DNA of 64,000 nucleotides, taken from positions 62,001 through 126,000 of the forward strand of contig JAGAZO010000017.1 of assembly GCA_017940005.1 (NCBI GenBank), given 5' to 3'. Source of the DNA: Treponema sp. Lineage in GTDB: Bacteria > Spirochaetota > Spirochaetia > Treponematales > Treponemataceae. The stretch's first letter is position 1. Every line of letters begins with the position of its first letter. Both the position numbers and the translations under genes were made by a program. The notes beneath the pieces were generated by a model. That model did no database searches and was not told where the DNA came from. It saw only the letters and a list, made by a program, of their open reading frames with translations. Positions 1 to 64,000 of the stretch are shown piece by piece.

Positions 1-38
1 AAACGCAAAATTAATTATTAACAAAATAAAGGTGATAT

Positions 39-1178
39 ATGTCGTTAGATTGTGGAATCGTGGGACTTCCAAACGTGGGAAAGTCAACTATATTTACTGC
101 ACTCACAGCCGCGCCAGCGAATGCGGAAAATTTTCCGTTCTGTACGATTGAGCCGAATATCGGTATTGTGGATTTACCCGACGAGCGGCTTTCATTTCTT
201 GCAAGCGTGTTCAACCCTAAAAAAACTACGCCCACATCGGTAAAGTTTGTTGATATTGCGGGACTTATAAAAGGCGCGGCGCAAGGCGAAGGGCTTGGCA
301 ATAAATTTCTTGCGAACATTCGCGAAGTTACGTGCATTGCGCATGTGGTGCGCTGTTTTGAAAACGCAGACATCATGCATGTGCGCGAAAACGCAAACAG
401 CGCCGCTTCCATCGATCCAAAAGCAGACATCGAGACGATAAACATGGAGCTTGCGGTTGCAGACTTGGACACGATTGCAAAGCGGCAGGAAAAAGTCACA
501 AAGATGAGCCGTCAGCTCGGAAAAGAAGAAGAAAAAAAATGGGCATCGTGGACAAGTGCCGTCGCAAAAATAAAGCCGTTGCTCGAAGCAGGAAAATGCG
601 CGCGTCAAGCAGATTTGACAGCAGAAGAAAAGCTTGCCGTGTACGACATGTTTTTGCTCACCATGAAACCTACATTTTACGTGTGCAACGTTGACGAAAG
701 CGCAATCGCAAGCGGAACAAATGAATATGTCGAAGTTGTCAAAAAAATCGCGCAAGAAGAAAATTCTGACATCGCGGTTATCTGTGGAAAATTTGAAAGC
801 GATTTGGCGGAAATAAAAGATGATGATGAGCGCAAAGAATTTATGGAAGCTGCGGGGCTCAAAGAATCGGGGCTTGCAAATGTCGCACGGAAAGCGTACA
901 TGCTCATGGGACTGCGCACATTTTTTACTGGCGGCGAAGACGAATGCCGCGCGTGGACAATTCATGCAGGCGACACTGCACCTAAAGCCGCAGGCGTCAT
1001 CCATACTGATTTTGAAAAAGGCTTTATAAAAGCGGAAGCGTATTCGATTGATGATCTCCGCCAATATGGAACAGAAGCGAAGATAAAAGAAGCGGGCAAG
1101 TATCGCATTGAAGGCAAAGAATACGTTGTGCAGGACGGCGATGTGCTTTTCTTTAAATTCAACACGGCGGGAAAATAA
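39..1178 (+). CDS. ychF: YchF, Obg-family P-loop ATPase/GTPase
   Basis: Ribosome-associated translation factor of the universal YchF/OLA1 family, 379 residues against about 363 in E. coli. The P-loop GLPNVGKS lies at residues 9-16, the G3 motif DIAGL follows, and the family-specific NVDE replaces the usual NKxD specificity motif near residues 217-220, which in YchF favours ATP. A helical hairpin fills the middle and the C-terminal TGS-like domain ends VLFFKFN. The start is set by an AAAGGTGA ribosome site 5 bases upstream. It leads a same-strand run towards earP and efp, so a translation-linked cluster is likely. Identification is secure. Confidence 0.97.
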   Translation: MSLDCGIVGLPNVGKSTIFTALTAAPANAENFPFCTIEPNIGIVDLPDERLSFLASVFNPKKTTPTSVKFVDIAGLIKGAAQGEGLGNKFLANIREVTCIAHVVRCFENADIMHVRENANSAASIDPKADIETINMELAVADLDTIAKRQEKVTKMSRQLGKEEEKKWASWTSAVAKIKPLLEAGKCARQADLTAEEKLAVYDMFLLTMKPTFYVCNVDESAIASGTNEYVEVVKKIAQEENSDIAVICGKFESDLAEIKDDDERKEFMEAAGLKESGLANVARKAYMLMGLRTFFTGGEDECRAWTIHAGDTAPKAAGVIHTDFEKGFIKAEAYSIDDLRQYGTEAKIKEAGKYRIEGKEYVVQDGDVLFFKFNTAGK

Positions 1179-1204
1179 CAACTAGTAATGCAAGGCGGCG
1201 TGCT

Positions 1205-1585
1205 ATGATATCATTTTCTGTTATGGATGCCTCAATTTCTTCTTTTGCAGGAACTGTGCCAAAAGAGTACGAAATATGCTATCCGCAAGATGAAGCCGCT
1301 GTCAAAAGCACCGACGACATGTGGTGGGCACTTCTGGCAAAAAAAACAGGCAGCAAGATAATCTGCATCGATGCATATAGCGGAAGCAGAATCTCTGAAA
1401 CAGGTACGCTTCCTGCGTGGCCTGCATGTATATCAGACAGGCGGATTGCACGGCTCAAAGGAACAGCTGTCATCGTATTCGGCGGCACGAATGATTTTGG
1501 ACAGCGCGATTCAGATGCCGCACCGCTCTCCGTTTTTCAAGATGCATATGCAACGCTCATAAAAAAATGCGCAGTGCTAGCGTAA
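1205..1585 (+). pseudogene. SGNH/GDSL hydrolase remnant
   Basis: A 126-residue product matching only the first half of a bacterial SGNH hydrolase. Block I, normally GDSIS, reads as a changed DASIS. The WWALLAKKTG segment, the SGSRIS segment and block III as VFGGTNDFG are present. The protein then stops, so the C-terminal DxxH block that supplies the catalytic Asp and His is missing; full-length relatives run to roughly 200 residues or more. A ribosome site (AAGGCGG, 6 bases before ATG) survives. With the altered block I and the lost triad I read it as a decaying gene between ychF and earP. It may still be translated. Confidence 0.65.
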
Positions 1586-1619
1586 CAGTGCAACGAATAT
1601 TGGAACTTTTGTTAAAGCG

Positions 1620-3350
1620 ATGGATTATTCTTGCGACATTACGATTCTCTGCCGCGTTGTAGACAATTACGGCGACATAGGTTTTGCATACAGGCTTGCC
1701 CGATCGCTTTCGCGCATACAGCCTCATGCGTTCATCCGCATAATCACAGATGACTTGCATGCGTTCTCGCTCCTTGCACCAGAAATTGATGCGTGCACTC
1801 CCGTGCAACAATACAACAACTGGCTCATATACGATTGGAATAATGCAGACATATGCACCGCCGCATTTTCAGAGCGGCAGCCGCGCACAATTCTTCAGTG
1901 CTTTCAATGCGGCTATCCGACTTGGCTTGAAGCGCTTTTGTTTGAAAAAAAATTTCCCGATGTTGTACATGTGGTAAACATAGACTACCTTACCGCTGAA
2001 TCATACGCAGAAGAGTTCCACGAGCTTGCTTCACTCACGAGAAGCGCGCGCGTGCAAAAAGTGAACTTTATGCCAGGATTTACCGCAAATACAGGCGGTC
2101 TGCTTCTCGACGGCGCAATGAATAGACGCACTATGCCCACCGCTACTTGTGCGCCAGAAAGCGTGCGCGCGCAAAACAGCATTCGCGCGCCATATACGTC
2201 AGAAAGCGTGCCACATAACACATCTGTGCCACATATTGCTGCTGACATGTATTCTACTCGCGTTTCTGTCAATGTACCAAACAGCACGCTGTCTGATACA
2301 TCATCTGCAATACCAAACAGCACACGTGAATTTTCCGTGCTCGTCTTCACCTATGAACGTGATTTTATGCCGCTCGTGCGCGCGCTTTCACAGTTTGAAA
2401 AATCGCGGGAGGCATTTTGCACGCAACACAACTACGCACCGCCAACAGTTCCATACGATTGCATGTCGCCAATCACACCGAACGCACAACGAACTTGCAT
2501 AACATTACACGAACAACGGGTTTGCGCACCGCCGCGCGCTTCACAACAAGCATCAACAATTTCATACACTGCATTTGAATCATGCACAGCCGCCCCACGC
2601 CGCACAGTTCGCGCATACGTAGCGGCAGGAAGCATGCAGCAATCGTTTGCACATGCGTGGCATGCTGGCGGCAAGCAGTTCGCGCTCACGCGGCTTTCGT
2701 TTTTGCCGCAACGAGAATGGGACGCGCTTCTTTTTTCTATGGACGCACTTTTTGTACGCGGAGAGGATTCGCTTTCGCGCGCGTGCCTTTCGGGCATTCC
2801 GTTTGTGTGGCATGCGTACAGACAAGATGGAGACTATCAAAAAGTAAAAGTGTCTGCGCTGCTCAAAACAATGCAGCCGTTTTTTGCAAAAGCAGATTTT
2901 GCGCTGCTCGAAGCGGTGTGGCTTGCGTTCAATACAACAAACGTTTGCAACGAGACGCAACGTAATGCAAGCGGCGAAACATGCAACAACAATGATGCGC
3001 AACCGCAGCACAAATTTGCCACACGCGCGCAGAGCTATGCCGCAACACACGTCGAGCGTAACGCGCTACACACATGCACCGCTAGCAACAATACAGATGC
3101 ACGCAATTCTACCGTCGTAAGCCGCGTTGCCATCACAAACAGCGTCGCTAATATACATTGCACCGTAGATGATACACTAGCTGAACTTCTTTTACAGTTT
3201 TTAGAAAACGCGGAAAAAATGCGTCAATCGTTTGCAGCGTTCGCAGCATCGCTTATCGCAAACGGCGACTTTGCACAGCATTTGCTCAATTTTTTGGCAA
3301 CACGAGAATCACCAACCTTGCCGCAAAGCAGTGAAGCTGGTGTTCTCTAA
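1620..3350 (+). CDS. earP: EarP, EF-P arginine rhamnosyltransferase, with three large insertions
   Basis: EarP transfers rhamnose from dTDP-rhamnose to an arginine of EF-P. The N-terminal DNYGDIG motif (residues 15-21) supplies the two conserved acidic residues D15 and D19. The nucleotide-binding half has FVRGEDSLSRA (378-388), which holds the conserved Glu. The protein has 576 residues against about 380 in the family. The excess sits in three low-complexity stretches rich in Ser, Thr, Asn, Ala and Cys, at about 167-235, 267-328 and 438-516; each lies between conserved blocks and stays in frame. The substrate gene efp follows about 230 bases downstream. No clear ribosome site is seen at the ATG. 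Identity is confident; the effect of the inserts is unknown. Confidence 0.93.
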   Translation: MDYSCDITILCRVVDNYGDIGFAYRLARSLSRIQPHAFIRIITDDLHAFSLLAPEIDACTPVQQYNNWLIYDWNNADICTAAFSERQPRTILQCFQCGYPTWLEALLFEKKFPDVVHVVNIDYLTAESYAEEFHELASLTRSARVQKVNFMPGFTANTGGLLLDGAMNRRTMPTATCAPESVRAQNSIRAPYTSESVPHNTSVPHIAADMYSTRVSVNVPNSTLSDTSSAIPNSTREFSVLVFTYERDFMPLVRALSQFEKSREAFCTQHNYAPPTVPYDCMSPITPNAQRTCITLHEQRVCAPPRASQQASTISYTAFESCTAAPRRTVRAYVAAGSMQQSFAHAWHAGGKQFALTRLSFLPQREWDALLFSMDALFVRGEDSLSRACLSGIPFVWHAYRQDGDYQKVKVSALLKTMQPFFAKADFALLEAVWLAFNTTNVCNETQRNASGETCNNNDAQPQHKFATRAQSYAATHVERNALHTCTASNNTDARNSTVVSRVAITNSVANIHCTVDDTLAELLLQFLENAEKMRQSFAAFAASLIANGDFAQHLLNFLATRESPTLPQSSEAGVL

Positions 3351-3508
3351 AAGTGTTGTAGTTGAGTTCAAGTCCTTTTTTCCTACAACCCTTGTCTAAC
3401 TTTTGAGGGACAGTTCAAAGTGCGGCATTCGAGCAACACACTTCTGAAAAATATCAAAATAAGAAACTGATTTTGTAAGAACACTAAAAAATACACATAC
3501 AAACTATA

Positions 3509-3537
3509 TTGAAATGTAGAATCATTTATGATATACT
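3509..3537 (+). promoter_or_regulatory. efp promoter
   Basis: TTGAAA (3509-3514), a 17-base spacer and TATACT (3532-3537) form a good sigma-70 promoter. It leaves a leader of about 33 bases before efp. The rest of the 3351-3576 gap holds only a weak inverted repeat, GTTGTAG/CTACAAC, after earP. Confidence 0.75.
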
Positions 3538-3576
3538 ATTTCCGCTTTAAACTTATTATTTTTAGAAGGGAATGAT

Positions 3577-4146
3577 ATGGTAACAACATCAGAGATTAAA
3601 GTTGGCTCAGCGTTTATGTACGAGGGCAATCCGCTCATGGTTCAGCGCATGCTCGGACAAAAATCGGGGCGCGCAGGCATGGTCACAAAAATCCGCGTAA
3701 AAAATATCGTTACTGGACAAACGCAAGATTTAGGACTTGACGCAGGCGAAAAATTTGATGAAGTTGACTTGGACGAAAAAAACATGAAGCTTTCGTACAT
3801 TGAAGGCAACACATATGTGTTCATGGACCAAGACACATATGACCAACTTGAAATGCCCAAAGACGACTTGGGCGACAGCGCTGGCTACATTTCTCCTGAC
3901 GACGACATTGACATTTCAATCACGTTCTACAATGGAAAATCAGTTGGCGTAAAACTGCCCATAAACGTAACGCGCACCATCACATACTGCGAGCCGGGCG
4001 TCAAGGGCAACACGAGCGGCAAGACATTCAAGCCCGCAACGCTCGATACAGGCATTGAAGTAAATGTACCGCTCTTTTGCGACGAAGGAGAGCGCATTGT
4101 CATTGACACGCGCGACGGTTCGTTTGTCGAGCGCGCAAAAAATTAA
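3577..4146 (+). CDS. efp: Elongation factor P, arginine type
   Basis: Translation factor that enters the ribosomal E/P site and relieves stalling at polyproline. It has 189 residues with the three beta-barrel domains of EF-P. The tip of the domain I loop reads KSGRAG, placing Arg32 where other groups carry the modified lysine. An SGR tip with Arg is the signature of EF-P modified by EarP, and earP lies directly upstream, so rhamnosylated Arg32 is expected. The C-terminal half has the family pattern GxKGNTSG...KPATLDTG and ends IDTRDGSFVER. AGAAGGG stands 6 bases before the ATG. It has its own promoter and a strong terminator, so it can be made independently of earP. Confidence 0.98.
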   Translation: MVTTSEIKVGSAFMYEGNPLMVQRMLGQKSGRAGMVTKIRVKNIVTGQTQDLGLDAGEKFDEVDLDEKNMKLSYIEGNTYVFMDQDTYDQLEMPKDDLGDSAGYISPDDDIDISITFYNGKSVGVKLPINVTRTITYCEPGVKGNTSGKTFKPATLDTGIEVNVPLFCDEGERIVIDTRDGSFVERAKN

Positions 4147-4216
4147 TAATTACAGTCACCTCACAAAACTGAAACATTTGGAGATGCCCGCAAAAAAATT
4201 AATAATTACGGGCGTT

Positions 4217-4251
4217 AAAAAAACGGCACTTAAATGTCGTGCCGTTTTTTT
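4217..4251 (+). terminator. Bidirectional intrinsic terminator after efp
   Basis: A 13-bp stem, A-run plus ACGGCAC (4217-4229) against GTGCCGT plus T-run (4239-4251), with a 9-base loop. The T-tract on either strand lets it end efp from the left and the helicase gene from the right. The rest of the gap (4252-4373) shows nothing recognisable. Confidence 0.88.
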
Positions 4252-4373
4252 TAACTTGCAGTGTGCTTAAAACTGCGTTGCAGCTTGCTTCACAAAAGCC
4301 GCGCTGTTTGCTCAACATTGCTTGCCCAACGCAGTGCGAACGCTATACGTGCGATTTTTCAATATGGAACAAA

Positions 4374-6254
4374 TTATGACAACTGCCCTTGCAAATCGTC
4401 TCCGCTAATACATTCAATATATTCTTTAACAAACATATAATGAGATGCAAATGAATTTGGCAATCTGAATAAGTGTATTCTATGTTCCTTACAAAGCATT
4501 TCCTTTTTATTATCACGTTCTCTTGTTGCACTGTTTACATAATGCTCATCACCGTCTAATTCAATAACAAGCAGCGGCATTTTGTATTTGTCACCAAGAC
4601 GCCAAAGTACAATATCAAATTCACTTTTTTCGTAATAACTTTTAAAAACAGATTCGTAATTTGGAAAAACTTTTTTCATCGGAACATTTCGTTCAATTCT
4701 AAAACCGCCGACAACAGACAAAACTTGTGAAAGCGTTTTGAAAAATTGTTTTTCGTATTCAGAGTTGTTTGATAGATTTGGCTTTTGCTTTGGAGAAGTA
4801 ACGGTGTAAGATTTTTTATGCTGAACACTTTCTGCATAAGTTATTAATTCTTTTACAGCATTTTCTTTATCTTTTGAAAGTGAGTATATAGCATTTTTAT
4901 CTGCACAGATGAGCAGTTCATTTTTTGCACGAGTTACAGCAACATTTGTAATTTCTTTGTTGTCTTTTACCCAATCAAAAGTTTTGCTGCTCGTAGTTTG
5001 TGCAAGTGCAAATGATAAAAAAATTACATCGTATTCAGAACCTTGCACTTTATGGATTGTACTTGCAAATACATTTGTAATATTTTCCTCTTGCAATTTT
5101 TTATTAATAAGATTTGCCTGATTTACAAATGGAGTTATAATTGCTATTTTTTTAGTTTTATATTCATTGTTTTTGAGAACTTGAATAATTGCGTTGCTCT
5201 CTTCTTCGTAAGAATTTTTTTTATCACCAGAATGATTTACAACATCAAATAATGAAACTTTGCCCTTCAATCTGTTTTCGATATGCAATCGATTATCATA
5301 ATAATAGGCATTTGAAAATTGAATGATTTCTGGAGCACACCGATAGTGATACCTTAACAAAATATTTTTTGAAATAGTATCAGTTTGTTGCATAAGGAGC
5401 AAAATTGAACTATGCACATAATCATATATGTGAGGATTTTTTATGCGCAGTGCTTTTTGAAAAATTTTTTGCTTTTTCTCATCTAGCAGAATAACAGGCT
5501 TCAGTTGATTTGTATCACCAACGAGTAAAAGGTGTTCCGCACGAATAATTGGAATCAGTGAACGAGCAATATCGCATTGTCCACTTTCGTCCATAATGCA
5601 CATATCAAAATGAGGAACAGCACTTCCAATTTTTTCTGCAGAAATATTTGTTGAAAACCAAACAGGAAACACTTTTATGAGCAGTGAAATATTCGTGTCG
5701 TTGGAAAGGTATTTCTTAAAATCTTGTACCGCTTTATGTTTATTTTCTTCATACAAAATTTCTACAAAAGGTTTATATTCATCATTTTGTAATTTTTGCA
5801 AAAGCTTAATCGAATGGTAATATAAAAAGTTTATAAAATTTTTATCTTCCAAACCTGCTATACATAATTTTTGAATATCTTCGTTCGTAAGATTTGGCAA
5901 CGCTGCTATCTTGTTTTCTACATTTTTAATTTCATTATTTAACGCTCTGAAAAAATTATTGGAAGAATCAATGTATTGTTTCCAATTTTCTAATGTTTCT
6001 TTTCGCTTGAAAAGTTGTTGCCTTTGTTCATATAACGAAAGACTTTCTGAAAGTGCCTTTGTGTTTTTTCTAACAAGTTCATTTTGCTCATTTGTTTTGT
6101 TATCGTACGGTTTGTTTTTTTGCATTGCAGTTTCGTAAAGATATTTAATACGAGAAATAGTTTCTGCTAATATATTTTCACGCTCTGAAGTTTTTACACT
6201 GCTGCCAATTCTTATAATTGGAAATAAGATTTCTTGATTATTGCAACGTGGCAA
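4374..6254 (-). CDS. SF1 helicase-nuclease, C-terminal part after a frameshift
   Basis: Carries the second half of a superfamily 1 helicase of the DNA2/NAM7 type: motif II as MDESGQCD, motif III as GDTNQLKP, motif V as VQGSEYDVIF and motif VI as NVAVTRAKNELL. The last 130 residues look like a DUF2726/restriction-like nuclease domain with FDIVLW and VIELDGDEH as the likely metal-binding acidic positions. No start signal precedes its first ATG. Reading back in this frame through 6255-6330 gives the conserved CSNNNAP segment that joins the upstream P-loop part, so this is the tail of one gene. AT-rich codon use unlike efp or the transporter suggests transfer. A role in DNA repair or phage defence is possible but unproven. 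Confidence 0.8.
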   Translation of the reverse strand: MPRCNNQEILFPIIRIGSSVKTSERENILAETISRIKYLYETAMQKNKPYDNKTNEQNELVRKNTKALSESLSLYEQRQQLFKRKETLENWKQYIDSSNNFFRALNNEIKNVENKIAALPNLTNEDIQKLCIAGLEDKNFINFLYYHSIKLLQKLQNDEYKPFVEILYEENKHKAVQDFKKYLSNDTNISLLIKVFPVWFSTNISAEKIGSAVPHFDMCIMDESGQCDIARSLIPIIRAEHLLLVGDTNQLKPVILLDEKKQKIFQKALRIKNPHIYDYVHSSILLLMQQTDTISKNILLRYHYRCAPEIIQFSNAYYYDNRLHIENRLKGKVSLFDVVNHSGDKKNSYEEESNAIIQVLKNNEYKTKKIAIITPFVNQANLINKKLQEENITNVFASTIHKVQGSEYDVIFLSFALAQTTSSKTFDWVKDNKEITNVAVTRAKNELLICADKNAIYSLSKDKENAVKELITYAESVQHKKSYTVTSPKQKPNLSNNSEYEKQFFKTLSQVLSVVGGFRIERNVPMKKVFPNYESVFKSYYEKSEFDIVLWRLGDKYKMPLLVIELDGDEHYVNSATRERDNKKEMLCKEHRIHLFRLPNSFASHYMFVKEYIECISGDDLQGQLS

Positions 6255-6259
6255 ATCTT

Positions 6260-7480
6260 TTACAAGTTTTTCAATAATTCCTTCGATGGGAGCATTATTG
6301 TTAGAACATACAAGACAATTCCGTCCATCAAAAAAAGTGAAAATATTACATTCAAAATAGTTTGCGTTTTGCCAGTTCCAGGAGGACCTTCAACATACGT
6401 TATATTTTCTCGAAGTGAATTGAACACAACTTGCACTTGGTCTATATTCACTTTGTTATCATATGTTACAACAGTTGCATTTCGCCTTCTTCCTTGCTGA
6501 ACTGTGTTCATTCCGAGAAATGCTTTTAGTGGAAATGTGAGCGTTTTGCTTTTTATCATATTGAGTACGCTATTTTTAACACGATTAAAATGCACATTGA
6601 AATCTCCAGACAGTTGCATAAACTCTGGATTTGTATTTATGATTTCTGCAGAACACAAACTTTTTCTAATTTCTTCGATGTATGAATCACGGTTAGACTC
6701 ATACATTGCCAAAAATTCTTCTGGATTATAATCAAACCCACTTAAAAAAAATGAATCGCTTCCTTTCCCTAAAAGATATGATTTTGAAAATTGCAATTCT
6801 TTCCCAACGACTAAAAATTGTTCATTTTCAGTAATATGAAGCAACACTTCTTTATATATGATAGGAATATTTTTCCCATATCTTTTGATTGATAAAATAT
6901 TCAACGCAAGTCTTATAATGCGGTTGTATTTTTTTTCTTCTTCTTGCCAATTTCGCAAATCCATTGCAAGTTTTTTACACTGCTCTCTTGTAAGCGATGT
7001 TTTTTCTTTTGCAAGAAGCGTATCCGCATCAAGCCCTTCGACCATCGCAATTTTTTTTACTGTTGGGTCAATGTCAAATTGAATACACTGCTCAAGAAAA
7101 GTAAGCAGTGAATGATGTTGCTCATTGAATTGTAAAAAATCTTCTGTTTCCTCTGCTGTCTCTAATTTTTTTAGCAATGATTCTGGAACTTCATACGAAA
7201 TGTCTGGCATCATTCTGGCATACTGCAACCGTGTAAAATCAATAAACTTGTTTGCCAAAAATGGATACATTTCTTGTTCTAACATTGGATTGAATAAATC
7301 GCCCATGAGTTTATATTTATTCCAATCTATGTCTTTTACTGCGAACAAAAATTGCTTATTCTGATTTTTACTGTTGCAATACTGGACATCGAGCCACTTT
7401 CCCTGCCGAATCGCTTGCGAAATTGTGAGCGCTATGTGATACTTTTTCGCAGAATTTTTTCCTTGAATTACAACAGACAT
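6260..7480 (-). CDS. SF1 helicase-nuclease, N-terminal part before a frameshift
   Basis: The 406-residue N-terminal part holds an uncharacterised region of about 355 residues and then the Walker A motif EGPPGTGKTQ. A few codons later the frame leaves the family pattern and ends. The junction is a run of 7 T on the coding strand (plus-strand A at 6330-6336). Adding one base restores SLFFDGRNCLVCSNNNAP and continues into the downstream part, giving a protein of about 1035 residues. The start ATG sits 6 bases from an extended -10 with no ribosome site. The options are a true null allele, a phase-variable switch, slippage expression, or an under-called homopolymer. Confidence 0.8.
   Translation of the reverse strand: MSVVIQGKNSAKKYHIALTISQAIRQGKWLDVQYCNSKNQNKQFLFAVKDIDWNKYKLMGDLFNPMLEQEMYPFLANKFIDFTRLQYARMMPDISYEVPESLLKKLETAEETEDFLQFNEQHHSLLTFLEQCIQFDIDPTVKKIAMVEGLDADTLLAKEKTSLTREQCKKLAMDLRNWQEEEKKYNRIIRLALNILSIKRYGKNIPIIYKEVLLHITENEQFLVVGKELQFSKSYLLGKGSDSFFLSGFDYNPEEFLAMYESNRDSYIEEIRKSLCSAEIINTNPEFMQLSGDFNVHFNRVKNSVLNMIKSKTLTFPLKAFLGMNTVQQGRRRNATVVTYDNKVNIDQVQVVFNSLRENITYVEGPPGTGKTQTILNVIFSLFLMDGIVLYVLTIMLPSKELLKNL
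6330..6336 (-). other. Homopolymer frameshift site in the helicase gene
   Basis: Seven A on the plus strand (T on the coding strand). The distance 4374-7480 is 3107 bases, one short of a multiple of three, so a single added T joins both parts in one frame. Confidence 0.8.
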
Positions 7481-7486
7481 AGCAAC

Positions 7487-7495
7487 ATTATAACA
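7487..7495 (-). promoter_or_regulatory. Extended -10 of the helicase gene (leaderless)
   Basis: TGTTATAAT read on the minus strand, with only 6 bases between the hexamer and the ATG at 7480. Transcription would start at or next to the A of ATG. No Shine-Dalgarno sequence is present. Confidence 0.7.
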
Positions 7496-7632
7496 TAAAA
7501 ATTACAGAAAATGGTAATAACAATCGAAAAAGCTCCAAAAGTAAATTTTTCGAGAGTGATTGCATGTTTCAAAATGTAAATCTACTTTTGCACGCATCGC
7601 TCCTCTGTAAACAAGGAATGCTATTTTTCAAT

Positions 7633-8730
7633 CTATAAAATGTGCAGATTCGTGCTGTCAAAGTTCAAGTACGCCTTCTCTCCTGCTTCAAACGTTTTGC
7701 GATTTTTCGGATTGTACTCAGTAATCTTCACCATTTTGCCATCTACACTCGCTTGCGCGCTAGACAAATCAACTTGATAATACTGATACGAACCCATGAA
7801 CGTGGAGAGCGTCACCGTGCACGGCAGCACGCCAGAGTCCGCAAGCGTCACCGATTCAGGACGCAGCACAATTTTACACGAGTCGCCGGCATTCAAACTG
7901 CCAAACGAATCCGCCGTTATATCAACACCGTTCACATCTACGTGCGCGCTGTTCCCGCTCACCGATGTGACGCGTCCTTCCAAAAAGTTTACCTCGCCAA
8001 TGAAATCCGCAACAAACTCATTTTTCGGCTGATAATAAATTTCACGCGGCGTTCCAACTTGCGCAATTTTTCCTTTGTTCATAATGATGATTTTATCGGA
8101 GATGCTCATCGCCTCGCTTTGATCATGCGTTACATAAATCGCAGTGATGCCAACTTTTTGCTGAATGCGTCGGATTTCCGTGCGCATCGCGACGCGCAGT
8201 TTTGCGTCAAGATTTGAAAGCGGCTCGTCAAAGAGCAGCACGCTCGGCTCAACAACAAGCGCGCGCGCAAGCGCAACACGCTGCTGCTGCCCGCCTGAAA
8301 GCTGATTTGTCATGCGCCCCTCAAGCCCCGAAAGCTCAACAAGTTCGAGCATCTCCATGACGCGCGCCCTTATCTCGCTCTTTGGCAATTTGCGGATTTT
8401 CAAACCATACGCAACATTGTCAAACACATTGTAGTGCGGAAGCAACGCGTAGCTTTGAAATACCATCGCCGTATCGCGCTTGTTCGGCGTCAACTCATTA
8501 ATCGCCTGATCGCCTATGTAGATTTCGCCTTTGTCGGGACTTTCAAACCCCGCAACCATGCGCAGCGTCGTCGTCTTGCCGCACCCCGAAGGTCCCAAGA
8601 GCGTGACAAAGCTGCCGGGCGCAATGTCGAGCGACACGTCGTCAACAGCCGCAAAATCTTTTGCCGTCTTGTAATCTTTGTACATCTTTGTGATGCGGTC
8701 AAGCCGCACGCCTTTTTGTTCTTTTGCCAT
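7633..8730 (-). CDS. ABC transporter ATP-binding protein (PotA/FbpC/AfuC type)
   Basis: Cytoplasmic ATPase that powers a binding-protein importer. Motifs in order: Walker A GPSGCGKT, Q-loop VFQSYALLPH, signature LSGGQQQR, Walker B LLFDEPLSNLD and the H-loop THDQSEAM. A C-terminal TOBE domain follows, as in the iron(III), polyamine and sugar-phosphate families. I chose the ATG at 8730 because AGAAGG stands 9 bases upstream; an in-frame ATG 24 bases earlier lacks this. Its natural partners are the permease at 14042-15748 and the binding protein at 15817-16866, but a 5-kb island lies between. A copy of the binding-protein control region at about 9.2 kb points towards this gene and may drive it. 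Confidence 0.93.
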   Translation of the reverse strand: MAKEQKGVRLDRITKMYKDYKTAKDFAAVDDVSLDIAPGSFVTLLGPSGCGKTTTLRMVAGFESPDKGEIYIGDQAINELTPNKRDTAMVFQSYALLPHYNVFDNVAYGLKIRKLPKSEIRARVMEMLELVELSGLEGRMTNQLSGGQQQRVALARALVVEPSVLLFDEPLSNLDAKLRVAMRTEIRRIQQKVGITAIYVTHDQSEAMSISDKIIIMNKGKIAQVGTPREIYYQPKNEFVADFIGEVNFLEGRVTSVSGNSAHVDVNGVDITADSFGSLNAGDSCKIVLRPESVTLADSGVLPCTVTLSTFMGSYQYYQVDLSSAQASVDGKMVKITEYNPKNRKTFEAGEKAYLNFDSTNLHIL

Positions 8731-8772
8731 AGTATCATACCTTCTATCTTGCATCTTTTTTAGGTGTTCGCC

Positions 8773-8970
8773 GCAAGTTACGCTTGCATACTTGAGTTTA
8801 CTTCATAAACTCGTAATCAGGGCGTTCCCGTCGGTGGCTTGCGCCACCTTACCCAGTTTTTGCTTTGCAAAAACTGGCGGGTCGGGCTTTTCGTGGTTAT
8901 CAGTATTGGAGCACACAAATAGTGTGCTCCAATGTACCGCGCTCGCATTTTTGAAAAAATGCTCGCGCGC
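8773..8970. repeat. Cluster of six hairpins, likely a mobile intergenic repeat
   Basis: Six successive unrelated inverted repeats in 198 bases: 8773-8787 (5 bp), 8794-8812 (7 bp), 8833-8848 (GGTGGC/GCCACC), 8853-8877 (11 bp, loop TTT), 8905-8933 (12 bp, loop AAATA) and 8939-8968 (8 bp plus a 5-bp outer helix across a 2-base bulge). Together they fill most of the gap upstream of the ATPase gene and would fold as a string of stems in RNA from either strand. No protein family was recognised. The arrangement resembles composite palindromic repeats scattered in bacterial genomes. Confidence 0.75.
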
Positions 8971-8981
8971 CACTTCAATCC

Positions 8982-9172
8982 CTAACGCAGAAAATCCAAA
9001 TATAACTCCCATGCCTGTCTAACATTTTTACAAAAACTATCCCAGTCGGGCTGCCCATCATCATGTATGTAAAGCCAAAAATTGTTATTATTCAACATTC
9101 CTTTTATTTTTTTGCAAAAGCCGAATGAAAAAAAACTAAAAATATGAAACAAAAACATACTGGCTTTTTCAT
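8982..9172 (-). pseudogene. Small secreted protein, frameshifted
   Basis: ATG at 9172 opens a signal peptide (Lys-Lys, then a Phe-rich core ending HSAFA) and stops after 22 codons at a run of 7 A (plus-strand T at 9107-9113). One extra base would open 63 codons, with a mature part containing NNNNFWLYIHDDGQPDWD and ending at 8982. The ribosome site and ATG correspond by position to the start region of the binding-protein gene at 16866, because the control region upstream is duplicated. The product is not a recognised family. It is either a slipped pseudogene or a homopolymer miscall. Confidence 0.45.
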
Positions 9173-9180
9173 ATTCGTCA

Positions 9181-9361
9181 TGCTCCCCTATGCTTTCTAA
9201 ACAGCATGTTTAAAAATATTGTAAAATGAGAATTTTGAATTCGCAATACCGAATTTATATAAAAATATCCCGAAAAATGAACACCGCACAGAGGGAACAA
9301 GAAAGCACGCATCTCCATAAAACATCACGCGACAGCGCGCAGGTCAGCCTTTTCTGCTGTT
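9181..9361. repeat. Copy A of the duplicated transporter control region
   Basis: About 180 bases resembling 16881-17063 in the same orientation, with an identical 65-base core at 9219-9283. The core holds a minus-strand promoter, TTGCGA (9241-9246), 17-base spacer, TACAAT (9218-9223), pointing to the ATPase gene. The outer part is a degraded copy of the end of the response-regulator gene. Confidence 0.85.
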
Positions 9362-9837
9362 CAGAAATTGGAAAAATCTCAAACATACTGCTTTTTACCG
9401 CTTGCCCCTTTGTTACTACTGTTCGTGAATTTAAGTTTGATGAGGATGCCTTTCATGAAGCAAAAGAAAAGAGGCAGGATAATAAATTAAGCGATTACAG
9501 TTTTAAGTACACATTTGATGGAGCAACCCCTTGTCTTGTTATTGGAAATGTGAATGTTTCTAATGGTGAGGGGATGATTGAAAAATTGACGCTGTACTGG
9601 GATTCGTACATTAGAGAAGATTCTAAATATTATCACGAATCGTATAATGATAAAGGTGAACGTGAAATCAAGGAGGATACAGATGGTGGAGCTAATCAGG
9701 TAGAATATAACCCACAATATGGATATCCTGAAAAGGTTCGTGAAAATATTCTTAAAAAAGATGACCCGAAATTTACCTCTGATTTAATAGGGTTTTCAAC
9801 CACTACATTAAATCTTAATGTTTCCAGTTTCAAGTAA
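9226..9837 (+). CDS. Treponema-type lipoprotein (DUF6174-like), N-terminus replaced
   Basis: The open frame has 203 codons. Residues 1-50 are just the translated control-region repeat and are unlikely to be real. From residue 54 on, the frame reads ILLFTACP, the tail of a lipoprotein signal peptide with Cys after the lipobox, followed by about 140 residues with REFKFDEDAFHEAK and KLSDYSFKYTFDGATPCL. I know this pattern from spirochaetal DUF6174-like lipoproteins. No Met lies at the expected signal-peptide start and no ribosome site fits, so the original first codons appear to have been replaced when the repeat was placed here. Probably a non-exported or silent remnant. A hairpin follows the stop codon. 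Confidence 0.5.
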   Translation: MRILNSQYRIYIKISRKMNTAQREQESTHLHKTSRDSAQVSLFCCSEIGKISNILLFTACPFVTTVREFKFDEDAFHEAKEKRQDNKLSDYSFKYTFDGATPCLVIGNVNVSNGEGMIEKLTLYWDSYIREDSKYYHESYNDKGEREIKEDTDGGANQVEYNPQYGYPEKVRENILKKDDPKFTSDLIGFSTTTLNLNVSSFK

Positions 9838-9842
9838 TGAAG

Positions 9843-9870
9843 GCCAAATACTTTTACTGAAGTATTTGGC
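9843..9870 (+). terminator. Hairpin after the rearranged lipoprotein gene
   Basis: An 11-bp perfect stem, GCCAAATACTT (9843-9853) against AAGTATTTGGC (9860-9870), loop 6 bases, starting 6 bases after the stop codon. The following bases are not a clean T-run, so termination may be partial. Confidence 0.6.
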
Positions 9871-9934
9871 ATCTCTGAATATTTGAGAATTTATGAATCA
9901 TTCGTAAAAGCTGGAAAAATATTCTTATTCCGTG

Positions 9935-10004
9935 TCAAATAATGTTTTGTTATATATGTATAAAATTTTATTTTTTTTATCTTTCGTGTTATAATAAATT
10001 TATT
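9935..10004 (+). promoter_or_regulatory. Promoter repeat P1 of the lipoprotein operon
   Basis: Contains an extended -10, TG-T-TATAAT, with the hexamer at 9990-9995. About 70 bases around it recur with scattered changes at 13440-13510. It lies about 75 bases ahead of the gene at 10071, which has its own ribosome site. Confidence 0.65.
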
Positions 10005-10070
10005 TACAAAGATTAGTGATTTTCAAAAATTGGACGATACCCAGTAGATTAAAATTGAGGAGGTGTTTTT

Positions 10071-11408
10071 ATGAAACAATTAATTTATTTTTTATTTGTG
10101 ATACTTATCACGCTAGTTTTAGCTTCATGTCCGCAGCCAAATAATTCACAACAAGAAGAACAAAGCAACGTTGATAACACACTTTTAAACGCATACAACG
10201 CATTAAACATTGCACAAGAATTTGTAGATGAATGGGAACTTCCAAGTACAATCGAAGGATTTTCTGATGTAAGCGTCGATTGGGTATGTTCTGAAACTGG
10301 TGTAATATCAACTGAAAAAAAACTTATCATTCCAGAAGAAAATGATAAAACGGTAACCTTAAAAGCAACGCTATCTTACAAAGGACAGTCAAGAACAAAA
10401 GAGTTTTCAGTAAAACTAATCGCAAAAAAAACAGAACTTTCTGATGAAAAAACACTTTCGCTTGCAAAAGAGCAGCTCAATTTCATAATTAGGCAAGAAA
10501 ATTATTCTGACCAAATTATTACAGTTCAAACTGAAGTGAAAATCCGCGAAAAGACTGTTATGATTACTTGGACAAGAACGGGAGATGAAAAGTGTTTATC
10601 ATATGATACAGCTAAAAGTGAATTTACTATTCACAGGGATATTATAGACACAAAACACACTGTAACTGCAACACTTACGCTAAATTCATCTAGTGATACA
10701 AAAACTTTCGATGTTACGATAAACCGTGTACCACAAATACGAGCATACAAAGCTTATTCTGATGGTACCACATATGAAAGATATTTTACTTTTAATGGAA
10801 CTAATTTTGAATATAAACTTTACGAAACAACAAATGAAGGCAAAGACGTTCATCAAGCAGAAGGTAGAAAAGGCACTTATACTGTAAAGGATGGGGTTAT
10901 CACAATAACTGTTACACAGGTTCAATCTAAGTCAAAACTTTCCGGTGATTTGAATTGGTATGAAAAAGGAGAAAAGTCAGAATTAAATGAGTTGTTTTTA
11001 AGTGCTGTTCCATTTGAATATAAAGTTGTAAATGCAGAAAATTATGGGGATTACCCCAATGACAATGCATTGCAATTAGACACAACAAGTATATGGGATA
11101 ATAGTAAAAAATGGTGGGAGCAAAACGGAAAGTTCCAGAATGATAATAACCACTGTTTTTTGATTGGTGCCGAATCTGGCCAGTTTCGATGTGGTGATGG
11201 CATTATTATAACAGGGAAATATAATGATGACCATACTAAATTTATACTAACTAATGGTAATAAAGGAGAGGGTGAGGTAGAGCTTTCTTTCGATGGAAAA
11301 GAAAAAAAACTTTCAATTAATGGATCGTATACTAGATTTGGATCAACTGTAACTGTAGAAAAAATGACATCCATGAGTTTTGAAGGCTATGAGTTATTTA
11401 AGGACTAA
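10071..11408 (+). CDS. Surface lipoprotein with two atrophied Ig-like domains
   Basis: A 445-residue predicted lipoprotein. The signal peptide ends at lipobox LASC with Cys20. After a Gln/Asn/Ser-rich linker come two domains of the atrophied bacterial Ig type (aBig), about residues 38-116 and 125-218; the first shows the characteristic VDWVCSETGVIS core. The remaining 220 residues are Tyr-, Thr- and Asn-rich with repeated beta patterns and match no family I know. GGAGGTG stands 7 bases before the ATG. A VWA lipoprotein gene follows 21 bases later, so the pair forms an operon. AT-rich composition differs from the transporter genes on both sides. Likely exposed or periplasmic; ligand unknown. 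Confidence 0.8.
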   Translation: MKQLIYFLFVILITLVLASCPQPNNSQQEEQSNVDNTLLNAYNALNIAQEFVDEWELPSTIEGFSDVSVDWVCSETGVISTEKKLIIPEENDKTVTLKATLSYKGQSRTKEFSVKLIAKKTELSDEKTLSLAKEQLNFIIRQENYSDQIITVQTEVKIREKTVMITWTRTGDEKCLSYDTAKSEFTIHRDIIDTKHTVTATLTLNSSSDTKTFDVTINRVPQIRAYKAYSDGTTYERYFTFNGTNFEYKLYETTNEGKDVHQAEGRKGTYTVKDGVITITVTQVQSKSKLSGDLNWYEKGEKSELNELFLSAVPFEYKVVNAENYGDYPNDNALQLDTTSIWDNSKKWWEQNGKFQNDNNHCFLIGAESGQFRCGDGIIITGKYNDDHTKFILTNGNKGEGEVELSFDGKEKKLSINGSYTRFGSTVTVEKMTSMSFEGYELFKD

Positions 11409-11429
11409 ATTATAAGAAAGGAGATTTTT

Positions 11430-13175
11430 ATGAAGAGAATAATAAATTTATTTTTATTTTTTGTTGCATTACTAATTGGATGTAAAGTAAACCTTTTAAA
11501 TGAAGTAGATAATAATTCAAATGCTTATGATTTTGATTCTAACAATTTAAATGGAAGTCAAGTTTTTAAGTTGCAACTTGATTATAAAAATGAATTAAGG
11601 TCAATTTCATTATCAGAATCAGCTTTTTACGAGGATGTAGTTTTTCTGCCAGAAAGTTTTCAAACAACACTTGAGTCAGAAGAGAGTACAACAGAAGTGC
11701 TCTCTGCATTACTACCAGAATCAGCTGTTCCCCAAAAAGCAGACATTCTTTTCGCCTTTGATCTAACAGGTTCAATGGGAAATTCTGTAAAACAAACAGT
11801 AAATAATGCTAGTAATATTATGAAGAATTTACGCACGCTTATTCCTGATACTTATTTTGGAGTTGTTTCACATAAGGATCATAATGTGGAGCCATTTGGA
11901 AGTCTTAGTGATTATGCATATCAATTAGAAACACCTATTACAGACAATGCAGAATATATTTTTGAAGCAATGAGTGGTTTTAATATCGGTGGAGGCCGAA
12001 ATGATCCAGAAAGTTACTCTTATGTATGCTATCAAGCCTATTCCGATCCATCAATTGGTTGGCGAGAAAACAGCAAAAAATTTGTCGTCTTTTGGTTAGA
12101 TAATTTACCACACGCAAAAGATCCCGGCCCTGACGGAATTCCAAACACATCCGATGACCTTACAATTGATGAGGTTTTACAAGGACTTAAACAAAACAAC
12201 ATTACGTTAATTGTACTTTGTTCAGGCTCTAGTTCAATTTGCTCAACTTGGAACGAATATGCTGCAAGAACAGGAGGGGCTGTATATGCAATAAACTCAA
12301 GCACAGATATTGCATCGGTTATTGCCCAGAGCGTTACTGAACAAACAAAAAAAATCTCAAGACTTTCACTTTCTGTTCACGAAAAAGAATATACAAATTG
12401 GCTTACAAATGTAAATCCAATAAACTACGAAGATATCATACTTGACAGTGAAAAAACTTTCGATTTTGATGTTGAATATAAAGTCCCCAAAGAAACGGAG
12501 GACGGTGTTTATAAGTTTACGGTAAATCTCGTAGGAGATGGAGCAGTCTATGCTACGCACGATGTGGAAATTACTGTAAAGAATAACAAACCTCCAGTTG
12601 CGATAATTGGCGATGATATAGTTTTAGAGCAACTTACCCCAGAAGGAACCATGCACACTTTGGATGCAAAAAACTCCTATGATCCTGAAAATGATGAATT
12701 AATTTATTCATGGGAATGCAATGGTATCAAGTATGAAGGTGCATTATTTACACATATTTTTGCTGAAGGCGAAAACATTGTTACACTCACCGTAATAGAA
12801 AAGGAACGAGGAAAATCTTCTGTTGCAACTGCAAAAATTACTGTCGTTGATACAATTCCACCCAATCTTTATTTTGAGCGTCAAGAATATTGGTGGATGC
12901 AAGATATTTTCGATAATCGCTTTATTTTTGTTGTAAAAGCAAATGCGGTAGATTATGTAAGCAATGACATAACGATTAGTGCAACTTGTATTCAGGAGTT
13001 TTCAGATGGTACAAAAGAGTCTTGTACAACTAAAGTAACAGAGAATAGCAAAGTTTATTTTCAGTTAGCAAATGATGGAAAATCTAGATATAGGAATTTT
13101 TACCTTACTATAACAGCAACAGATAAGGCAGGGAATTCTACTTCCAAGACGGAAGTATTTAGACGGCTTCCCTAA
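11430..13175 (+). CDS. VWA and PKD domain lipoprotein
   Basis: A 581-residue predicted lipoprotein with lipobox LIGC (Cys18). A von Willebrand factor A domain occupies about residues 104-315. It opens with ADILFAFDLTGSMG, giving a metal site DLTGS (D111-S115), which keeps the first Asp and the last Ser of the usual DxSxS. A region with GGGRNDPESY follows. A PKD-like domain (about 388-475, NSYDPENDELIYSWECNG) and a C-terminal Ig-like segment (AVDYVSNDITISAT...TATDKAGNSTS) complete it. AAGGAG precedes the ATG. The domains suggest metal-dependent protein binding at the cell surface, perhaps together with the upstream lipoprotein. Partner and role are inferred only. Confidence 0.82.
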   Translation: MKRIINLFLFFVALLIGCKVNLLNEVDNNSNAYDFDSNNLNGSQVFKLQLDYKNELRSISLSESAFYEDVVFLPESFQTTLESEESTTEVLSALLPESAVPQKADILFAFDLTGSMGNSVKQTVNNASNIMKNLRTLIPDTYFGVVSHKDHNVEPFGSLSDYAYQLETPITDNAEYIFEAMSGFNIGGGRNDPESYSYVCYQAYSDPSIGWRENSKKFVVFWLDNLPHAKDPGPDGIPNTSDDLTIDEVLQGLKQNNITLIVLCSGSSSICSTWNEYAARTGGAVYAINSSTDIASVIAQSVTEQTKKISRLSLSVHEKEYTNWLTNVNPINYEDIILDSEKTFDFDVEYKVPKETEDGVYKFTVNLVGDGAVYATHDVEITVKNNKPPVAIIGDDIVLEQLTPEGTMHTLDAKNSYDPENDELIYSWECNGIKYEGALFTHIFAEGENIVTLTVIEKERGKSSVATAKITVVDTIPPNLYFERQEYWWMQDIFDNRFIFVVKANAVDYVSNDITISATCIQEFSDGTKESCTTKVTENSKVYFQLANDGKSRYRNFYLTITATDKAGNSTSKTEVFRRLP

Positions 13176-13284
13176 AATCCAATAATAATTACTGCTGTAA
13201 ATTTACTATAGGGAATTTCGAAAAACTTTAAGTTTTGCCTTGAAGCTACGCTGGCTGCTCCGAAGTAACTTTAGAAAATACGAT

Positions 13285-13357
13285 GTTTTAAGTCGTGATA
13301 TTATAACGACTTAAAACTCGCACGTACACATTTGCAAAATCGCTAAAAGCGAGTTTT
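13285..13357. repeat. Two hairpins after the lipoprotein operon
   Basis: A 12-bp stem, GTTTTAAGTCGT (13285-13296) against ACGACTTAAAAC (13306-13317), then a shorter TCGCT/AGCGA hairpin (13340-13352) within A- and T-runs that can terminate transcription either way. Apart from these and repeat P2, the 365-base gap 13176-13539 holds no gene I can support. Confidence 0.65.
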
Positions 13358-13439
13358 TAGAGGTGCCCTATATACTGGGTTTTACGGATGCTGAGTTTTC
13401 AAGGTGGAAAAAATAAAAAGAGGAAAAATTTTGTGAATA

Positions 13440-13510
13440 TCAAATAATATTTTGTTATGTTCGTGTAAAAATTTTATTTCTTTAGGGGTCTCGTGATAAA
13501 ATAAACTTGT
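13440..13510 (+). promoter_or_regulatory. Promoter repeat P2
   Basis: A diverged copy of the 9935-10004 block, with extended -10 TG-A-TAAAAT (hexamer 13497-13502). It lies about 30 bases before the small gene at 13540. Confidence 0.6.
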
Positions 13511-13539
13511 TTGTGGAGGTTTGTGTAGCGAAATAAAAA

Positions 13540-13800
13540 ATGAGAGAGCTGTATTATGAATTTGAAGATGACGGCGACTCCAAAAGAAACAAAGTATATC
13601 TCGAACATCGACCACTTCGGTGAGAGACGGTTACGAGCGCATATCACACGATTGAGGACGTCGTAACCGGAGGATACAAGAAAATTGAGAACGGCGTAGT
13701 CCGCGGCTACAAAAAAATTGAGGACTCGTTCGTAAACGCATTTTTGCGCAAGGACGGCGAGACCACAGAGCAGGCAAAAAAACGGCTGCGTGATGAGTAG
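13540..13800 (+). pseudogene. Small YKKIE-repeat protein with an in-frame TGA
   Basis: One frame of 87 codons interrupted once, by TGA at 13621-13623. The first 27 codons (starting MRELYYEFEDDGDS) are of unknown type. After the TGA the frame reads AYHTIEDVVTGGYKKIE, a second YKKIE unit, and then FVNAFLRKDGETTEQAKKRL, a small-protein family common in Firmicutes and some spirochaetes. A GGAGG lies 20 bases before the ATG, too far for normal use. Five bases after the TGA a 9-bp stem (13628-13636 with 13661-13669) can form. Simple decay is the likeliest reading; UGA recoding as selenocysteine is a weak alternative. Confidence 0.5.
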
Positions 13801-13844
13801 CCGTTCCGACAAAAAGTGTGATATACTCTTTACCGGAGTATGCG

Positions 13845-13976
13845 ATGCACAAAACAGACTTCACCACCGCATGGATATGTAATGGAAATCATCTGCCTGT
13901 ATTTTGCACTGGCAACCGCGTGCGAGCAGATTTGGGGCAACGACACACTGACCAAACCGTCTGTTCTACTGACTGA
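13845..13976 (+). CDS. Possible 43-residue protein of unknown function
   Basis: Short frame with orderly expression signals: extended -10 TG-A-TATACT (hexamer 13822-13827), GGAG at 13835-13838 and ATG six bases later. The product begins MHKTDFTTAWICNGN and ends after VCSTD; it contains three Cys and no signal peptide or membrane segment. I recognise no family. It may be the first part of a longer gene cut short during formation of the island, since only a convergent permease gene follows. Confidence 0.3.
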   Translation: MHKTDFTTAWICNGNHLPVFCTGNRVRADLGQRHTDQTVCSTD

Positions 13977-14041
13977 ATTTCGTACAGTTCCACAGCACAG
14001 TTTATCGATAGCTGTTTTGCTCCTCCTCCGTTTGCCCCGCT

Positions 14042-15748
14042 CTATTCCGCAATCTTTTTGCTTTTGCCAAACTTGCCGGTGAGCAGATTCATCAGCATGA
14101 TTGCCGTATACGTGATGATTATCAAAATGGTTGCATACGCACATGCAATGCCGTAGTTGCCTTTTTCCGCGTGCTCGTTTATGCGCACGGTGATGAGCAC
14201 ATACTGCGGCGTAACAAGCAAAATGATTGCAGAGATTGCAGTAATGGAGCGCACGAATGTCGTTACCAGTCCGCTGAAAAACGAATCTTTTATGAGCGGC
14301 AGCGTAACCGTGGTGAACACTTTTAAGCTGTTTGCGCCCAAATCGTATGCGGACTCTTCGATTGACTTGTCTATTTGACGAAGCGCCGCAATGCCGCTCC
14401 GTGTGCCGATGGGGAGCGAGCGCACAATAAACACAATGATGAGAATTGCGCCAGTGCCGTACAGCGTTTGCATTGCACCGGTGTGAAATAACCCGCTGTT
14501 AAAGCCGCGGATGAATCCTACGCCGAGCACAGTGCCGGGTACCGCCATCGCGAGCATCGCTGCGAATTCCATAAATCCTTTGCCCGCAAATTTGCGCTTT
14601 ACCACAAGGTATGCAATGATGATTGACAAAAGCGCGGTGAGCGGAGATGCAATGAGCGAGAGCCAGATTGAATCGAGGAACACTTTGTAGCCGTTGTTTT
14701 TGAACACGTACTGATACCAGCGCATTGAAAGCGCGTAGTCTCGTCCCCAGATTCTAAAGAGCGAACCGAACACAACGAGCACGTACAGCACAATCACAAA
14801 AAGTGAAATGAGAATGCTTATGGCAACAAGCGGAATGCGCACGCTTTTGTCATCCATGCGAACGCGCTCGCGCGATGCTTTTCCCGTAAGCGTCGCAACA
14901 GATTTTCGCTCAAGCCAGTATTTTTCGAGAATGAATAATCCCATCGAGATGAACAACAGCACCACAGCCATTGCCGTAGCGCCGCTTTTGTCGTATGCGC
15001 CAGTGAGCTGCAAGTAAATCGATGTGGCAAGTGTGTCGTAGTTGCCGCCGATTATCATAGGGTTTGCAAAGTCTGCAACAGACTCGATGAACGTAACGAG
15101 AAATGCGTTTCCAAGACCGGGCAGCAGAAGCGGCAATGTTACAGATGTGAACACTTTCCAGCGGGATGCCCCAATGTTGCGCGCAGCTTCTTCAAGCGAC
15201 GGGTCAACGTTCTTGAGCAGTCCCTTGAGCATGAGATAGCACACGGGAAAAAACGTGAGCGACTGCACGAGTACAATGCCCGGCATGCCGTACAATTTTG
15301 TAGTGCTCAATCCCAACAGATTCCGCGTAATAACGCCGGTGCGCCCGAACAACAAGATTGCAGAAAGCGAAAGCACAAACGGCGGCGACACAACGGGCAA
15401 AATTGAAACGAGCTTAAACAGCGTATTAACAAATTTACTGCCAACGTTTACATACGCGTCAACGTAGGCGAACAAAAATCCAATTGCTGTCGCAAGAATG
15501 CCCGTCACAAAACCGACTTTGAGCGTATTCTTTATTGCCGTGCGAAATCCTGACATCTCAAAAATGCGCGCAAACACAGAGAACGTCACTGTGCCGTTTT
15601 CGTACACGCTGTCCACAAGCAGAATTGCAAGCGGATAGATGATGAACAGCAGCAAAAACACAAAGAGCGCAATGATGACAGTGACAAGAATCGGGTCGCC
15701 AAATAATTTTTTTCTGTCAAGCGATTTGCTCTGCGTACCTTTTTCCAT
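14042..15748 (-). CDS. ABC transporter permease, fused double-domain (FbpB/AfuB type)
   Basis: Inner-membrane channel of a binding-protein importer, about 568 residues with roughly twelve membrane segments. Two MetI-type permease domains lie in tandem, each with an EAA loop: EEAARNIGASRWKVF in the first half and EESAYDLGANSLKVF in the second. This single-chain double permease is typical of the iron(III) and sugar-phosphate importers FbpB and AfuB. The start ATG at 15748 has AAAGGAGC four bases upstream. It lies 68 bases downstream of the binding-protein gene, across a stable hairpin. The matching ATPase gene is 5.3 kb further on, beyond the island. Confidence 0.93.
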   Translation of the reverse strand: MEKGTQSKSLDRKKLFGDPILVTVIIALFVFLLLFIIYPLAILLVDSVYENGTVTFSVFARIFEMSGFRTAIKNTLKVGFVTGILATAIGFLFAYVDAYVNVGSKFVNTLFKLVSILPVVSPPFVLSLSAILLFGRTGVITRNLLGLSTTKLYGMPGIVLVQSLTFFPVCYLMLKGLLKNVDPSLEEAARNIGASRWKVFTSVTLPLLLPGLGNAFLVTFIESVADFANPMIIGGNYDTLATSIYLQLTGAYDKSGATAMAVVLLFISMGLFILEKYWLERKSVATLTGKASRERVRMDDKSVRIPLVAISILISLFVIVLYVLVVFGSLFRIWGRDYALSMRWYQYVFKNNGYKVFLDSIWLSLIASPLTALLSIIIAYLVVKRKFAGKGFMEFAAMLAMAVPGTVLGVGFIRGFNSGLFHTGAMQTLYGTGAILIIVFIVRSLPIGTRSGIAALRQIDKSIEESAYDLGANSLKVFTTVTLPLIKDSFFSGLVTTFVRSITAISAIILLVTPQYVLITVRINEHAEKGNYGIACAYATILIIITYTAIMLMNLLTGKFGKSKKIAE

Positions 15749-15768
15749 ACGTGCTCCTTTTGCAATGT

Positions 15769-15795
15769 GCGGACTGCCGAAGGCATGCAGTCCGC
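15769..15795 (-). promoter_or_regulatory. Intercistronic hairpin between binding protein and permease
   Basis: A 9-bp stem, GCGGACTGC (15769-15777) with GCAGTCCGC (15787-15795), lies just after the binding-protein stop codon and lacks a T-run on the minus strand. Such stems protect the upstream message, allowing more binding protein than permease. Confidence 0.6.
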
Positions 15796-15816
15796 AGTAT
15801 TTCAAAAAAGCTTGAG

Positions 15817-16866
15817 TTATTTTTGAACGCGGCTGTCATCAGAAATCACTTTAAAGAATTCCTGCACGTACTCCGACGTATGATATTTTGCATCTTCAAA
15901 GTCATAGTTGATTGTGTTGATTTTATCGAGCCCCGCGTCTACAGCAGCCTGCACATCTTTTGCGTTGTCAATGACGAGGAACTGGTACGAGCCGTTGTCC
16001 TGCGCGAGATTTACACAATCTGGAGAAAGTGCAAACTCGATGAACTTTTGCGCGTTGTCAATATTTTTCGCGCCTTTGAAAATAGCTGTCGCGCCAATTT
16101 CGTAGCTTGTGCCAGAAGCGGGAGCTGCCATGCCTAAATTCGTATAACCGTTGTCCACAATCTGATACACTACGTCGTGCAAGAAGCCGATACCTATGAC
16201 AACTTCGCCGGTCGGGACGAGCTTTGACGGTCCTGAACCAGATTTGGTGTACTGTGAAATATTCTTGTCGAGCTCGCGGAAATATGTCATTGCCTGCTCA
16301 CGCCCTTTCATCTGCACCATTGTGTTAACAATGAGCTTGCCTGTTCCCGCCGTGTTTGGATTAGAAAATGAAATTAAACCTTTATACTGCGGCTTTATTA
16401 AATCATCCCAATCTTTTGGTGGTTCTATTCCAAGACGTGCAATTTCTTCCGTGTTCCAGAAAAATCCGAGAATGCCGCGATAGATGCCGAACCAGTTGTT
16501 GTCTTTGTCCTTAAACTGCTGACCAACAATGTGGCTCGCATTTTTTGCGTTGTACGGAAACAGCAAGCCTTTTGCAGCAGCTTCATTGTACGGGTCTGTC
16601 GTGCCGCCAAACCACACGTCTGCGGACGGGTTGCCGTTTTCCTCTGCAATTTTTGTAAGCACTTCGCCTGTTGAAAGACGCTGGTAGCTTGTCTTAACGC
16701 CAGTGAGCTTTTGGAACTGCGCGCACACTGCACTTAAATACTCTTCTTCGCACGAGCCATACACAACGAGCGAGCCAGCATCAGCAGCACTTGTCTTTTG
16801 TTTTGAGCATGACGTAATGCCTATAGCTAAAACCGCCATGCCAAGCAATACAAGAATTTTTTTCAT
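15817..16866 (-). CDS. Periplasmic-binding lipoprotein of the transporter (AfuA/FbpA family)
   Basis: Solute-binding lipoprotein of 349 residues. The signal peptide has a hydrophobic core and ends ITSC, with Cys near position 20. The mature part has the family-1 ferric-type fold: LVVYGSCEEEYLSAV at the start, DVWFGGTTDPYNEA, and KGLISFSNPNTAGTG in the hinge region. This family includes FbpA (iron) and AfuA (hexose phosphates), so the ligand cannot be named from sequence. AAGGAGG stands 8 bases before the ATG. The promoter sits in a control region duplicated at 9.2 kb. The adjoining sensor operon, with its own binding protein, favours an organophosphate ligand by analogy with Hpt and Pgt systems. 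Confidence 0.92.
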   Translation of the reverse strand: MKKILVLLGMAVLAIGITSCSKQKTSAADAGSLVVYGSCEEEYLSAVCAQFQKLTGVKTSYQRLSTGEVLTKIAEENGNPSADVWFGGTTDPYNEAAAKGLLFPYNAKNASHIVGQQFKDKDNNWFGIYRGILGFFWNTEEIARLGIEPPKDWDDLIKPQYKGLISFSNPNTAGTGKLIVNTMVQMKGREQAMTYFRELDKNISQYTKSGSGPSKLVPTGEVVIGIGFLHDVVYQIVDNGYTNLGMAAPASGTSYEIGATAIFKGAKNIDNAQKFIEFALSPDCVNLAQDNGSYQFLVIDNAKDVQAAVDAGLDKINTINYDFEDAKYHTSEYVQEFFKVISDDSRVQK

Positions 16867-16880
16867 ATACCAAACCTCCT

Positions 16881-17063
16881 TATGCTTCCTGTACAGCATG
16901 TTTTTAAAATTGTAAAATGAGAATTTTGAATTCGCAATACCGAATTTATATAAAAATATCCCGAAAAATGAACAACGCGCAGAGGTGTGGCAGCACTGCA
17001 AGAAAGCATGCATTTTCACAAAGCAGCACGCGATAACGCGCAGGTCAACCGTTGCGGCTGTTC
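16881..17063. repeat. Copy B of the control region, with the binding-protein promoter
   Basis: Original copy, linked to the intact genes on both sides. The identical core is 16910-16974. Minus-strand promoter TTGCGA (16932-16937), 17-base spacer, TACAAT (16909-16914), giving a leader of about 40 bases before the binding-protein gene. An AATTC/GAATT inverted repeat overlaps the -35 region and could be an operator. Confidence 0.8.
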
Positions 17064-17821
17064 ACAAACTCTGTAGGCGAAATGCCTGTGTGCGCTTTGA
17101 ACACTTCATAAAATCGCTTGTACGAGGAAAAGCCAGTCATCGAAGCAACTTCATACACGCGGTACATTTTACTCGAAAGCAAGCCTATTGCCTTTTGCAC
17201 GCGGTAATAATTCAAAAAATCGAGGAACGTCATAGACGTGTGCTTTTTAAATAATCTGCTCAAATAGCTCGCGCTCACTTTAAGCGCCTGTGCAAGCTGC
17301 TCTATATTCGGGCGCCCCATGTAGTGCTGTTCAATACATTTGAGGCAGCTGTCTATATATGGATTATCTGAAACCATAGTGAACAACGCAGTCTTTGTGT
17401 GCTCATTTACCAACGTGGTGTTTTGCACTGCTTGCACAGCGCGCGTTTTTTTAAGCTGCTCTTGGGCACGACGCATAGCTTCTTTCATTTTTGCATCGTC
17501 AACAGGCTTCAATATGTAATCAAACACGCCAAGCGCAATTGCACTTTTCGCGTAATCAAAATCAGAGTAGCTCGTAAGCAGCATGGGAATAAACTCAAAC
17601 CCTTCGCGCTGTGCAGCCGCTATCATATCGAGCCCGCTCATGCCAGGCATTTTTATATCGGTAAGCACAATGTCTGGGCGCAGGCTGCGGATTTTTTCAA
17701 GACCGTCTTTTCCTGTTGCAGCAGCGCCGACAACGACAGCATTCATCGAGAGCCAGTCTATCGTGTAAAGGAGACCGTTGCGTATTATCTGCTCGTCTTC
17801 AACAATCAACACGGAAATCAT
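17045..17821 (-). CDS. Response regulator, receiver plus AraC-type DNA-binding domain (YesN type)
   Basis: Cytoplasmic transcription regulator of 258 residues. The receiver domain (1-120) has the acidic pair ED at 8-9, the phosphoacceptor D55 in VLTDIKMPG, and the conserved Lys in LKPVDD. The C-terminal 100 residues are an AraC-type double helix-turn-helix, seen in LSRLFKKHTSMTFLDFL and VASMTGFSSYKRFYEVFKAH. Its ATG overlaps the kinase stop codon (ATGA), so the two are translated together. The transporter control region starts right after its stop codon, so the likely target is the binding-protein promoter at about 16.9 kb and its copy at 9.2 kb. Confidence 0.93.
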   Translation of the reverse strand: MISVLIVEDEQIIRNGLLYTIDWLSMNAVVVGAAATGKDGLEKIRSLRPDIVLTDIKMPGMSGLDMIAAAQREGFEFIPMLLTSYSDFDYAKSAIALGVFDYILKPVDDAKMKEAMRRAQEQLKKTRAVQAVQNTTLVNEHTKTALFTMVSDNPYIDSCLKCIEQHYMGRPNIEQLAQALKVSASYLSRLFKKHTSMTFLDFLNYYRVQKAIGLLSSKMYRVYEVASMTGFSSYKRFYEVFKAHTGISPTEFVNSRNG

Positions 17822-19506
17822 GCCGCACCTCGCAAAACAGGCAGCGTTATGCGCACAACAGTGCCTTCTCCAAAAACACTGTCGAGCTGCATGCCGTACT
17901 GCTCGCCATACATGAGCTGAATTCTTCGCTGCACATTATACAGCCCAATGTGATTTGTCCTGTTGCTCTGCGCATCTAACAGCGAGTGCATTTCAAGCAG
18001 CGTTTTATCTGCAATGCCTGCGCCGTCATCTTGTATAATGATGACGAGCTTTTGCGAGGCAACATGCGCCGCGATTTTCAACGTCATCGACTCTGTGTCT
18101 GCAAACCCGTGCTTTACCGCGTTGTCGATGAGCGGCTGCATAATCAGTTTTGGAATGGCGCAGTCATATACTTCGGGCGGCACATCTATCACGTAAGAAA
18201 ATTTTTCGTTGAAGCGGAGCTTTAAAATCGAAAGATAATTTTCTATGTAGCGTATGTCTTCTCCAATAGGAACAACAGATATGTCGTTGTTTATGCTGTA
18301 GCGGAGCAGCTCCGAAAGACGAAGGATTGTGTTTTGCGCCATGTCGGGATTGAGCTTTATTAAAAATTTAATATTTTCAAGCGTGTTGTATAAGAAGTGC
18401 GGATTAAACTGCATCTCAAGCTGCTTTATCTCTGCAACATATCGCTCGTGCGTCTCGCGCGACTTCTCATCGACAAGACGCTGCACTGTGTCGAGCATGT
18501 TGTTATACGCTGCCGCAATCTTTTGAAACTCAATATTGCCGTCCACAGAAAGTCGCTTGCCAAGATTGCCGCGCTCAACTTCGCCGCACACCTCGACAAT
18601 CTGCGTAATGGTACGCGACTCTTCTTCTGCTATTTTCTTTGCGCTCACAAGCAGTCCGCTTATGACAAATCCGAGCAGAGAAAGCGTCGTAATGATTATC
18701 AACAAAAAAATAGTTTTCATTTGAGCGACATTTGAAAACGTATACACAGAAAACAACGCGTCAGCAGTGTCTGTGTAAAACACTGCGTAATCGCCCGTAA
18801 AAAAGAACTGCCTGTTCTGGCGATATGATTTTTGCAGCCTGTTCATCTGATTTCCAAACGACGCATTCGAGCATGCAAACAGCACGCCCTTGCTGTCAGT
18901 AATCGCATATGGCAAAGAGCCGTGCAGTTGCATCTGAAAATTTTTCTCGCCAATAGAAAACACAAGATAGCCGACAAGCACATCATTCTGGACTACCGCG
19001 CGTCCAGTGATGATTTCAGGCTGCTGCCGCGCGTTGTATTCTGAAGCTATTTCCACTACTGCTTGCCCGCGCTTTTTTTGCATGCGTCCGAGCGCACCCC
19101 ACGTAAAATCGTTTTGCCATGTCGGTACAATAAAACCAGCATCTGAACTTCCCTGCAAAATGATTTCATACGAAGGCGAAAGCAGCGTAAAGTCTGCGGC
19201 AGTGTTCTGCGCATGGACAAATGTTTTGAGCGCGCCGTATGCTTTAGAAAGAGCGGCTGCATCTTCAGAAAAAAGTTCTTTTGAAAAAAGAACAGCATCG
19301 CTCGGAAAATTTTTATATGCGTCAACAGCGGCAAAAAGAGATGCGGCAATGGCGTTGCTTTCGCGCCGCGAGTGGCGGTACAGGTTCCAAAACCACAGCA
19401 CAAGCGAACCAAAAATTATCAACGTTGCAAATGCAACAGCTGGCATGAGCGAATGCGTTATAAACGAGCGCTGTATTTCTTCTTTGAAGTGAACAGGCTT
19501 ATTCAT
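17818..19506 (-). CDS. Sensor histidine kinase (YesM/HptS type)
   Basis: Membrane sensor kinase of about 562 residues. A first membrane helix lies near residues 20-40, followed by a periplasmic domain of about 230 residues, a second helix (FLLIIITTLSLLGFVISGLL), a HAMP linker and the His_kinase domain with the H-box FNPHFLYNTLENIKF. The ATP-binding lid reads DDGAGI and is followed by GLYNVQRRIQ. I start at the ATG at 19506, which overlaps the end of the sensor binding-protein gene by 8 bases; upstream in-frame codons fall inside that gene. Together with the lipoprotein and the regulator it forms a three-part sensing system. Confidence 0.92.
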   Translation of the reverse strand: MNKPVHFKEEIQRSFITHSLMPAVAFATLIIFGSLVLWFWNLYRHSRRESNAIAASLFAAVDAYKNFPSDAVLFSKELFSEDAAALSKAYGALKTFVHAQNTAADFTLLSPSYEIILQGSSDAGFIVPTWQNDFTWGALGRMQKKRGQAVVEIASEYNARQQPEIITGRAVVQNDVLVGYLVFSIGEKNFQMQLHGSLPYAITDSKGVLFACSNASFGNQMNRLQKSYRQNRQFFFTGDYAVFYTDTADALFSVYTFSNVAQMKTIFLLIIITTLSLLGFVISGLLVSAKKIAEEESRTITQIVEVCGEVERGNLGKRLSVDGNIEFQKIAAAYNNMLDTVQRLVDEKSRETHERYVAEIKQLEMQFNPHFLYNTLENIKFLIKLNPDMAQNTILRLSELLRYSINNDISVVPIGEDIRYIENYLSILKLRFNEKFSYVIDVPPEVYDCAIPKLIMQPLIDNAVKHGFADTESMTLKIAAHVASQKLVIIIQDDGAGIADKTLLEMHSLLDAQSNRTNHIGLYNVQRRIQLMYGEQYGMQLDSVFGEGTVVRITLPVLRGAA

Positions 19507-20524
19507 AGCGTTGCCGACCATTTTCAAAAATATCGAGAAATGTGCGTACCCATTCAGCCTGATGCAATGTGGCATACGCGTAATCAACCGGTATGCACTT
19601 GACAGAACTTTTTTCAGGGAGCAGATTGCGCGGCAAAATGTCGTCGCGCACAGAGCGGCGGTTCATGTGCTTTGAGATGTAGTTTTGCACATCGCTTCCG
19701 GTAACGTAGTCGATAAACTTAATGGCGTTGTCCCTGTGCTGTATTTTTTTCGGCATGTATACGCCGTCGGGAGTAAACACAACTCCTTCTTTCATATAGA
19801 CAAGCGCAATATTGCTGTCGTGCTCCGCAAAATTGGCACCGCCTTCTTCAAACGTCAGACCTACTGCAAACTGCCCGTCTGCAACGCCTTCGTACACAGC
19901 GCTTGAACTGGCAAGCAGCGTGCCGTCAAGATTTTCGCAGAGTTTTTCAACATACTCCCAGCCGTCGTCAGGATTGCCATCTCCCATAGCATACAGCATG
20001 TTTATCACGTGCTCCCACGCAGATGACGATGATTCAGGATTGCAAAATGCAATTGCTCCTTTGAGACGTGAGTCGAGCAAATCGCTGTAGCCGCGCATGG
20101 GCAGCGAGCCGAGCCGTTTTTTATTAACCATGATGACGCTCGGCACATCTGAAAATCGATTTATAAATCCCTCGCTGTTTTTATATGCATCTTGCACATA
20201 CAGTTCATTTGCGCTTATATACGATTCGAACAGTGAAGCCGACGGAAGCACAGAAGCGTATGAACCGCCCCAAAGCAAATCATACGGAGAAGCATCGGGA
20301 TGCATCTGAATAGTTTTGAGAATCTCTTTTGTGCCGCCTTGCACAAGCTCTACTTGTATGCCCGTTTCATTCTCAAAATTCTCGACAATCGGAATGATGA
20401 GCACGAGCGGATGCGGGCTTGCAACGACGAGCGCATGTTCATGTTCACGCATCACATGTTTTGAACAGCCGACAAAAGCAAAAAACACACATGCAAGGCA
20501 CGCAAGTTTACTGCTAGTATGCAT
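19499..20524 (-). CDS. Sensor-associated binding lipoprotein (HptA/PgtC type)
   Basis: A 341-residue lipoprotein with lipobox FVGC (Cys20). The mature protein has the ferric/sugar-phosphate binding fold: VVASPHPLVLIIPIVENFE, then YDLLWGGSYASVLP, and IAFCNPESSSSAWEH in the hinge. It heads the operon with the kinase and regulator, with an 8-base overlap into the kinase gene. In staphylococcal HptRSA and Salmonella PgtABC a protein of this kind presents hexose phosphate or phosphoglycerate to the kinase, so a co-sensor role is more likely than transport, for which a separate binding protein exists at 15.8 kb. The ligand is not readable from sequence. Confidence 0.88.
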   Translation of the reverse strand: MHTSSKLACLACVFFAFVGCSKHVMREHEHALVVASPHPLVLIIPIVENFENETGIQVELVQGGTKEILKTIQMHPDASPYDLLWGGSYASVLPSASLFESYISANELYVQDAYKNSEGFINRFSDVPSVIMVNKKRLGSLPMRGYSDLLDSRLKGAIAFCNPESSSSAWEHVINMLYAMGDGNPDDGWEYVEKLCENLDGTLLASSSAVYEGVADGQFAVGLTFEEGGANFAEHDSNIALVYMKEGVVFTPDGVYMPKKIQHRDNAIKFIDYVTGSDVQNYISKHMNRRSVRDDILPRNLLPEKSSVKCIPVDYAYATLHQAEWVRTFLDIFENGRQRYE

Positions 20525-20532
20525 ACAGTTTC

Positions 20533-20541
20533 AGTATAACA
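20533..20541 (-). promoter_or_regulatory. Extended -10 of the sensor operon (leaderless)
   Basis: TGTTATACT on the minus strand, 8 bases before the ATG at 20524, with a poor -35 (TTTCAA) 17 bases further up. No ribosome site. Confidence 0.65.
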
Positions 20542-20577
20542 CGCTTTTTCACAGTTTGAAACATGTTGCTGATTTTT

Positions 20578-21273
20578 TTACAGCTCTTCTATATATTTTA
20601 CGCCGTTTATGGAAATGAGCCGCTTGATTATTTCCCCATGATCGTGCGGCTTTGGCAATGTTATGCCAAATGTTACGCCAATGTATCCCGTGCCGAGAAA
20701 CGATGATTTTATCTCAATGTCGGAAATCACGTAGCTCATCTTGTGCACTTCTTCTATAAATGACGAAAAATGCTCCATCGATTTGAATTCAGCGGAAAGC
20801 GTCATAGCTTTTGAATGCGTATACATGTACACGCCTATTCTGCTCATGAGCCCCATGACGATAAGCAGGAAAACGCCTGTGATGAGCGCACCGACATAAA
20901 ATCCTGCGCCGACTGCAAGACCAAGCCCCGCAGCTGCCCAAAGCCCTGCAGCTGTTGTGATGCCCTTTATGCGCAAATTGCTTATCATAATGCTGCCTGC
21001 TCCGAGAAAACCTATGCCGCTGACTACTTGCGCTCCAAGCCGCGCGGGGTCGCCAGCTCCATGCACCTCAAAGAGGTATTCGTTCGTCATCATTATTAAA
21101 GCTGAAGCAAGCGACACAATCATGTACGTGCGGAATCCTGCAGGGCGGTGCTTTCTGCCGCGTTCCAAACCGATAATGCCGCCAAGTATGAGCGCAAGCG
21201 AAAGGCGAATCAAAACTGAATAAAAATCGAGCGCTACTAGCAGCTCAGGCAAATCAAATATTCCATCAATCAT
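20578..21273 (-). CDS. MgtC/SapB family membrane protein
   Basis: A 231-residue inner-membrane protein. The N-terminal half has about five membrane helices with the MgtC hallmark GGIIGLERGRKHRPAGFRT and the GIGFLGAGSIM segment. The C-terminal 75 residues form a soluble ACT-like domain. MgtC proteins help bacteria grow under low magnesium or inside hosts and can regulate the F-type ATPase; which of these applies here is unknown. AAGGAG stands 7 bases before the ATG. It lies between the sensor operon promoter and the end of metA on the same strand, 24 bases downstream of metA, so cotranscription with metA is possible. Confidence 0.9.
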   Translation of the reverse strand: MIDGIFDLPELLVALDFYSVLIRLSLALILGGIIGLERGRKHRPAGFRTYMIVSLASALIMMTNEYLFEVHGAGDPARLGAQVVSGIGFLGAGSIMISNLRIKGITTAAGLWAAAGLGLAVGAGFYVGALITGVFLLIVMGLMSRIGVYMYTHSKAMTLSAEFKSMEHFSSFIEEVHKMSYVISDIEIKSSFLGTGYIGVTFGITLPKPHDHGEIIKRLISINGVKYIEEL

Positions 21274-21297
21274 GGTTAGCTCCTTATTTTTAAATTA

Positions 21298-22206
21298 TCA
21301 CACAAAATTGTACGGCGTTTCCTGGTACACGTAATAGTTGAGCCAGTTTGAATAAAATAAATGCGCTGTGCTCCGCCATGTTGAGACAGGCGGCGTTGTC
21401 GGATTGTCGTTCGGGAAATAATGCTTGGGCGCGTCAATAGGCAGCTGCTTTGCTTTGTCGCGCTCATATTCTTCGAGCAGCGTATCCGTGTCGTATTCAA
21501 GGTGCCCTGTCATAAAAATCTCGCGGTTGTCTTTTGATTTTATGAGCGTCGCGCCCGACTCATCTGAAGCGGCGAGCAAAACAAGCGCTGCATGATTCAT
21601 GATGTCTTCAAAACGCACTGTCGTGTGGCGCGACTGCGGAATGGGAAACGCGTCGTCAAAGCCACGCAAAAGCGGCTCTGCATTTGTAAGCCGCCTGTTC
21701 ATAAAAACGCCGAACATCTTTTTGTCAAGCGGAAATTTATTGATATTATACAAATGATACAAACCGGCAAACGCGCCCCAGCACACGTACAGCGTAGAAA
21801 AAACATTCGCACGCGCCCAATCCATGATTGCGCACAGCTCGTCCCAGTAGTCAACGTGTTCGAACGGAAGCTGCTCAACAGGAGCGCCAGTCACAATCAT
21901 GCCGTCGAATTTCTGATTTAACAATTCACTCGTCGTGATGTAGAATTTATTTAAATAATTCTGATTCGTATGTTTTGACACATGCGCTTCCATGCGCACA
22001 AGCGAGATTTCAACTTGCAACGGTGTATTTGCAAGCAGGCGCAAAAGCTGTGTTTCCGTCGTCTCTTTTGTCGGCATCAAATTAACAATGGCAATTTTAA
22101 GCGGGCGTATGTCTTGTGTGAGCGCACGCTTCTCTGTCATAACAAAAATATTTTCATGTTCAAGGATGCTGCACGCGGGTAAATCGGATTGAATTTTTAT
22201 TGGCAT
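21298..22206 (-). CDS. metA: MetA-family homoserine O-acyltransferase, acetyl-CoA type by residue 111
   Basis: Activates homoserine for methionine synthesis. 302 residues from the ATG at 22206 (MPIKIQSDLP). The catalytic Cys lies in YVCWGAFAGL, the His in GHLEYD, and the conserved VNLMPTKETTETQLLR block is present. Position 111, which sets acyl-CoA choice in this fold, is Glu (GAPVEQ); Glu there goes with acetyl-CoA, Gly with succinyl-CoA, so O-acetylhomoserine is predicted. The ATG follows an extended -10 after only 9 bases, leaving no room for a SAM riboswitch. The divergent hydrolase gene shares this compact promoter. Confidence 0.93.
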   Translation of the reverse strand: MPIKIQSDLPACSILEHENIFVMTEKRALTQDIRPLKIAIVNLMPTKETTETQLLRLLANTPLQVEISLVRMEAHVSKHTNQNYLNKFYITTSELLNQKFDGMIVTGAPVEQLPFEHVDYWDELCAIMDWARANVFSTLYVCWGAFAGLYHLYNINKFPLDKKMFGVFMNRRLTNAEPLLRGFDDAFPIPQSRHTTVRFEDIMNHAALVLLAASDESGATLIKSKDNREIFMTGHLEYDTDTLLEEYERDKAKQLPIDAPKHYFPNDNPTTPPVSTWRSTAHLFYSNWLNYYVYQETPYNFV

Positions 22207-22215
22207 ATTTGAATA

Positions 22216-22224
22216 AGTATAGCA
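22216..22224 (-). promoter_or_regulatory. Extended -10 of metA
   Basis: TGCTATACT on the minus strand, 9 bases before the metA ATG. It is one arm of an inverted repeat whose other arm (22240-22248) is the extended -10 of the divergent hydrolase gene. Confidence 0.65.
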
Positions 22225-22239
22225 GAAGCAGCGCAAATA

Positions 22240-22248
22240 TGCTATACT
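22240..22248 (+). promoter_or_regulatory. Extended -10 of the divergent hydrolase gene
   Basis: TGCTATACT on the plus strand, 7 bases before the ATG at 22256. Transcription should start on the A of ATG. Mirror image of the metA element across 15 bases. Confidence 0.65.
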
Positions 22249-22255
22249 GACGCAC

Positions 22256-23260
22256 ATGGCATATCAAAACGACAGGCGTGTGGCACTCAAGCGACTCAAG
22301 CTGCTCATTTACAATTCAAAATCAAACATCGACATGTTCAGGAGCAAAATCGAAGAGGCGTACGCGTGTCCCATTTTGCCAAATCATGTTGAATGCGCGG
22401 AACACAATTACGGCGGCGTCATATGCGATGTGCTTTCTCCAGAAATCTATTCAACGCGCCGCGTCATGATGTATATTCACGGCGGCTCGTTCATCGGCGG
22501 CTCACGCGCATCGTGGCGCGGATTTTGTGCACGGCTCGCAGCAAAATCATTCAGCCGCGTTGTCATTCCCGAATTTCGCCTTGCGCCCGCGCATCCTTAC
22601 CCTGCCGCAATCGAAGATTTGCAGACAGTGTTTCGCACTGTGTATACAGAAATACAAGTGGCGTGCTCGCTCGATGCAAATGCTGACAACGCGCCGAGCA
22701 CTCCGCAAATAATAATTGCTGCCGACAGCTCCGGCGCATCAATCGCTATGGCGTTGCTCCTCAATCTGCGCGAGCGGTACCGTGCGAGCATTGCCCATGT
22801 CATATTGCTTTCCCCATGGCTCGATTTTTCCGCAGATGCGCATTTTGTCAACGGCAAAAAAAAATCAGATGAATTAATAACCAGCGAGACGCTCTATCGC
22901 TGCGGCAAAATCTACACATACGCATCGAATTTATTAAATCCGCTCGTCTCTCCGCTTAAAGCAGAAAAAGAACTGCTCGCAAATTTTCCGCCGCTGTACG
23001 TTCAGTGCGGCGAAAGAGAGCTGCTGATTAGCGATGCATATAAATTGCAGGAATTATTAACATCGTGCGGCGCATCATGCGAGCTCGACATATGGCCTGA
23101 CATGATGACGCTCTTCCAATTTGCAGACGACGCGCTATGGGAGCCTCACCTTGCAATCGAAAAAATTGGGCGCGTCATCTGTGAGACAGACAAGACAGAT
23201 GCAGGCGCAGCATTTGAAAACAAGCCGCGCCTTGAACACAGCATCACTGCCGACGCATAA
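22256..23260 (+). CDS. Alpha/beta hydrolase, hormone-sensitive-lipase type, lacking the catalytic His
   Basis: A 334-residue cytoplasmic protein of the HSL/HGG family. The oxyanion-hole motif HGGSFIGG starts at H75, the nucleophile elbow is ADSSGA with Ser158, and the acidic member is Asp260 in ELLISDAYKL. The motif that normally carries the catalytic His (WPxMxHVFQ) reads WPDMMTLFQ, with Thr285 in its place, so the triad looks incomplete. Either another His serves (EPHLA lies 12 residues on) or the enzyme is inactive or altered. The U32 peptidase gene follows after 6 bases, making a transcript with it likely. Confidence 0.8.
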   Translation: MAYQNDRRVALKRLKLLIYNSKSNIDMFRSKIEEAYACPILPNHVECAEHNYGGVICDVLSPEIYSTRRVMMYIHGGSFIGGSRASWRGFCARLAAKSFSRVVIPEFRLAPAHPYPAAIEDLQTVFRTVYTEIQVACSLDANADNAPSTPQIIIAADSSGASIAMALLLNLRERYRASIAHVILLSPWLDFSADAHFVNGKKKSDELITSETLYRCGKIYTYASNLLNPLVSPLKAEKELLANFPPLYVQCGERELLISDAYKLQELLTSCGASCELDIWPDMMTLFQFADDALWEPHLAIEKIGRVICETDKTDAGAAFENKPRLEHSITADA

Positions 23261-23266
23261 TTATCT

Positions 23267-24712
23267 ATGGAACTCCTTTCGCCTGCGGGCAATGTTGAAA
23301 AGCTGTACTACGCATACGCATATGGAGCAGATGCCGCATATATCGGATTGAAAAAATTTTCGCTGCGCGTCAAAGCGGACAACTTTTACGATGACGAATA
23401 CAAGCGCGTGTGCGAACTGAAAAATCAGTTTCCCGAAAAAAAACTATACTGCGCGCTCAACATAGCATTTCACAACAGCGACATTGAATCATTTAAAAAT
23501 ACTGTCGACTATTTCAAGCGCTATCCGATTGACGCGTTCATCGTGCAAGATTTGGGCATTGTGCCGATTTTGCAAAAAGAATTTCCAAATGCTGCGCTTC
23601 ATTTGAGCACACAGGCAAGCTGCATCAACAGCGAAGCAGTGCAGTTTTACAAGCGGCTCGGATTTTCACGGATTGTGCTCGGGCGTGAAGCGTCGCTTGA
23701 AGAAATCAGACAGATTAAAGACGCTGTTCCCGACATGGAGCTTGAAGCGTTTTGTCACGGCGCAATGTGCATTGCGTATTCAGGCCGCTGCCTCATGAGC
23801 GCGTACCTTACCGGTAGAAGCGCACAGAGCGGATTTTGCTCGCACACGTGCAGGTGGAATTTTACCATTGCAACAGATGCAAAACAACTTGCCGAGTCGG
23901 GCGCGCTTGTGCTCGAAGAAGAAAAACGACGCGGCGAATATTTTCCAATTTTTGAAGGCGATGATTTTACCGCAGTCCTTTCAAGCAAAGACATCATGAT
24001 GATTCATCATCTTTCAGACATGAAAGCGGCGGGACTTGACGCAATCAAAATTGAAGGACGCATGAAAAGCGTGTACTACGTTGCGCTTGTAACGCGCGCG
24101 TATCGCAAAGCACTCGACGCGCTCGAAGGAAAAATCACCGCAGAGGAAGCAGCTCCGTTCATTGCAGAGCTTGAAAATGTGCCGCACCGCGAGACGACAA
24201 CAGGATTTTACTACAGCCATGACGAAGCGGACAAAACTGCAAGCGGCGCGTCAGAAAGCCCGTATTTGCTTGCAGCAGCGGTGGGAAACGAACTGAACGA
24301 CAGCGAGCAGACAACGCTTTTTGAAAAAGGAGCGCGCACCGTCCGCGCGTTTTCAGACGAGCTCAACGCGCTCTGCAAAGAAGCGCAGGAAGCACGAAAG
24401 CGCGACCTCAAAAATCACCCTGAAAAGATTCCCGTTGCAGCTCAAAAGAAAGCGCACTGGCATATGTACGCGTGCACGCCGCTCAATAAATTTGACATTG
24501 CGCAAACGCTCGAAGTGATTGCACCGAACGAGCCGCTCAAAATTATTAAAAGCGGTGAATGGCAGCTTGTCAATTCTGAAACTGGCGCGCTTCGTGAATG
24601 GGCGTTTGACAGCCACCCGTGCGTGCTGTATGTTTCGCAAATGATTGCACGCGGCGCGCTGATTCGCGTGCTCGACAACGGTCACAAAAAAATTGATAAA
24701 CATAAACGATAA
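23267..24712 (+). CDS. Peptidase U32 family protein (TrhP/RlhA-like)
   Basis: A 481-residue U32 protein. The family signature is complete in ELEAFCHGAMCIAYSGRCLMS (about residues 158-178) with further Cys in GFCSHTCRW, the set that holds an iron-sulfur cluster in this family. N-terminal MELLSPAGN is also typical. Members with this core act in prephenate-dependent tRNA hydroxylation (TrhP) or 23S rRNA hydroxylation (RlhA) rather than as simple peptidases; which of these applies is not resolved here. The C-terminal 150 residues match the extension seen in tRNA-acting members. It starts 6 bases after the hydrolase stop codon and lacks a clear ribosome site. Confidence 0.9.
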   Translation: MELLSPAGNVEKLYYAYAYGADAAYIGLKKFSLRVKADNFYDDEYKRVCELKNQFPEKKLYCALNIAFHNSDIESFKNTVDYFKRYPIDAFIVQDLGIVPILQKEFPNAALHLSTQASCINSEAVQFYKRLGFSRIVLGREASLEEIRQIKDAVPDMELEAFCHGAMCIAYSGRCLMSAYLTGRSAQSGFCSHTCRWNFTIATDAKQLAESGALVLEEEKRRGEYFPIFEGDDFTAVLSSKDIMMIHHLSDMKAAGLDAIKIEGRMKSVYYVALVTRAYRKALDALEGKITAEEAAPFIAELENVPHRETTTGFYYSHDEADKTASGASESPYLLAAAVGNELNDSEQTTLFEKGARTVRAFSDELNALCKEAQEARKRDLKNHPEKIPVAAQKKAHWHMYACTPLNKFDIAQTLEVIAPNEPLKIIKSGEWQLVNSETGALREWAFDSHPCVLYVSQMIARGALIRVLDNGHKKIDKHKR

Positions 24713-24738
24713 ATTTTTATGCAAACGGAGAAGTAAAG

Positions 24739-25467
24739 ATGAAAAAACTGCTGCTAATGATTTTCCTGCTATTGCCGACAGCATCATTTGCAGGCATCTC
24801 TTTTTTTACGCCAGAGATGACGCACACAGTGTCGAGCACGCTCTTCCTCGACACAAGCACTGGCTTTACGCCATATCCTGACGCAACACATGTGCTCATT
24901 CCGTCGGGCGCGCTCTCGTACTCATTTGAAGTGCCTGAATTTCTTGGCGAAACAGGCGCGCGTTTTTCTGCAAAGACAGTTGATTTTGTAACGCGTACAG
25001 TGTACTGGCCGAAGCTCGGCAACTATTTCAACGCAGGTGTTGGTGCAACATATCACTTTCTTGCATACAAAGATGCATTTTTTGAGCAGGATGTGCTTGC
25101 AGGCGTTTTTGTTAAATTCACATTCGGCGCGTTCACTGTTTCAAACGACTTCAATTATTTTTTCAAGTGGACAAATGTATACGCGTCTTCAATGCCGCAT
25201 ATAAAAAATCACAGCATTGCGTTGAGCGGCACATGGAGCTGGTTTGTGCTGAATCACCTCGACTTTTATTTTTCATTCTCGTCGTATGAGCTGTGGCACT
25301 ACTCGCTTTTCTTTTCGCCGAATTTTACAACAGGATTCGACTGGCGTTTTGATTTTGGTCTCATACTCGGCATGGAGTTCACCATGCAGTTTTTCGACTT
25401 CATGGCAGTTTCAGCGTACTTTGACCATGCAGAAATACGCGTACTTGCAAAATGGGAGTTCAAATGA
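24739..25467 (+). CDS. Exported protein, probable outer-membrane beta-barrel
   Basis: A 242-residue protein with a signal peptide ending SFA-G near residue 19. The rest is rich in Phe, Tyr and Trp and shows alternating hydrophobic strands through to the end, where WEFK places an aromatic residue near the C-terminus as in outer-membrane barrels. No family was recognised. GGAGAAG stands before the ATG. The stop codon overlaps the start of the phosphoesterase lipoprotein gene (ATGA), so both are made together. Location in the outer membrane is inferred from composition and the signal peptide. Confidence 0.65.
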   Translation: MKKLLLMIFLLLPTASFAGISFFTPEMTHTVSSTLFLDTSTGFTPYPDATHVLIPSGALSYSFEVPEFLGETGARFSAKTVDFVTRTVYWPKLGNYFNAGVGATYHFLAYKDAFFEQDVLAGVFVKFTFGAFTVSNDFNYFFKWTNVYASSMPHIKNHSIALSGTWSWFVLNHLDFYFSFSSYELWHYSLFFSPNFTTGFDWRFDFGLILGMEFTMQFFDFMAVSAYFDHAEIRVLAKWEFK

Positions 25468-26288
25468 AAAAATTATTAATTTTTAATATATTGTGCACAG
25501 CGCTCATTTTCTCATGCAGTTACTTTTCAAACGAAGGAACGGTACGCACACGCGCTACAGCGATGACAAAACGCAACGCCGGACTTGAATCGCTCGGCGG
25601 AACATACACGGTGGCAATAATCACCGATGTGCATTTTGGAAAAGGGAGCGACCGCAGCATCGACAGCGCATTTATGGCATGGCTCGAAGAATGCGATGCA
25701 ATGTCGAAACTGCCGCAATTTATCATCTGTCTTGGCGATGTTGCAGAGCACGGCTACAGGGATGAATTTGAAGCGTACAATCAATTCTGCAAAAAAATTG
25801 AAGCACAGTTTCCGACCATAAAAATATTCAACACGCTTGGCAATCACGATTTGTACAACAAAGGCTGGAAGCACTGGAAAGAACTCATTGCACCGTACAC
25901 GCCGCTATACTATTTTAAGACAAGCTCATTCAGCTGGTATTTTCTCGACACTGCTGACGGCACAGTAGGCGTGCCGCAATATGATGTTGTGTCGCGCGCA
26001 TTTGCTGAAGACGATTCACCAAAAATAGTATGCGTGCACAATCCGCTGCATGCAGATGCATCGCTCGCTTCGTACATGCACGACTCGACAACGCGCAATC
26101 TGCTCATCTCGCTGTTTGCGCGCTCAAATGTGCTGGCTGTTCTCGAAGGGCACACGCACAATTACGCGCAAAATGATTTTGGCTTTATCGAATACAATGT
26201 ACCCGGCTATCTTGAGAAACGCACATGGGCGCTTGCAACTGTTGACGAAGCAAACGCTTCCATACAATTTGAACTCGTGTCGCAATAA
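25464..26288 (+). CDS. Metallophosphoesterase lipoprotein (calcineurin-like)
   Basis: A 274-residue predicted lipoprotein: MKKLLIFNILCTALIFSC with Cys18 after the lipobox. The calcineurin-like core is complete: ITDVHFG (first Asp and His), LGDVAEHG, TLGNHDLYNK, VCVHNPLH and LEGHTHNYA, the five blocks that hold two metal ions. Substrate is unknown; relatives act on phosphodiesters or nucleotides at the cell surface. The ATG at 25464 overlaps the stop codon of the upstream barrel gene, with GGGAG upstream, and was preferred over an ATG 12 bases earlier for this reason. The gene ends 39 bases from the convergent epimerase gene. Confidence 0.88.
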   Translation: MKKLLIFNILCTALIFSCSYFSNEGTVRTRATAMTKRNAGLESLGGTYTVAIITDVHFGKGSDRSIDSAFMAWLEECDAMSKLPQFIICLGDVAEHGYRDEFEAYNQFCKKIEAQFPTIKIFNTLGNHDLYNKGWKHWKELIAPYTPLYYFKTSSFSWYFLDTADGTVGVPQYDVVSRAFAEDDSPKIVCVHNPLHADASLASYMHDSTTRNLLISLFARSNVLAVLEGHTHNYAQNDFGFIEYNVPGYLEKRTWALATVDEANASIQFELVSQ

Positions 26289-26327
26289 TTATTCAACACG
26301 CATTTTTAAACGCACATGCGCGCGCGT

Positions 26328-27044
26328 TCACTGACCGTAATACGCGTTCGGACCGTGCTTGCGCTCGTAGTGCTTGCGAATGATGTAGTCAGGAAGCGGC
26401 AACGTTGCGGGATTGATGCATATTGTGTTGAGCGCCATTTTGCATATTTCCTCAATGACAACGCCGTGGTACACAGCTTTTGCAGCAGTTTCGCCCCACG
26501 CAAATGGACCGTGCCCGCCGACGAGCACCATGTTCACTTCACCAGGATTATAGCCGCGCGCGCGGAACTGCTCCACAATCAAGTTGCCCGTCTCCGTTTC
26601 GTAATCTCGCTCCACCGCTTCTTTTGAAAGGTATGGCGTGCATGGGATTGCCGTTTGAATGTGGTCTGCGTGCGTCGTGCCAAAAAGCGGAACATCACGC
26701 ACAGCTTGCGCCCAGCCTACCGCAAACGGTGAATGCGTGTGAATGATGCCACCTACCGCGTGGTCGCCGTTCACTGCAAATTCACGATAGAGCACAACAT
26801 GCGTAGGCGTGTCTGACGACGGGCGCAATGTTCCTTCGACAACGCGCCCTTCTATGTCCACAACAACCATGCTGTTGCTCGTTAATTCTGGATACGGCAC
26901 GCCCGACGGTTTTATTGCAAACACGCCGCGCGCTTTGTCAAATGCAGAGACATTGCCCCACGTATATACTGCAAGGTTATGCGCAGGGATTTCCCTATTC
27001 GCTTCATATGCTTCATCTTTTAAAGTTTGGTACGGATTTGCCAT
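26328..27044 (-). CDS. araD: L-ribulose-5-phosphate 4-epimerase (AraD/SgbE/UlaF family)
   Basis: Zinc enzyme interconverting L-ribulose 5-phosphate and D-xylulose 5-phosphate. Metal ligands are visible in GGIIHTHSPFAVGW (two His) and LVGGHGPFAWG (third His), and the C-terminal Tyr in NAYYGQ is conserved. The protein has 238 residues from the ATG at 27044, against 231 in E. coli. GAGGTG lies close upstream; a GTG six bases earlier is a possible start. No other arabinose or ascorbate genes stand nearby, so the pathway could be either, and the symbol denotes family rather than proven role. A promoter and an inverted repeat lie upstream. Confidence 0.9.
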   Translation of the reverse strand: MANPYQTLKDEAYEANREIPAHNLAVYTWGNVSAFDKARGVFAIKPSGVPYPELTSNSMVVVDIEGRVVEGTLRPSSDTPTHVVLYREFAVNGDHAVGGIIHTHSPFAVGWAQAVRDVPLFGTTHADHIQTAIPCTPYLSKEAVERDYETETGNLIVEQFRARGYNPGEVNMVLVGGHGPFAWGETAAKAVYHGVVIEEICKMALNTICINPATLPLPDYIIRKHYERKHGPNAYYGQ

Positions 27045-27067
27045 AATCACCTCGTTTTTTTCATCAC

Positions 27068-27094
27068 CGTATACCCTTTCAAACCTGTTGTCAA
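27068..27094 (-). promoter_or_regulatory. araD promoter
   Basis: TTGACA (27089-27094), 15-base spacer and TATACG (27068-27073) on the minus strand, leaving a short leader with GAGGTG. Confidence 0.6.
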
Positions 27095-27116
27095 GACTTT
27101 TATTCGTATAAAATTT

Positions 27117-27145
27117 ATTGCATCGCTTCGTGGTGCGAATGCAAT
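27117..27145. promoter_or_regulatory. Inverted repeat between divergent araD and membrane-protein genes
   Basis: ATTGCAT (27117-27123) with ATGCAAT (27139-27145), extended by GC/GC after one mismatch. It lies upstream of both divergent promoters and could be an operator; it may equally be a chance palindrome. Confidence 0.35.
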
Positions 27146-27178
27146 GAAATTATTTGCCGTTTGCAGTGAGGTTGTTGA

Positions 27179-27206
27179 TTGACAAAAGAAAGCAATATCA
27201 TATAAT
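27179..27206 (+). promoter_or_regulatory. Consensus promoter of the membrane-protein gene (leaderless)
   Basis: TTGACA (27179-27184), 16-base spacer, TATAAT (27201-27206), then 8 bases to the ATG at 27215 and no ribosome site. The clearest leaderless arrangement in the window. Confidence 0.8.
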
Positions 27207-27214
27207 TTTTCACT

Positions 27215-27997
27215 ATGACAAACTTACTGGCGCGGCGACAATTTGCTCCTGCATATATTTGGCTCGACATAGCATTTTTGCTCGTGTTTGCAACGCTCTT
27301 GATTTTGAAAAAGAAATACATGACTGTCGCCGTGGGACTGGCGGCGGGCGTGCTCTACATGATTGTAGACTACGGCATCTTTCATCTGCTTACGCATTCA
27401 CGGAGCATATACAACGGCTACAGTTTGTTCTGGGTGCTGCTCTGGATGTCGATGAGTTACGGCTTCACAAACTTTACGTGGATTTGGCTGTGGATTCAAA
27501 AAGACAAAAATCTTGTCTCGTGGTCTGTGATGATTTTGCTCTGGTGGTTTGTGGCTCCTTTTTTAGCACGGCTTTTTTCTGGCAACGCGCTTCCTATCAT
27601 CATAGAGCGGACGACAGGGAAATACCACGGCATCATGGCTGTCATTCTGTTTGCAGGATATTTAACAATCATCATCTACAACCTCATGCAAAAAGATTCA
27701 GAGAAGCGCGTCAACATTTTGTGGCTGCTCGCAATAGGCATACTCGTGCAGCTCGGCTGGGAAAGCGCGCTGCTTGCAGGCGGCATACGGAGCGCAGGCA
27801 TGGAAGGGCTTGACAAGCTGTTGCCGCTCGTTGTGAATTCTGTGCTCGAAACAAATCTCGGCATGCCGCTCATCTACCCGCTGTTCATTTTGTATTCATC
27901 GCGCTTTACAGAAACATTTGCGCGAAAAAATCCTACATGCTCGTTTACAGACAGAATTGCAGAAAACAACGCGGAGCGCGTGCGGCAAAAAAATTAA
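27215..27997 (+). CDS. Multi-spanning membrane protein of unknown function
   Basis: A 260-residue integral membrane protein with about seven hydrophobic helices: roughly 16-32, 36-58, 70-90, 106-124, 138-156, 172-192 and 205-228. Tryptophan is frequent in the middle helices (WVLLWMSMS, WIWLWIQKD). The C-terminus is hydrophilic. I recognise no family motif. It has its own consensus promoter with the ATG 8 bases downstream of the -10. A strong hairpin with a T-run at 28168-28195 ends the transcript against the convergent NYN gene. Confidence 0.75.
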   Translation: MTNLLARRQFAPAYIWLDIAFLLVFATLLILKKKYMTVAVGLAAGVLYMIVDYGIFHLLTHSRSIYNGYSLFWVLLWMSMSYGFTNFTWIWLWIQKDKNLVSWSVMILLWWFVAPFLARLFSGNALPIIIERTTGKYHGIMAVILFAGYLTIIIYNLMQKDSEKRVNILWLLAIGILVQLGWESALLAGGIRSAGMEGLDKLLPLVVNSVLETNLGMPLIYPLFILYSSRFTETFARKNPTCSFTDRIAENNAERVRQKN

Positions 27998-28082
27998 CAA
28001 AAGATGCTGACAGCACAGAGCGGATGAGTTTTTCACAAAGACAGCGAGCAACACTACAACTACATTTTTTCATAAAACGAAC

Positions 28083-28195
28083 TGGGGCGTTGCGGGGCAT
28101 GTACGGGAAAGCCTTGCCCCGCAGGAGAGGGAGCGGAGAAGACCGCAGTGCGCGAGGACTTCGGAGCGCGGGGGAGTGCTCTTCCCCGCCTATAT
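28083..28195. repeat. GC-rich structured intergenic element
   Basis: A strikingly GC-rich stretch rich in G-runs and short inverted repeats (for example GCGGGGC near 28096 with GCCCCGC near 28120), ending in the terminator hairpin. Composition contrasts sharply with the AT-rich bases on either side. It has the look of a dispersed palindromic repeat; other copies were not seen in this window. Confidence 0.5.
28168..28195 (+). terminator. Terminator between convergent genes
   Basis: GCGGGG..AG (28168-28176) pairs with CT..CCCCGC (28181-28189) around a 4-base loop. TATATTTTTT follows on the plus strand, so it terminates the membrane-protein transcript. The stem abuts the stop codon of the NYN gene on the other strand. 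Confidence 0.75.
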
Positions 28196-29017
28196 TTTTT
28201 CTATTGGGCGATACACTTTGTTGCCGCCGCGTCCTGTCGCTTTCATTTCAAAATCGTCGTCAAGATATGCGATGACGTCGGAGAGTTTTTTAAAGCCGAA
28301 GTCGCGCGTGTCAAAGCCGGGATTTTGCCGTTTGAAAAAGGAACCCGCAGCAGACACGAGCGCCCAACCTGTGTCATCTGCGTATTTTTCATATGCGTGC
28401 ATGAGCAGCATGTAAATCTGGCGGAACTGTTTGTCTGTCATGGTATCCGCCGACAAGCCGCTTTCTTGGCGAGCGCCTGCCGCAGCTGTTCCTCCAGCAG
28501 GAGCCGCTTTTTTTGCTTTTGCACGCTGCTTTCGCGGCGCAGTGATTTTCTCAGGCATTGACGAGTCCTCAACGCCATGCAAGTTTTCAATGTAGATGAA
28601 TTCGTCGCATGCGTTTACAAACGACACGGGCGTTTTCTTTTCGCCGACGCCGAACACGTATTCCTGCGATTCGCGCAAGCGCGATGCGAGCTTTGTAAAA
28701 TCGCTGTCAGAGGAGACGAGCACAAACGTGTCGTACTTTTCTGTGTACAGCAAGTCCATCGCGTCAATTATCATAGCGGAGTCGCTTGAATTTTTTCCCT
28801 GCGTGTAGCTGAACTGCTGCACAGGCAGCACGGCGTTTTCGTTGAGAATCTTTTTCCACTCGCGCAATTTGCTGCTCGAAAAATCGCCATATGCGCGCTT
28901 TGTAATCACGTGGCCATGCACCGCCATCTCTTCAAGGATTGCGGGCAACTTGTTGTGCGGAATATTTTCTGCGTCTATGAGAACCGCAATCTTTTTTTGT
29001 TCGTCTATATCAATCAT
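28190..29017 (-). CDS. NYN-domain RNase-like protein with LOTUS/OST-HTH domain
   Basis: A 275-residue protein. The NYN (PIN-fold) domain fills residues 1-150 with conserved acidic residues in VLIDAENIP, NSSDSAMIIDAMD and LVSSDSDFTKLASRLRE. A Lys/Ala-rich linker (about 158-190) leads to a C-terminal OST-HTH/LOTUS RNA-binding domain starting MTDKQFRQIYMLLMHAYEKY. This pairing, known from bacterial LabA-like proteins, suggests RNA cleavage or decay guided by the LOTUS domain; the substrate is unknown. The ATG lies 7 bases from an extended -10 with no ribosome site. Confidence 0.88.
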   Translation of the reverse strand: MIDIDEQKKIAVLIDAENIPHNKLPAILEEMAVHGHVITKRAYGDFSSSKLREWKKILNENAVLPVQQFSYTQGKNSSDSAMIIDAMDLLYTEKYDTFVLVSSDSDFTKLASRLRESQEYVFGVGEKKTPVSFVNACDEFIYIENLHGVEDSSMPEKITAPRKQRAKAKKAAPAGGTAAAGARQESGLSADTMTDKQFRQIYMLLMHAYEKYADDTGWALVSAAGSFFKRQNPGFDTRDFGFKKLSDVIAYLDDDFEMKATGRGGNKVYRPIEKI

Positions 29018-29024
29018 GATTTTT

Positions 29025-29033
29025 AGTATAGCA
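29025..29033 (-). promoter_or_regulatory. Extended -10 of the NYN gene (leaderless)
   Basis: TGCTATACT on the minus strand, 7 bases before the ATG at 29017. The same nonamer precedes metA and the divergent hydrolase gene. Confidence 0.65.
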
Positions 29034-29211
29034 TATTTTTAACAATGCTGCTATTGCCCGCATACAATGCAAAAAATTGCAGGCAGTGTAGAGCTATTTC
29101 AAGCGATAATAACGCATTCCTGTGAGATATTAGCACATGTTGCAAAATTATAATGATTGTCCCCCCACTCGATTGCAGTGCATCTCTTGACAATATGTTT
29201 TTTGGGAAAAA

Positions 29212-30408
29212 TTATCGCACGGGAGCAAAAAAATCGGTGAACGATTTCACAATACCAGCACCTGCAATAAACGTGCCGATTGAGCTTCCTATTGATGAGA
29301 GTAAAAACACAAGCAACACGCGAAGAATCCGATTACGATACCAGCCTTTCAAATTCGCCGCATCATTTTGCAGCGTCTCCATGTCAGACACTTTCGGTTT
29401 ACAAACAACAGCCTGGACAATTCCTGCAACAATGCCTACTCCTATGACTGGCGTAAGAGAAGTGAGCGGTGCCCCAAATGCCGCAACAATGATTGCAATT
29501 GGATGACCCGCCGCGGCGAGCGCACCGAGAGCTGCCAAGATGCTATTCCACAAAACCCAGTTTCCAACCATTTTGCTTCCTGCGCTTTTTCCGCCAACAA
29601 TAAATCCCGCTACAATGAGTGCAATTATTAAAATCGGAATAATCCAGCCCAAGTACTTTCCGACACCTCTTTTAGGCGGTACATCCACTATGTCGCTTGC
29701 ATCGGCTTTTTCTTTTCCCGCTGCAATCTCTTCAAGATGCGCTTGTACACCGGGAAGATGTCCTGCACCGAGCACTGCAAGCACATTATTTTTTTCAGTG
29801 TTCCATATGTGGCACGCAAGATACTTGTCGCGTTCATTTATTAAAACTTCTTTTACCGTTGGCAAATAGTCCGAAAGTTCTGCCAGCATCGAATCCATTT
29901 CATTTGATTTTTTTAGCGATTCAATTTGCTCGGCAGAAATATCTTCGCTATCGAATGCGCTTGCTATGAGCGTGGAAATAAGCTTACACTTTCCCCAAAA
30001 AGAATTTTTCGCCCACGCACGGCGTAATGTAATCACAATAGGTCTATCCACCATGACGCACGGTATATTCAACTCCTCTGCAGCATTCATGGCAGCAAGC
30101 ATTTCTTCTCCAGGTTTTACGCCAACATTTAGCCCCATGCGTCGCTGAAACGAAGCGAGCACAAGATTTGCCAACAGCAAAAAACCTTCCTTGCGTTTGA
30201 GCACATCTACAATATCGAGCTTGCGATAATTTTCAGGATCAAGCATTGCGTTGCGTCTTTTTTCGTCAAGCTCAACGGCAACGCAGTCGGGATGCAACGT
30301 TTTTACCGCAGCGTTTACGTCTTTAATGCTTTCGTTTGAAATATGAGCTGTTCCGAGCAGTGTAATCGTCCTTCCCTTTAGAGAAAGTGTTTTTTGTGAA
30401 CTGCTCAT
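29212..30408 (-). CDS. TraB family protein
   Basis: A 398-residue TraB-family protein. The N-terminal catalytic-like domain has ITLLGTAHISNESI and VAVELDEKRRNAML, then CVMVDRPIVITLRRAW and the GAGHLPGVQAHL motif, as in TraB/PrgY proteins that inhibit or degrade peptide pheromones. The C-terminal third carries four or so membrane helices (IIPILIIALIVAGFIVGG and following). The ATG at 30408 overlaps the stop codon of the TPR lipoprotein gene (ATGA), with GGAG upstream, so an annotated start 15 bases earlier is less likely. Role in treponemes is unknown; the coupled lipoprotein may be a partner. Confidence 0.9.
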   Translation of the reverse strand: MSSSQKTLSLKGRTITLLGTAHISNESIKDVNAAVKTLHPDCVAVELDEKRRNAMLDPENYRKLDIVDVLKRKEGFLLLANLVLASFQRRMGLNVGVKPGEEMLAAMNAAEELNIPCVMVDRPIVITLRRAWAKNSFWGKCKLISTLIASAFDSEDISAEQIESLKKSNEMDSMLAELSDYLPTVKEVLINERDKYLACHIWNTEKNNVLAVLGAGHLPGVQAHLEEIAAGKEKADASDIVDVPPKRGVGKYLGWIIPILIIALIVAGFIVGGKSAGSKMVGNWVLWNSILAALGALAAAGHPIAIIVAAFGAPLTSLTPVIGVGIVAGIVQAVVCKPKVSDMETLQNDAANLKGWYRNRILRVLLVFLLSSIGSSIGTFIAGAGIVKSFTDFFAPVR

Positions 30409-32024
30409 TTTGTTACGCTCCATTCAGCAATTTCGTATTCAAAAAAGAGCGGTGCATTCATATTTGTAACTTTTGTATAATACTCATTCGATGCTCGCGC
30501 TGAACCGATGAGTTCATAAAATAATCCCATATAAAACCACATTCTACCGCGTTCAGCAGGCTTTTCAATTTTGTCAAGTTTTAATCTAATCGAGTTTTCC
30601 GCATTCGCACCACCCTGATCATGATATAAACGCATCATTTCATATTCAACTGATGTGCGCTCAAAATTGCGCATTGCCTGCGCAAGGAATTTTTTACAAT
30701 CGACAATCTTTTTCTCTTTGAGATATGTTGCTGCAATCATGAGCACATATGAGCTCCTTTTGTCAACCGCATATGCTTTTTGAAAAGCTTCGCGACTTTT
30801 TCCCCAATGCTGCTCGTGCCACTCAAGCACGCCTATATCTTCATATGCATAATAATATTTTGGATTTGTCGCTATGACATTATTGAGATCTGCAAGCGCT
30901 TCTTTATATTTTTTTTGTTCCTTATATAATCCAGCGCGATATGTATACGCAAGGAAATATGTCGGCTCTAATGCAATAGCATGTGTCCACGCATCTTCAG
31001 CGTCACTCAATTTTCCCAGATACCGCATATACGTTCCTAAATCCATATAAAAATCGTAATTCGCATTATCGACAGCAATAGCTTGTTGAATGTACTTTGC
31101 GGCGCGCAGATAGTTTTTATTCTCCGCAGCTATTTTTCCAAGATATGCAAGCGCAAGCGCGTGCGTTTCATCGAGCTCCAAAATTTTATTAAACGCATTT
31201 TCTGCTTCTTGCAATTCATCAATGCCTGGTTCATTCATATAAAACATCGTTTGCCCATAACCAAAAAGTGCATCGATATTGTCGCTTTCTTTTTGCAATG
31301 CATTCTTATATGAATTGTTTGCAAGTTTATAGCGATGTTTAGCAAAATGCAGCTGCGCTTGCAAAATATTCGCCTGTACATTGTATGGATCAATCTGCAA
31401 AAGCTGCTTGATGAGGCTGTCTCTATTTTTGCTATTTGTAATCGATGCAAGATATGCATTGAGCTCAAGCACTTCTACATTGTCACCATCATCGGCAAGA
31501 AGCGATGAAGCAACATGCTGCGCTTGTTTTATCTGTCCATCGGAAACAAGCAGCGATGCATGAATAATCTGTAGCTCTTTGTCGCTTCGTAGTTCTTCTT
31601 GCATATCGTCAAAGCAAGAGAGCGCGCCTGAAACGTCTCCGTTATTGAGAAGTTCCTGAAAATGCTGCATAAAGGCAAGCTTTGGGGAAACAGTTTTTTC
31701 TTCACTGGCAGGCACATCTTCGTCTCGTGCAGTTTCAGACAGTAACGACTCTTCATGCTTTTGTGTCGCGCTCGCATCGCGCTCTGGTGACATCTGCGCA
31801 TCATCCAGCATAGCTATTGAACTATCTCGAGACGAGGACTTTACGGCATTTTCTTCAGACAACACATGCGACTGCGGCATTTCAGCTTCCGATGCAAACG
31901 CTTGTGCATCATTGGCATGCACTTCTTGCACAACGTGTTGCTCTTGTTTAGAGGTGCTCACACATGACATAAAAAACAACGGCAATGCTGCAGCGAATAT
32001 AAAAAGTAAAATAGCTTTTTTCAT
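30405..32024 (-). CDS. TPR-repeat lipoprotein
   Basis: A 539-residue lipoprotein; the signal peptide ends FFMSC with Cys21. Residues 25-140 are a low-complexity, acidic, Ser/Glu-rich linker. From about 150 on there are at least nine tetratricopeptide repeats, seen in NILQAQLHFAKHRYKLA, AFNKILELDETHALALAYLG and ALEPTYFLAYTYRAGLYKE. TPR scaffolds hold protein partners together; the partner is not evident. AAGGA stands before the ATG at 32024, which I prefer over an earlier in-frame ATG because the signal peptide begins there. It is translationally coupled to TraB and divergent from the gene at 32106. Confidence 0.9.
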   Translation of the reverse strand: MKKAILLFIFAAALPLFFMSCVSTSKQEQHVVQEVHANDAQAFASEAEMPQSHVLSEENAVKSSSRDSSIAMLDDAQMSPERDASATQKHEESLLSETARDEDVPASEEKTVSPKLAFMQHFQELLNNGDVSGALSCFDDMQEELRSDKELQIIHASLLVSDGQIKQAQHVASSLLADDGDNVEVLELNAYLASITNSKNRDSLIKQLLQIDPYNVQANILQAQLHFAKHRYKLANNSYKNALQKESDNIDALFGYGQTMFYMNEPGIDELQEAENAFNKILELDETHALALAYLGKIAAENKNYLRAAKYIQQAIAVDNANYDFYMDLGTYMRYLGKLSDAEDAWTHAIALEPTYFLAYTYRAGLYKEQKKYKEALADLNNVIATNPKYYYAYEDIGVLEWHEQHWGKSREAFQKAYAVDKRSSYVLMIAATYLKEKKIVDCKKFLAQAMRNFERTSVEYEMMRLYHDQGGANAENSIRLKLDKIEKPAERGRMWFYMGLFYELIGSARASNEYYTKVTNMNAPLFFEYEIAEWSVTK

Positions 32025-32070
32025 AACAATTCCTTGATTATAAAATAATCGATTGCGCATAAAATTACAG

Positions 32071-32099
32071 TTGCAATTCCTTGCATCATCAGCTAAACT
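32071..32099 (+). promoter_or_regulatory. Promoter of the membrane-anchored gene at 32106 (leaderless)
   Basis: TTGCAA (32071-32076), 17-base spacer, TAAACT (32094-32099), then 6 bases to the ATG. No ribosome site. Confidence 0.6.
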
Positions 32100-32105
32100 A
32101 ACACA

Positions 32106-33953
32106 ATGTACAGGAATATTGTAAAGAAATCGCTCGGACTCCTTTTTGCTTACGCTATTATTATTGTCGGCATTTTTATAATTCAATTTAGAAGTGATTC
32201 TATCATATCAGAAAAAATTGGTGCGCTCCGCATAACGCTTGCAGAGGTAAAAGCAGAAGATGGCTCAATTTCCTTGCGCAACAGAATGAATATACATTTT
32301 AATGGCATTTCATTCATCATAGATGAAGAACATCCTGCCACAATTTTATACAATGGCGAACAACACCCTCTCACGCTCATGCTGTGGAGAAAACCTGAGC
32401 CGCTTTCCGCAGAATTTATGTTTAGCGACAATGTTGCGCTCCGTTTTTCTATAAGCGATGACACAGACACGGCACATCTTGCAGTACGCGCTATGCTTCC
32501 AAATGGTGTGGAAGAATTGTACTTGCCATATGAACTCATCTCCAGCGCTGAAATCTTAACACAATCAAATACGCGCCTCCAGCTCGGTATAAGAAACAAA
32601 CAATGGGAACTGATTGCAGCAGATGTTGAAAAAAGTACGCTTTCATTTACGCCCCACATGAACAGCGCATCATATTCATATTTTGATGCCACAAAGCGAT
32701 TCAACTTTGAGAGCATCGCATATTTTGCAACAGCAAACGAAACTTCATACAACAATACTGTCGGTATATTCAAGCAAAATTTAATAGCAGCGTTCACAAA
32801 TCAGAGCAACAGCGGAATCACTGAGCAGGAGGCAGTTTCGTTTGTAGCGGCAATGTCGGAGCGTGGACGATATAACGAAGCACTTGATGCTGTGCCGTCA
32901 GCTTTCAGACGTGGCACGCAGCGCACGTACCTTTCTTCGCCATATTTCGATTCGCTTGCAACAATGCTGCCGTCGCTCCAACAGCAGTTGTCAAGCTATC
33001 GCGACATCGTCTCGCAGAATACACTCGATGCCTTTACCGTACCAGGAATAGTCGATTACGTGTGCATGCATCCGAACTCGCAAGCAGTACGCGCGTTCCT
33101 TGCAACGGGAGCAATGGCAGACGCGCAAACACTTACCGTGCGGCAAGCGGCAGGCATGTTGAACGCATACAATACGCTTGCAGAAAAAAATGCAACACTT
33201 GCCGCGCTCATAGAGTCAGGACTACCCGCCTGCATTGAAAAAATCACGAATGCGTGCGCTGTAGAAGATGAGTTTATAACTATCTCTGAAAATGGCACAT
33301 TCCTCTCTGTAATCGATGCAGCCCTCGTTGGCGATGCGCTTATCCGTTATGGAAAAATAGCGAACATGCCCGCTATCGAAAACGGTGGCTATCTTATCAT
33401 CAATTCATATTTAATGGAGAGCGCTTCATTTGACTTGCGCACTTTGGCAGAGCTTTACCCTGTCATTGTTCACAACAACCCGTATTATCCGCATTTTGCG
33501 CACATGGGGTTTGACAACGGAGAAGCAGTTTGGGCATGGACATGTAGCACCAACATGACATTCGCAAAGGACAGCATGGGTACAATCACACTTACAATCG
33601 ACTTCCCTCAGTCCTATACGCACTATGTGATTATAAACGGCATACGGCGATTCAGTACTATCTACATCTACAACATGGCGTTCAGAACAGACCCGCGCTT
33701 TGAAACATATAATTCTTCAGGATACGTATTCCGCGCAGATACAAATACTATGCTCTTGAAGTCACGTCATCGCGAGCAGATTGAAACAGTGCGCCTCGTC
33801 TATTCAGATGCCGCGCGCGAAGCAGTTGAACGCAGAACAATCACTGAGACAGATGCTGCAGGCAATGTACTTACAGAAGAACCAGCTCCGCAACCTGCTA
33901 CCAGTGAGATTCCTGATATTCCCATGCGCAGCGAAGACGAGCAGACATTGTAA
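32106..33953 (+). CDS. Membrane-anchored periplasmic protein of unknown function
   Basis: A 615-residue protein with one N-terminal membrane helix (SLGLLFAYAIIIVGIFIIQF) acting as signal anchor; the remainder should lie in the periplasm. It has mixed beta-rich sequence for the first 200 residues, a helical middle with EQEAVSFVAAMSERGRYNEAL, and a Pro/Glu-rich C-terminal tail. No domain was recognised. Conserved spirochaetal proteins of this kind are known to me only as hypothetical. The next gene, ricT, converges on it with a 7-base gap and no hairpin between. Confidence 0.75.
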   Translation: MYRNIVKKSLGLLFAYAIIIVGIFIIQFRSDSIISEKIGALRITLAEVKAEDGSISLRNRMNIHFNGISFIIDEEHPATILYNGEQHPLTLMLWRKPEPLSAEFMFSDNVALRFSISDDTDTAHLAVRAMLPNGVEELYLPYELISSAEILTQSNTRLQLGIRNKQWELIAADVEKSTLSFTPHMNSASYSYFDATKRFNFESIAYFATANETSYNNTVGIFKQNLIAAFTNQSNSGITEQEAVSFVAAMSERGRYNEALDAVPSAFRRGTQRTYLSSPYFDSLATMLPSLQQQLSSYRDIVSQNTLDAFTVPGIVDYVCMHPNSQAVRAFLATGAMADAQTLTVRQAAGMLNAYNTLAEKNATLAALIESGLPACIEKITNACAVEDEFITISENGTFLSVIDAALVGDALIRYGKIANMPAIENGGYLIINSYLMESASFDLRTLAELYPVIVHNNPYYPHFAHMGFDNGEAVWAWTCSTNMTFAKDSMGTITLTIDFPQSYTHYVIINGIRRFSTIYIYNMAFRTDPRFETYNSSGYVFRADTNTMLLKSRHREQIETVRLVYSDAAREAVERRTITETDAAGNVLTEEPAPQPATSEIPDIPMRSEDEQTL

Positions 33954-33960
33954 AAGCAAG

Positions 33961-34884
33961 CTATTCTATTTTCCAACGATTGTGCGCATCTTTTGAAAAG
34001 CGCTTTGCATTCACTTCAAGCAAACGCCCGTCTTCGCCGAGCATTTTCACCATCGATGTAATAGGATTCACTTCAGTGATTTTGAAATTAGTGTTGTCGT
34101 AAATGAGCCTAATTCCTTCGGACGGTAAATGCTTGCGCGCCTCGTTATACCAATCGAATTCGTATGAAAGGCAGCACAAAAGCCTACCGCACTGCCCCGC
34201 TATTTTCGTTGAATTGAGCGAAAGATTCTGCTCTTTTGCCATGCGTATAGAAACAGGACGGATTTTATCTGAAACTGCATGACAACAAAACGGTCGGCCA
34301 CACACACCGAGCCCGCCAACAATACGTGATTCATCGCGTACACCAATTTGACGCAGCTCAATACGTGTTTTGAACACTGCCACCAAATCTTTTACGAGCT
34401 CACGGAAATCAACACGGTTGTCTGCACTGAAAAAAAACAGCGCCTTTTGTTCGCCAACAAGGAAATGCACTGCAACCAATTTCATATCAAGCCGATGCGC
34501 GGCAACTTTTTCTTTAAAAATTTCGGCAGCATTCGCTTCTTTTGCTTTTAATTCTTCAGCACGTTTAAAATCATCTTTTGTTGCAAGCTTCTCAATTTGC
34601 ACAACATCCGCCTGCTTGATGCCATATGGCTTTTTTACCACGCCGAGCACAAGCGCCATATCGCGACCATAACGTGACTGCGCAATGACAAAATCGCCTG
34701 CCTTTACGCTGCCCGCATTGCCAGCAAGCGCATACATGCTTTCACATGAATACATAAGCTTCAAATGATAGAGCGGTTTATCGGAAGTAAAATTGCCGTT
34801 TGTCTGCTCAATTTCTTCTATGCTATCTTCAAGCTCCGCAAGCTTTTCATCATCATCTATATCGTTTTTAAAAATATCACTCAT
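33961..34884 (-). CDS. ricT: RicT/YaaT PSP1-domain protein
   Basis: A 307-residue PSP1-domain protein. Residues 40-220 form the PSP1 core. The hallmark Cys set is present in GGLGVCGRPFCCHAVS and GQCGRLLCCLSYEF, which in Bacillus RicT joins the iron-sulfur complex with RicA and RicF that guides RNase Y maturation of mRNAs. The partners are not in this window. GGAGGAG stands 6 bases before the ATG. It is the last gene of a same-strand group M23-bactofilin-YaaR-RicT; a similar grouping occurs in other treponemes as I recall. Confidence 0.92.
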   Translation of the reverse strand: MSDIFKNDIDDDEKLAELEDSIEEIEQTNGNFTSDKPLYHLKLMYSCESMYALAGNAGSVKAGDFVIAQSRYGRDMALVLGVVKKPYGIKQADVVQIEKLATKDDFKRAEELKAKEANAAEIFKEKVAAHRLDMKLVAVHFLVGEQKALFFFSADNRVDFRELVKDLVAVFKTRIELRQIGVRDESRIVGGLGVCGRPFCCHAVSDKIRPVSIRMAKEQNLSLNSTKIAGQCGRLLCCLSYEFDWYNEARKHLPSEGIRLIYDNTNFKITEVNPITSMVKMLGEDGRLLEVNAKRFSKDAHNRWKIE

Positions 34885-34905
34885 ATATACTCCTCCGCAA
34901 TATTA

Positions 34906-35433
34906 TCAAGAAACAAATATATCAACTATCAGCCCTTGTATCTCCTCAACTTTTTTTAAAAGCGCCAATCTATCAACCTGATTTGCAAGAATCTCAGATG
35001 CAAGCGTATGTAATTCATTGTCTATGACTTGAATCTGCACAAACACGCGCATTTTATGCGTGCGCTTGTCGGGTAGCCGCTTGTGCTCTTCAAGTTCAAA
35101 ACTGTGCTTTACCACATATTTCATAAGCTGACTTACTGCTTGCCGATAGCGCGCAAACGCATCGGAAGAAAGAGAATCAACAAGCGCATCGCCAGCCATA
35201 GTAACTCTATCTTTCAAAAAAACGATTGCCTCGTCAACAGCCATGCCGGCAATCTCTGTCGGCAACCCGCTTGCGACAAGCTCGTTTATTTCTTCGCTCT
35301 TTTTAAGCGCCGCTTTAAATGTACTGATTTTAGAGCTTGCACGTTGTTTTTCTTTTTTTTTTGCTACTTCGCCTGCGGCAGATGCGACAGCAGAAAAATA
35401 CAGCGATGAATTAATGTGCTCAACAGTGTTCAT
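34906..35433 (-). CDS. YaaR-like protein (DUF327)
   Basis: A 175-residue largely helical protein of the DUF327/YaaR family. The core runs VDEAIVFLKDRVTMAGDAL through SQLMKYVVKHSFELEEHK and ends with coiled-coil-prone helices (ALLKKVEEIQGLIVDIF). In Bacillus yaaR lies near yaaT (ricT), and the same neighbourhood is kept here, which supports the call; the molecular role is unknown. The ATG overlaps the bactofilin stop codon (ATGA), so it is translationally coupled to bactofilin, and ricT follows after 21 bases. Confidence 0.85.
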   Translation of the reverse strand: MNTVEHINSSLYFSAVASAAGEVAKKKEKQRASSKISTFKAALKKSEEINELVASGLPTEIAGMAVDEAIVFLKDRVTMAGDALVDSLSSDAFARYRQAVSQLMKYVVKHSFELEEHKRLPDKRTHKMRVFVQIQVIDNELHTLASEILANQVDRLALLKKVEEIQGLIVDIFVS

Positions 35434-35843
35434 ACAAACGCCGCCTTATTTCTAATAGCTTTTGCCTGAAGATACTGGTCAGCCGCCTCTTCATATTTCT
35501 TTTCATCGTCAAGCGCTATGCAATGCCCATGAAAAATCACATTTTCTTCAATTTGTACTTTTTTAGAGATAATGTCACCTATGACAACTGCAGATGAAAG
35601 GAGGCGCACACTATCTTTTGCATTGATGTCACCAACAACAATGCCGCCGATAATCACAGACTTTGCAGAAAGATTTCCATGAAAACGCGAACGTTCACCT
35701 ATCTGCACATTGCCGTCTGTTTCAAGATTACCGTCTATATCGCCTTCAATGCGCACGGAGCCATTTATACGAACATTGCCCGTAATTGCCGACGCCTCAC
35801 CTACTATTGTGTTGAATGAAAAATCATCAAAGCGCAACGCCAT
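35430..35843 (-). CDS. Bactofilin
   Basis: A 137-residue bactofilin-family polymer-forming protein. The central beta-helix repeats are clear: ITGNVRINGSVRIEGDIDG, LETDGNVQIGERSRFHGNL and SAKSVIIGGIVVGDINAKD. Bactofilins assemble into filaments at the membrane and position cell-wall enzymes; a common partner is an M23 endopeptidase, and exactly such a gene lies 3 bases upstream. Both appear cotranscribed from the promoter at 36.95 kb. In a spirochaete a role in cell curvature or periplasmic architecture is an attractive guess. Confidence 0.93.
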   Translation of the reverse strand: MALRFDDFSFNTIVGEASAITGNVRINGSVRIEGDIDGNLETDGNVQIGERSRFHGNLSAKSVIIGGIVVGDINAKDSVRLLSSAVVIGDIISKKVQIEENVIFHGHCIALDDEKKYEEAADQYLQAKAIRNKAAFV

Positions 35844-35846
35844 AAG

Positions 35847-36869
35847 CTAATTGGAGAATTTCACATTGATATATTGCGCGGGATTAACAATACTGGAACC
35901 AATGTGTACTTCGTAATGAAGATGCGGACCTGTCGTAACGCCAGTATTACCGACATAGCCGATTATATCACGCTGTGACACAAACTGTCCTTTCAATACG
36001 CTTGCATACATGAGATGAGCATAGCGCGTGTAGATGCCATGCTTGTGTTTGATGATAACGTAGTTTCCGTAGCTTGCGTCATAGCCTACCGTAACAACTT
36101 GCCCGTTCGCAGTCGCAATCACCGGGTCGCCCGAACGGTATGTGGAAAAATCAATGCCCTTGTGAATGTACCATTGCCCCGTAATAGGATGTTCGTTTGC
36201 GCCGAATGCCATAGAAATGTGCGCATTGGGATTCTTGAGCGGCCATATGCTCGGTATTTCTGTAAACAGCGTATTTTGACTTTCAAGCATTTTACCGATT
36301 TGCTCAACAGGTTGCACAGCATTTTCAAGGTATGACGTGAGCTGCTTTACATCTTCTGTTTCGCGCAACGAACCGGTGACTGTTTCGCGCGTACCAAAAA
36401 GAGATGACAAATCGCTCCCTGATAGAGGCGCGCGCGAAACGCTGCTCGACTCTGCAATGCCGAGCAGTGAAAGCGACTGCGACAGCGATGTTTGAAACCG
36501 CTTTGCCGCTTGCATGAGGTTCATGTTTTCGTCACGCAATTCGTCAAGACTTGCCTGCGTTTCGCGGTTTTGCAACGTAAGTTGTGAAATTGCAACACTT
36601 GACTTTATAGCTTTTCTATCAAAATAAAAAAATGACATGACAATGCCAACCACAAGTGCTGTTCCAAGCGCAAGCGCAAATACATTTGTCTGAAAATTGA
36701 TAACCCTGCTTTGAGAATGCGGGACAATCATTATGGTAAGTTTGCTGTCAAATAGTTTAAATACGCGCACAGCAGCGTCTTTTATCATGCAAAAAAAGGA
36801 ATAGACGACATTGCTTGTTTTTGAGGCAACCTTTTTTTCTATTTTTTTATATTTTTGTGTCCGAGCCAC
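35847..36869 (-). CDS. M23 family metallopeptidase (LytM type), membrane anchored
   Basis: A 340-residue protein with an N-terminal cytoplasmic tail, one membrane helix (VFALALGTALVVGIVMSFFYF, about residues 64-84), a coiled-coil region and a C-terminal M23 domain. The catalytic set is complete: HKGIDFSTYRSGDP (first His and Asp) and HLHYEVHIG (last His pair), so it should cleave peptidoglycan cross-links. The start is GTG at 36869 with AGGAG six bases upstream. Bactofilin follows after 3 bases. A consensus promoter lies about 60 bases upstream of the start. Confidence 0.93.
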   Translation of the reverse strand: MARTQKYKKIEKKVASKTSNVVYSFFCMIKDAAVRVFKLFDSKLTIMIVPHSQSRVINFQTNVFALALGTALVVGIVMSFFYFDRKAIKSSVAISQLTLQNRETQASLDELRDENMNLMQAAKRFQTSLSQSLSLLGIAESSSVSRAPLSGSDLSSLFGTRETVTGSLRETEDVKQLTSYLENAVQPVEQIGKMLESQNTLFTEIPSIWPLKNPNAHISMAFGANEHPITGQWYIHKGIDFSTYRSGDPVIATANGQVVTVGYDASYGNYVIIKHKHGIYTRYAHLMYASVLKGQFVSQRDIIGYVGNTGVTTGPHLHYEVHIGSSIVNPAQYINVKFSN

Positions 36870-36937
36870 ACTATGCTCCTGATTAAGATATAGCTATTAT
36901 GAATCGCTCTCCAAAAAATACAAACAGTGCAAATGCT

Positions 36938-36966
36938 ATTATAGCATATCGGCAGATTTATGTCAA
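36938..36966 (-). promoter_or_regulatory. Consensus promoter of the M23-bactofilin operon
   Basis: TTGACA (36961-36966), 17-base spacer and TATAAT (36938-36943), with TGC before the hexamer, all on the minus strand. Leader of about 60 bases. Confidence 0.85.
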
Positions 36967-36985
36967 ATGCATGATAAAAATTAAG

Positions 36986-37014
36986 TTGACTTCACGCAAA
37001 AGGTATGGTATCTT
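36986..37014 (+). promoter_or_regulatory. tatD-dusB promoter
   Basis: TTGACT (36986-36991), 17-base spacer, TATCTT (37009-37014) with TGG before it. Leader of about 48 bases to tatD, which has AAGGAAG as ribosome site. Confidence 0.7.
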
Positions 37015-37069
37015 ATAAAGAGTATCGGAAAAATCCGAGTATCACATCACATTTTTAAGGAAGCAAGCC

Positions 37070-37852
37070 ATGCAGTTTTTTGATACTCATGCCCACATTG
37101 GGCTTATTTATGATGATCCTATTGAACAGTTGCGCGTTATTCAGCAGGCAAAACAGGCTGGTGTTGCCCGCATTATTTCTATTAATAACAGCTTGCACGA
37201 TTTTACGCGCGTATACAATACGCTCAAAGTTGTGCCCGGCATGTATCACGCTGTCGGCGTCGCGCCGTCAGAAGTGACAAATCCTGGCAAAGATTATGTA
37301 AAATTCATTGAAGACAGCCTCAAGCTGCCGAACATTGTCGCTGTAGGAGAGACAGGACTCGACTATTACAAGCAGTTTGGCGACAAGCGCACGCAAATTG
37401 AGCTTTTTATCACGCAGCTTGAGATTGCGCAAAAGCACAATTTGCCAGTGATTATTCACAACCGCGATGCGGGCAAAGACGTGTTCGACGTGCTTTCGGA
37501 GCGCATTCCCTCTGCTGGCGCGATTTTCCACTGCTACTCTGAAGATGCGGAATACGCGCAACGCTGTCTCGACGCAGGGCTCAACGTGTGGTTTTCATTT
37601 GCGGGCAATTTGACGTACCGCAACGCACGCAATTTGCATGAAACGGCGCTCAACGTGCCAGTGGAGCGAATTCTCATAGAAACGGAAAGCCCGTTTATGA
37701 TTCCTGCCGAATTCCGCGAGCGAAAGCGCACTATGCCGGCGTATCTCACTTCGACAGCGCATTTTCTTGCAGACTTGCTTGAAATGGACATAGAAGCGTT
37801 GAGCGCGCAACTGTGGACGAACAGCTGCAAAGCATTCAACATATCCGAGTGA
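37070..37852 (+). CDS. TatD-family metal-dependent hydrolase
   Basis: A 260-residue TatD-type TIM-barrel hydrolase, probably a 3'-5' DNA exonuclease or D-aminoacyl-type hydrolase. Metal-binding residues appear in FDTHAHIG, VGETGLDYYKQFG, VIIHNRDAG and FHCYSED. The block that normally reads ETDAP or ETDSP has Glu for Asp (ETESPFMIP), an unusual change at a metal or base position. AAGGAAGC precedes the ATG by 5 bases. The stop codon overlaps the dusB start (TGATG), so both proteins are made from one message. Confidence 0.92.
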   Translation: MQFFDTHAHIGLIYDDPIEQLRVIQQAKQAGVARIISINNSLHDFTRVYNTLKVVPGMYHAVGVAPSEVTNPGKDYVKFIEDSLKLPNIVAVGETGLDYYKQFGDKRTQIELFITQLEIAQKHNLPVIIHNRDAGKDVFDVLSERIPSAGAIFHCYSEDAEYAQRCLDAGLNVWFSFAGNLTYRNARNLHETALNVPVERILIETESPFMIPAEFRERKRTMPAYLTSTAHFLADLLEMDIEALSAQLWTNSCKAFNISE

Positions 37853-38844
37853 TGCTCTATCATCCAGTGACAATCGGCGGCAGCGCACAACCGCTTTCTC
37901 TTGATGGCAACATTTTTCTCGCTCCTGTAGCAGGCTACAGCGACAGGAGTTTCCGTTCAATCTGCGTAGACTGCGGGGCTTCGTTCACATACACGGAGAT
38001 GGTCTCTGCAGAAGCGCTTGTGCGGCGGAGCGACAAAACGCATGTGATTATGCGCCGCGCCCAAAACGAGCGGCTGTATGCAGTGCAGATTTTTGGCAGC
38101 AACCCTGAAACGATTTCACGCGCAGTTGCTATTGTGCTTGACGCTACGAGCTGCTCGTGTCTCGACATAAACTGCGGCTGTCCCGTGCCAAAAATTGTTA
38201 AGACAGGGGCAGGTTCCGCACTCATACGCAATCCCGACAAATTGCACAATGTTGTGCGTGCCGCTGTTGCAGCTGCGCACGGGAAAGTTCCTGTCACAGT
38301 GAAAATCCGATCAGGGTGGGATGCGCACGAGATGACGTGGAAAGAAGCGGCAGCGGCGGCGCTCGATGCAGGCGTCTCAGCCATTACGATTCATCCGCGC
38401 ACGCGCGCGCAAGGCTACGAGGGCACGGCGGACTGGAACGTTATCGCATCGCTCGTGGAATTTGTTGCAGGACGCATTCCCGTTTTTGGAAGCGGCGACT
38501 TGTTCACGCCCGAAGATGCGCGCGACATGCTTTTGCAAACAGGCTGCGACGCAGTGATGTTTGCGCGCGGCGCAATGGGAAATCCGTTTATTTTTACTGA
38601 AACAACAGCATTGTTAAAAACAGGAAGCTATAGCAGCGTAAACAGCGCCGCGCGCATTGCAGCGGGGTTCAAGGAGCTTGAGCTGCTTGCGTCAGATGTT
38701 GGCGAAGAACACGCGTGCAAAGAGATGCGCAAACGGTTTTGCGCGTACACAAAAGGCATTGCAGGTGGAGCGGAGTTGCGAAATCGCCTTGTGCACGCCG
38801 CAACGATTGCAGAATACAACGACATACTGCACGCATATACATGA
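37852..38844 (+). CDS. dusB: tRNA dihydrouridine synthase (DusB type)
   Basis: FMN enzyme reducing specific uridines in tRNA to dihydrouridine. 330 residues from the ATG at 37852. The start motif NIFLAPVAGYSDRSFR binds FMN, the catalytic Cys is in DINCGCPVPKI, followed by KTGAGSALIRNP and VKIRSGWD, and FGSGDLFTPEDA with MFARGAMGNP at the phosphate site. The start overlaps the last base of the tatD stop codon, which rules out an in-frame start 39 bases earlier inside tatD. The gene ends 157 bases before the next promoter; that gap shows only a short ACATGCGCATGT palindrome. Confidence 0.94.
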   Translation: MLYHPVTIGGSAQPLSLDGNIFLAPVAGYSDRSFRSICVDCGASFTYTEMVSAEALVRRSDKTHVIMRRAQNERLYAVQIFGSNPETISRAVAIVLDATSCSCLDINCGCPVPKIVKTGAGSALIRNPDKLHNVVRAAVAAAHGKVPVTVKIRSGWDAHEMTWKEAAAAALDAGVSAITIHPRTRAQGYEGTADWNVIASLVEFVAGRIPVFGSGDLFTPEDARDMLLQTGCDAVMFARGAMGNPFIFTETTALLKTGSYSSVNSAARIAAGFKELELLASDVGEEHACKEMRKRFCAYTKGIAGGAELRNRLVHAATIAEYNDILHAYT

Positions 38845-39007
38845 GCCATACACAAATGGTGTAAGCGGCAAGTTAGATACGCACTACTCGTGCAACAGAA
38901 ACAGCGCAATGTGCAAAAACTACGACGAAGATGCCGCGTCAGGACTTTGCCGATGCGCTTGCAATTTGCGTAGACAAAATTACAACATGCGCATGTAAAA
39001 CATGTGT

Positions 39008-39056
39008 TATACTAGCAGCTCACTGCTTGATGAAACGGGGCAATACGAGTTAAAAT
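39008..39056 (+). promoter_or_regulatory. Promoter region of the DUF5312 gene
   Basis: Two candidates: an extended -10 TG-T-TATACT (hexamer 39008-39013) giving a 40-base leader, or TTGATG (39027) with an 18-base spacer and TAAAAT (39051-39056) only 5 bases before the ATG. No ribosome site separates them. Confidence 0.4.
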
Positions 39057-39061
39057 GGCAC

Positions 39062-40639
39062 ATGGGCATTTTCCAAACTATCATCGATTTTTTCGGCTCG
39101 TTATTCAATAAGCAGTCTCCTGACAGTCAACAACGCGCACAACGTAAAAAGCTTGAAAGCGAACTAAAAAAGTTTCAGCCCGAATTATACAAAAATGGAA
39201 ATATTCTCCCCAATTTTGCGGAAGCTGTCCGCATCCTCTACGTAAACACAAAACCGCTCAATGATTTATTTCTAGATACAATAGGCGGCACAGACATTCC
39301 ACGCCGACAGCGTTTTGAATCACAGCTTGTGCTCACTGGCTTTTCGCCTGACGACCAAGAAGCTGTTCACTCGCTTTCATATGAAAACAGAAAAAAGGCG
39401 ATTCTCGAACACGAAAATGCGAGCGCCCGTCAATTTGACTTACAAAAACGTACGCTCGACAATATAGTGAAGCTGCTTGAAGGCAGCGTTTTTAAAAATA
39501 TCGACAAAGAACTGATAGCGCTGCATCAGCTTGTGGATTTATGCCGTTTCAATTTTGTTGCACTACTTCAACCATTCGATGCAAATTTTTCATCTATAGA
39601 TATTCAATATAAGCCATTGTATCAAGAAGTTTCGCTCTCGCGACTGGGAAATGCAATAGAAGATTTATACTTTCAAATTGCAGGATTACAAATAAACAGC
39701 GCAGTTGCACAAGCAGTTATCGCGCTTGCACAGTTGAAAAACAACATGCCGCTTCCTGTCGCAAAAAGCGATGCGTACTTAGAAAATGTAAAAAAAATCG
39801 CGTATGTCATAACGCATATCCTTACTGCAGACCATTTGCAAACGCTCATAAAAATTCACAAAGAAGATGCGACATATGTTCCAAAAACTGTTGAGTACAA
39901 AGAATCGGCAAGAAATAATTTTGCCCTGCGCATTCAGCAGCAATTTCATGCGGACGAACAGCGTATAAAAACAGAACTCAAAGACATGCGCTTGAGCAAT
40001 GAACTTGCACAGCTGTTTAATGGAATACACCTTGCTGCGCTTTCCGGCTACGACAACGCAATGAATGCAAAACTTCAGGCAAGCACTCCGCTTTCATTCG
40101 CTTGGATTACGCCGCTGCAAATTCTAAAAACCTTTTTGCAGCAATACATTTCAGAATCAATAACAACATTGCTTAACGCTATAGTCATTGAAGGTTTTTT
40201 TAATAATCCTCTCTATAAAACAGAATTCTCAACAACAGTGTTCGCCGCAACAGAATGTGCTGCAAAACTCCAGTCTTTCGAAAATTTGTTTGAGCGTGGA
40301 AATCAATATGACACTGCTGTACTTGAAGGATACATTAGAGACAGCCATAAAGATACAGATTTTTTTGCAAAAATGGAATCAATGGTTCAAATGATAAACA
40401 ATAATGCGCAAAAGCTTGTGCACGATGAAGTAAATAATCTCCAGGAACTGCATACGCAAATAGGAGAACTGCTCATTGACGTAAAAAAACCGAACGGTGA
40501 AATAATATCAAATCTTCGCATACTCATGATGTCGTCACGCAATAGAGACAATTTCGACATGCTTGAGCATCAATATCCAAGCTGGGAAATTTTCTTTGAA
40601 ATTATGAAAAATTATACGATAATAAAAAAGGCAACTTAA
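39062..40639 (+). CDS. DUF5312 family protein, spirochaete-specific
   Basis: A 525-residue cytoplasmic, mostly helical protein. I place it in DUF5312 from its length, the N-terminal MGIFQTIIDFFGSLF segment and the long regular helices with few Cys or Trp. The ATG at 39062 is preferred over an upstream in-frame ATG because the conserved start lies here. Residues 180-520 contain several heptad-like stretches. No catalytic motif is visible. Function is unknown; the family seems restricted to spirochaetes. It stands alone between dusB and an exported protein gene. Confidence 0.7.
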   Translation: MGIFQTIIDFFGSLFNKQSPDSQQRAQRKKLESELKKFQPELYKNGNILPNFAEAVRILYVNTKPLNDLFLDTIGGTDIPRRQRFESQLVLTGFSPDDQEAVHSLSYENRKKAILEHENASARQFDLQKRTLDNIVKLLEGSVFKNIDKELIALHQLVDLCRFNFVALLQPFDANFSSIDIQYKPLYQEVSLSRLGNAIEDLYFQIAGLQINSAVAQAVIALAQLKNNMPLPVAKSDAYLENVKKIAYVITHILTADHLQTLIKIHKEDATYVPKTVEYKESARNNFALRIQQQFHADEQRIKTELKDMRLSNELAQLFNGIHLAALSGYDNAMNAKLQASTPLSFAWITPLQILKTFLQQYISESITTLLNAIVIEGFFNNPLYKTEFSTTVFAATECAAKLQSFENLFERGNQYDTAVLEGYIRDSHKDTDFFAKMESMVQMINNNAQKLVHDEVNNLQELHTQIGELLIDVKKPNGEIISNLRILMMSSRNRDNFDMLEHQYPSWEIFFEIMKNYTIIKKAT

Positions 40640-40691
40640 AATACAGCATTTGTTATAAAATTTATTTTTGAAGGATTGTTTTATCAACAAC

Positions 40692-41429
40692 ATGCAGAAA
40701 ACAACACAGAGGCGTGCGCGCGCTGTAACATTCTTTTGTCTCTTTGCAGGAATATTTTTTCTGCCCACATCACATGTTTTTTTTGTTCCAAGCAGAGCTT
40801 TTGCACAAACTCCTGACGATATTGTGCATATACGCATTCCGCTGTGGGCAGAACTCGACGCGTATCCTGGATTTGAAGCGGCGAACAGCACGTCGGACGG
40901 CATGTTTGATTATTCAATCGGGCGGCTCAAGCAGCTTGCACCGTTTATGATAGGCGGCATGGTAAACGGCTGGAATTTTTCATATACGCCTTCAGACAAG
41001 TTGCGCGGCGTCGAAGAGTACATAGAGTTTTCCGCAGTGCAAGAGCTTGGCGAATATGAGCAGGCAATCACATACGTTGCGCCGCTCGTGCAGGACAGCC
41101 GCCTTACGTGCTGGATTGAATTCACGAGAACGCCGCACATGGTGCGCAATTATCAGCTGTGGGCATCAATCACACACGAAACAATTCACGGCGTAGGCTA
41201 CGGGAAAATTTCTGACGGCTTTGACGGGCTGACGAATGCGGTAAAAGATGCAATCAGAGACGCAGTGCGAGAGCATTTCCGCACAAAAATCAAAAATAAG
41301 CCCAAAGAGATACGCGGCAAAGTGCTCATACGGAGAACACCGCTCATAGGAATCGATGCGGGCAGATATAAAGTACAACTTGATTTTTTTCTGGAAACTG
41401 ATAGAATAGTACCGTACACGCAGTTTTAA
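40692..41429 (+). CDS. Exported protein of unknown function
   Basis: A 245-residue protein with a long signal peptide (Arg-rich start, hydrophobic core FFCLFAGIFFLP) ending SRAFA-Q near residue 40. The mature part holds WAELDAYPGFE, a stretch IGRLKQLAPFMIGGMVNGWNF and a basic C-terminal region. I recognise no family. The ATG at 40692 is preferred over a TTG 24 bases earlier, because the earlier start would place four hydrophilic codons before the signal peptide. A terminator follows. Confidence 0.7.
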   Translation: MQKTTQRRARAVTFFCLFAGIFFLPTSHVFFVPSRAFAQTPDDIVHIRIPLWAELDAYPGFEAANSTSDGMFDYSIGRLKQLAPFMIGGMVNGWNFSYTPSDKLRGVEEYIEFSAVQELGEYEQAITYVAPLVQDSRLTCWIEFTRTPHMVRNYQLWASITHETIHGVGYGKISDGFDGLTNAVKDAIRDAVREHFRTKIKNKPKEIRGKVLIRRTPLIGIDAGRYKVQLDFFLETDRIVPYTQF

Positions 41430-41436
41430 AACTCAG

Positions 41437-41470
41437 AACCTGTTTGCTAACTTCGTTATCAAACAGGTTT
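41437..41470 (+). terminator. Terminator after the exported protein gene
   Basis: AACCTGTTTG (41437-41446) pairs with CAAACAGGTT (41460-41469) around a 13-base loop. The downstream T-tract is broken, so it may be partial. Confidence 0.65.
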
Positions 41471-41498
41471 AATCTGTCATTTTGTTGGAGGCATGATG

Positions 41499-41906
41499 AT
41501 GAAAAAAATATTCGTTTTGGCAAGTGTGATTTTTGCATCGAGCATGTTGTTTGCGCAAAACACGCAGTCGTTTACGCCAGAGACATCGATAAACAACAAA
41601 GGCTATGATGAAAAGACGACGCTCATCATCGTGCCAGAAAATCAGCATCTTCGCGACCAGACGGCAACAGTGCGCATTGAATACACGCCCATGTACGACG
41701 AGGTGCGCATCTACTACACATGTATGTACGTCACTTACGATAAAGCCGAAGCAATGAATACGGTAATGGAATGCCTCATTGATTTTATGAAAGATAACCA
41801 GTATTACCACTATACGTACCTTGCTCGCGACCGCGAAAAATATTTTAAAAACGAACGCGGCTACAGTTGTGCGCAATATATGTCGTATGTAAAATTCACA
41901 CGGTAA
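41499..41906 (+). CDS. Small exported protein of unknown function
   Basis: A 135-residue protein with a clear signal peptide, MKKIFVLASVIFASSMLFA, cleaved before Gln. The mature 115 residues are rich in Tyr and Glu with DEVRIYYTCMYVTYDKAEAM and end YVKFTR. No family was recognised. Three ATGs lie in a row; the third, at 41499, has the best spacing (7 bases) from GGAGG. pheS starts 14 bases after the stop codon and has no ribosome site of its own, so pheS may depend on read-through from this gene. Confidence 0.75.
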   Translation: MKKIFVLASVIFASSMLFAQNTQSFTPETSINNKGYDEKTTLIIVPENQHLRDQTATVRIEYTPMYDEVRIYYTCMYVTYDKAEAMNTVMECLIDFMKDNQYYHYTYLARDREKYFKNERGYSCAQYMSYVKFTR

Positions 41907-41920
41907 TTCAGGCTTTTTAC

Positions 41921-43477
41921 ATGGACATCTCAAATATTATTAAAAACTTGCACCCGCTCGAAACGAAGGTGCTTTTAAAGTATTCTCACAATGACGATTT
42001 AACTGCGCAGAAGTTGCAGGACGAGCTTGGCTACAAAGAAGGACACGCGAATCAAGCATTTTCGTGGCTTTCGGGAAAAGAGCTTGTTGAAGAAACTGCG
42101 CGCACGCCGCACACGTATTACGAGATTACCGAGCGTGGTCGCGTGCTTGCAAAAATTGGTACAGTAGAAGAGCGCGTCATCAACTTTGTAAAAGAGCGGA
42201 GGGCTGTAGTGCTGCCAAAAATTGCAGCGGCTCTTGGTGTTGAGAACAAAGACATCGGCAGCGCGTTCGGGCAGCTTGCAAAAGACGGCGTGCTCAAAAT
42301 GAACGCGACAAAAGAAGCAGAAGCGACAGAAGCCCCGTTTCCAAAACGGCTTGTAGTTGCCAAAGATTTGCTCAAGCGCGCAAGCGAGGCGGAAAATGGA
42401 CAGCTTGAAAAAGATGCGCTCTCCGCAGAAGAGCAGGAAGTGATTGCACATCTTGCAAAAAAGCGCGGAGCTGCTGACAGTCCGTTTAAAATCATTGAGC
42501 GCGAAACAGTCACGTATCGGCTTGCTGGCGAGTACGCTGCAGTTGCTGCCTCGCTCAAAGAAGCGGGCGTTACCGGCAACGAGTTCGGCGAAGTGACGCC
42601 GCAGCTGCTTTCTTCCGGTGAATGGAAGAGCGGCACTTTCCGCGCGTACAACATCTCCATACCGCCTGCGAGAATCATTCCGGGTCGCATAAATCCTTAC
42701 GCGCAATTCCTTGAATCAGTCAAAGACAAGTTGTGCTCGCTCGGCTTTGAGGAGTTTGACGGGTCGCTTGTGGAAACAGAGTTCTGGAACGGAGACGCGC
42801 TCTTTATGCCGCAGTTTCACGCAGCACGCGACATTCACGACGTGTACCGCATTAAAAATCCCACGCACGCGAAAGCAATCGAAGAGCCGTATTTATCAAA
42901 CGTAAAAGCGGCTCACGAAAACGGCGGAAACACTGGCAGTCGCGGCTGGAATTATGCGTTTGACACGGACTTTACAAAGCGCCTCATCTTGCGCAGTCAA
43001 GGCACCGTGCTTTCCGCGCATCAGCTCCACACGGCAAAAGTGCCTGGAAAATATTTTGGCATAGCGCGCTGCTTCCGTTACGACAAAGTTGACGCAACGC
43101 ACTTGAGCGATTTTTATCAGACAGAAGGAATCGTGCTCGGAAACGACGTAAACTTGAAAACGCTGCTCGGATTTTTGAAAATGTTTGCAACTGAAATTGC
43201 AGGCGCAACAGATGTCAAATACGTGCCTGGCTACTTCCCATTCACAGAGCCTTCAATAGAAGTGCACATAAAGCACCCCGTGCTCGGCTGGTTTGAGCTT
43301 GGCGGTTCAGGCATTTTCCGCCCCGAAGTGACAAAGGCGATGGGCGTAGACGTGCCCGTGCTTGCGTGGGGAATCGGCATTGACCGCATGGCGCTCATGG
43401 CGCTCGGCTTGAACGATTTGCGCGAACTTTTCAGCGAAGACATTGAGCAGGTACGTCTGCGAAAAGCGCAGTTTTAG
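41921..43477 (+). CDS. pheS: Phenylalanyl-tRNA synthetase alpha subunit, archaeal/eukaryotic type
   Basis: Charges tRNA-Phe together with PheT, which is not in this window. 518 residues, longer than the usual bacterial PheS of about 330. The N-terminal 200 residues are winged-helix-like tRNA-binding domains with VEETARTPHTYYEITERGR, typical of the archaeal/eukaryotic form. Class II motifs follow: motif 2 in YFGIARCFRYDKVDATHLSDF and motif 3 in LAWGIGIDRMALMALG. Spirochaetes are known to carry this form, which supports the taxonomic placement. The ATG at 41921 is the first that fits the conserved start; no ribosome site is visible. Confidence 0.95.
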   Translation: MDISNIIKNLHPLETKVLLKYSHNDDLTAQKLQDELGYKEGHANQAFSWLSGKELVEETARTPHTYYEITERGRVLAKIGTVEERVINFVKERRAVVLPKIAAALGVENKDIGSAFGQLAKDGVLKMNATKEAEATEAPFPKRLVVAKDLLKRASEAENGQLEKDALSAEEQEVIAHLAKKRGAADSPFKIIERETVTYRLAGEYAAVAASLKEAGVTGNEFGEVTPQLLSSGEWKSGTFRAYNISIPPARIIPGRINPYAQFLESVKDKLCSLGFEEFDGSLVETEFWNGDALFMPQFHAARDIHDVYRIKNPTHAKAIEEPYLSNVKAAHENGGNTGSRGWNYAFDTDFTKRLILRSQGTVLSAHQLHTAKVPGKYFGIARCFRYDKVDATHLSDFYQTEGIVLGNDVNLKTLLGFLKMFATEIAGATDVKYVPGYFPFTEPSIEVHIKHPVLGWFELGGSGIFRPEVTKAMGVDVPVLAWGIGIDRMALMALGLNDLRELFSEDIEQVRLRKAQF

Positions 43478-43497
43478 GAACGTGTGCAAGCAGCAAA

Positions 43498-44124
43498 CTA
43501 TTTTTGCTCACCTTTTTTTTGTGCCTCTATGTAGCCGCATTCCTCAAGATAATGCCGTCGCGTTATTATTAATCCAATCAGTTCTTGATACATGTTGTAG
43601 TCAACTTCAATCGCTATGGGAAGTACAAAGTATTCTGTTTCGTCGCAGTAACGTTCGATAAATTTGGGGTCGCTCACAAAGCCGAGACTTATCATATTGC
43701 TGATTCTATCAGCACACTTTAAAACCTTTGCACGAGGACTTCCATTTTGGATAATGTCGCGCAAGTATTCTTCTTTAGGTTGATTTTCTTTGCGCGTCAC
43801 TTCGCACACGAGGTTGTATACTTCTAGTCCGTCTTCGTCAGCATTGATTATTAAATTTTTATCAAATCCAGGCACATCTTCAAGCACATCATGAATGCAT
43901 GAAGCTTTTAATAAAATTGCATCGATGTAGCCGTAGTCTATGAGTATGCTCATCGTGTCGAGCTGATGGCGAAACATGTTGCCGCCTGCGTGACGCGCTT
44001 TTCCGATGAGCGCAGTAGCGAGCTGCATATACGGCGCAAGATACATATTTTTGAGAAGAAGCATAGCTTCGTTGTCCATGCGGCCAGAACGATCTACGTT
44101 CATCTCGTATCTAAATTTTCCCAT
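43498..44124 (-). CDS. HD-domain protein, (p)ppGpp-hydrolase-like
   Basis: A 208-residue HD-domain protein. Its motif order matches the hydrolase part of RelA/SpoT: ARHAGG...FRHQLDTM (first His), CIHDVLEDVPGF (HD and the ED pair) and AKVLKCADRISNM (last Asp and the Asn-rich segment). No synthetase or regulatory domains are present, so it may be a small alarmone hydrolase or a relative with another nucleotide substrate. I start at the ATG at 44124, 17 bases after the valS stop codon, with GGAG upstream. It is the second gene of a valS transcript. Confidence 0.8.
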   Translation of the reverse strand: MGKFRYEMNVDRSGRMDNEAMLLLKNMYLAPYMQLATALIGKARHAGGNMFRHQLDTMSILIDYGYIDAILLKASCIHDVLEDVPGFDKNLIINADEDGLEVYNLVCEVTRKENQPKEEYLRDIIQNGSPRAKVLKCADRISNMISLGFVSDPKFIERYCDETEYFVLPIAIEVDYNMYQELIGLIITRRHYLEECGYIEAQKKGEQK

Positions 44125-44140
44125 CTCCACATCTCCGCAT

Positions 44141-46906
44141 TTAGAGGCTCGCAATATATGATGCAAGTTTTTCTATTCTGCGCATGTTCTCTTCAAGCTT
44201 GACTTTTTCTGCTTCCACAAGCTCACTCGCGGCATGCTCTGCAAATTTACCAGAAAGCTTTGCTTTAGAACGAGACGCGATAGCTTCTGCCTCACGCATT
44301 TCTTTTTCAAATCGCGCGCGGAGCTGCGTTTTGTTCACGCTTTCGTCGAGCAGCAGAAACGCTTCAAAACCGCGACCCACTGTGCCTATGGCAGACTGCG
44401 GCTTTGCGTCGACAAAATCAATTTTATGTACGCCTGCAAGCAGCTGTATAACGTCTGTTTTTTCTGTGCACACTTCTGCCGCGCTGCCTTTTTCGATAAC
44501 AACAGCAACAGCGATTTTTGCTGCGGGGTCAATGCCGCATTCAGTACGCAAGCCGCGCACATTCTTTATAAACTCGCGAAGCACGTTGAACCTGTTGGAA
44601 ACTGTTTCATTGACGCGCGCATCGTTCGGTTCGGGAAATGGAGCGGCAATGAGCATGCCGCTGTACGCGCTGTTTGTGATAATGCTGTTTTTTCCTGCAC
44701 GCGCACGGTTTTCAACGATGTCTGCAAGCGGCAGCTTTGCGTAAATTTCTTCAGTAACAAACGGAATGAACGGATGCAGCAAGCGCATGTTTTCTTCGAG
44801 CACGTTGAGCAGTACGGAAGCAGCGCGGTTTTTCTCGTGCTCATCGCCATTTTTAAAAGAGAGCTTTGTCGCCTCTACATACCAGTCGCAGTATTCATTC
44901 CAAAAATATTCGTAGAGCGCAGAAGCGGCATCATTGTAGCGGTAGCTTTCAAGTGCCTCGCGTTCAGTGCGCGCACATGCGTCAAGCTCCGTGTAAATCC
45001 ATCGATCAAGCTCGGTCAAGTCGCTGTCTTTTACCGGGATGAGCGTGCGCCCTTCAAGGTTCATGAGAATGTAGCGGCTTGCGTTCCACACTTTATTTGC
45101 AAAGCGGCTTCCGAGTTTGAACGAGTCGCGGTCAATCAACACGTCCTGCCCTTGCGCGCACATAAAGCCAAGCGTAAACTTGAACGCATCACTTCCGTAG
45201 AGCGCGACAATTTCATTCGGGTCAATGCCGTTGCCGAGCGACTTGCTCATCTTGCGCCCTTGCCTATCGCGCACCAGCCCGTGAATATAGATGTCGTGGA
45301 ACGGCGCTTTGCCAGTGAACTCAAGGCCTGCCATAATCATGCGGGCAACCCAAAAAAAGATGATGTCGTACGCCGTCACAAGCGCGCTCGTCGGATAAAA
45401 CGCTGCAAGGTCATTTGTCGCCTCCGGCCAGTCGAGCGTGCTGAACGGCCACAGCCATGACGAAAACCACGTGTCGAGCACGTCGGGGTCTTGCACAAGA
45501 TTTTTTGAAGCGCATTTTGGACACACGCATACGTCCTCGCGCGATACAATCATCTCGCCGCAGTCCTGGCAATACCACACGGGAATACGGTGTCCCCACC
45601 ACAGCTGGCGGCTGATGCACCAGTCGCGGATATTTTCGAGCCACACGTTGTATGTGTTTTCCCATTTGCGCGGATAAAATACGATGTCGCCCGCTTTCCA
45701 CGCATCGAGCGCTTTTTGCGCAAGCGGCTGCATCTTTACAAACCACTGGTCACTCACATACGGCTCGACGACCGTGTTGCAGCGGTAGCAATGCCCTACC
45801 GCGTGCGTGATTTTCTCCTCGGTTTTGAAAAGTCCTGCCGCCTGCAAATCTGCAATCACGAGTTCGCGCGCTTTTGCACACGAAAGCCCACGATATTTTT
45901 CTGGAACGTTTTCGTTTAGCGTTCCGTCAGGATTCAAAATGTTTATGACAGGAAGATTGTTGCGCTGCCCCACCCGCCAGTCGTTCGGGTCATGCGCAGG
46001 CGTAATCTTTACCATGCCCGTGCCGAATGCTTTATCGACATACGCGTCTGCAATAATCGGAATCACGCGGTCAGTGAGCGGGAGCTTTACCTTTTTTCCA
46101 ACGATAGTTTTATAGCGTTCATCATCGGGATGCACTGCAACTGCCGTGTCGCCGAGCAGCGTTTCCGGGCGCGTTGTCGCAATCTCAATTTTTGTCGAGC
46201 CGTCAGGCGCAGGTCCGTCCGCGTATTCGTAGTAGAGGTGATACATCGCGCCCGCAGTTTCCGTGTGCTCAACTTCGTCATCGGAAAGCGCCGTGCCGCA
46301 GCGCGGACACCAATTCACCAAGTAGTTGCCGCGATAGATGAGGCCGCGCTCGTACAGCGTCACGAATACATCGCGCACCGCTTTGGACAAGCCTCTGTCC
46401 ATGGTAAAACGCTCGCGCTGCCAGTCAGTGCTGTTGCCGAGTTTTTTTTGCTGCTGCACAATCGTTGCATGATGTTCCTCTTTCAGGCGCCACGTGCGCT
46501 CAAGAAATTGCTCGCGCCCTATGGCACTTCGTGACGTGCCCTCTTTTTTAAGTGCGCGCTCCACAACGTTTTGCGTCGCGATGCCCGCGTGGTCAGTGCC
46601 AGTGAGCCAGAGCGTGTTGTCGCCTTTCATGCGGTGGTAGCGCACGACAATATCTTGCAGCGTGTTGTTAAGGCCATGCCCCACGTGCAACACGCCCGTT
46701 ACGTTCGGCGGCGGAATGACGACAGAAAACGTCTGCCGCGCGATTTCTTCGTGCGTCATGTTTGCAGTGCGCGTTTTGTATGCAGCGTGAACAGGAGAGT
46801 CCGCGTCAGAAGCGGGTTTAAACCAGCCGCCATCGTCCCAGTTTTTGTAAATGCGTTCTTCAAAATCTTTTGGATTGTATGCTTTCTCAAGCTCGATTCC
46901 TTTCAT
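44141..46906 (-). CDS. valS: Valyl-tRNA synthetase
   Basis: Class I synthetase of 921 residues that charges tRNA-Val. The HIGH motif is present as HVGHGLNNTLQD, the KMSKS motif as MSKSLGNGIDP, and the CP1 editing domain has TTRPETLLGDTAVAVHPDD. Zn-type Cys pairs lie at CPRCGT, CQDCGE and CPKC. The C-terminal coiled-coil arm (TQLRARFEKEMREAEAIASR) ends the protein as in bacterial ValRS. The ATG at 46906 lies 8 bases from a strong extended -10 with no ribosome site, so a leaderless message is expected. HD-protein gene follows. Confidence 0.97.
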   Translation of the reverse strand: MKGIELEKAYNPKDFEERIYKNWDDGGWFKPASDADSPVHAAYKTRTANMTHEEIARQTFSVVIPPPNVTGVLHVGHGLNNTLQDIVVRYHRMKGDNTLWLTGTDHAGIATQNVVERALKKEGTSRSAIGREQFLERTWRLKEEHHATIVQQQKKLGNSTDWQRERFTMDRGLSKAVRDVFVTLYERGLIYRGNYLVNWCPRCGTALSDDEVEHTETAGAMYHLYYEYADGPAPDGSTKIEIATTRPETLLGDTAVAVHPDDERYKTIVGKKVKLPLTDRVIPIIADAYVDKAFGTGMVKITPAHDPNDWRVGQRNNLPVINILNPDGTLNENVPEKYRGLSCAKARELVIADLQAAGLFKTEEKITHAVGHCYRCNTVVEPYVSDQWFVKMQPLAQKALDAWKAGDIVFYPRKWENTYNVWLENIRDWCISRQLWWGHRIPVWYCQDCGEMIVSREDVCVCPKCASKNLVQDPDVLDTWFSSWLWPFSTLDWPEATNDLAAFYPTSALVTAYDIIFFWVARMIMAGLEFTGKAPFHDIYIHGLVRDRQGRKMSKSLGNGIDPNEIVALYGSDAFKFTLGFMCAQGQDVLIDRDSFKLGSRFANKVWNASRYILMNLEGRTLIPVKDSDLTELDRWIYTELDACARTEREALESYRYNDAASALYEYFWNEYCDWYVEATKLSFKNGDEHEKNRAASVLLNVLEENMRLLHPFIPFVTEEIYAKLPLADIVENRARAGKNSIITNSAYSGMLIAAPFPEPNDARVNETVSNRFNVLREFIKNVRGLRTECGIDPAAKIAVAVVIEKGSAAEVCTEKTDVIQLLAGVHKIDFVDAKPQSAIGTVGRGFEAFLLLDESVNKTQLRARFEKEMREAEAIASRSKAKLSGKFAEHAASELVEAEKVKLEENMRRIEKLASYIASL

Positions 46907-46914
46907 AAAATACT

Positions 46915-46923
46915 ATTATAGCA
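46915..46923 (-). promoter_or_regulatory. Extended -10 of valS (leaderless)
   Basis: TGCTATAAT on the minus strand, 8 bases before the valS ATG. No T-box or other leader is possible in so short a space. Confidence 0.7.
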
Positions 46924-47085
46924 CATTGCAAAAACAAGGACAATGAGCAGGCACATTTCTGCATGCGAGCAAAAGTGTATTGATGTGCAACCATATAACT
47001 AGACAGAATAAGTTTATATGTAAGCAAAATGAGCTAGCATCTTTTTTTAAGAAAAATTAAAAAACATAAATTAAACTGGACAAAA

Positions 47086-47607
47086 TTATACCTGATTTTT
47101 AATCTTATCCATTATGTAGATTTTTTCTAGAACCGCGTCGCGCTCGTTTTCATCAGTATACAGCACGCGCTTTGTTCCATGCGCATTCGTCTCTATTTCA
47201 AGAATGTGATTTCCATACACCTCGCTTTGCTGGTCAGGCTTTTTAAAATGTACAATATCGCTGAACAAAATCAACGCGCCGTCTGCAATCACGCCGTTTT
47301 CATAAACGCCTTCGCACGCGGCAGTCGCGAGCAGGGACAACATCATGTACGCACCAAGCAAGCCAATGCCGACAAGCATGATTTTTACATACACAGAAAA
47401 ATTGATATGAAACGCCAAGAGCGGCACAACACAGCAACATGCAAGCGCTGCAACTGTCAGTTTTATTGAGCGCCGCTTTACACGCAAACAGCACGCTCCC
47501 GCTCTTTTAAGCACGCGCGATTTTCGTAGCGGCGTTGTTGCAACAATACAAACATATGCAACAGCCGAAATAATCATGCATGCAAACTCATTGACAATGC
47601 CATTCAT
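47086..47607 (-). CDS. Membrane protein with a PH-like C-terminal domain
   Basis: A 173-residue protein with three hydrophobic helices (about 5-24, 45-64, 72-92) and a soluble C-terminal half with CEGVYENGVIADGALILFSD followed by short strands. This plan resembles small membrane proteins with a DUF5673-like PH fold, though similarity is by pattern only. Start taken at the ATG at 47607, where GAGGTA lies upstream; an ATG 33 bases earlier has a weaker site. It stands 165 bases after the Nudix gene on the same strand, probably at the end of that transcript. Confidence 0.65.
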   Translation of the reverse strand: MNGIVNEFACMIISAVAYVCIVATTPLRKSRVLKRAGACCLRVKRRSIKLTVAALACCCVVPLLAFHINFSVYVKIMLVGIGLLGAYMMLSLLATAACEGVYENGVIADGALILFSDIVHFKKPDQQSEVYGNHILEIETNAHGTKRVLYTDENERDAVLEKIYIMDKIKNQV

Positions 47608-47771
47608 AGCTACCTCGTTAATCAGCACTTCCTCAATCACTGCGCACGAAAAATCACTTTAACACAGCGTGCACGCACATGTTCACCGCTCACAAGCAAC
47701 ATACTTTGCCGCAAGCGATGAGGTATGCTATTCTCTAAAGGATGCTCACCGCACACACAAAAATGCGCATG

Positions 47772-48329
47772 TTACTGCCGCGTTTCCAACCATATGCGAA
47801 GCCCGTTCCGCGCGTTTTCAAATGCAAACGGCACAGCATTGAGCGAGCGTTCATCATATATGCGCACGGCAACAAATTCCTGCACTTCGCTTTTCTGCGC
47901 ACAAAGCGTTTTTGTCAACGATGTGACGCTTTCAATTCCCGTTGGCAAATCTGCCGTGTAAAACGTATCGCATGTTTTGTACACAATATTTTTATATTCA
48001 TACGTATTTGGCAGGCTGCACAGATATGTTACGCGCTGAATGATAAGCCCCGCCTCTTCTTTGCATTCGCGCATTGCAGCCTGCTCCGCGCCCTCGTCCG
48101 CATCGACAAAACCGCCGGGAAGTGCAAGAAAATTTTTGCGCGGCTCTTTTGCCCGCTTTTCAAAAAGCACAAAGCCGTTTTTATCTGCAATGATAACATT
48201 CACCGCAGCCGCAACATTGTGATATAAATCAAAACCACAGTCGCTGCAAACCCATTTTTTATTATCAACAAAATTGATTTTTTTGCCGCCGCACAGCGGA
48301 CAAAATGCAAAATCCATAGTGCAACTCAT
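47772..48329 (-). CDS. Nudix hydrolase with N-terminal zinc ribbon
   Basis: A 185-residue protein. Two CxxC pairs (FCPLCGG and VCSDCGF) form a zinc ribbon in the first 33 residues. The Nudix box follows as GGFVDADEGAEQAAMREC plus KEEAGL, with all catalytic Glu present. This is the plan of NudC-like or NADH-type pyrophosphatases and of small ribbon-Nudix proteins; the substrate is a nucleoside diphosphate linked to something not readable here. The start at 48329 overlaps the stop codon of the ECF gene (ATGA), so translation is coupled. A later ATG at 48317 is possible but loses no domain. Confidence 0.88.
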   Translation of the reverse strand: MSCTMDFAFCPLCGGKKINFVDNKKWVCSDCGFDLYHNVAAAVNVIIADKNGFVLFEKRAKEPRKNFLALPGGFVDADEGAEQAAMRECKEEAGLIIQRVTYLCSLPNTYEYKNIVYKTCDTFYTADLPTGIESVTSLTKTLCAQKSEVQEFVAVRIYDERSLNAVPFAFENARNGLRIWLETRQ

Positions 48330-50656
48330 GCAAAGCACCTCACCGTCAACGCGTCTGCGAGCGATTCAGAGCGCTTGATTGTCTGAATGACAAGCGGCAC
48401 AAAGAGCGGGATAATTGCTTTTACTTTGTTAAAAAATCCTTTTGTTTTTCCCAGACCGCCGCGAATCAGCTGCGTTTTGATAATGCTTTCAGCTTCGTCA
48501 ATGAGCAATGGAATAAAACGGAAAATAATCTCCACAATGATGATGACATACCGCACAGGAACGCGCAGGAGCGCAAGCGGTTTTAACAAAATTGAAAGCC
48601 CGTCAACAACATCATATTCAGGCGTTGCATATGAAAACGAAACGATGCACGCAATCGCCGCCTCTGTATGGATGAGCGTTTTCAAACACAACAGCAGCTT
48701 CGACGGCGTAACAGTAAAATATTTATATGTCAAAAATATTTTTTCGTCTGGACGCGGCGGAAAAAAAATCATCTGGAAAATGCAAAAAAGCAGCAGCAAC
48801 GGAATGACTTTTACGAGCGAGGTGAAAAGCCTCTTTGCAGGATATTTTGCAAAAAACGCATACGCAAGCGAAAGCGCGAGCAACGCACAGCACCACGCAA
48901 GCGGACGAACAGCAAGCGACGAAATGAACAGCGCAAAAAACACGATGAATTTTGCAACTGGCGGCAAACGTGAAATGATGCTATTGTTTTTTTCTGCGCC
49001 ACCTACATGTGCTCCAAGACCGCGCAGAGAATTTAACAATTTTGCACCGTCAAGCGGCTGCTGTTCTGCAAGTGCATAAGGTGCTGAAAATTGCACGCAC
49101 GTCTGCTCGTCTGCACGCGCGCTCGAATCGCTGTGCAATATAACGTCGCTTTGTGCGTCTGTGAAGTCTTGCGCGTACACTTGCTCCTCGTTATGCGCGG
49201 AGCATTGAGACATGAAACCGTCCACATGAATCATGCCATTTTCCAGTAAAAGCTCGCTGTCTGCAAATGCTGCTTCATCGCGGCGGTGTGTGCTGAACAA
49301 AACAGTGCGTCCCTCATCTGCCAGCGAACGAAGTGTTTTTAAAACATGCGCGCGCGATGGAGCATCAAGTCCCGCAGTAGGTTCGTCAAACAGCAGCACA
49401 GGCGAATTGAGCGCAAGGATTCCTGCGATGGCAAGTCGTCTGCGCTCGCCGCCTGATAGCGTAAACGTTTCGCGCTCGCCATACTCGCTGAACGGAATAC
49501 CCGCCGCATCCATTGAAGATGCCACGCGTTCCAAAAGCGCTTTTCCCTGCACACCGCTATTTCGTGCGCCAAACGCTACATCATCAGCGGCAAACTGTTC
49601 AAAGAGCGCGGCATCGCTGTTTTGCTGACAGAGCGCGGGACGAATGTTGCAGCGTACTGAACCGCTCGAAGGCGCGAGCAAGCCCGCCGCAATTTCGAGC
49701 AACGTCGACTTTCCGCTGCCCGAAACGCCAGTGAGCGCGGTCACTGTTCCCGCCGCAAGAGAAAAATTAATATTATTAAGAATAATGTTTTCACCATATG
49801 AGAAAGAGACAGATTCAAGCGCAAACGCTATTTCGTGGTGCGCAGTTTTTTCGCACGTGACGTTGCGATGCGCTTCGTCACTAAGTGCATTTTTATCGTG
49901 TGCAACTTTATCGTCCACAGTCATGCTGTCTGCATCTTTACAATATGTTTTTTTGCGCTGTAAATTTTTATTAATTTCCTCTCCGCAGATTTCGTTTACC
50001 AAATCTTCTTTTTCAAAAAATGTTTTTGTCGTGCCGCGAAATACAATTTTTCCGCGCCGCATCATGATGACATCTTTCGCTTCTTTTATGGCATCTGCAT
50101 CGTGTGTGATGTGAACAGCGGTGTTGCCCTGCTGCACCCAATACGCGAGAAAGCGGTAAATGTCTTTACGCGAAGCAGGGTCAAGCATGGAGACAGCTTC
50201 ATCAAGTATGAGCACATCGGGATTAAGCGCGATGATTCCTGCGAGCGCCTCCTTTTGCGTCTGCCCGAGCGACAGCGTCATAGATTGCGCAGACGCTTTG
50301 TGAAGCAGGCCTGTCACTGCAAGCGATTCAATTGTGCGAAGCTCTACCTCACCCGCAGGCAATTTGAGGTTCTGCGGACCAAATGCAGTATCGCGCGAAA
50401 CAACACTGCACACAATCTGATCTTTCGGCGACTGAAATACGAGTGCAACGCGCACATTGTTTGCATACGAAACAGTGCCTGAATCAGCTTCAAATAAACC
50501 GCACATGATGCGTGCAAGCGTGCTCTTGCCGCTTCCATTCAATCCGACAATTGCAGTATACGAGCCTTGCTCAAGAAAAAAACTCACATCATCTACTGAT
50601 GGCATACTTTGCAGAGGATACGTACCTGTCACATTCGTTACTGTTACAACGCGCAT
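48326..50656 (-). CDS. ECF transporter energy-coupling module, single-chain ATPase-ATPase-T fusion
   Basis: A 776-residue fusion of all three shared parts of an energy-coupling-factor vitamin importer. First ABC domain (1-225): Walker A GLNGSGKST, Walker B VLILDEAVS, but an odd signature LSLGQTQKE. Second ABC domain (275-480): GVSGSGKST, signature LSGGERRR, Walker B LLFDEPTAGLD. After a linker comes the EcfT membrane part (570-776) with about five helices and the ATPase-contacting RGGLG motif near the end. Separate genes are the norm. No substrate-binding S subunit lies nearby, so the cargo is unknown. The ATG lies 6 bases from an extended -10. Confidence 0.92.
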   Translation of the reverse strand: MRVVTVTNVTGTYPLQSMPSVDDVSFFLEQGSYTAIVGLNGSGKSTLARIMCGLFEADSGTVSYANNVRVALVFQSPKDQIVCSVVSRDTAFGPQNLKLPAGEVELRTIESLAVTGLLHKASAQSMTLSLGQTQKEALAGIIALNPDVLILDEAVSMLDPASRKDIYRFLAYWVQQGNTAVHITHDADAIKEAKDVIMMRRGKIVFRGTTKTFFEKEDLVNEICGEEINKNLQRKKTYCKDADSMTVDDKVAHDKNALSDEAHRNVTCEKTAHHEIAFALESVSFSYGENIILNNINFSLAAGTVTALTGVSGSGKSTLLEIAAGLLAPSSGSVRCNIRPALCQQNSDAALFEQFAADDVAFGARNSGVQGKALLERVASSMDAAGIPFSEYGERETFTLSGGERRRLAIAGILALNSPVLLFDEPTAGLDAPSRAHVLKTLRSLADEGRTVLFSTHRRDEAAFADSELLLENGMIHVDGFMSQCSAHNEEQVYAQDFTDAQSDVILHSDSSARADEQTCVQFSAPYALAEQQPLDGAKLLNSLRGLGAHVGGAEKNNSIISRLPPVAKFIVFFALFISSLAVRPLAWCCALLALSLAYAFFAKYPAKRLFTSLVKVIPLLLLFCIFQMIFFPPRPDEKIFLTYKYFTVTPSKLLLCLKTLIHTEAAIACIVSFSYATPEYDVVDGLSILLKPLALLRVPVRYVIIIVEIIFRFIPLLIDEAESIIKTQLIRGGLGKTKGFFNKVKAIIPLFVPLVIQTIKRSESLADALTVRCFA

Positions 50657-50662
50657 CGGACT

Positions 50663-50671
50663 ATCATAGCA
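50663..50671 (-). promoter_or_regulatory. Extended -10 of the ECF gene (leaderless)
   Basis: TGCTATGAT on the minus strand, 6 bases before the ATG at 50656. No ribosome site. The rest of 50672-50879 shows no gene. Confidence 0.6.
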
Positions 50672-50879
50672 AAAAAAATAAGAAAAGCCAATTATTTTGC
50701 GCGTACTGTTGCATATACTGCAATCATGCAGATATATTTCGCATGCTTTTGAAGCAAGCTACTGGAAAAACTGTACAAATGCGGCTTGTTCACGCGCAGT
50801 TTTGCAAAGTTTTCAGTGCAAGCGGCGCTGCGCAAACCAACTCGTTTTTATAATTCTGCCGCTATACATGCGCGCACTC

Positions 50880-50909
50880 TTGACACATCATGCAGATTGC
50901 AACTATTTT
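50880..50909 (+). promoter_or_regulatory. Flavodoxin promoter (leaderless)
   Basis: TTGACA (50880-50885), 18-base spacer, TATTTT (50904-50909), then 6 bases to the ATG at 50916. No ribosome site. Confidence 0.65.
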
Positions 50910-50915
50910 GAACAT

Positions 50916-51392
50916 ATGACAGACACGCTTGTTATCTACTATTCGCTTGAAGGCAACACAGATTACGTTGCAAAGCTTGCCGCACGAAAACTACAGGCAG
51001 ATATTGTGCGCATTGAGCCGATAAAAGCATATCCGCGCAAAGGATTTCGCAAATTTCTTATCGGCGGGCGTGATGCTGTTTTCAGTGTACACGTGCAATT
51101 ACAAACTGTGCTCCCCGACTTTTCACAGTATGCAAAACTGCTGATTGGCACGCCTGTATGGGCAGGAACAATGGCAGCTCCTATGAATACATTGTTGCAC
51201 AGCGCAAAAATACGCGGCAAGCATATTGCGCTTTTTGCATGCAGCGCAAGTGGCAATGCAAAAAAATGTTTTGCAAAAATGAAAGCATTGCTCCCTGAAA
51301 ACACGATTGACTCATGCGTTTCGTTTATCAATCCAGTCATTCACGCAGGAACCGCTGTTGATGAGCAGATTGATGAACTTGCGTTTCGTTAG
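50916..51392 (+). CDS. Flavodoxin
   Basis: A 158-residue cytoplasmic FMN protein. The phosphate-binding loop is YSLEGNTDYVA after VIY at the N-terminus, in place of the commoner SxTGNT. GTPVWAGTMAAPMNTLL forms the isoalloxazine loop and FACSASGN the second. It acts as a low-potential electron carrier; its partner is not evident, although a radical SAM protein converges on it. The ATG at 50916 fits the conserved start; the open frame extends upstream across the promoter but that part has no conserved sequence. Confidence 0.88.
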   Translation: MTDTLVIYYSLEGNTDYVAKLAARKLQADIVRIEPIKAYPRKGFRKFLIGGRDAVFSVHVQLQTVLPDFSQYAKLLIGTPVWAGTMAAPMNTLLHSAKIRGKHIALFACSASGNAKKCFAKMKALLPENTIDSCVSFINPVIHAGTAVDEQIDELAFR

Positions 51393-51501
51393 AATCGAGT
51401 GTTTCAACGTAGTGTATTTGACGCGGCATGTGTTAACGCATGCATGTTTTAGCGTGCATGTTGCAATGTGGACGTGCGAGCGATTAGTATGCATGAATGC
51501 A

Positions 51502-52347
51502 TTAACAATTCCCCGTGAACACATGCAAAAGATATTCGCGCGCAACTTGCGCAAGGCGGCGCACTGTTGCAACAGGAGTAGGCTCGCCGTCCGCCATGAG
51601 ATAGCGCGGGAAAAAGCGCGTAATGTGCAGCGGAATGTTTGCATCGATTTTTGAAACCCAGCGTGCAAGTTCACGCATCTCGTTTTCGCTGTCGTTAAAA
51701 TGCGGCACAATGAGCGTCGTCAACTCAACATGCGTGCGGCTCTGACAAAGCGTTATGGCATTTTTAACAATTTCAAAATCGCCGCCAAGTTTTTTGTACC
51801 AGCTGTCAGTAAATCCTTTTAAATCGATATTCATCGCATCAATATGCGGAAGCACTTCTTCAAGCACCGACACATTCACCGAGCCGCTCGTGACGACAAC
51901 ATTTTTCATGCCGCGTTCATGTACAAGGAGAGAAGCATCTCGCACATATTCCCACGATATGAGCGGCTCGTTGTACGTGAACGCAACGCCGATGTTACCG
52001 CATCGTGCAAACTCCTCTGCTTTTTGTGCGAGCATTTCAGGCGACACGTATTCAGTTGCAGCGTCATCGCCAACTTGCGAAATGCTTGCATTTTGGCAAA
52101 ACGGACAATGCAAGTTACAGCCAAAGCTGCCCGCAGAGAGAATCATGCTGTCGGGATAAAACAAGTACAGCGGCTTTTTTTCAATAGGGTCGAGCGAAAG
52201 AGACGTGAGCATTCCGTAATTGAGCGGCACAATGCTGCCGTTTTTGTTTGCACGAGCGCGACACTGCCCCACTTGCCCCTCTGCAAGAGCGCAGCGGTAA
52301 AAACATGTAGCGCAGGTGATTTTTTGATTGGGGTTTATCACGGACAT
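51502..52347 (-). CDS. amrS: AmmeMemoRadiSam system radical SAM enzyme (AmrS)
   Basis: A 281-residue radical SAM protein. The [4Fe-4S] motif is CNLHCPFC (C77, C81, C84), preceded by four more Cys (12, 15, 19, 29) as is typical of AmrS. Glycine-rich FTYNEPLISWEYV and the NIDLKGFTDSWYKKL block also match. It is the radical SAM part of a three-part system with a Memo-like and an AMMECR1-like domain, both present here in one gene at 54.2 kb. The reaction is not established. The first bases of this gene are duplicated at 53.1 kb, flanking an inserted HicAB module, but the reading frame here is intact. Confidence 0.93.
   Translation of the reverse strand: MSVINPNQKITCATCFYRCALAEGQVGQCRARANKNGSIVPLNYGMLTSLSLDPIEKKPLYLFYPDSMILSAGSFGCNLHCPFCQNASISQVGDDAATEYVSPEMLAQKAEEFARCGNIGVAFTYNEPLISWEYVRDASLLVHERGMKNVVVTSGSVNVSVLEEVLPHIDAMNIDLKGFTDSWYKKLGGDFEIVKNAITLCQSRTHVELTTLIVPHFNDSENEMRELARWVSKIDANIPLHITRFFPRYLMADGEPTPVATVRRLAQVAREYLLHVFTGNC
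52306..52341. repeat. Direct repeat, copy 1 (inside amrS)
   Basis: A 36-base sequence covering codons 3-14 of amrS, identical to 53135-53170. The two copies bracket the HicAB module. Confidence 0.95.
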
Positions 52348-52447
52348 ATTTATAGCAACCTTTGATTTGTGCAGCAAGATTGATGATTATTCGACAAACG
52401 CTCCCGCATAACAGTCATTCATTTTTCCGTAAAACAAAGTTTTTTGC

Positions 52448-52849
52448 TTACAATGCCAAAAATGGACGATTAAAAACTTTTTGCAAGCGGTACAGTGTTT
52501 CAAGCGTAGGATTTGTCTTGCGCGGATTTTCAAGCCGTTGATATTGCTGATATGTCATTCCTGCTGCCGCTGCAACATCCTTTTGAGATCGATTCGCACG
52601 AGCCTTGCGCAATTCTATCGCAAAGGCAACTTTTGGCGAGACTTCTATAGGATAACCGCCTGTGTACTTTGGCTCAGGGATAGAATACCCATTGTCAAAA
52701 TGCGATGCCAATACGCCGTCCAATGCTTCTTTTGCCATCTCTAATGCGTGCGCTTGCGTATGACCATACGTTAGAACATTCGGCATGTCAGGGAATTGCG
52801 CAATATACGTTTTCTCATCTTGTTCTGTAATGATGCAGTTGTATGTCAT
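52448..52849 (-). CDS. hicB: HicB antitoxin
   Basis: A 133-residue antitoxin. The N-terminal half is the degraded RNase H-like HicB fold with YIAQFPDMPNVLTYGHT and ALEMAKEALDG; the C-terminal half is a helix-turn-helix with RSQKDVAAAAGMTYQQYQRLE, which should bind the operator in front of hicA. The ATG overlaps the hicA stop codon (ATGA). Order hicA-hicB with coupled translation is the usual form. The pair sits inside a duplicated target in the AmmeMemo operon. Confidence 0.93.
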   Translation of the reverse strand: MTYNCIITEQDEKTYIAQFPDMPNVLTYGHTQAHALEMAKEALDGVLASHFDNGYSIPEPKYTGGYPIEVSPKVAFAIELRKARANRSQKDVAAAAGMTYQQYQRLENPRKTNPTLETLYRLQKVFNRPFLAL

Positions 52850-53061
52850 TTTTCAACCTCCTTTTTCGTTTCTGGGTCTATATCTGCCTCTTTTAGAAGT
52901 ATTTTTGCAAACATCCCCATATCATCATTTCCGTGTACAGGAACAGCAACAGAACGTGATTTACCAGGCTTTTTAAAAATATGGTGCGAACCGCTAATCC
53001 TATCTAATACCCAACCATTCTTTTTTAAGATTTTTATCACCTGTCTTGCCGTCATGCCCAT
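52846..53061 (-). CDS. hicA: HicA toxin, mRNA interferase
   Basis: A 71-residue toxin with a double-stranded-RNA-binding-like fold. TARQVIKILKKNGW and the catalytic His in SGSHHIFKKPG are visible, then VPVHGNDDMGMF. It cleaves mRNA when not held by HicB. I start at the ATG at 53061, which lies 6 bases after TATGCT; an ATG 15 bases earlier would fall inside the -10. The antitoxin gene follows with an ATGA overlap. Confidence 0.93.
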   Translation of the reverse strand: MGMTARQVIKILKKNGWVLDRISGSHHIFKKPGKSRSVAVPVHGNDDMGMFAKILLKEADIDPETKKEVEK

Positions 53062-53067
53062 GTATCC

Positions 53068-53096
53068 AGCATACAATATATATGTTGTACCGTCAA
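53068..53096 (-). promoter_or_regulatory. hicAB promoter (leaderless)
   Basis: TTGACG (53091-53096), 17-base spacer, TATGCT (53068-53073) on the minus strand, then 6 bases to the hicA ATG. Confidence 0.65.
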
Positions 53097-53110
53097 GATA
53101 TTTTGTTATA

Positions 53111-53176
53111 TTAACCTTGTATGGTCACCGCTCTTGTAGCGCAGGTGATTTTTTGATTGGGGTTTATCACGCTCAT
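53111..53176 (-). pseudogene. Orphaned 5' end of amrS
   Basis: An ATG overlapping the methyltransferase stop codon (ATGA) opens MSVINPNQKITCAT, the first 14 residues of AmrS, then runs seven unrelated codons to a stop. It marks where amrS used to begin before the HicAB module was inserted; 21 codons, surely non-functional. Confidence 0.85.
53135..53170. repeat. Direct repeat, copy 2 (orphaned amrS start)
   Basis: Identical to 52306-52341; 829 bases separate the starts of the two copies. Confidence 0.95.
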
Positions 53177-54132
53177 TTCCTCTTCCGCTGCTCATGCGTT
53201 GTATTGCGCTCCCAAAATACGCCGTCAGTATATCCTTGAATCGCTGTATTCTCTTCTGCGCGCAAAAGCCGCTTTTCTGCAAGCAGGCAATACTCTTTAT
53301 TGATTTCAATGCCGCAATAGTTTCGCGCAAGTTTTTTTGCGACGACAGCAGTTGTGCCACTGCCAAGAAACGGATCGAACACGAGGCTGTTCTGACGCGA
53401 ACTTGCAAGAATCAATTTTGCGATGAGTTTTTCGCTCTTTTGCGTCGGGTGCTCAGTGTTTTCACTCATCGACCAGTACGGTACTGTAATGTCGTCCCAA
53501 AAATTCGATGCGCCAGTCAAACGAAATTTCTTGCCATCAGTTTCTTGCCAATCTTTCGGCACGCCATTCTCGCGATACGGCGCAACAACGCGACGTTTTT
53601 GCTTCACTGCCTCTGCATTAAAATAATAATTTTCGCTCACTGTTGCAAATAAAATATCTTCGGAACAATTTTTCCAGTTTGCTTTTGAACTCCTGCCTTT
53701 TTCGCGCTGCCACGTAATGCGATTGCGCACAATCAAATGACGTGAAACAACAGCATACATCGCCGCCATGCATTTCCAGTCGCCGCACAAATACACGCTC
53801 GCATCTCTTTTGAGCAGCCGTACAACTTTTGGAAACCACGAGGCAAGATACTGCGTGTATTCATCATCGCTGCGCTCAGTGAATTTTGTTCCGTGGAAAT
53901 TTTTTGTGATGTTGTACGGCGGGTCGAGTATCATCAAATCGACGCAATTTGACGGAAAACAGTCTATTGCAAAAATCATGTCGTCGTTAAAAATTTTATT
54001 AATAATTTCAGAATAAGAAAGCGCTTCATGTGCATGACAGAGGCGCGGCGTTAATAACTCTCTGTCGCTGTCAGTGAGCGTCACCGAGTGATTTCGCAGC
54101 GAGTAGATTTTTGCAGTTTTGTCTTGTGCCAT
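53173..54132 (-). CDS. DNA adenine- or cytosine-N-methyltransferase, beta class, orphan
   Basis: A 319-residue DNA methyltransferase. The catalytic motif IV DPPYNITKNF comes first (about residue 71) and the SAM-binding motif I DPFLGSGTTAVVAKK near the C-terminus, the order of the beta class. DPPY fits N6-adenine, less often N4-cytosine; the recognition sequence cannot be read. No restriction enzyme gene is nearby. The ATG at 54132 has GAGGTA 8 bases upstream. Its stop codon overlaps the old amrS start, so it was coupled to amrS before the HicAB insertion. It may act as a gene-regulating methylase. Confidence 0.92.
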   Translation of the reverse strand: MAQDKTAKIYSLRNHSVTLTDSDRELLTPRLCHAHEALSYSEIINKIFNDDMIFAIDCFPSNCVDLMILDPPYNITKNFHGTKFTERSDDEYTQYLASWFPKVVRLLKRDASVYLCGDWKCMAAMYAVVSRHLIVRNRITWQREKGRSSKANWKNCSEDILFATVSENYYFNAEAVKQKRRVVAPYRENGVPKDWQETDGKKFRLTGASNFWDDITVPYWSMSENTEHPTQKSEKLIAKLILASSRQNSLVFDPFLGSGTTAVVAKKLARNYCGIEINKEYCLLAEKRLLRAEENTAIQGYTDGVFWERNTTHEQRKRK

Positions 54133-54221
54133 ACGCATTACCTCGTTTTATTAACGCTGCCCTGTATTAGCAATGCCGTCTCATGCTGTGATGCAGCGCC
54201 ATTTTAATAATGCGTCCCAGT

Positions 54222-55646
54222 CTAATAATGACGCACTACTTCAAATCGTTCCAAGTCGGGGTTTTCAGCTGCGTTGATTCCCGCTTTCCTGCATGCAATG
54301 TCTATTTGCTCTTCAACGGTGTTCACCGATTCAAGATTGGGCAAAAGCAAGCCGCGCCTCGTTCCCTTTGTCACGATAACGCCAAATCGTTTTACATCAA
54401 GCTCATCCTTTGAAGCGATTTTTTCTGCTCCCCCCAAAACATCAACACTATACACAAGAAACGGAAGTTCGCGCTCGGTCACTGCTGGGAAACGCGGGTC
54501 GCGCGTGGCGGCGCTCACAGCATTTGCAATGATTTCTTCTGCGAGCGACGAGCATGTGGTCGCTATCGTTCCAATACAACCGCGAAGCATTCCGTCTTTT
54601 TTGAGCGACACAAATGCGCCCGCTCGATTGTTAAGCAGCTCGCAAGAAAGTTTCCACCCGTTAAACGGCGCATCGTCGCACACAACTTTGCCATTTCGCA
54701 CGCACAACGTTTTTCCCGTCTTCACATATGTCTCAATCGTGGCGCGCGCAAGGCGCACATATTCATCTTCGTTATTTTTCCGCGCATCAAGTTCGCTACG
54801 CTCAAACGCTTCATATTGCGTCAAAAAATTGCGGCGTTCGTCGTAAGCCAAAACATCGTACATGCAAAATCCATAACCTACACCGAACGTACTTTCGTGC
54901 GAAAGTTTTTGCGCGCGAACTGCCGTGCAATCAAGCGCGCCCGCCATGATGACAAACGAGCGGTGTCCGCACTCTGCAGCGTTTTCACAAAAATCGAGAG
55001 AGAAGGAAAAAAGTTTTCCAAAATCAGCGTCTCCCATCACTTTCATAATGCGCTCATCATACTGCGGTCCTTCTTCACGAAACCCGTACGGTCCGTCTGC
55101 TTTGAGCACATGTGACAAATCGCCGCTTGCAACAAACACAACGCGCTTTTTCGTTTTTTCCGCCGCACGCTTAATGCACTTGCCGAGCATATAATGATTT
55201 TTATACGACTGCCCTGAAAGCCCTATGCGCACCACTTTGTAATCCGCACAATAGTTATTGATAAAATACAGCGGCACCATCGTTCCGTGATCAAGCGATT
55301 TGTCGCGCTCGCCTTTTGTTCCTGCCGCTATGCCGAACTCCGCAGCTTCCTCGCAAATTGACGCGACAAGCTGCTCATCGTATGTAACGCGAAAACGCAC
55401 ATTCGGTGCATCGAATCGAGAAAAACTACCTGACGCTTCTGCTCCGGGAGAAATGTGGAAGTAATCAGCATAGAGTGTTGCATGTGGAGATGTTATGACA
55501 ATAGTTTCAGGCGCAAGCTCTGCAATCTTTTTTGCAACAATTTCATATGAAGCAACGCTCGCAGCAATTTTGTTTTCTTCTCCGCGTCCAATCTCATGCA
55601 CGATGAGCGGCGGATGCGGCACCATAAACGCACCAACGATTGCCAT
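54222..55646 (-). CDS. AmmeMemoRadiSam protein AB: Memo-like dioxygenase fold fused to AMMECR1
   Basis: A 474-residue two-domain protein. Residues 1-270 are the Memo/LigB fold, with conserved His in MVPHPPLIVH, SPHATLY and GDLSHVL. Residues 290-474 are AMMECR1, with the signature GMLRGCIGTI and RDPRFPAVTERELP. Together with the radical SAM gene amrS at 51.5 kb it makes the complete three-component AmmeMemoRadiSam set, whose chemistry is unknown. GGGGGTG stands before the ATG at 55646. The CmpB-like gene lies 80 bases upstream on the same strand, the methyltransferase 89 bases downstream. Confidence 0.92.
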   Translation of the reverse strand: MAIVGAFMVPHPPLIVHEIGRGEENKIAASVASYEIVAKKIAELAPETIVITSPHATLYADYFHISPGAEASGSFSRFDAPNVRFRVTYDEQLVASICEEAAEFGIAAGTKGERDKSLDHGTMVPLYFINNYCADYKVVRIGLSGQSYKNHYMLGKCIKRAAEKTKKRVVFVASGDLSHVLKADGPYGFREEGPQYDERIMKVMGDADFGKLFSFSLDFCENAAECGHRSFVIMAGALDCTAVRAQKLSHESTFGVGYGFCMYDVLAYDERRNFLTQYEAFERSELDARKNNEDEYVRLARATIETYVKTGKTLCVRNGKVVCDDAPFNGWKLSCELLNNRAGAFVSLKKDGMLRGCIGTIATTCSSLAEEIIANAVSAATRDPRFPAVTERELPFLVYSVDVLGGAEKIASKDELDVKRFGVIVTKGTRRGLLLPNLESVNTVEEQIDIACRKAGINAAENPDLERFEVVRHY

Positions 55647-55726
55647 AGTCACCCCCAAAATAATAATTATTGAAAACCTCAAAAAACACAAAGCACCTTT
55701 AGTTGCACTTTTTCGAGAATGCTCTA

Positions 55727-56605
55727 TTATTTTGATGCACGCTTTTTTGCAAATGCAGCTTTCCGTTCCGCAACTCTTTCTGCAAAACGATGCTTAACAA
55801 GTGCGAGCGACTCTCTGTAGCTCGTGCTCGAAACGCGTGGAAAGCGTGCAATAAATTTTTCAAAATCAAAACGGTGTTCATTAAACGAGTCAATTTTTTG
55901 CATGAGCGAGTCGCTGAATTTGTTGCGTTCGACAGCAGCGCGTTTTTTGATAGACGCAAACATATCTGCAATGCTTGTGCTGATGAACCATTGCTCTCCC
56001 GCATATCGCTCTCGCAACGATTCGCCAAATTCTTTAAGTTTTGCCATAGTCATGCTGAAATCAATCAGTTTGTGGATTGTTAATAACGCATCGACAACAA
56101 ATACAAGGGCAAGCCCATCTGCCAAATACACCGTAACAGTGTCGTCGATTTTATATACCATGCTGTTCACAAACGGTTGCACAAAATGAACGGCAACAAG
56201 CCCCATTACACCAAACAGCGTTGAGTTGAGCAAGCACACGCGCCCTTTTATGTTAAATTTATGTTCAGAATAATCCCACCACTTCATTTTAAATATCTTT
56301 TCCATTTGCCAGCTTGTAACATACTCCACAAGCGAACAGAGCACCATGCACGTTACAAAAAGTGTTATCCACGATGCCTGCACTTTTTCTGGAAGCATCA
56401 TGACGACAAGACCGCCAAATCCATAGACAGGACAAATAGGACCATGCAAAAATCCACGATTGATAAATTTATGCTCGTAAAAGATGCCCACATACAAGAC
56501 TTCCGAGCACCAGCCGATAAAGCTGTATAAGAGAAAAATTAAAAAGAGCCGCGCAAGAGGAATCACTTGAATTGCAGATGGCGTATGAAGTAAAAAATCT
56601 TTCAT
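55727..56605 (-). CDS. Putative ABC-transporter type IV membrane protein (CmpB family)
   Basis: A 292-residue membrane protein. The family core is GWCSEVLYVGIFYEHKFINR and GFLHGPICPVYGFGG, spread over six hydrophobic helices within residues 15-190. The C-terminal 100 residues are highly charged and helical (ERNKFSDSLMQKIDSFNEHR), probably cytoplasmic. Despite the family name, a transport role is unproven. The ATG overlaps the DUF4954 stop codon (ATGA), so both are translated together. Confidence 0.85.
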   Translation of the reverse strand: MKDFLLHTPSAIQVIPLARLFLIFLLYSFIGWCSEVLYVGIFYEHKFINRGFLHGPICPVYGFGGLVVMMLPEKVQASWITLFVTCMVLCSLVEYVTSWQMEKIFKMKWWDYSEHKFNIKGRVCLLNSTLFGVMGLVAVHFVQPFVNSMVYKIDDTVTVYLADGLALVFVVDALLTIHKLIDFSMTMAKLKEFGESLRERYAGEQWFISTSIADMFASIKKRAAVERNKFSDSLMQKIDSFNEHRFDFEKFIARFPRVSSTSYRESLALVKHRFAERVAERKAAFAKKRASK

Positions 56606-58770
56606 TGTATACTTCCAAATATCGATTTAAATTTTTTATTATTCTCTTCCGTGTCATTTTTAAGCGCTCTCAAAAAATCATTCGTGTCAAGTGTACCGAT
56701 CACAGCTTCCATTTCGTTATCATCTTGATATACCATTTTACGATAATAATCAGTATAATCTTTTTTACGAGAAGATACCGATTCATTATACATATCTGTT
56801 GAAACAGCGGTAACTTCATGCACAATGTCTTCATATATTGTCTTTGTAAAATTGTCAATTTTCTCATCGTAGAGCAATTCAAATAGATGCACCGCATACC
56901 GCGCTTTATATTTTTGATATAACGCCTCGCATTCGTCATAAAATTGATGAACTGCTTCCCAGTCAACGATTGTGTTATTTTTTATTTTAAAAATCAACTC
57001 ATCAATTTTTTTTGCAGGAATTACTTGGCCACCGACATTGCACCATTCAGTATAGAGCGGTACTTCAGTGATTTTATCAATAACATCGGATGAAAAATGC
57101 AGTATATTTTCGACCGTACAATACTCACTAATTGCGCGCGCAGCAAAATATTTAATAATTCTGCAATAAAACCAATACGCATGAGCAGGCTTGCAGACAA
57201 CTGCACCATATTTTTTCTGACACTGTGCATCTGAAAGCGTAAAGTCTGCGTCGGGATTTTTTTCGATAAATAATTTTGCTGCTTTATATCGTTCTTCAGG
57301 CGTATTTGCATTGGCAGCGGCGGCTTTATTCAGTTTTGGTAAAACATCCGCAGTTAAAACAATGATTCTTTCACACGCTGCGAGCGCTTCTTGAATTGTA
57401 TCGGGCGCAAACGGATCCATTTCAATATGCTGCAACTTTATAATCCGTTTATCGCGTTTTTGAAATTTATATTTATTACGTACAATCGCAAACATGTCGT
57501 ACATAAACCACCATGCGGGAATTATCTGCACACTCCTGTCACCGTTTTCACCAAGCGCAACAAGTGAAAATGGATACGGTATATCAAGCTCGTATTGATA
57601 GGAACCTTTTGCGACGAGCACGAATGATGCAAAACGACTGTTATGCTTGAAATCGCTTGCAAGGCCTGGCCAAAATCCGCGATGCGCAAGCAACTCTCCA
57701 TCAGGACTTCGTGAATTATGATTACTGCCTATTGTTGCACCAGAAGCAATGTTCGACTGTCCCATAATTGTAGATGCAATAAGAAATGAAGAATTGTGAT
57801 GCTGTTCGTGAAACGGAAAAATCAAATTGTTGAGAATTTCGCAACATGAAATGGTGGAGTTATCGCCAAGCACAGAGTTTAACAATCGCGCGCCATATTT
57901 GAGCTGACAATTCCTGCCAATGACGAACCGTACCGCAACAGCTTGATAAAAAATGCGACTCCCGTAGCCCATAATACCGTTTACCATTTCAACGCCTTCT
58001 CCAATCTGAGACTCCTCTTTTTCAGAAGAAAGCACTGTAATGTTTTTTAATTTAAATGCGCCTTTTATATAAGTGCATGCCCCTATCTTCGCATCTTTTA
58101 GCAATGTTGTATTTTTGATGACAGCATTATCTTCGACCACACCGTACGTATTGAGCTCACCACCATTCTTTTGTTCCGTAAATTCAAAGAATTTTTTCAT
58201 CAACGTTTCATCGCCACGATAGCGCGACCACAAATACGCATCGGCAGGAATCATATTTTCAAAAGGTAAAACAGCACGTCCTCCATTTTCATTTACAATA
58301 TCAATCCAAATGCGATCTTCAGCTGGCTCACCTTTTTTCAGAACACCGTTTCCAAATTTTGCATGCTTTGTGCAACTCATCTCCTGAATGTTAAACAGCA
58401 TTACGTTATCACCAAGTCGGTAATTCTCAAGATATGTTACATTACGAATTACGTTGTCATTTCCAACAACGACATTTATTAATTTTGAGCGATAGATTCC
58501 TGCCTCAAGTTCCAAGTCGTGATATTTTAATTTGGCGGGACGCAACTTGCCAAGTACTACAAATCCAGAAAAAGACGAACTCCGTATGAGCGAAGCATCA
58601 AAATGCTCTGCATCGACATAGACATTCTGCCACGAAGCATCATCGCTGGAGTTAAGATTTTTTTCGAGCAATTCAATTTCTGCCTCTGTAAGATGACGTT
58701 TATGTTTTATTAACTCGACAGGTACATCGGCACAGATACGCGCTTTATCAAAATATGTTACTGTTACCAC
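56602..58770 (-). CDS. DUF4954 left-handed beta-helix protein
   Basis: A 722-residue protein of the DUF4954 family. Residues 90-350 carry hexapeptide-type repeats of a left-handed beta-helix (IRNVTYLENYRLGDNVML, AVIKNTTLLKDAKIGACTYI, IVGQ-like STIMGQSNIASGATIGSNH), as in sugar nucleotidyl- and acyltransferases. GSNHNSRSPDGELL is a family block with a conserved His. The C-terminal half is helical. The start is GTG at 58770, 8 bases after a -10. It heads an operon with the CmpB-like gene. Enzymatic role unknown. Confidence 0.85.
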   Translation of the reverse strand: MVTVTYFDKARICADVPVELIKHKRHLTEAEIELLEKNLNSSDDASWQNVYVDAEHFDASLIRSSSFSGFVVLGKLRPAKLKYHDLELEAGIYRSKLINVVVGNDNVIRNVTYLENYRLGDNVMLFNIQEMSCTKHAKFGNGVLKKGEPAEDRIWIDIVNENGGRAVLPFENMIPADAYLWSRYRGDETLMKKFFEFTEQKNGGELNTYGVVEDNAVIKNTTLLKDAKIGACTYIKGAFKLKNITVLSSEKEESQIGEGVEMVNGIMGYGSRIFYQAVAVRFVIGRNCQLKYGARLLNSVLGDNSTISCCEILNNLIFPFHEQHHNSSFLIASTIMGQSNIASGATIGSNHNSRSPDGELLAHRGFWPGLASDFKHNSRFASFVLVAKGSYQYELDIPYPFSLVALGENGDRSVQIIPAWWFMYDMFAIVRNKYKFQKRDKRIIKLQHIEMDPFAPDTIQEALAACERIIVLTADVLPKLNKAAAANANTPEERYKAAKLFIEKNPDADFTLSDAQCQKKYGAVVCKPAHAYWFYCRIIKYFAARAISEYCTVENILHFSSDVIDKITEVPLYTEWCNVGGQVIPAKKIDELIFKIKNNTIVDWEAVHQFYDECEALYQKYKARYAVHLFELLYDEKIDNFTKTIYEDIVHEVTAVSTDMYNESVSSRKKDYTDYYRKMVYQDDNEMEAVIGTLDTNDFLRALKNDTEENNKKFKSIFGSIQ

Positions 58771-58778
58771 AATGGATT

Positions 58779-58808
58779 ATTTTACATTTAGACATGGCAT
58801 TTTGTAAA
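58779..58808 (-). promoter_or_regulatory. Promoter of the DUF4954 gene (leaderless GTG)
   Basis: TTTACA (58803-58808), 18-base spacer, TAAAAT (58779-58784) on the minus strand, then 8 bases to the GTG start. No ribosome site. Confidence 0.6.
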
Positions 58809-58939
58809 GCCGTATTTTTTGTACAATATATTTTATCAAACTCTATACTTTCAAACAGTATTGACATAAACGGACATGTTAATTACAGTTATATATATTT
58901 GAGAGTATTTTTGCTTATACAAGCTTAAGAAGGAGCATT

Positions 58940-59242
58940 ATGTCCATTGCAAACGATTTTCTTCTCTTTTCGCTCGCCAATGAAGTTTTCGCATACGATG
59001 ACGAATATGACGATGATTTCGATGTTGATGACGATGATTTTGATGACGACGAAGACGATGAATCGCTCGATGAATTTGACGATGACGCGGATTTTTTTGA
59101 TGACGATTTTGAAGAAGACGACGATCCTGATGAACCATACGACGATTATGAATACGAAGATGGTTATGAAAGCCTCAATGATGAAGGAGAAGAGCTTTTG
59201 GACGAAGATGAATTCGACGACCTTGATGACGACAATTATTAA
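58940..59242 (+). CDS. Extremely acidic small protein
   Basis: A 100-residue protein. After a short hydrophobic start (MSIANDFLLFSLANEVFAY) well over half of the residues are Asp or Glu, in runs such as DDEYDDDFDVDDDDFDD; no basic residue is seen in the whole chain. A strong ribosome site (AAGAAGGAG) 5 bases before the ATG supports it as a real gene. It converges on rsfS and overlaps its end by 4 bases. Function unknown; ion buffering or binding of a basic partner would fit the charge. Alternate frames over the GAT repeats are open but lack signals. Confidence 0.75.
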   Translation: MSIANDFLLFSLANEVFAYDDEYDDDFDVDDDDFDDDEDDESLDEFDDDADFFDDDFEEDDDPDEPYDDYEYEDGYESLNDEGEELLDEDEFDDLDDDNY

Positions 59243-59595
59243 TCTGCACGGAAATCAATAGTCCGTGCCGCGTGCCATAGTTTTTCCAAATCGTAAAAAG
59301 TACGCGCGTCTTCAGACATCAAGTGTATGACAATATTGCCAAAATCAAGGAGATTCCAGTCGTCCCCGTCTTTGAGCTTTCTATTGGTAACGTGCATTTC
59401 CATGCTATTTTCTTTTGCATACTCTTTCACCTGTTTGTATAATCCCTGCCAATGTGCAGAGCTTGAAACTGTTGCTATGACAAAAAAATCTGTCCATCCG
59501 TTCAACTGCGAAATGTCGAGCAATGCAACATTTTTTCCTTTGCCGTCTTCAAGCAAACACGCTATCTCTTTCGCTTTTTGTTCTGCATTCTTCAT
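59239..59595 (-). CDS. rsfS: Ribosome silencing factor RsfS
   Basis: A 118-residue RsfS/Iojap protein. It binds ribosomal protein uL14 and blocks subunit joining when nutrients are low. Family blocks: DISQLNGWTDFFVIATVSS, SSAHWQGL and the C-terminal WNLLDFGNIVIHLMSEDARTFYDLEKLW. The ATG at 59595 has AAGGAAT upstream; upstream in-frame codons belong to the end of the LCP gene region and lack conservation. Last gene of the obg-nadD-yqeK-LCP-rsfS run. Confidence 0.94.
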   Translation of the reverse strand: MKNAEQKAKEIACLLEDGKGKNVALLDISQLNGWTDFFVIATVSSSAHWQGLYKQVKEYAKENSMEMHVTNRKLKDGDDWNLLDFGNIVIHLMSEDARTFYDLEKLWHAARTIDFRAD

Positions 59596-59623
59596 AACAT
59601 ATTCCTTACAGTGATGATGCGCA

Positions 59624-60811
59624 TCAACGCACGTATCGACCGTCAAAATCTTTTCCAAGTATGATGGTAAAGTCAACATTTGCAGCAGATTCGTTTGGCG
59701 CATCTGCGCTTATCTCTTCTTCCACGATATTTTTGCAACGGATAAAATCGCCAACAATTTGAGCAATTTTGCTGTCGCCAATGTGATCAATAATCACCGT
59801 GCGCTCATAGTCATTTCTGTCCGCATTCGTTGTGCTCAAAATCTCGTAGCTCGCGTTTTGATACAAGATTCCCGTGTTGTGCGCAAGCCCCTGCACCGTC
59901 GTGCCGTTTTTAATTTCAAGCACGTAAATGCGGCTCGTCATCGTATTGCCTGTAGAGATGAGCATGTTCGTTGACTGCGCAACAGCCTGCTTGATAAAAT
60001 CGCCGCCATTGAGCGGGAACACAAGCATTTTGCCATCCACGCTGCGCATACTACCGATGACGTTTTGTTTGATGATATACTCAGTGTTCATGTCAGCAAG
60101 CAAGCGCATGAATGTTTGAAAATCTTCTTTATCAAGGTTGTTTTTAATGAGTGAAGAAAAATTGCCAATTGTTTTTTTTGACAAAACGAGCGCCTTGTTT
60201 TCATTCAACTGTGTGAAATACGCAATCATAACATTCTGATACCGCTCGTAGACTACTGCATCTGTTTCATCGGGCAACCGATAGCGCAGATATGTTGCCA
60301 TCTTGTCTCCATCAAGCGTAACGGCACCAGACGGCAGCAGCCACCGCTCGCCATCTTCAGAAACGGCGTCAACAGGTTCAGGAACAAAGACACGCATGCC
60401 ACCCAACAAATCAGTCAGCTTGACAAAATTATCAATTGTGACAACAGAATAAAACGGGATTGACGTGCCGAGAAGATTTTCTATCTCGCGTCGATACATG
60501 TCAATGCCTTTTTCTTTGTAGATGACTGCAATGCCGTCAACTCTGCCAAGACTCGCGTAAATGGCTCCGATGTTGTATGGAATGTTTACAACAGCAGCTT
60601 TTTTAGACACAGGATAATACACGACAACTTCTGTCATTACAGCGTTCCCTTCGCCGTCTTCAATGACGTAGAGCGCGCGTATCACTTGGTCGTTTTCAAG
60701 ACTTTCGCCGACAGTGTCTGTGCGCAGCGAAAGAGCGATGACAACGGCAACGCCTGCAACGATGAGCGCTATAAGCAATAAAAAAATGAGTCCTTTTTGC
60801 TCGTCACGCAT
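59624..60811 (-). CDS. LytR-CpsA-Psr family protein with LytR_C domain
   Basis: A 395-residue protein with an N-terminal membrane helix (LIFLLLIALIVAGVAVVIAL) and a periplasmic LCP domain: VVNIPYNIGAIYASLG, then DNFVKLTDLLGGMRVFVPEPV and YLRYRLPDETDA, where the conserved Asp/Arg set of the family is largely kept. The C-terminal 110 residues (VLEIKNGTTVQGLAHNTG) match LytR_C. LCP enzymes join glycopolymers to peptidoglycan. The ATG follows the yqeK stop codon directly. A short gap precedes rsfS. Confidence 0.9.
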   Translation of the reverse strand: MRDEQKGLIFLLLIALIVAGVAVVIALSLRTDTVGESLENDQVIRALYVIEDGEGNAVMTEVVVYYPVSKKAAVVNIPYNIGAIYASLGRVDGIAVIYKEKGIDMYRREIENLLGTSIPFYSVVTIDNFVKLTDLLGGMRVFVPEPVDAVSEDGERWLLPSGAVTLDGDKMATYLRYRLPDETDAVVYERYQNVMIAYFTQLNENKALVLSKKTIGNFSSLIKNNLDKEDFQTFMRLLADMNTEYIIKQNVIGSMRSVDGKMLVFPLNGGDFIKQAVAQSTNMLISTGNTMTSRIYVLEIKNGTTVQGLAHNTGILYQNASYEILSTTNADRNDYERTVIIDHIGDSKIAQIVGDFIRCKNIVEEEISADAPNESAANVDFTIILGKDFDGRYVR

Positions 60812-61456
60812 TTACGCATTTCCCCTATAAAAATTGCCTTGCATACTGTAAAACGCATCATTTGAGCAGTGCGTGCTGTATCTTTCTAACGATGCTAAAA
60901 ACGCCTGCGTGTCAGCCGCAACTTCACAACCTTTTTTAGCAAGATACGCGACATTATCGTCAAGCACCGTCTTAACCAATTCGTCAAGTTCCAGAGTTAA
61001 TAATTTATTAAAATACGCTACAGTCATGTGAGCGCGGCCTGGCTCGATTTTATCTGCTGCATAAATGATTTTTGCAAGCGCGCACATGCCTGCTTTGCCG
61101 AACGTGTGGCAGCGCACCGCTTCAAGAATGTCTTCATCGTGCACACCAAAATCGTTTGCAAGCTGTACTGCTGCCGCGCGCCCATGGAGCAACGACGGCC
61201 TTGCCCTTTCAAGCGCAGAAATCTCATTGCCGTCGCGCGACGCAAGTGTGAGAAGTTCGTCGTCGCCCATATCTTTGCACATGTCGTGTGCAATGCCTGC
61301 GAAATAGCCGCACGCCTCGTCTACGCCGTATTTTTTGCACAACAATGCGGCAGTTTCCGCAACGCGCACAGAATGCTCCCAGCGCGATTTTGTTAAAACT
61401 GATTGCGCATGATGCTTCACGCGCGCTACTGTTTGCTGAAACTCATCTATATCCAT
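60812..61456 (-). CDS. yqeK: YqeK, HD-domain Ap4A hydrolase
   Basis: A 214-residue HD-domain protein of the YqeK family, which splits diadenosine tetraphosphate into two ADP. Metal ligands show in RWEHSVRVAE, GIAHDMCKDM and CHTFGKAGMC, with YAADKIEP following. It overlaps the end of nadD by 14 bases. Fusion or pairing of yqeK with nadD is common in bacteria, which supports the call. The next gene, LCP, starts directly after its stop codon. Confidence 0.93.
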   Translation of the reverse strand: MDIDEFQQTVARVKHHAQSVLTKSRWEHSVRVAETAALLCKKYGVDEACGYFAGIAHDMCKDMGDDELLTLASRDGNEISALERARPSLLHGRAAAVQLANDFGVHDEDILEAVRCHTFGKAGMCALAKIIYAADKIEPGRAHMTVAYFNKLLTLELDELVKTVLDDNVAYLAKKGCEVAADTQAFLASLERYSTHCSNDAFYSMQGNFYRGNA

Positions 61457-62093
61457 ACAATTTGTGCTTTATAATATACTGAAAAACGCGTTCAGGCACA
61501 AGGTAACGCCAACTTTTGCCGCTTGCAATGCGCGCGCGAATCTCAGTTGACGAAATTGGCAGCAGTGGATTTTCAAGGAGCACATGCTCGTGCGGAAACA
61601 CAAACGCACTTTTGTCAAACCTGCCCGTGTAGCTGCCTGTCGGCTTGTTTTCAAATGCAGCCATATCTATGACGCTCGCTCCCTCGCTTCGCCGCGCAAT
61701 GATGATGTCTGCTATGCGCACAAGCTCGTCGGCGCGGTGCCACTTGTCAAACTCTGCCGCATTCTCCTGCCCCATGATGAGCGCAGGCTTTCCCGTCAGC
61801 GTGCCTTTAAATTTGTCGATAACAAATTGTACTGTGTCGAACGTGTACGAAACGCCGCCGCGCGCAATTTCACAATCTGTCGCTTCAAAGTGCGCAGAAC
61901 TGCGGCAAAACGTTGCGGTCATGTTGAACCTGTCCAGCGCGCTCGGCGCGTCTGCAAATGTTTTGTGCGGCGGAATGAACGCAGGCACAAACAGCACTTT
62001 GTCGTAGCCGAGCTCTGTTGCAACAGTTTCTGCAAGCATTGCGTGACCAATGTGGAGCGGATTAAAGCTTCCCCCGAGCAGCGCGAGTTTCAT
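61443..62093 (-). CDS. nadD: Nicotinate-nucleotide adenylyltransferase
   Basis: Forms deamido-NAD from nicotinate mononucleotide and ATP. 216 residues. The nucleotidyltransferase motif GGSFNPLHIGHAMLAE opens the protein and the ISSTEIRARI motif closes the active site; VPAFIPPHK lies between. The ATG overlaps the obg stop codon (ATGA) and its end overlaps yqeK, so all three are coupled. Confidence 0.96.
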   Translation of the reverse strand: MKLALLGGSFNPLHIGHAMLAETVATELGYDKVLFVPAFIPPHKTFADAPSALDRFNMTATFCRSSAHFEATDCEIARGGVSYTFDTVQFVIDKFKGTLTGKPALIMGQENAAEFDKWHRADELVRIADIIIARRSEGASVIDMAAFENKPTGSYTGRFDKSAFVFPHEHVLLENPLLPISSTEIRARIASGKSWRYLVPERVFQYIIKHKLYGYR

Positions 62094-63208
62094 TCTGCCT
62101 CCGCCTGCTCGCTTCCCGGATACTGCACTTCCATAGCTTCATCGAGCGAGCGCGACGCGAGAAACGACGAGACAGTTTCTTCTTCGAGAGATTGGCCGCC
62201 GTCGCGTTCGTCAACCATTTTAACAATGTGCAGCTTTGCATCACGCATGTTCATGTTTGCAGTGACTGATACTGCGATGACTGCCGTTTCAGGTTCGTCC
62301 GCGTGTATTGCGTCGATAATCTCTCTTGCACGCTCCTTTGCGCCTGCAACATCTATCTTATTGCACAGCACCATGCGCGGTTTAGACGCAAGCTCTTCTG
62401 AAAAAGAAGCGAGCTCGCTTTTGAGCGTGCTGTATGCAGTGCGATAATTTTCGTCCGCGCAGTCAATCATGTAGATGAGGCACGACGTGCGCGAAATATG
62501 CTTTAAAAACTGAATGCCTAACCCGACGCCTTCAGACGCACCTTCAATGATGCCGGGTATATCTGCAATGATAATGTCGCGCTCGTCGTCTACGTGCAGC
62601 ACGCCGAGATGGGGAATCTTTGTAGTAAACGGATATGGCGCAACTTTTGGACGCGCGTTCGTAAATGCGGTAAGCAGCGACGACTTGCCCGCGTTCGGAA
62701 ACCCGACAAGCCCTACATCAGCCATGATTGAAAGCTCCACTTTCAACGTGCGCACTTCGCCCGGCGTGCCAGAATGCGCATAGCGCGGCGCTTGATTTGT
62801 TGACGACTTGAAATGCACGTTGCCCCAGCCGCCTTTGCCGCCTTTTAAAAATAAAAACTGCTCGTCTTCGCTTTCGTCAGTAAACTCTTTGATAAGCTCG
62901 CCAGTCTCTGCGTCACGGATAGTCGTGCCGGGCGGAACAGCAATCACTACATCGTCACCGTTTTTGCCAAATTTATTCCAGCTTGAGCCGTCACCGCCAT
63001 TTTTTGCTTTGAACACAACTTTATTGCGCAATTTTGCAAGCGTGCGCATATTGCGCTTGACGCAAAAAAGCACATCACCGCCCTTGCCGCCGTCGCCGCC
63101 GTTTGGCCCGCCACGAGGAATATATTTTTCGCGCCTGAACGAAATGCAGCCGTTTCCGCCCTTGCCGCTCCGCACTTCGATTATCGCTTCATCAGCAAAA
63201 TTAATCAT
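62090..63208 (-). CDS. obg: Obg GTPase
   Basis: Ribosome-assembly GTPase of 372 residues. The glycine-rich Obg fold (EVRSGKGGNGCISFRREK, GPNGGDGGKGG) fills 1-158; the G domain has GFPNAGKSS, DIPGIIEGASEGVGLG and NKID. The C-terminal OCT domain of Bacillus Obg is absent and the protein ends in an acidic tail. I start at the ATG at 63208 (MINFADEAI), the conserved first residue; an in-frame start 39 bases earlier lacks support. No ribosome site is visible. A terminator separates it from rpmA upstream. Confidence 0.96.
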   Translation of the reverse strand: MINFADEAIIEVRSGKGGNGCISFRREKYIPRGGPNGGDGGKGGDVLFCVKRNMRTLAKLRNKVVFKAKNGGDGSSWNKFGKNGDDVVIAVPPGTTIRDAETGELIKEFTDESEDEQFLFLKGGKGGWGNVHFKSSTNQAPRYAHSGTPGEVRTLKVELSIMADVGLVGFPNAGKSSLLTAFTNARPKVAPYPFTTKIPHLGVLHVDDERDIIIADIPGIIEGASEGVGLGIQFLKHISRTSCLIYMIDCADENYRTAYSTLKSELASFSEELASKPRMVLCNKIDVAGAKERAREIIDAIHADEPETAVIAVSVTANMNMRDAKLHIVKMVDERDGGQSLEEETVSSFLASRSLDEAMEVQYPGSEQAEAE

Positions 63209-63257
63209 AGCTTTGTACCAATCACTTGCAGCAATCACGCTGCCCATCCATCACCGT

Positions 63258-63294
63258 AAAAAAATGCCCGGCGCAGATACTACTGAACCGGGCA
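63258..63294 (-). terminator. Terminator or attenuator between rpmA and obg
   Basis: TGCCCGG (63265-63271) pairs with CCGGGCA (63288-63294) and, on the minus strand, seven T follow at once. It should stop much of the rplU-prp-rpmA transcript before obg. Confidence 0.8.
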
Positions 63295-63330
63295 GTTGCT
63301 TTGCAAACTAATCGTACGCGTTCGCTGGTT

Positions 63331-63588
63331 TTACGCATTCGCTGGCGTGACAGAAATATATTTTCTGTTCATGCGCTCGTGGAACACAACAGTGCCGTCC
63401 ATTGTGGCAAAAAGGCTGTCATCTCCCGCACGCTTGACATTTTTGCCCGGAAAAAATTTCGTGCCGCGTTGCTTAACAAGTATTGAACCAGCTGTAACAG
63501 TTTCACCGCCGTATCGTTTTATGCCAAGATGCTTGGCATTTGAATCACGTCCGTTTTTAGCACCGCTTCCGCCTTTTGATCTTCCCAT
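63331..63588 (-). CDS. rpmA: 50S ribosomal protein L27 (bL27)
   Basis: An 85-residue bL27. The start [16 protein letters not shown] and [13 protein letters not shown] are typical, and the protein ends [17 protein letters not shown]. The N-terminus is of the short form that reaches the peptidyl transferase centre directly, without the extra leader that Firmicutes remove with the Prp protease, although a prp gene lies next to it. GGGGTAA precedes the ATG. Confidence 0.97.
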
Positions 63589-63622
63589 AGTTATTACCCC
63601 GTTCTATAAAAGTTCCCTGCTA

Positions 63623-63961
63623 TTAACAATGTTGCATTTTCAATGCAACATGCTGCGGATATTCATTAGCAAGAGCGGCAATTCCTGTTTCAAGAAAATC
63701 TGCCGCATATACGAGCTTTGCCGTCAATTCAGGCAAAACTGCTTTTTTTTCAATGCCAAACTCCAGCGTGCCGCGCTTATGTGTCTGTGCTGTAAGCGCA
63801 ACGCCCGCAGTTTCAGAAAGCACCTGCATTGTCGTCCGCAGCAAAACAGTGACTGCACTGCACACAATATCACTTCCGATTGCAGCAAACCCTGCATGAC
63901 CGCTCGCACTGCACGAACAAAACTCGCCGCACTTGTTGCGCACCAGAAGCACTGAAATCAC
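63623..63961 (-). CDS. prp: Prp-like cysteine protease (DUF464)
   Basis: A 112-residue Prp family protein, a Cys protease that trims bL27 in Firmicutes. The catalytic His is in SGHAGFAAIG and the Cys in DIVCSAVTVL, both in the expected places. It lies between rplU and rpmA as usual. The start is GTG at 63961, which overlaps the rplU stop codon (GTGA). The neighbouring bL27 has no cleavable leader, so its substrate here is open. Confidence 0.9.
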   Translation of the reverse strand: MISVLLVRNKCGEFCSCSASGHAGFAAIGSDIVCSAVTVLLRTTMQVLSETAGVALTAQTHKRGTLEFGIEKKAVLPELTAKLVYAADFLETGIAALANEYPQHVALKMQHC

Positions 63962-64000
63962 GCTACAGTGATTTCCTTTACCATAACTTTTGTGTACGAT
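63958..64000 (-). CDS. rplU: 50S ribosomal protein L21 (bL21), C-terminal end only
   Basis: The last 13 codons of a gene running off the window: SYTKVMVKEITVA and a stop codon, matching the bL21 C-terminus. The stop codon overlaps the prp start (GTGA). The place in front of prp and rpmA confirms the call. Confidence 0.85.
   Translation of the reverse strand, partial: SYTKVMVKEITVA

Follow-up and report, generated by a model that had tools for sequence, protein, structure and literature searches.

A hicAB toxin-antitoxin unit inserted at the start of amrS with a long target duplication in Treponema

Results

On the minus strand of the window (the whole 64,000-nucleotide stretch of Treponema sp. 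DNA analysed here), a gene with LigB and AMMECR1 domains is followed by an N6/N4 DNA methylase gene, an orphan amrS start, hicA, hicB and an intact amrS gene (Table 1). Direct repeats whose starts are 829 nt apart enclose the hicAB pair. A first-pass annotation of the window had described them as identical over 36 bases; the repeats are indeed present, and their length is corrected here to 37 nt of exact identity within a 42-nt match. The two mismatches are confined to codon 2 (Ser), which reads TCC in the intact amrS and AGC in the orphan copy. The orphan ATG shares an ATGA with the methylase stop codon, as previously annotated and as can be read directly in the window sequence. A scan of the full 294-kb contig (C17) for repeat pairs of at least 26 nt, with at least 88% identity and a spacing of 150-6000, returned only about six pairs. 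Given this scarcity, the amrS repeat pair is not a chance occurrence.

Table 1 Features of the amrS locus and of other repeat-flanked units
Feature	Position	Strand	Basis or remark
Intact amrS (radical SAM), target gene	51502..52347	-	Domain match
Target duplication, copy 1 (most likely codons 1-14 of intact amrS)	52306..52347	-	Codon 2 TCC as in the empty-site sister G097
Insert of 787 bp, missing in G097	52348..53134	-	DNA comparison: gap of 789 in the query, overlap of 40 bp in the subject
Core also present in the hicAB modules of further Treponema genomes, reaching from a promoter/operator-like region as far as the stop of hicB	52446..53104	-	
hicB antitoxin gene, C-terminal helix-turn-helix	52448..52849	-	PF15919 and PF01381
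hicA toxin gene	52846..53076	-	PF07927, E 6e-18; GSHHIF motif kept
Target duplication, copy 2 (orphan amrS start beside methylase stop, ATGA)	53135..53176	-	Agrees with copy 1 at 40/42 positions, with an exact run of 37 nt
N6/N4 DNA methylase gene, upstream neighbour; adjoins amrS in G097 too	53173..54138	-	Domain match
LigB/Memo and AMMECR1 gene, first gene of the cluster	54222..55691	-	Domain match
Rpn-like PDDEXK_2 gene, 36-bp duplication over the start of an ArfB-like release-factor gene	C17:136915-137937 (L154 16915-17937), outside the window		G097 site empty, one repeat copy
PIN/DUF2281 module at polA start, 56-bp duplication over first codons and a promoter-like stretch	C7:134246-135037 (L194, L210)		55/56 match
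DUF3791-DUF3990 pair upstream of metG, two identical 40-bp repeats	C20:42089-43073 (L289 2089-3073)		G097 site empty, one repeat copy
Pair of a MazE-like antitoxin gene and a PIN_3 gene ahead of an ABC ATPase gene, flanked by identical 33-bp promoter-like repeats	C16:51028-51772 (L293 11028-11772)		
UPF0175-DUF3368 pair beside two partial nucleotidyltransferase-type gene copies	C8:135334-136786 (L206)		
brnTA (64-bp repeats) and DUF3791-DUF3990 pair (171-bp repeats), close together	G097 C2 (L167 3492-6176)		

The DNA between the repeat copies encodes HicA and a HicB-like protein that carries an HTH_3 domain. The match of HicB to PF15919 (E 4e-6) lies just above its cut-off, the HTH_3 match coming in addition. 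The hicA ORF as listed starts at a TTG; the likely start codon is an ATG (MGMTARQ) a few codons further in. Similarity at the DNA level to related modules in 13 other genomes extends over about 655 bp only, a stretch that opens with a TTGAC-type -35 and an operator-like palindrome and ends at the stop codon of hicB; the rest of the insert, roughly 30 bp and 98 bp, is passenger DNA. HicB relatives at 64-78% identity are patchily distributed across the family, in host genomes named Treponema, Spirochaetaceae or Spirochaetia. Comparison of 105 flank pairs of related hicAB modules revealed no common neighbour or consistent flanks, with some translated similarity in 19 pairs, nearly all of it weak and at unrelated positions.

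The sister species G097 (86% DNA identity at the amrS locus in a genus-wide DNA search) provides the corresponding empty site. Its methylase gene runs into amrS without hicAB, and the two hicAB flanks meet and overlap by 40 bp, equivalent to one repeat copy. As this locus combines a single repeat with the absence of hicAB, the window arrangement is the product of a real insertion: hicAB entered amrS at its 5' end, a long stretch of the target was duplicated and the gene stayed whole. This is what the first-pass annotation had proposed, the comparison being with a different species and not an isogenic strain. That annotation had also predicted a hicAB-free relative in which methylase and amrS are joined through ATGA: the gene order and single repeat are as predicted, but in G097 the first codons of amrS are GTG TCC GTG, and the gene shares 11 nt with the end of the methylase gene. 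Since codon 2 is TCC in both G097 and the intact amrS, the duplication most likely comprises about 42 bp, covering codons 1-14 and thus the start codon, in place of the codons 3-14 originally suggested; the orphan copy would have changed later. A broad comparison of G097 with contig C17 yielded little, owing to the scant synteny of the sampled stretches with this contig.

The methylase gene lies between LigB/AMMECR1 and amrS in the window, in G097 and in a few others; in most relatives within the genus it is located elsewhere with varied neighbours, and in many of these LigB/AMMECR1 adjoins amrS. This distribution raised the option that the methylase forms part of the insert, which was rejected: G097 and several other species carry the LigB/AMMECR1-methylase-amrS order without hicAB. 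Hence, the methylase was in place before the insertion.

Variable direct repeats of 33-171 bp also surround PIN/VapBC-like, MazE-PIN, DUF3791-DUF3990, UPF0175-DUF3368 and BrnTA units, another HicAB and an Rpn-like nuclease gene (Table 1). Duplications measure 33, 36, 40, 42, 50 and 56 bp in the genome of the window, where the repeat scan covered sampled stretches amounting to ~1.09 Mb of 2.4 Mb, and 52-171 bp in other genomes. They often extend over promoters or starts of genes, for example polA, metG and arfB, with promoters within the repeats assigned by eye. At polA, G097 matches the locus as far as the duplication end and not past it, corresponding to a one-sided empty site. A second PIN/DUF2281 module of the genome of the window has tight 50-bp repeats, and a PIN module in G133 lies between 52-bp repeats. 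The two nucleotidyltransferase-type copies are ~91% identical with an internal length difference, representing an older case. On contig C17, two further repeats, one of 37 bp (exact) and one of 152 bp, are present at C17:127581-131917 (L154 7581-11917), their copies 2.3 and 3.2 kb apart; these pairs (C17:127581 and C17:128609) are located at exported-protein gene starts 2-3 kb apart and were set aside.

The first-pass annotation had suggested a look for other HicAB modules with long flanking duplications. In G268, named as a yak-colon Treponema MAG, a related hicAB interrupts a phd-like gene at its start; the duplication here is 102 bp long (101/102) and contains an apparent promoter and start. 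A hicAB of Fibrobacter has flanking repeats as well. Most relatives of the window hicAB are without long flanking repeats. Repeat-flanked inserts other than toxin-antitoxin units include Ogt-like genes in G051 and an ORF of no assigned family at C7:219257.

Within the genome of the window, tight flanking repeats were observed at 4/11 toxin or Rpn matches; the background, taken at positions outside such pairs, is 0.26% (binomial 1.4e-8). The count is more fairly given as 3/10, since the Rpn case was found via its repeat. None of 11 modules in E. coli K-12 is flanked. A looser survey found 8 of 66 loci flanked vs ~1% of positions; survey loci L060, L063 and L065, being repetitive or loosely placed, were left out of the good cases.

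Discussion

The insertion, its empty sister site, the ~42-bp duplication, the intact amrS and the recurrence around other toxin-antitoxin units are, taken as a whole, best explained by a free-standing hicAB unit that entered the first amrS codons by insertion with long target duplication, through illegitimate repair or replication, and was retained by addiction. We judge this explanation probable. The moving unit would have been the ~655 bp from hicAB promoter to hicB stop together with some passenger DNA. It could have been joined by fill-in of a widely staggered break or, alternatively, by template switching that resumed upstream of the point of leaving. No donor site of the hicAB insert was identified, and no junction homology or microhomology above chance was seen at the inserts.

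Recombination between the repeats would cleanly excise any insert, while losing an addiction unit would presumably harm the cell; the excess of toxin-antitoxin units among retained inserts may be explained by this combination. That these Treponema modules owe their retention to addiction is our inference, and the presence of inserts without a toxin indicates addiction is not the whole story of retention. Similarly, a duplication spanning promoter and start codon would keep the target gene usable, which may account for the excess of gene starts among targets.

As the first-pass annotation had stated, the insert contains no transposase, integrase or terminal inverted repeat in its ORFs or ends, and thus lacks the hallmarks of transposons and insertion sequences. 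There is likewise no linked integrase or conserved core of the kind that marks genomic islands, the repeat sequence differing at each site. No inverted repeats were found between insert ends (longest end-to-end match 3-5 nt in 11 cases). Long target duplications are not expected of integron cassettes. Duplications of 33-171 bp, the lack of common ends or inverted repeats, and the unrelated insert families together argue against both a fixed-stagger transposase and a fixed-core site-specific recombinase.

The recurrence of one architecture across several unrelated modules in one genus would fit an undescribed, dedicated Treponema insertion system which would target toxin-antitoxin units to promoters and leave long duplications of variable length, possibly with the involvement of Rpn/PDDEXK nucleases, an Rpn-like gene itself being situated between copies of a 36-bp duplication. 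We consider such a system unlikely: there is no common end sequence or helper gene, just two Rpn relatives are present in the genome of the window, and flanking repeats also occur at the Fibrobacter hicAB and a Microcystis ParDE-like module.

Integration into gene ends with the gene restored is typical of site-specifically integrating elements. A non-autonomous element could thus have been integrated by a tyrosine or serine recombinase acting in trans, with the repeats as attachment cores rebuilding the gene end, and repeats tens of bp long fit such cores. The cores would, however, range over 33-171 bp in length and be unrelated in sequence from one site to the next, and the inserts are of unrelated families and just 593-951 bp long, with no common ends and no recombinase gene. 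This makes site-specific integration distinctly unlikely.

Campbell-type integration of a circle already bearing hicAB and an amrS-start fragment, excised for instance from another cell with the same insertion, appears quite improbable. A circle of exactly this kind would arise if the two existing repeats recombined, but this scenario only pushes the origin of the hicAB-amrS linkage back in time and leaves the different targets in G268 and elsewhere unexplained. An assembly artefact is scarcely credible even for a draft genome of 21 contigs, as the locus lies within a 294-kb contig with its neighbours intact and similar cases exist in the single-contig genomes G043 and G051.

Illegitimate insertion of a bare hicAB unit, the reading we prefer, can be extended only tentatively. 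It is possible that a shared insertion process, with a preference for promoters and gene starts and a duplication of ~30-170 bp, spreads bare gene pairs from many unrelated toxin-antitoxin families in Treponema; clean deletion would always be open to them, and the survivors would be those whose loss is punished by addiction. As far as our literature search reached, the wider pattern over several toxin-antitoxin families has not been described, and no report of such insertions in Treponema was found. The findings bear on the movement of small chromosomal toxin-antitoxin units between genomes when no mobile element is visible, and on the reasons for their persistence. Furthermore, recent insertions, empty sister sites and built-in excision repeats render both movement and persistence testable.

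The module itself is an ordinary type II HicAB system, with HicA and HicB families in one operon, the toxin gene first, a helix-turn-helix in the antitoxin and an operator-like palindrome ahead of hicA; we note no difference from such systems, and toxin-antitoxin activity is predicted. A Microcystis ParDE-like module is similarly described as a toxin-antitoxin pair between two identical 152-bp direct repeats (PMC7935541). It differs in the 16-bp inverted repeat inside each repeat, and the available portion of that report gives no empty site or target gene start. In Haloquadratum walsbyi, direct repeats derived from target duplication are argued to permit exact, trace-free removal of inserts (PMC3119063), the kind of reversal that we assume for the Treponema inserts. 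The Haloquadratum case differs in being archaeal, in involving transposons with short duplications, and in concerning loss rather than gain.

The closest counterpart is provided by restriction-modification systems. The first-pass annotation held that the way of moving was not a known one, yet 'insertion with long target duplication' was named in 2000 for Helicobacter pylori restriction-modification systems by Nobusato et al., as cited in PMC3874152, PMC1643837 and PMC2654758. The mode of movement hence belongs to a known class, the mechanism of which remains unexplained in the literature. According to a 2013 review, some restriction-modification systems, which are addiction units too, insert with long variable target duplications on the order of 100 bp (PMC3874152). 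The Treponema loci resemble these insertions in a relative's empty site with a single repeat copy (G097 at amrS, arfB and metG) and in variable duplications far longer than those of transposons (42 bp here; 33-171 bp elsewhere); the insert here is hicAB and not a restriction-modification unit, and the class name is used in a structural sense only. According to reviews and citing papers, the restriction-modification insertions of Nobusato et al. (2000) and Furuta et al. (2010) are likewise bare addiction-type gene units with no transposase, their long variable target duplications inferred via empty sites in relatives (PMC3874152). They differ from the present cases, which involve several toxin-antitoxin families, occur in Treponema, and often show a duplication that takes in a promoter or the start of a gene. 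A pattern known from restriction-modification systems is thereby extended to other addiction modules and to spirochaetes.
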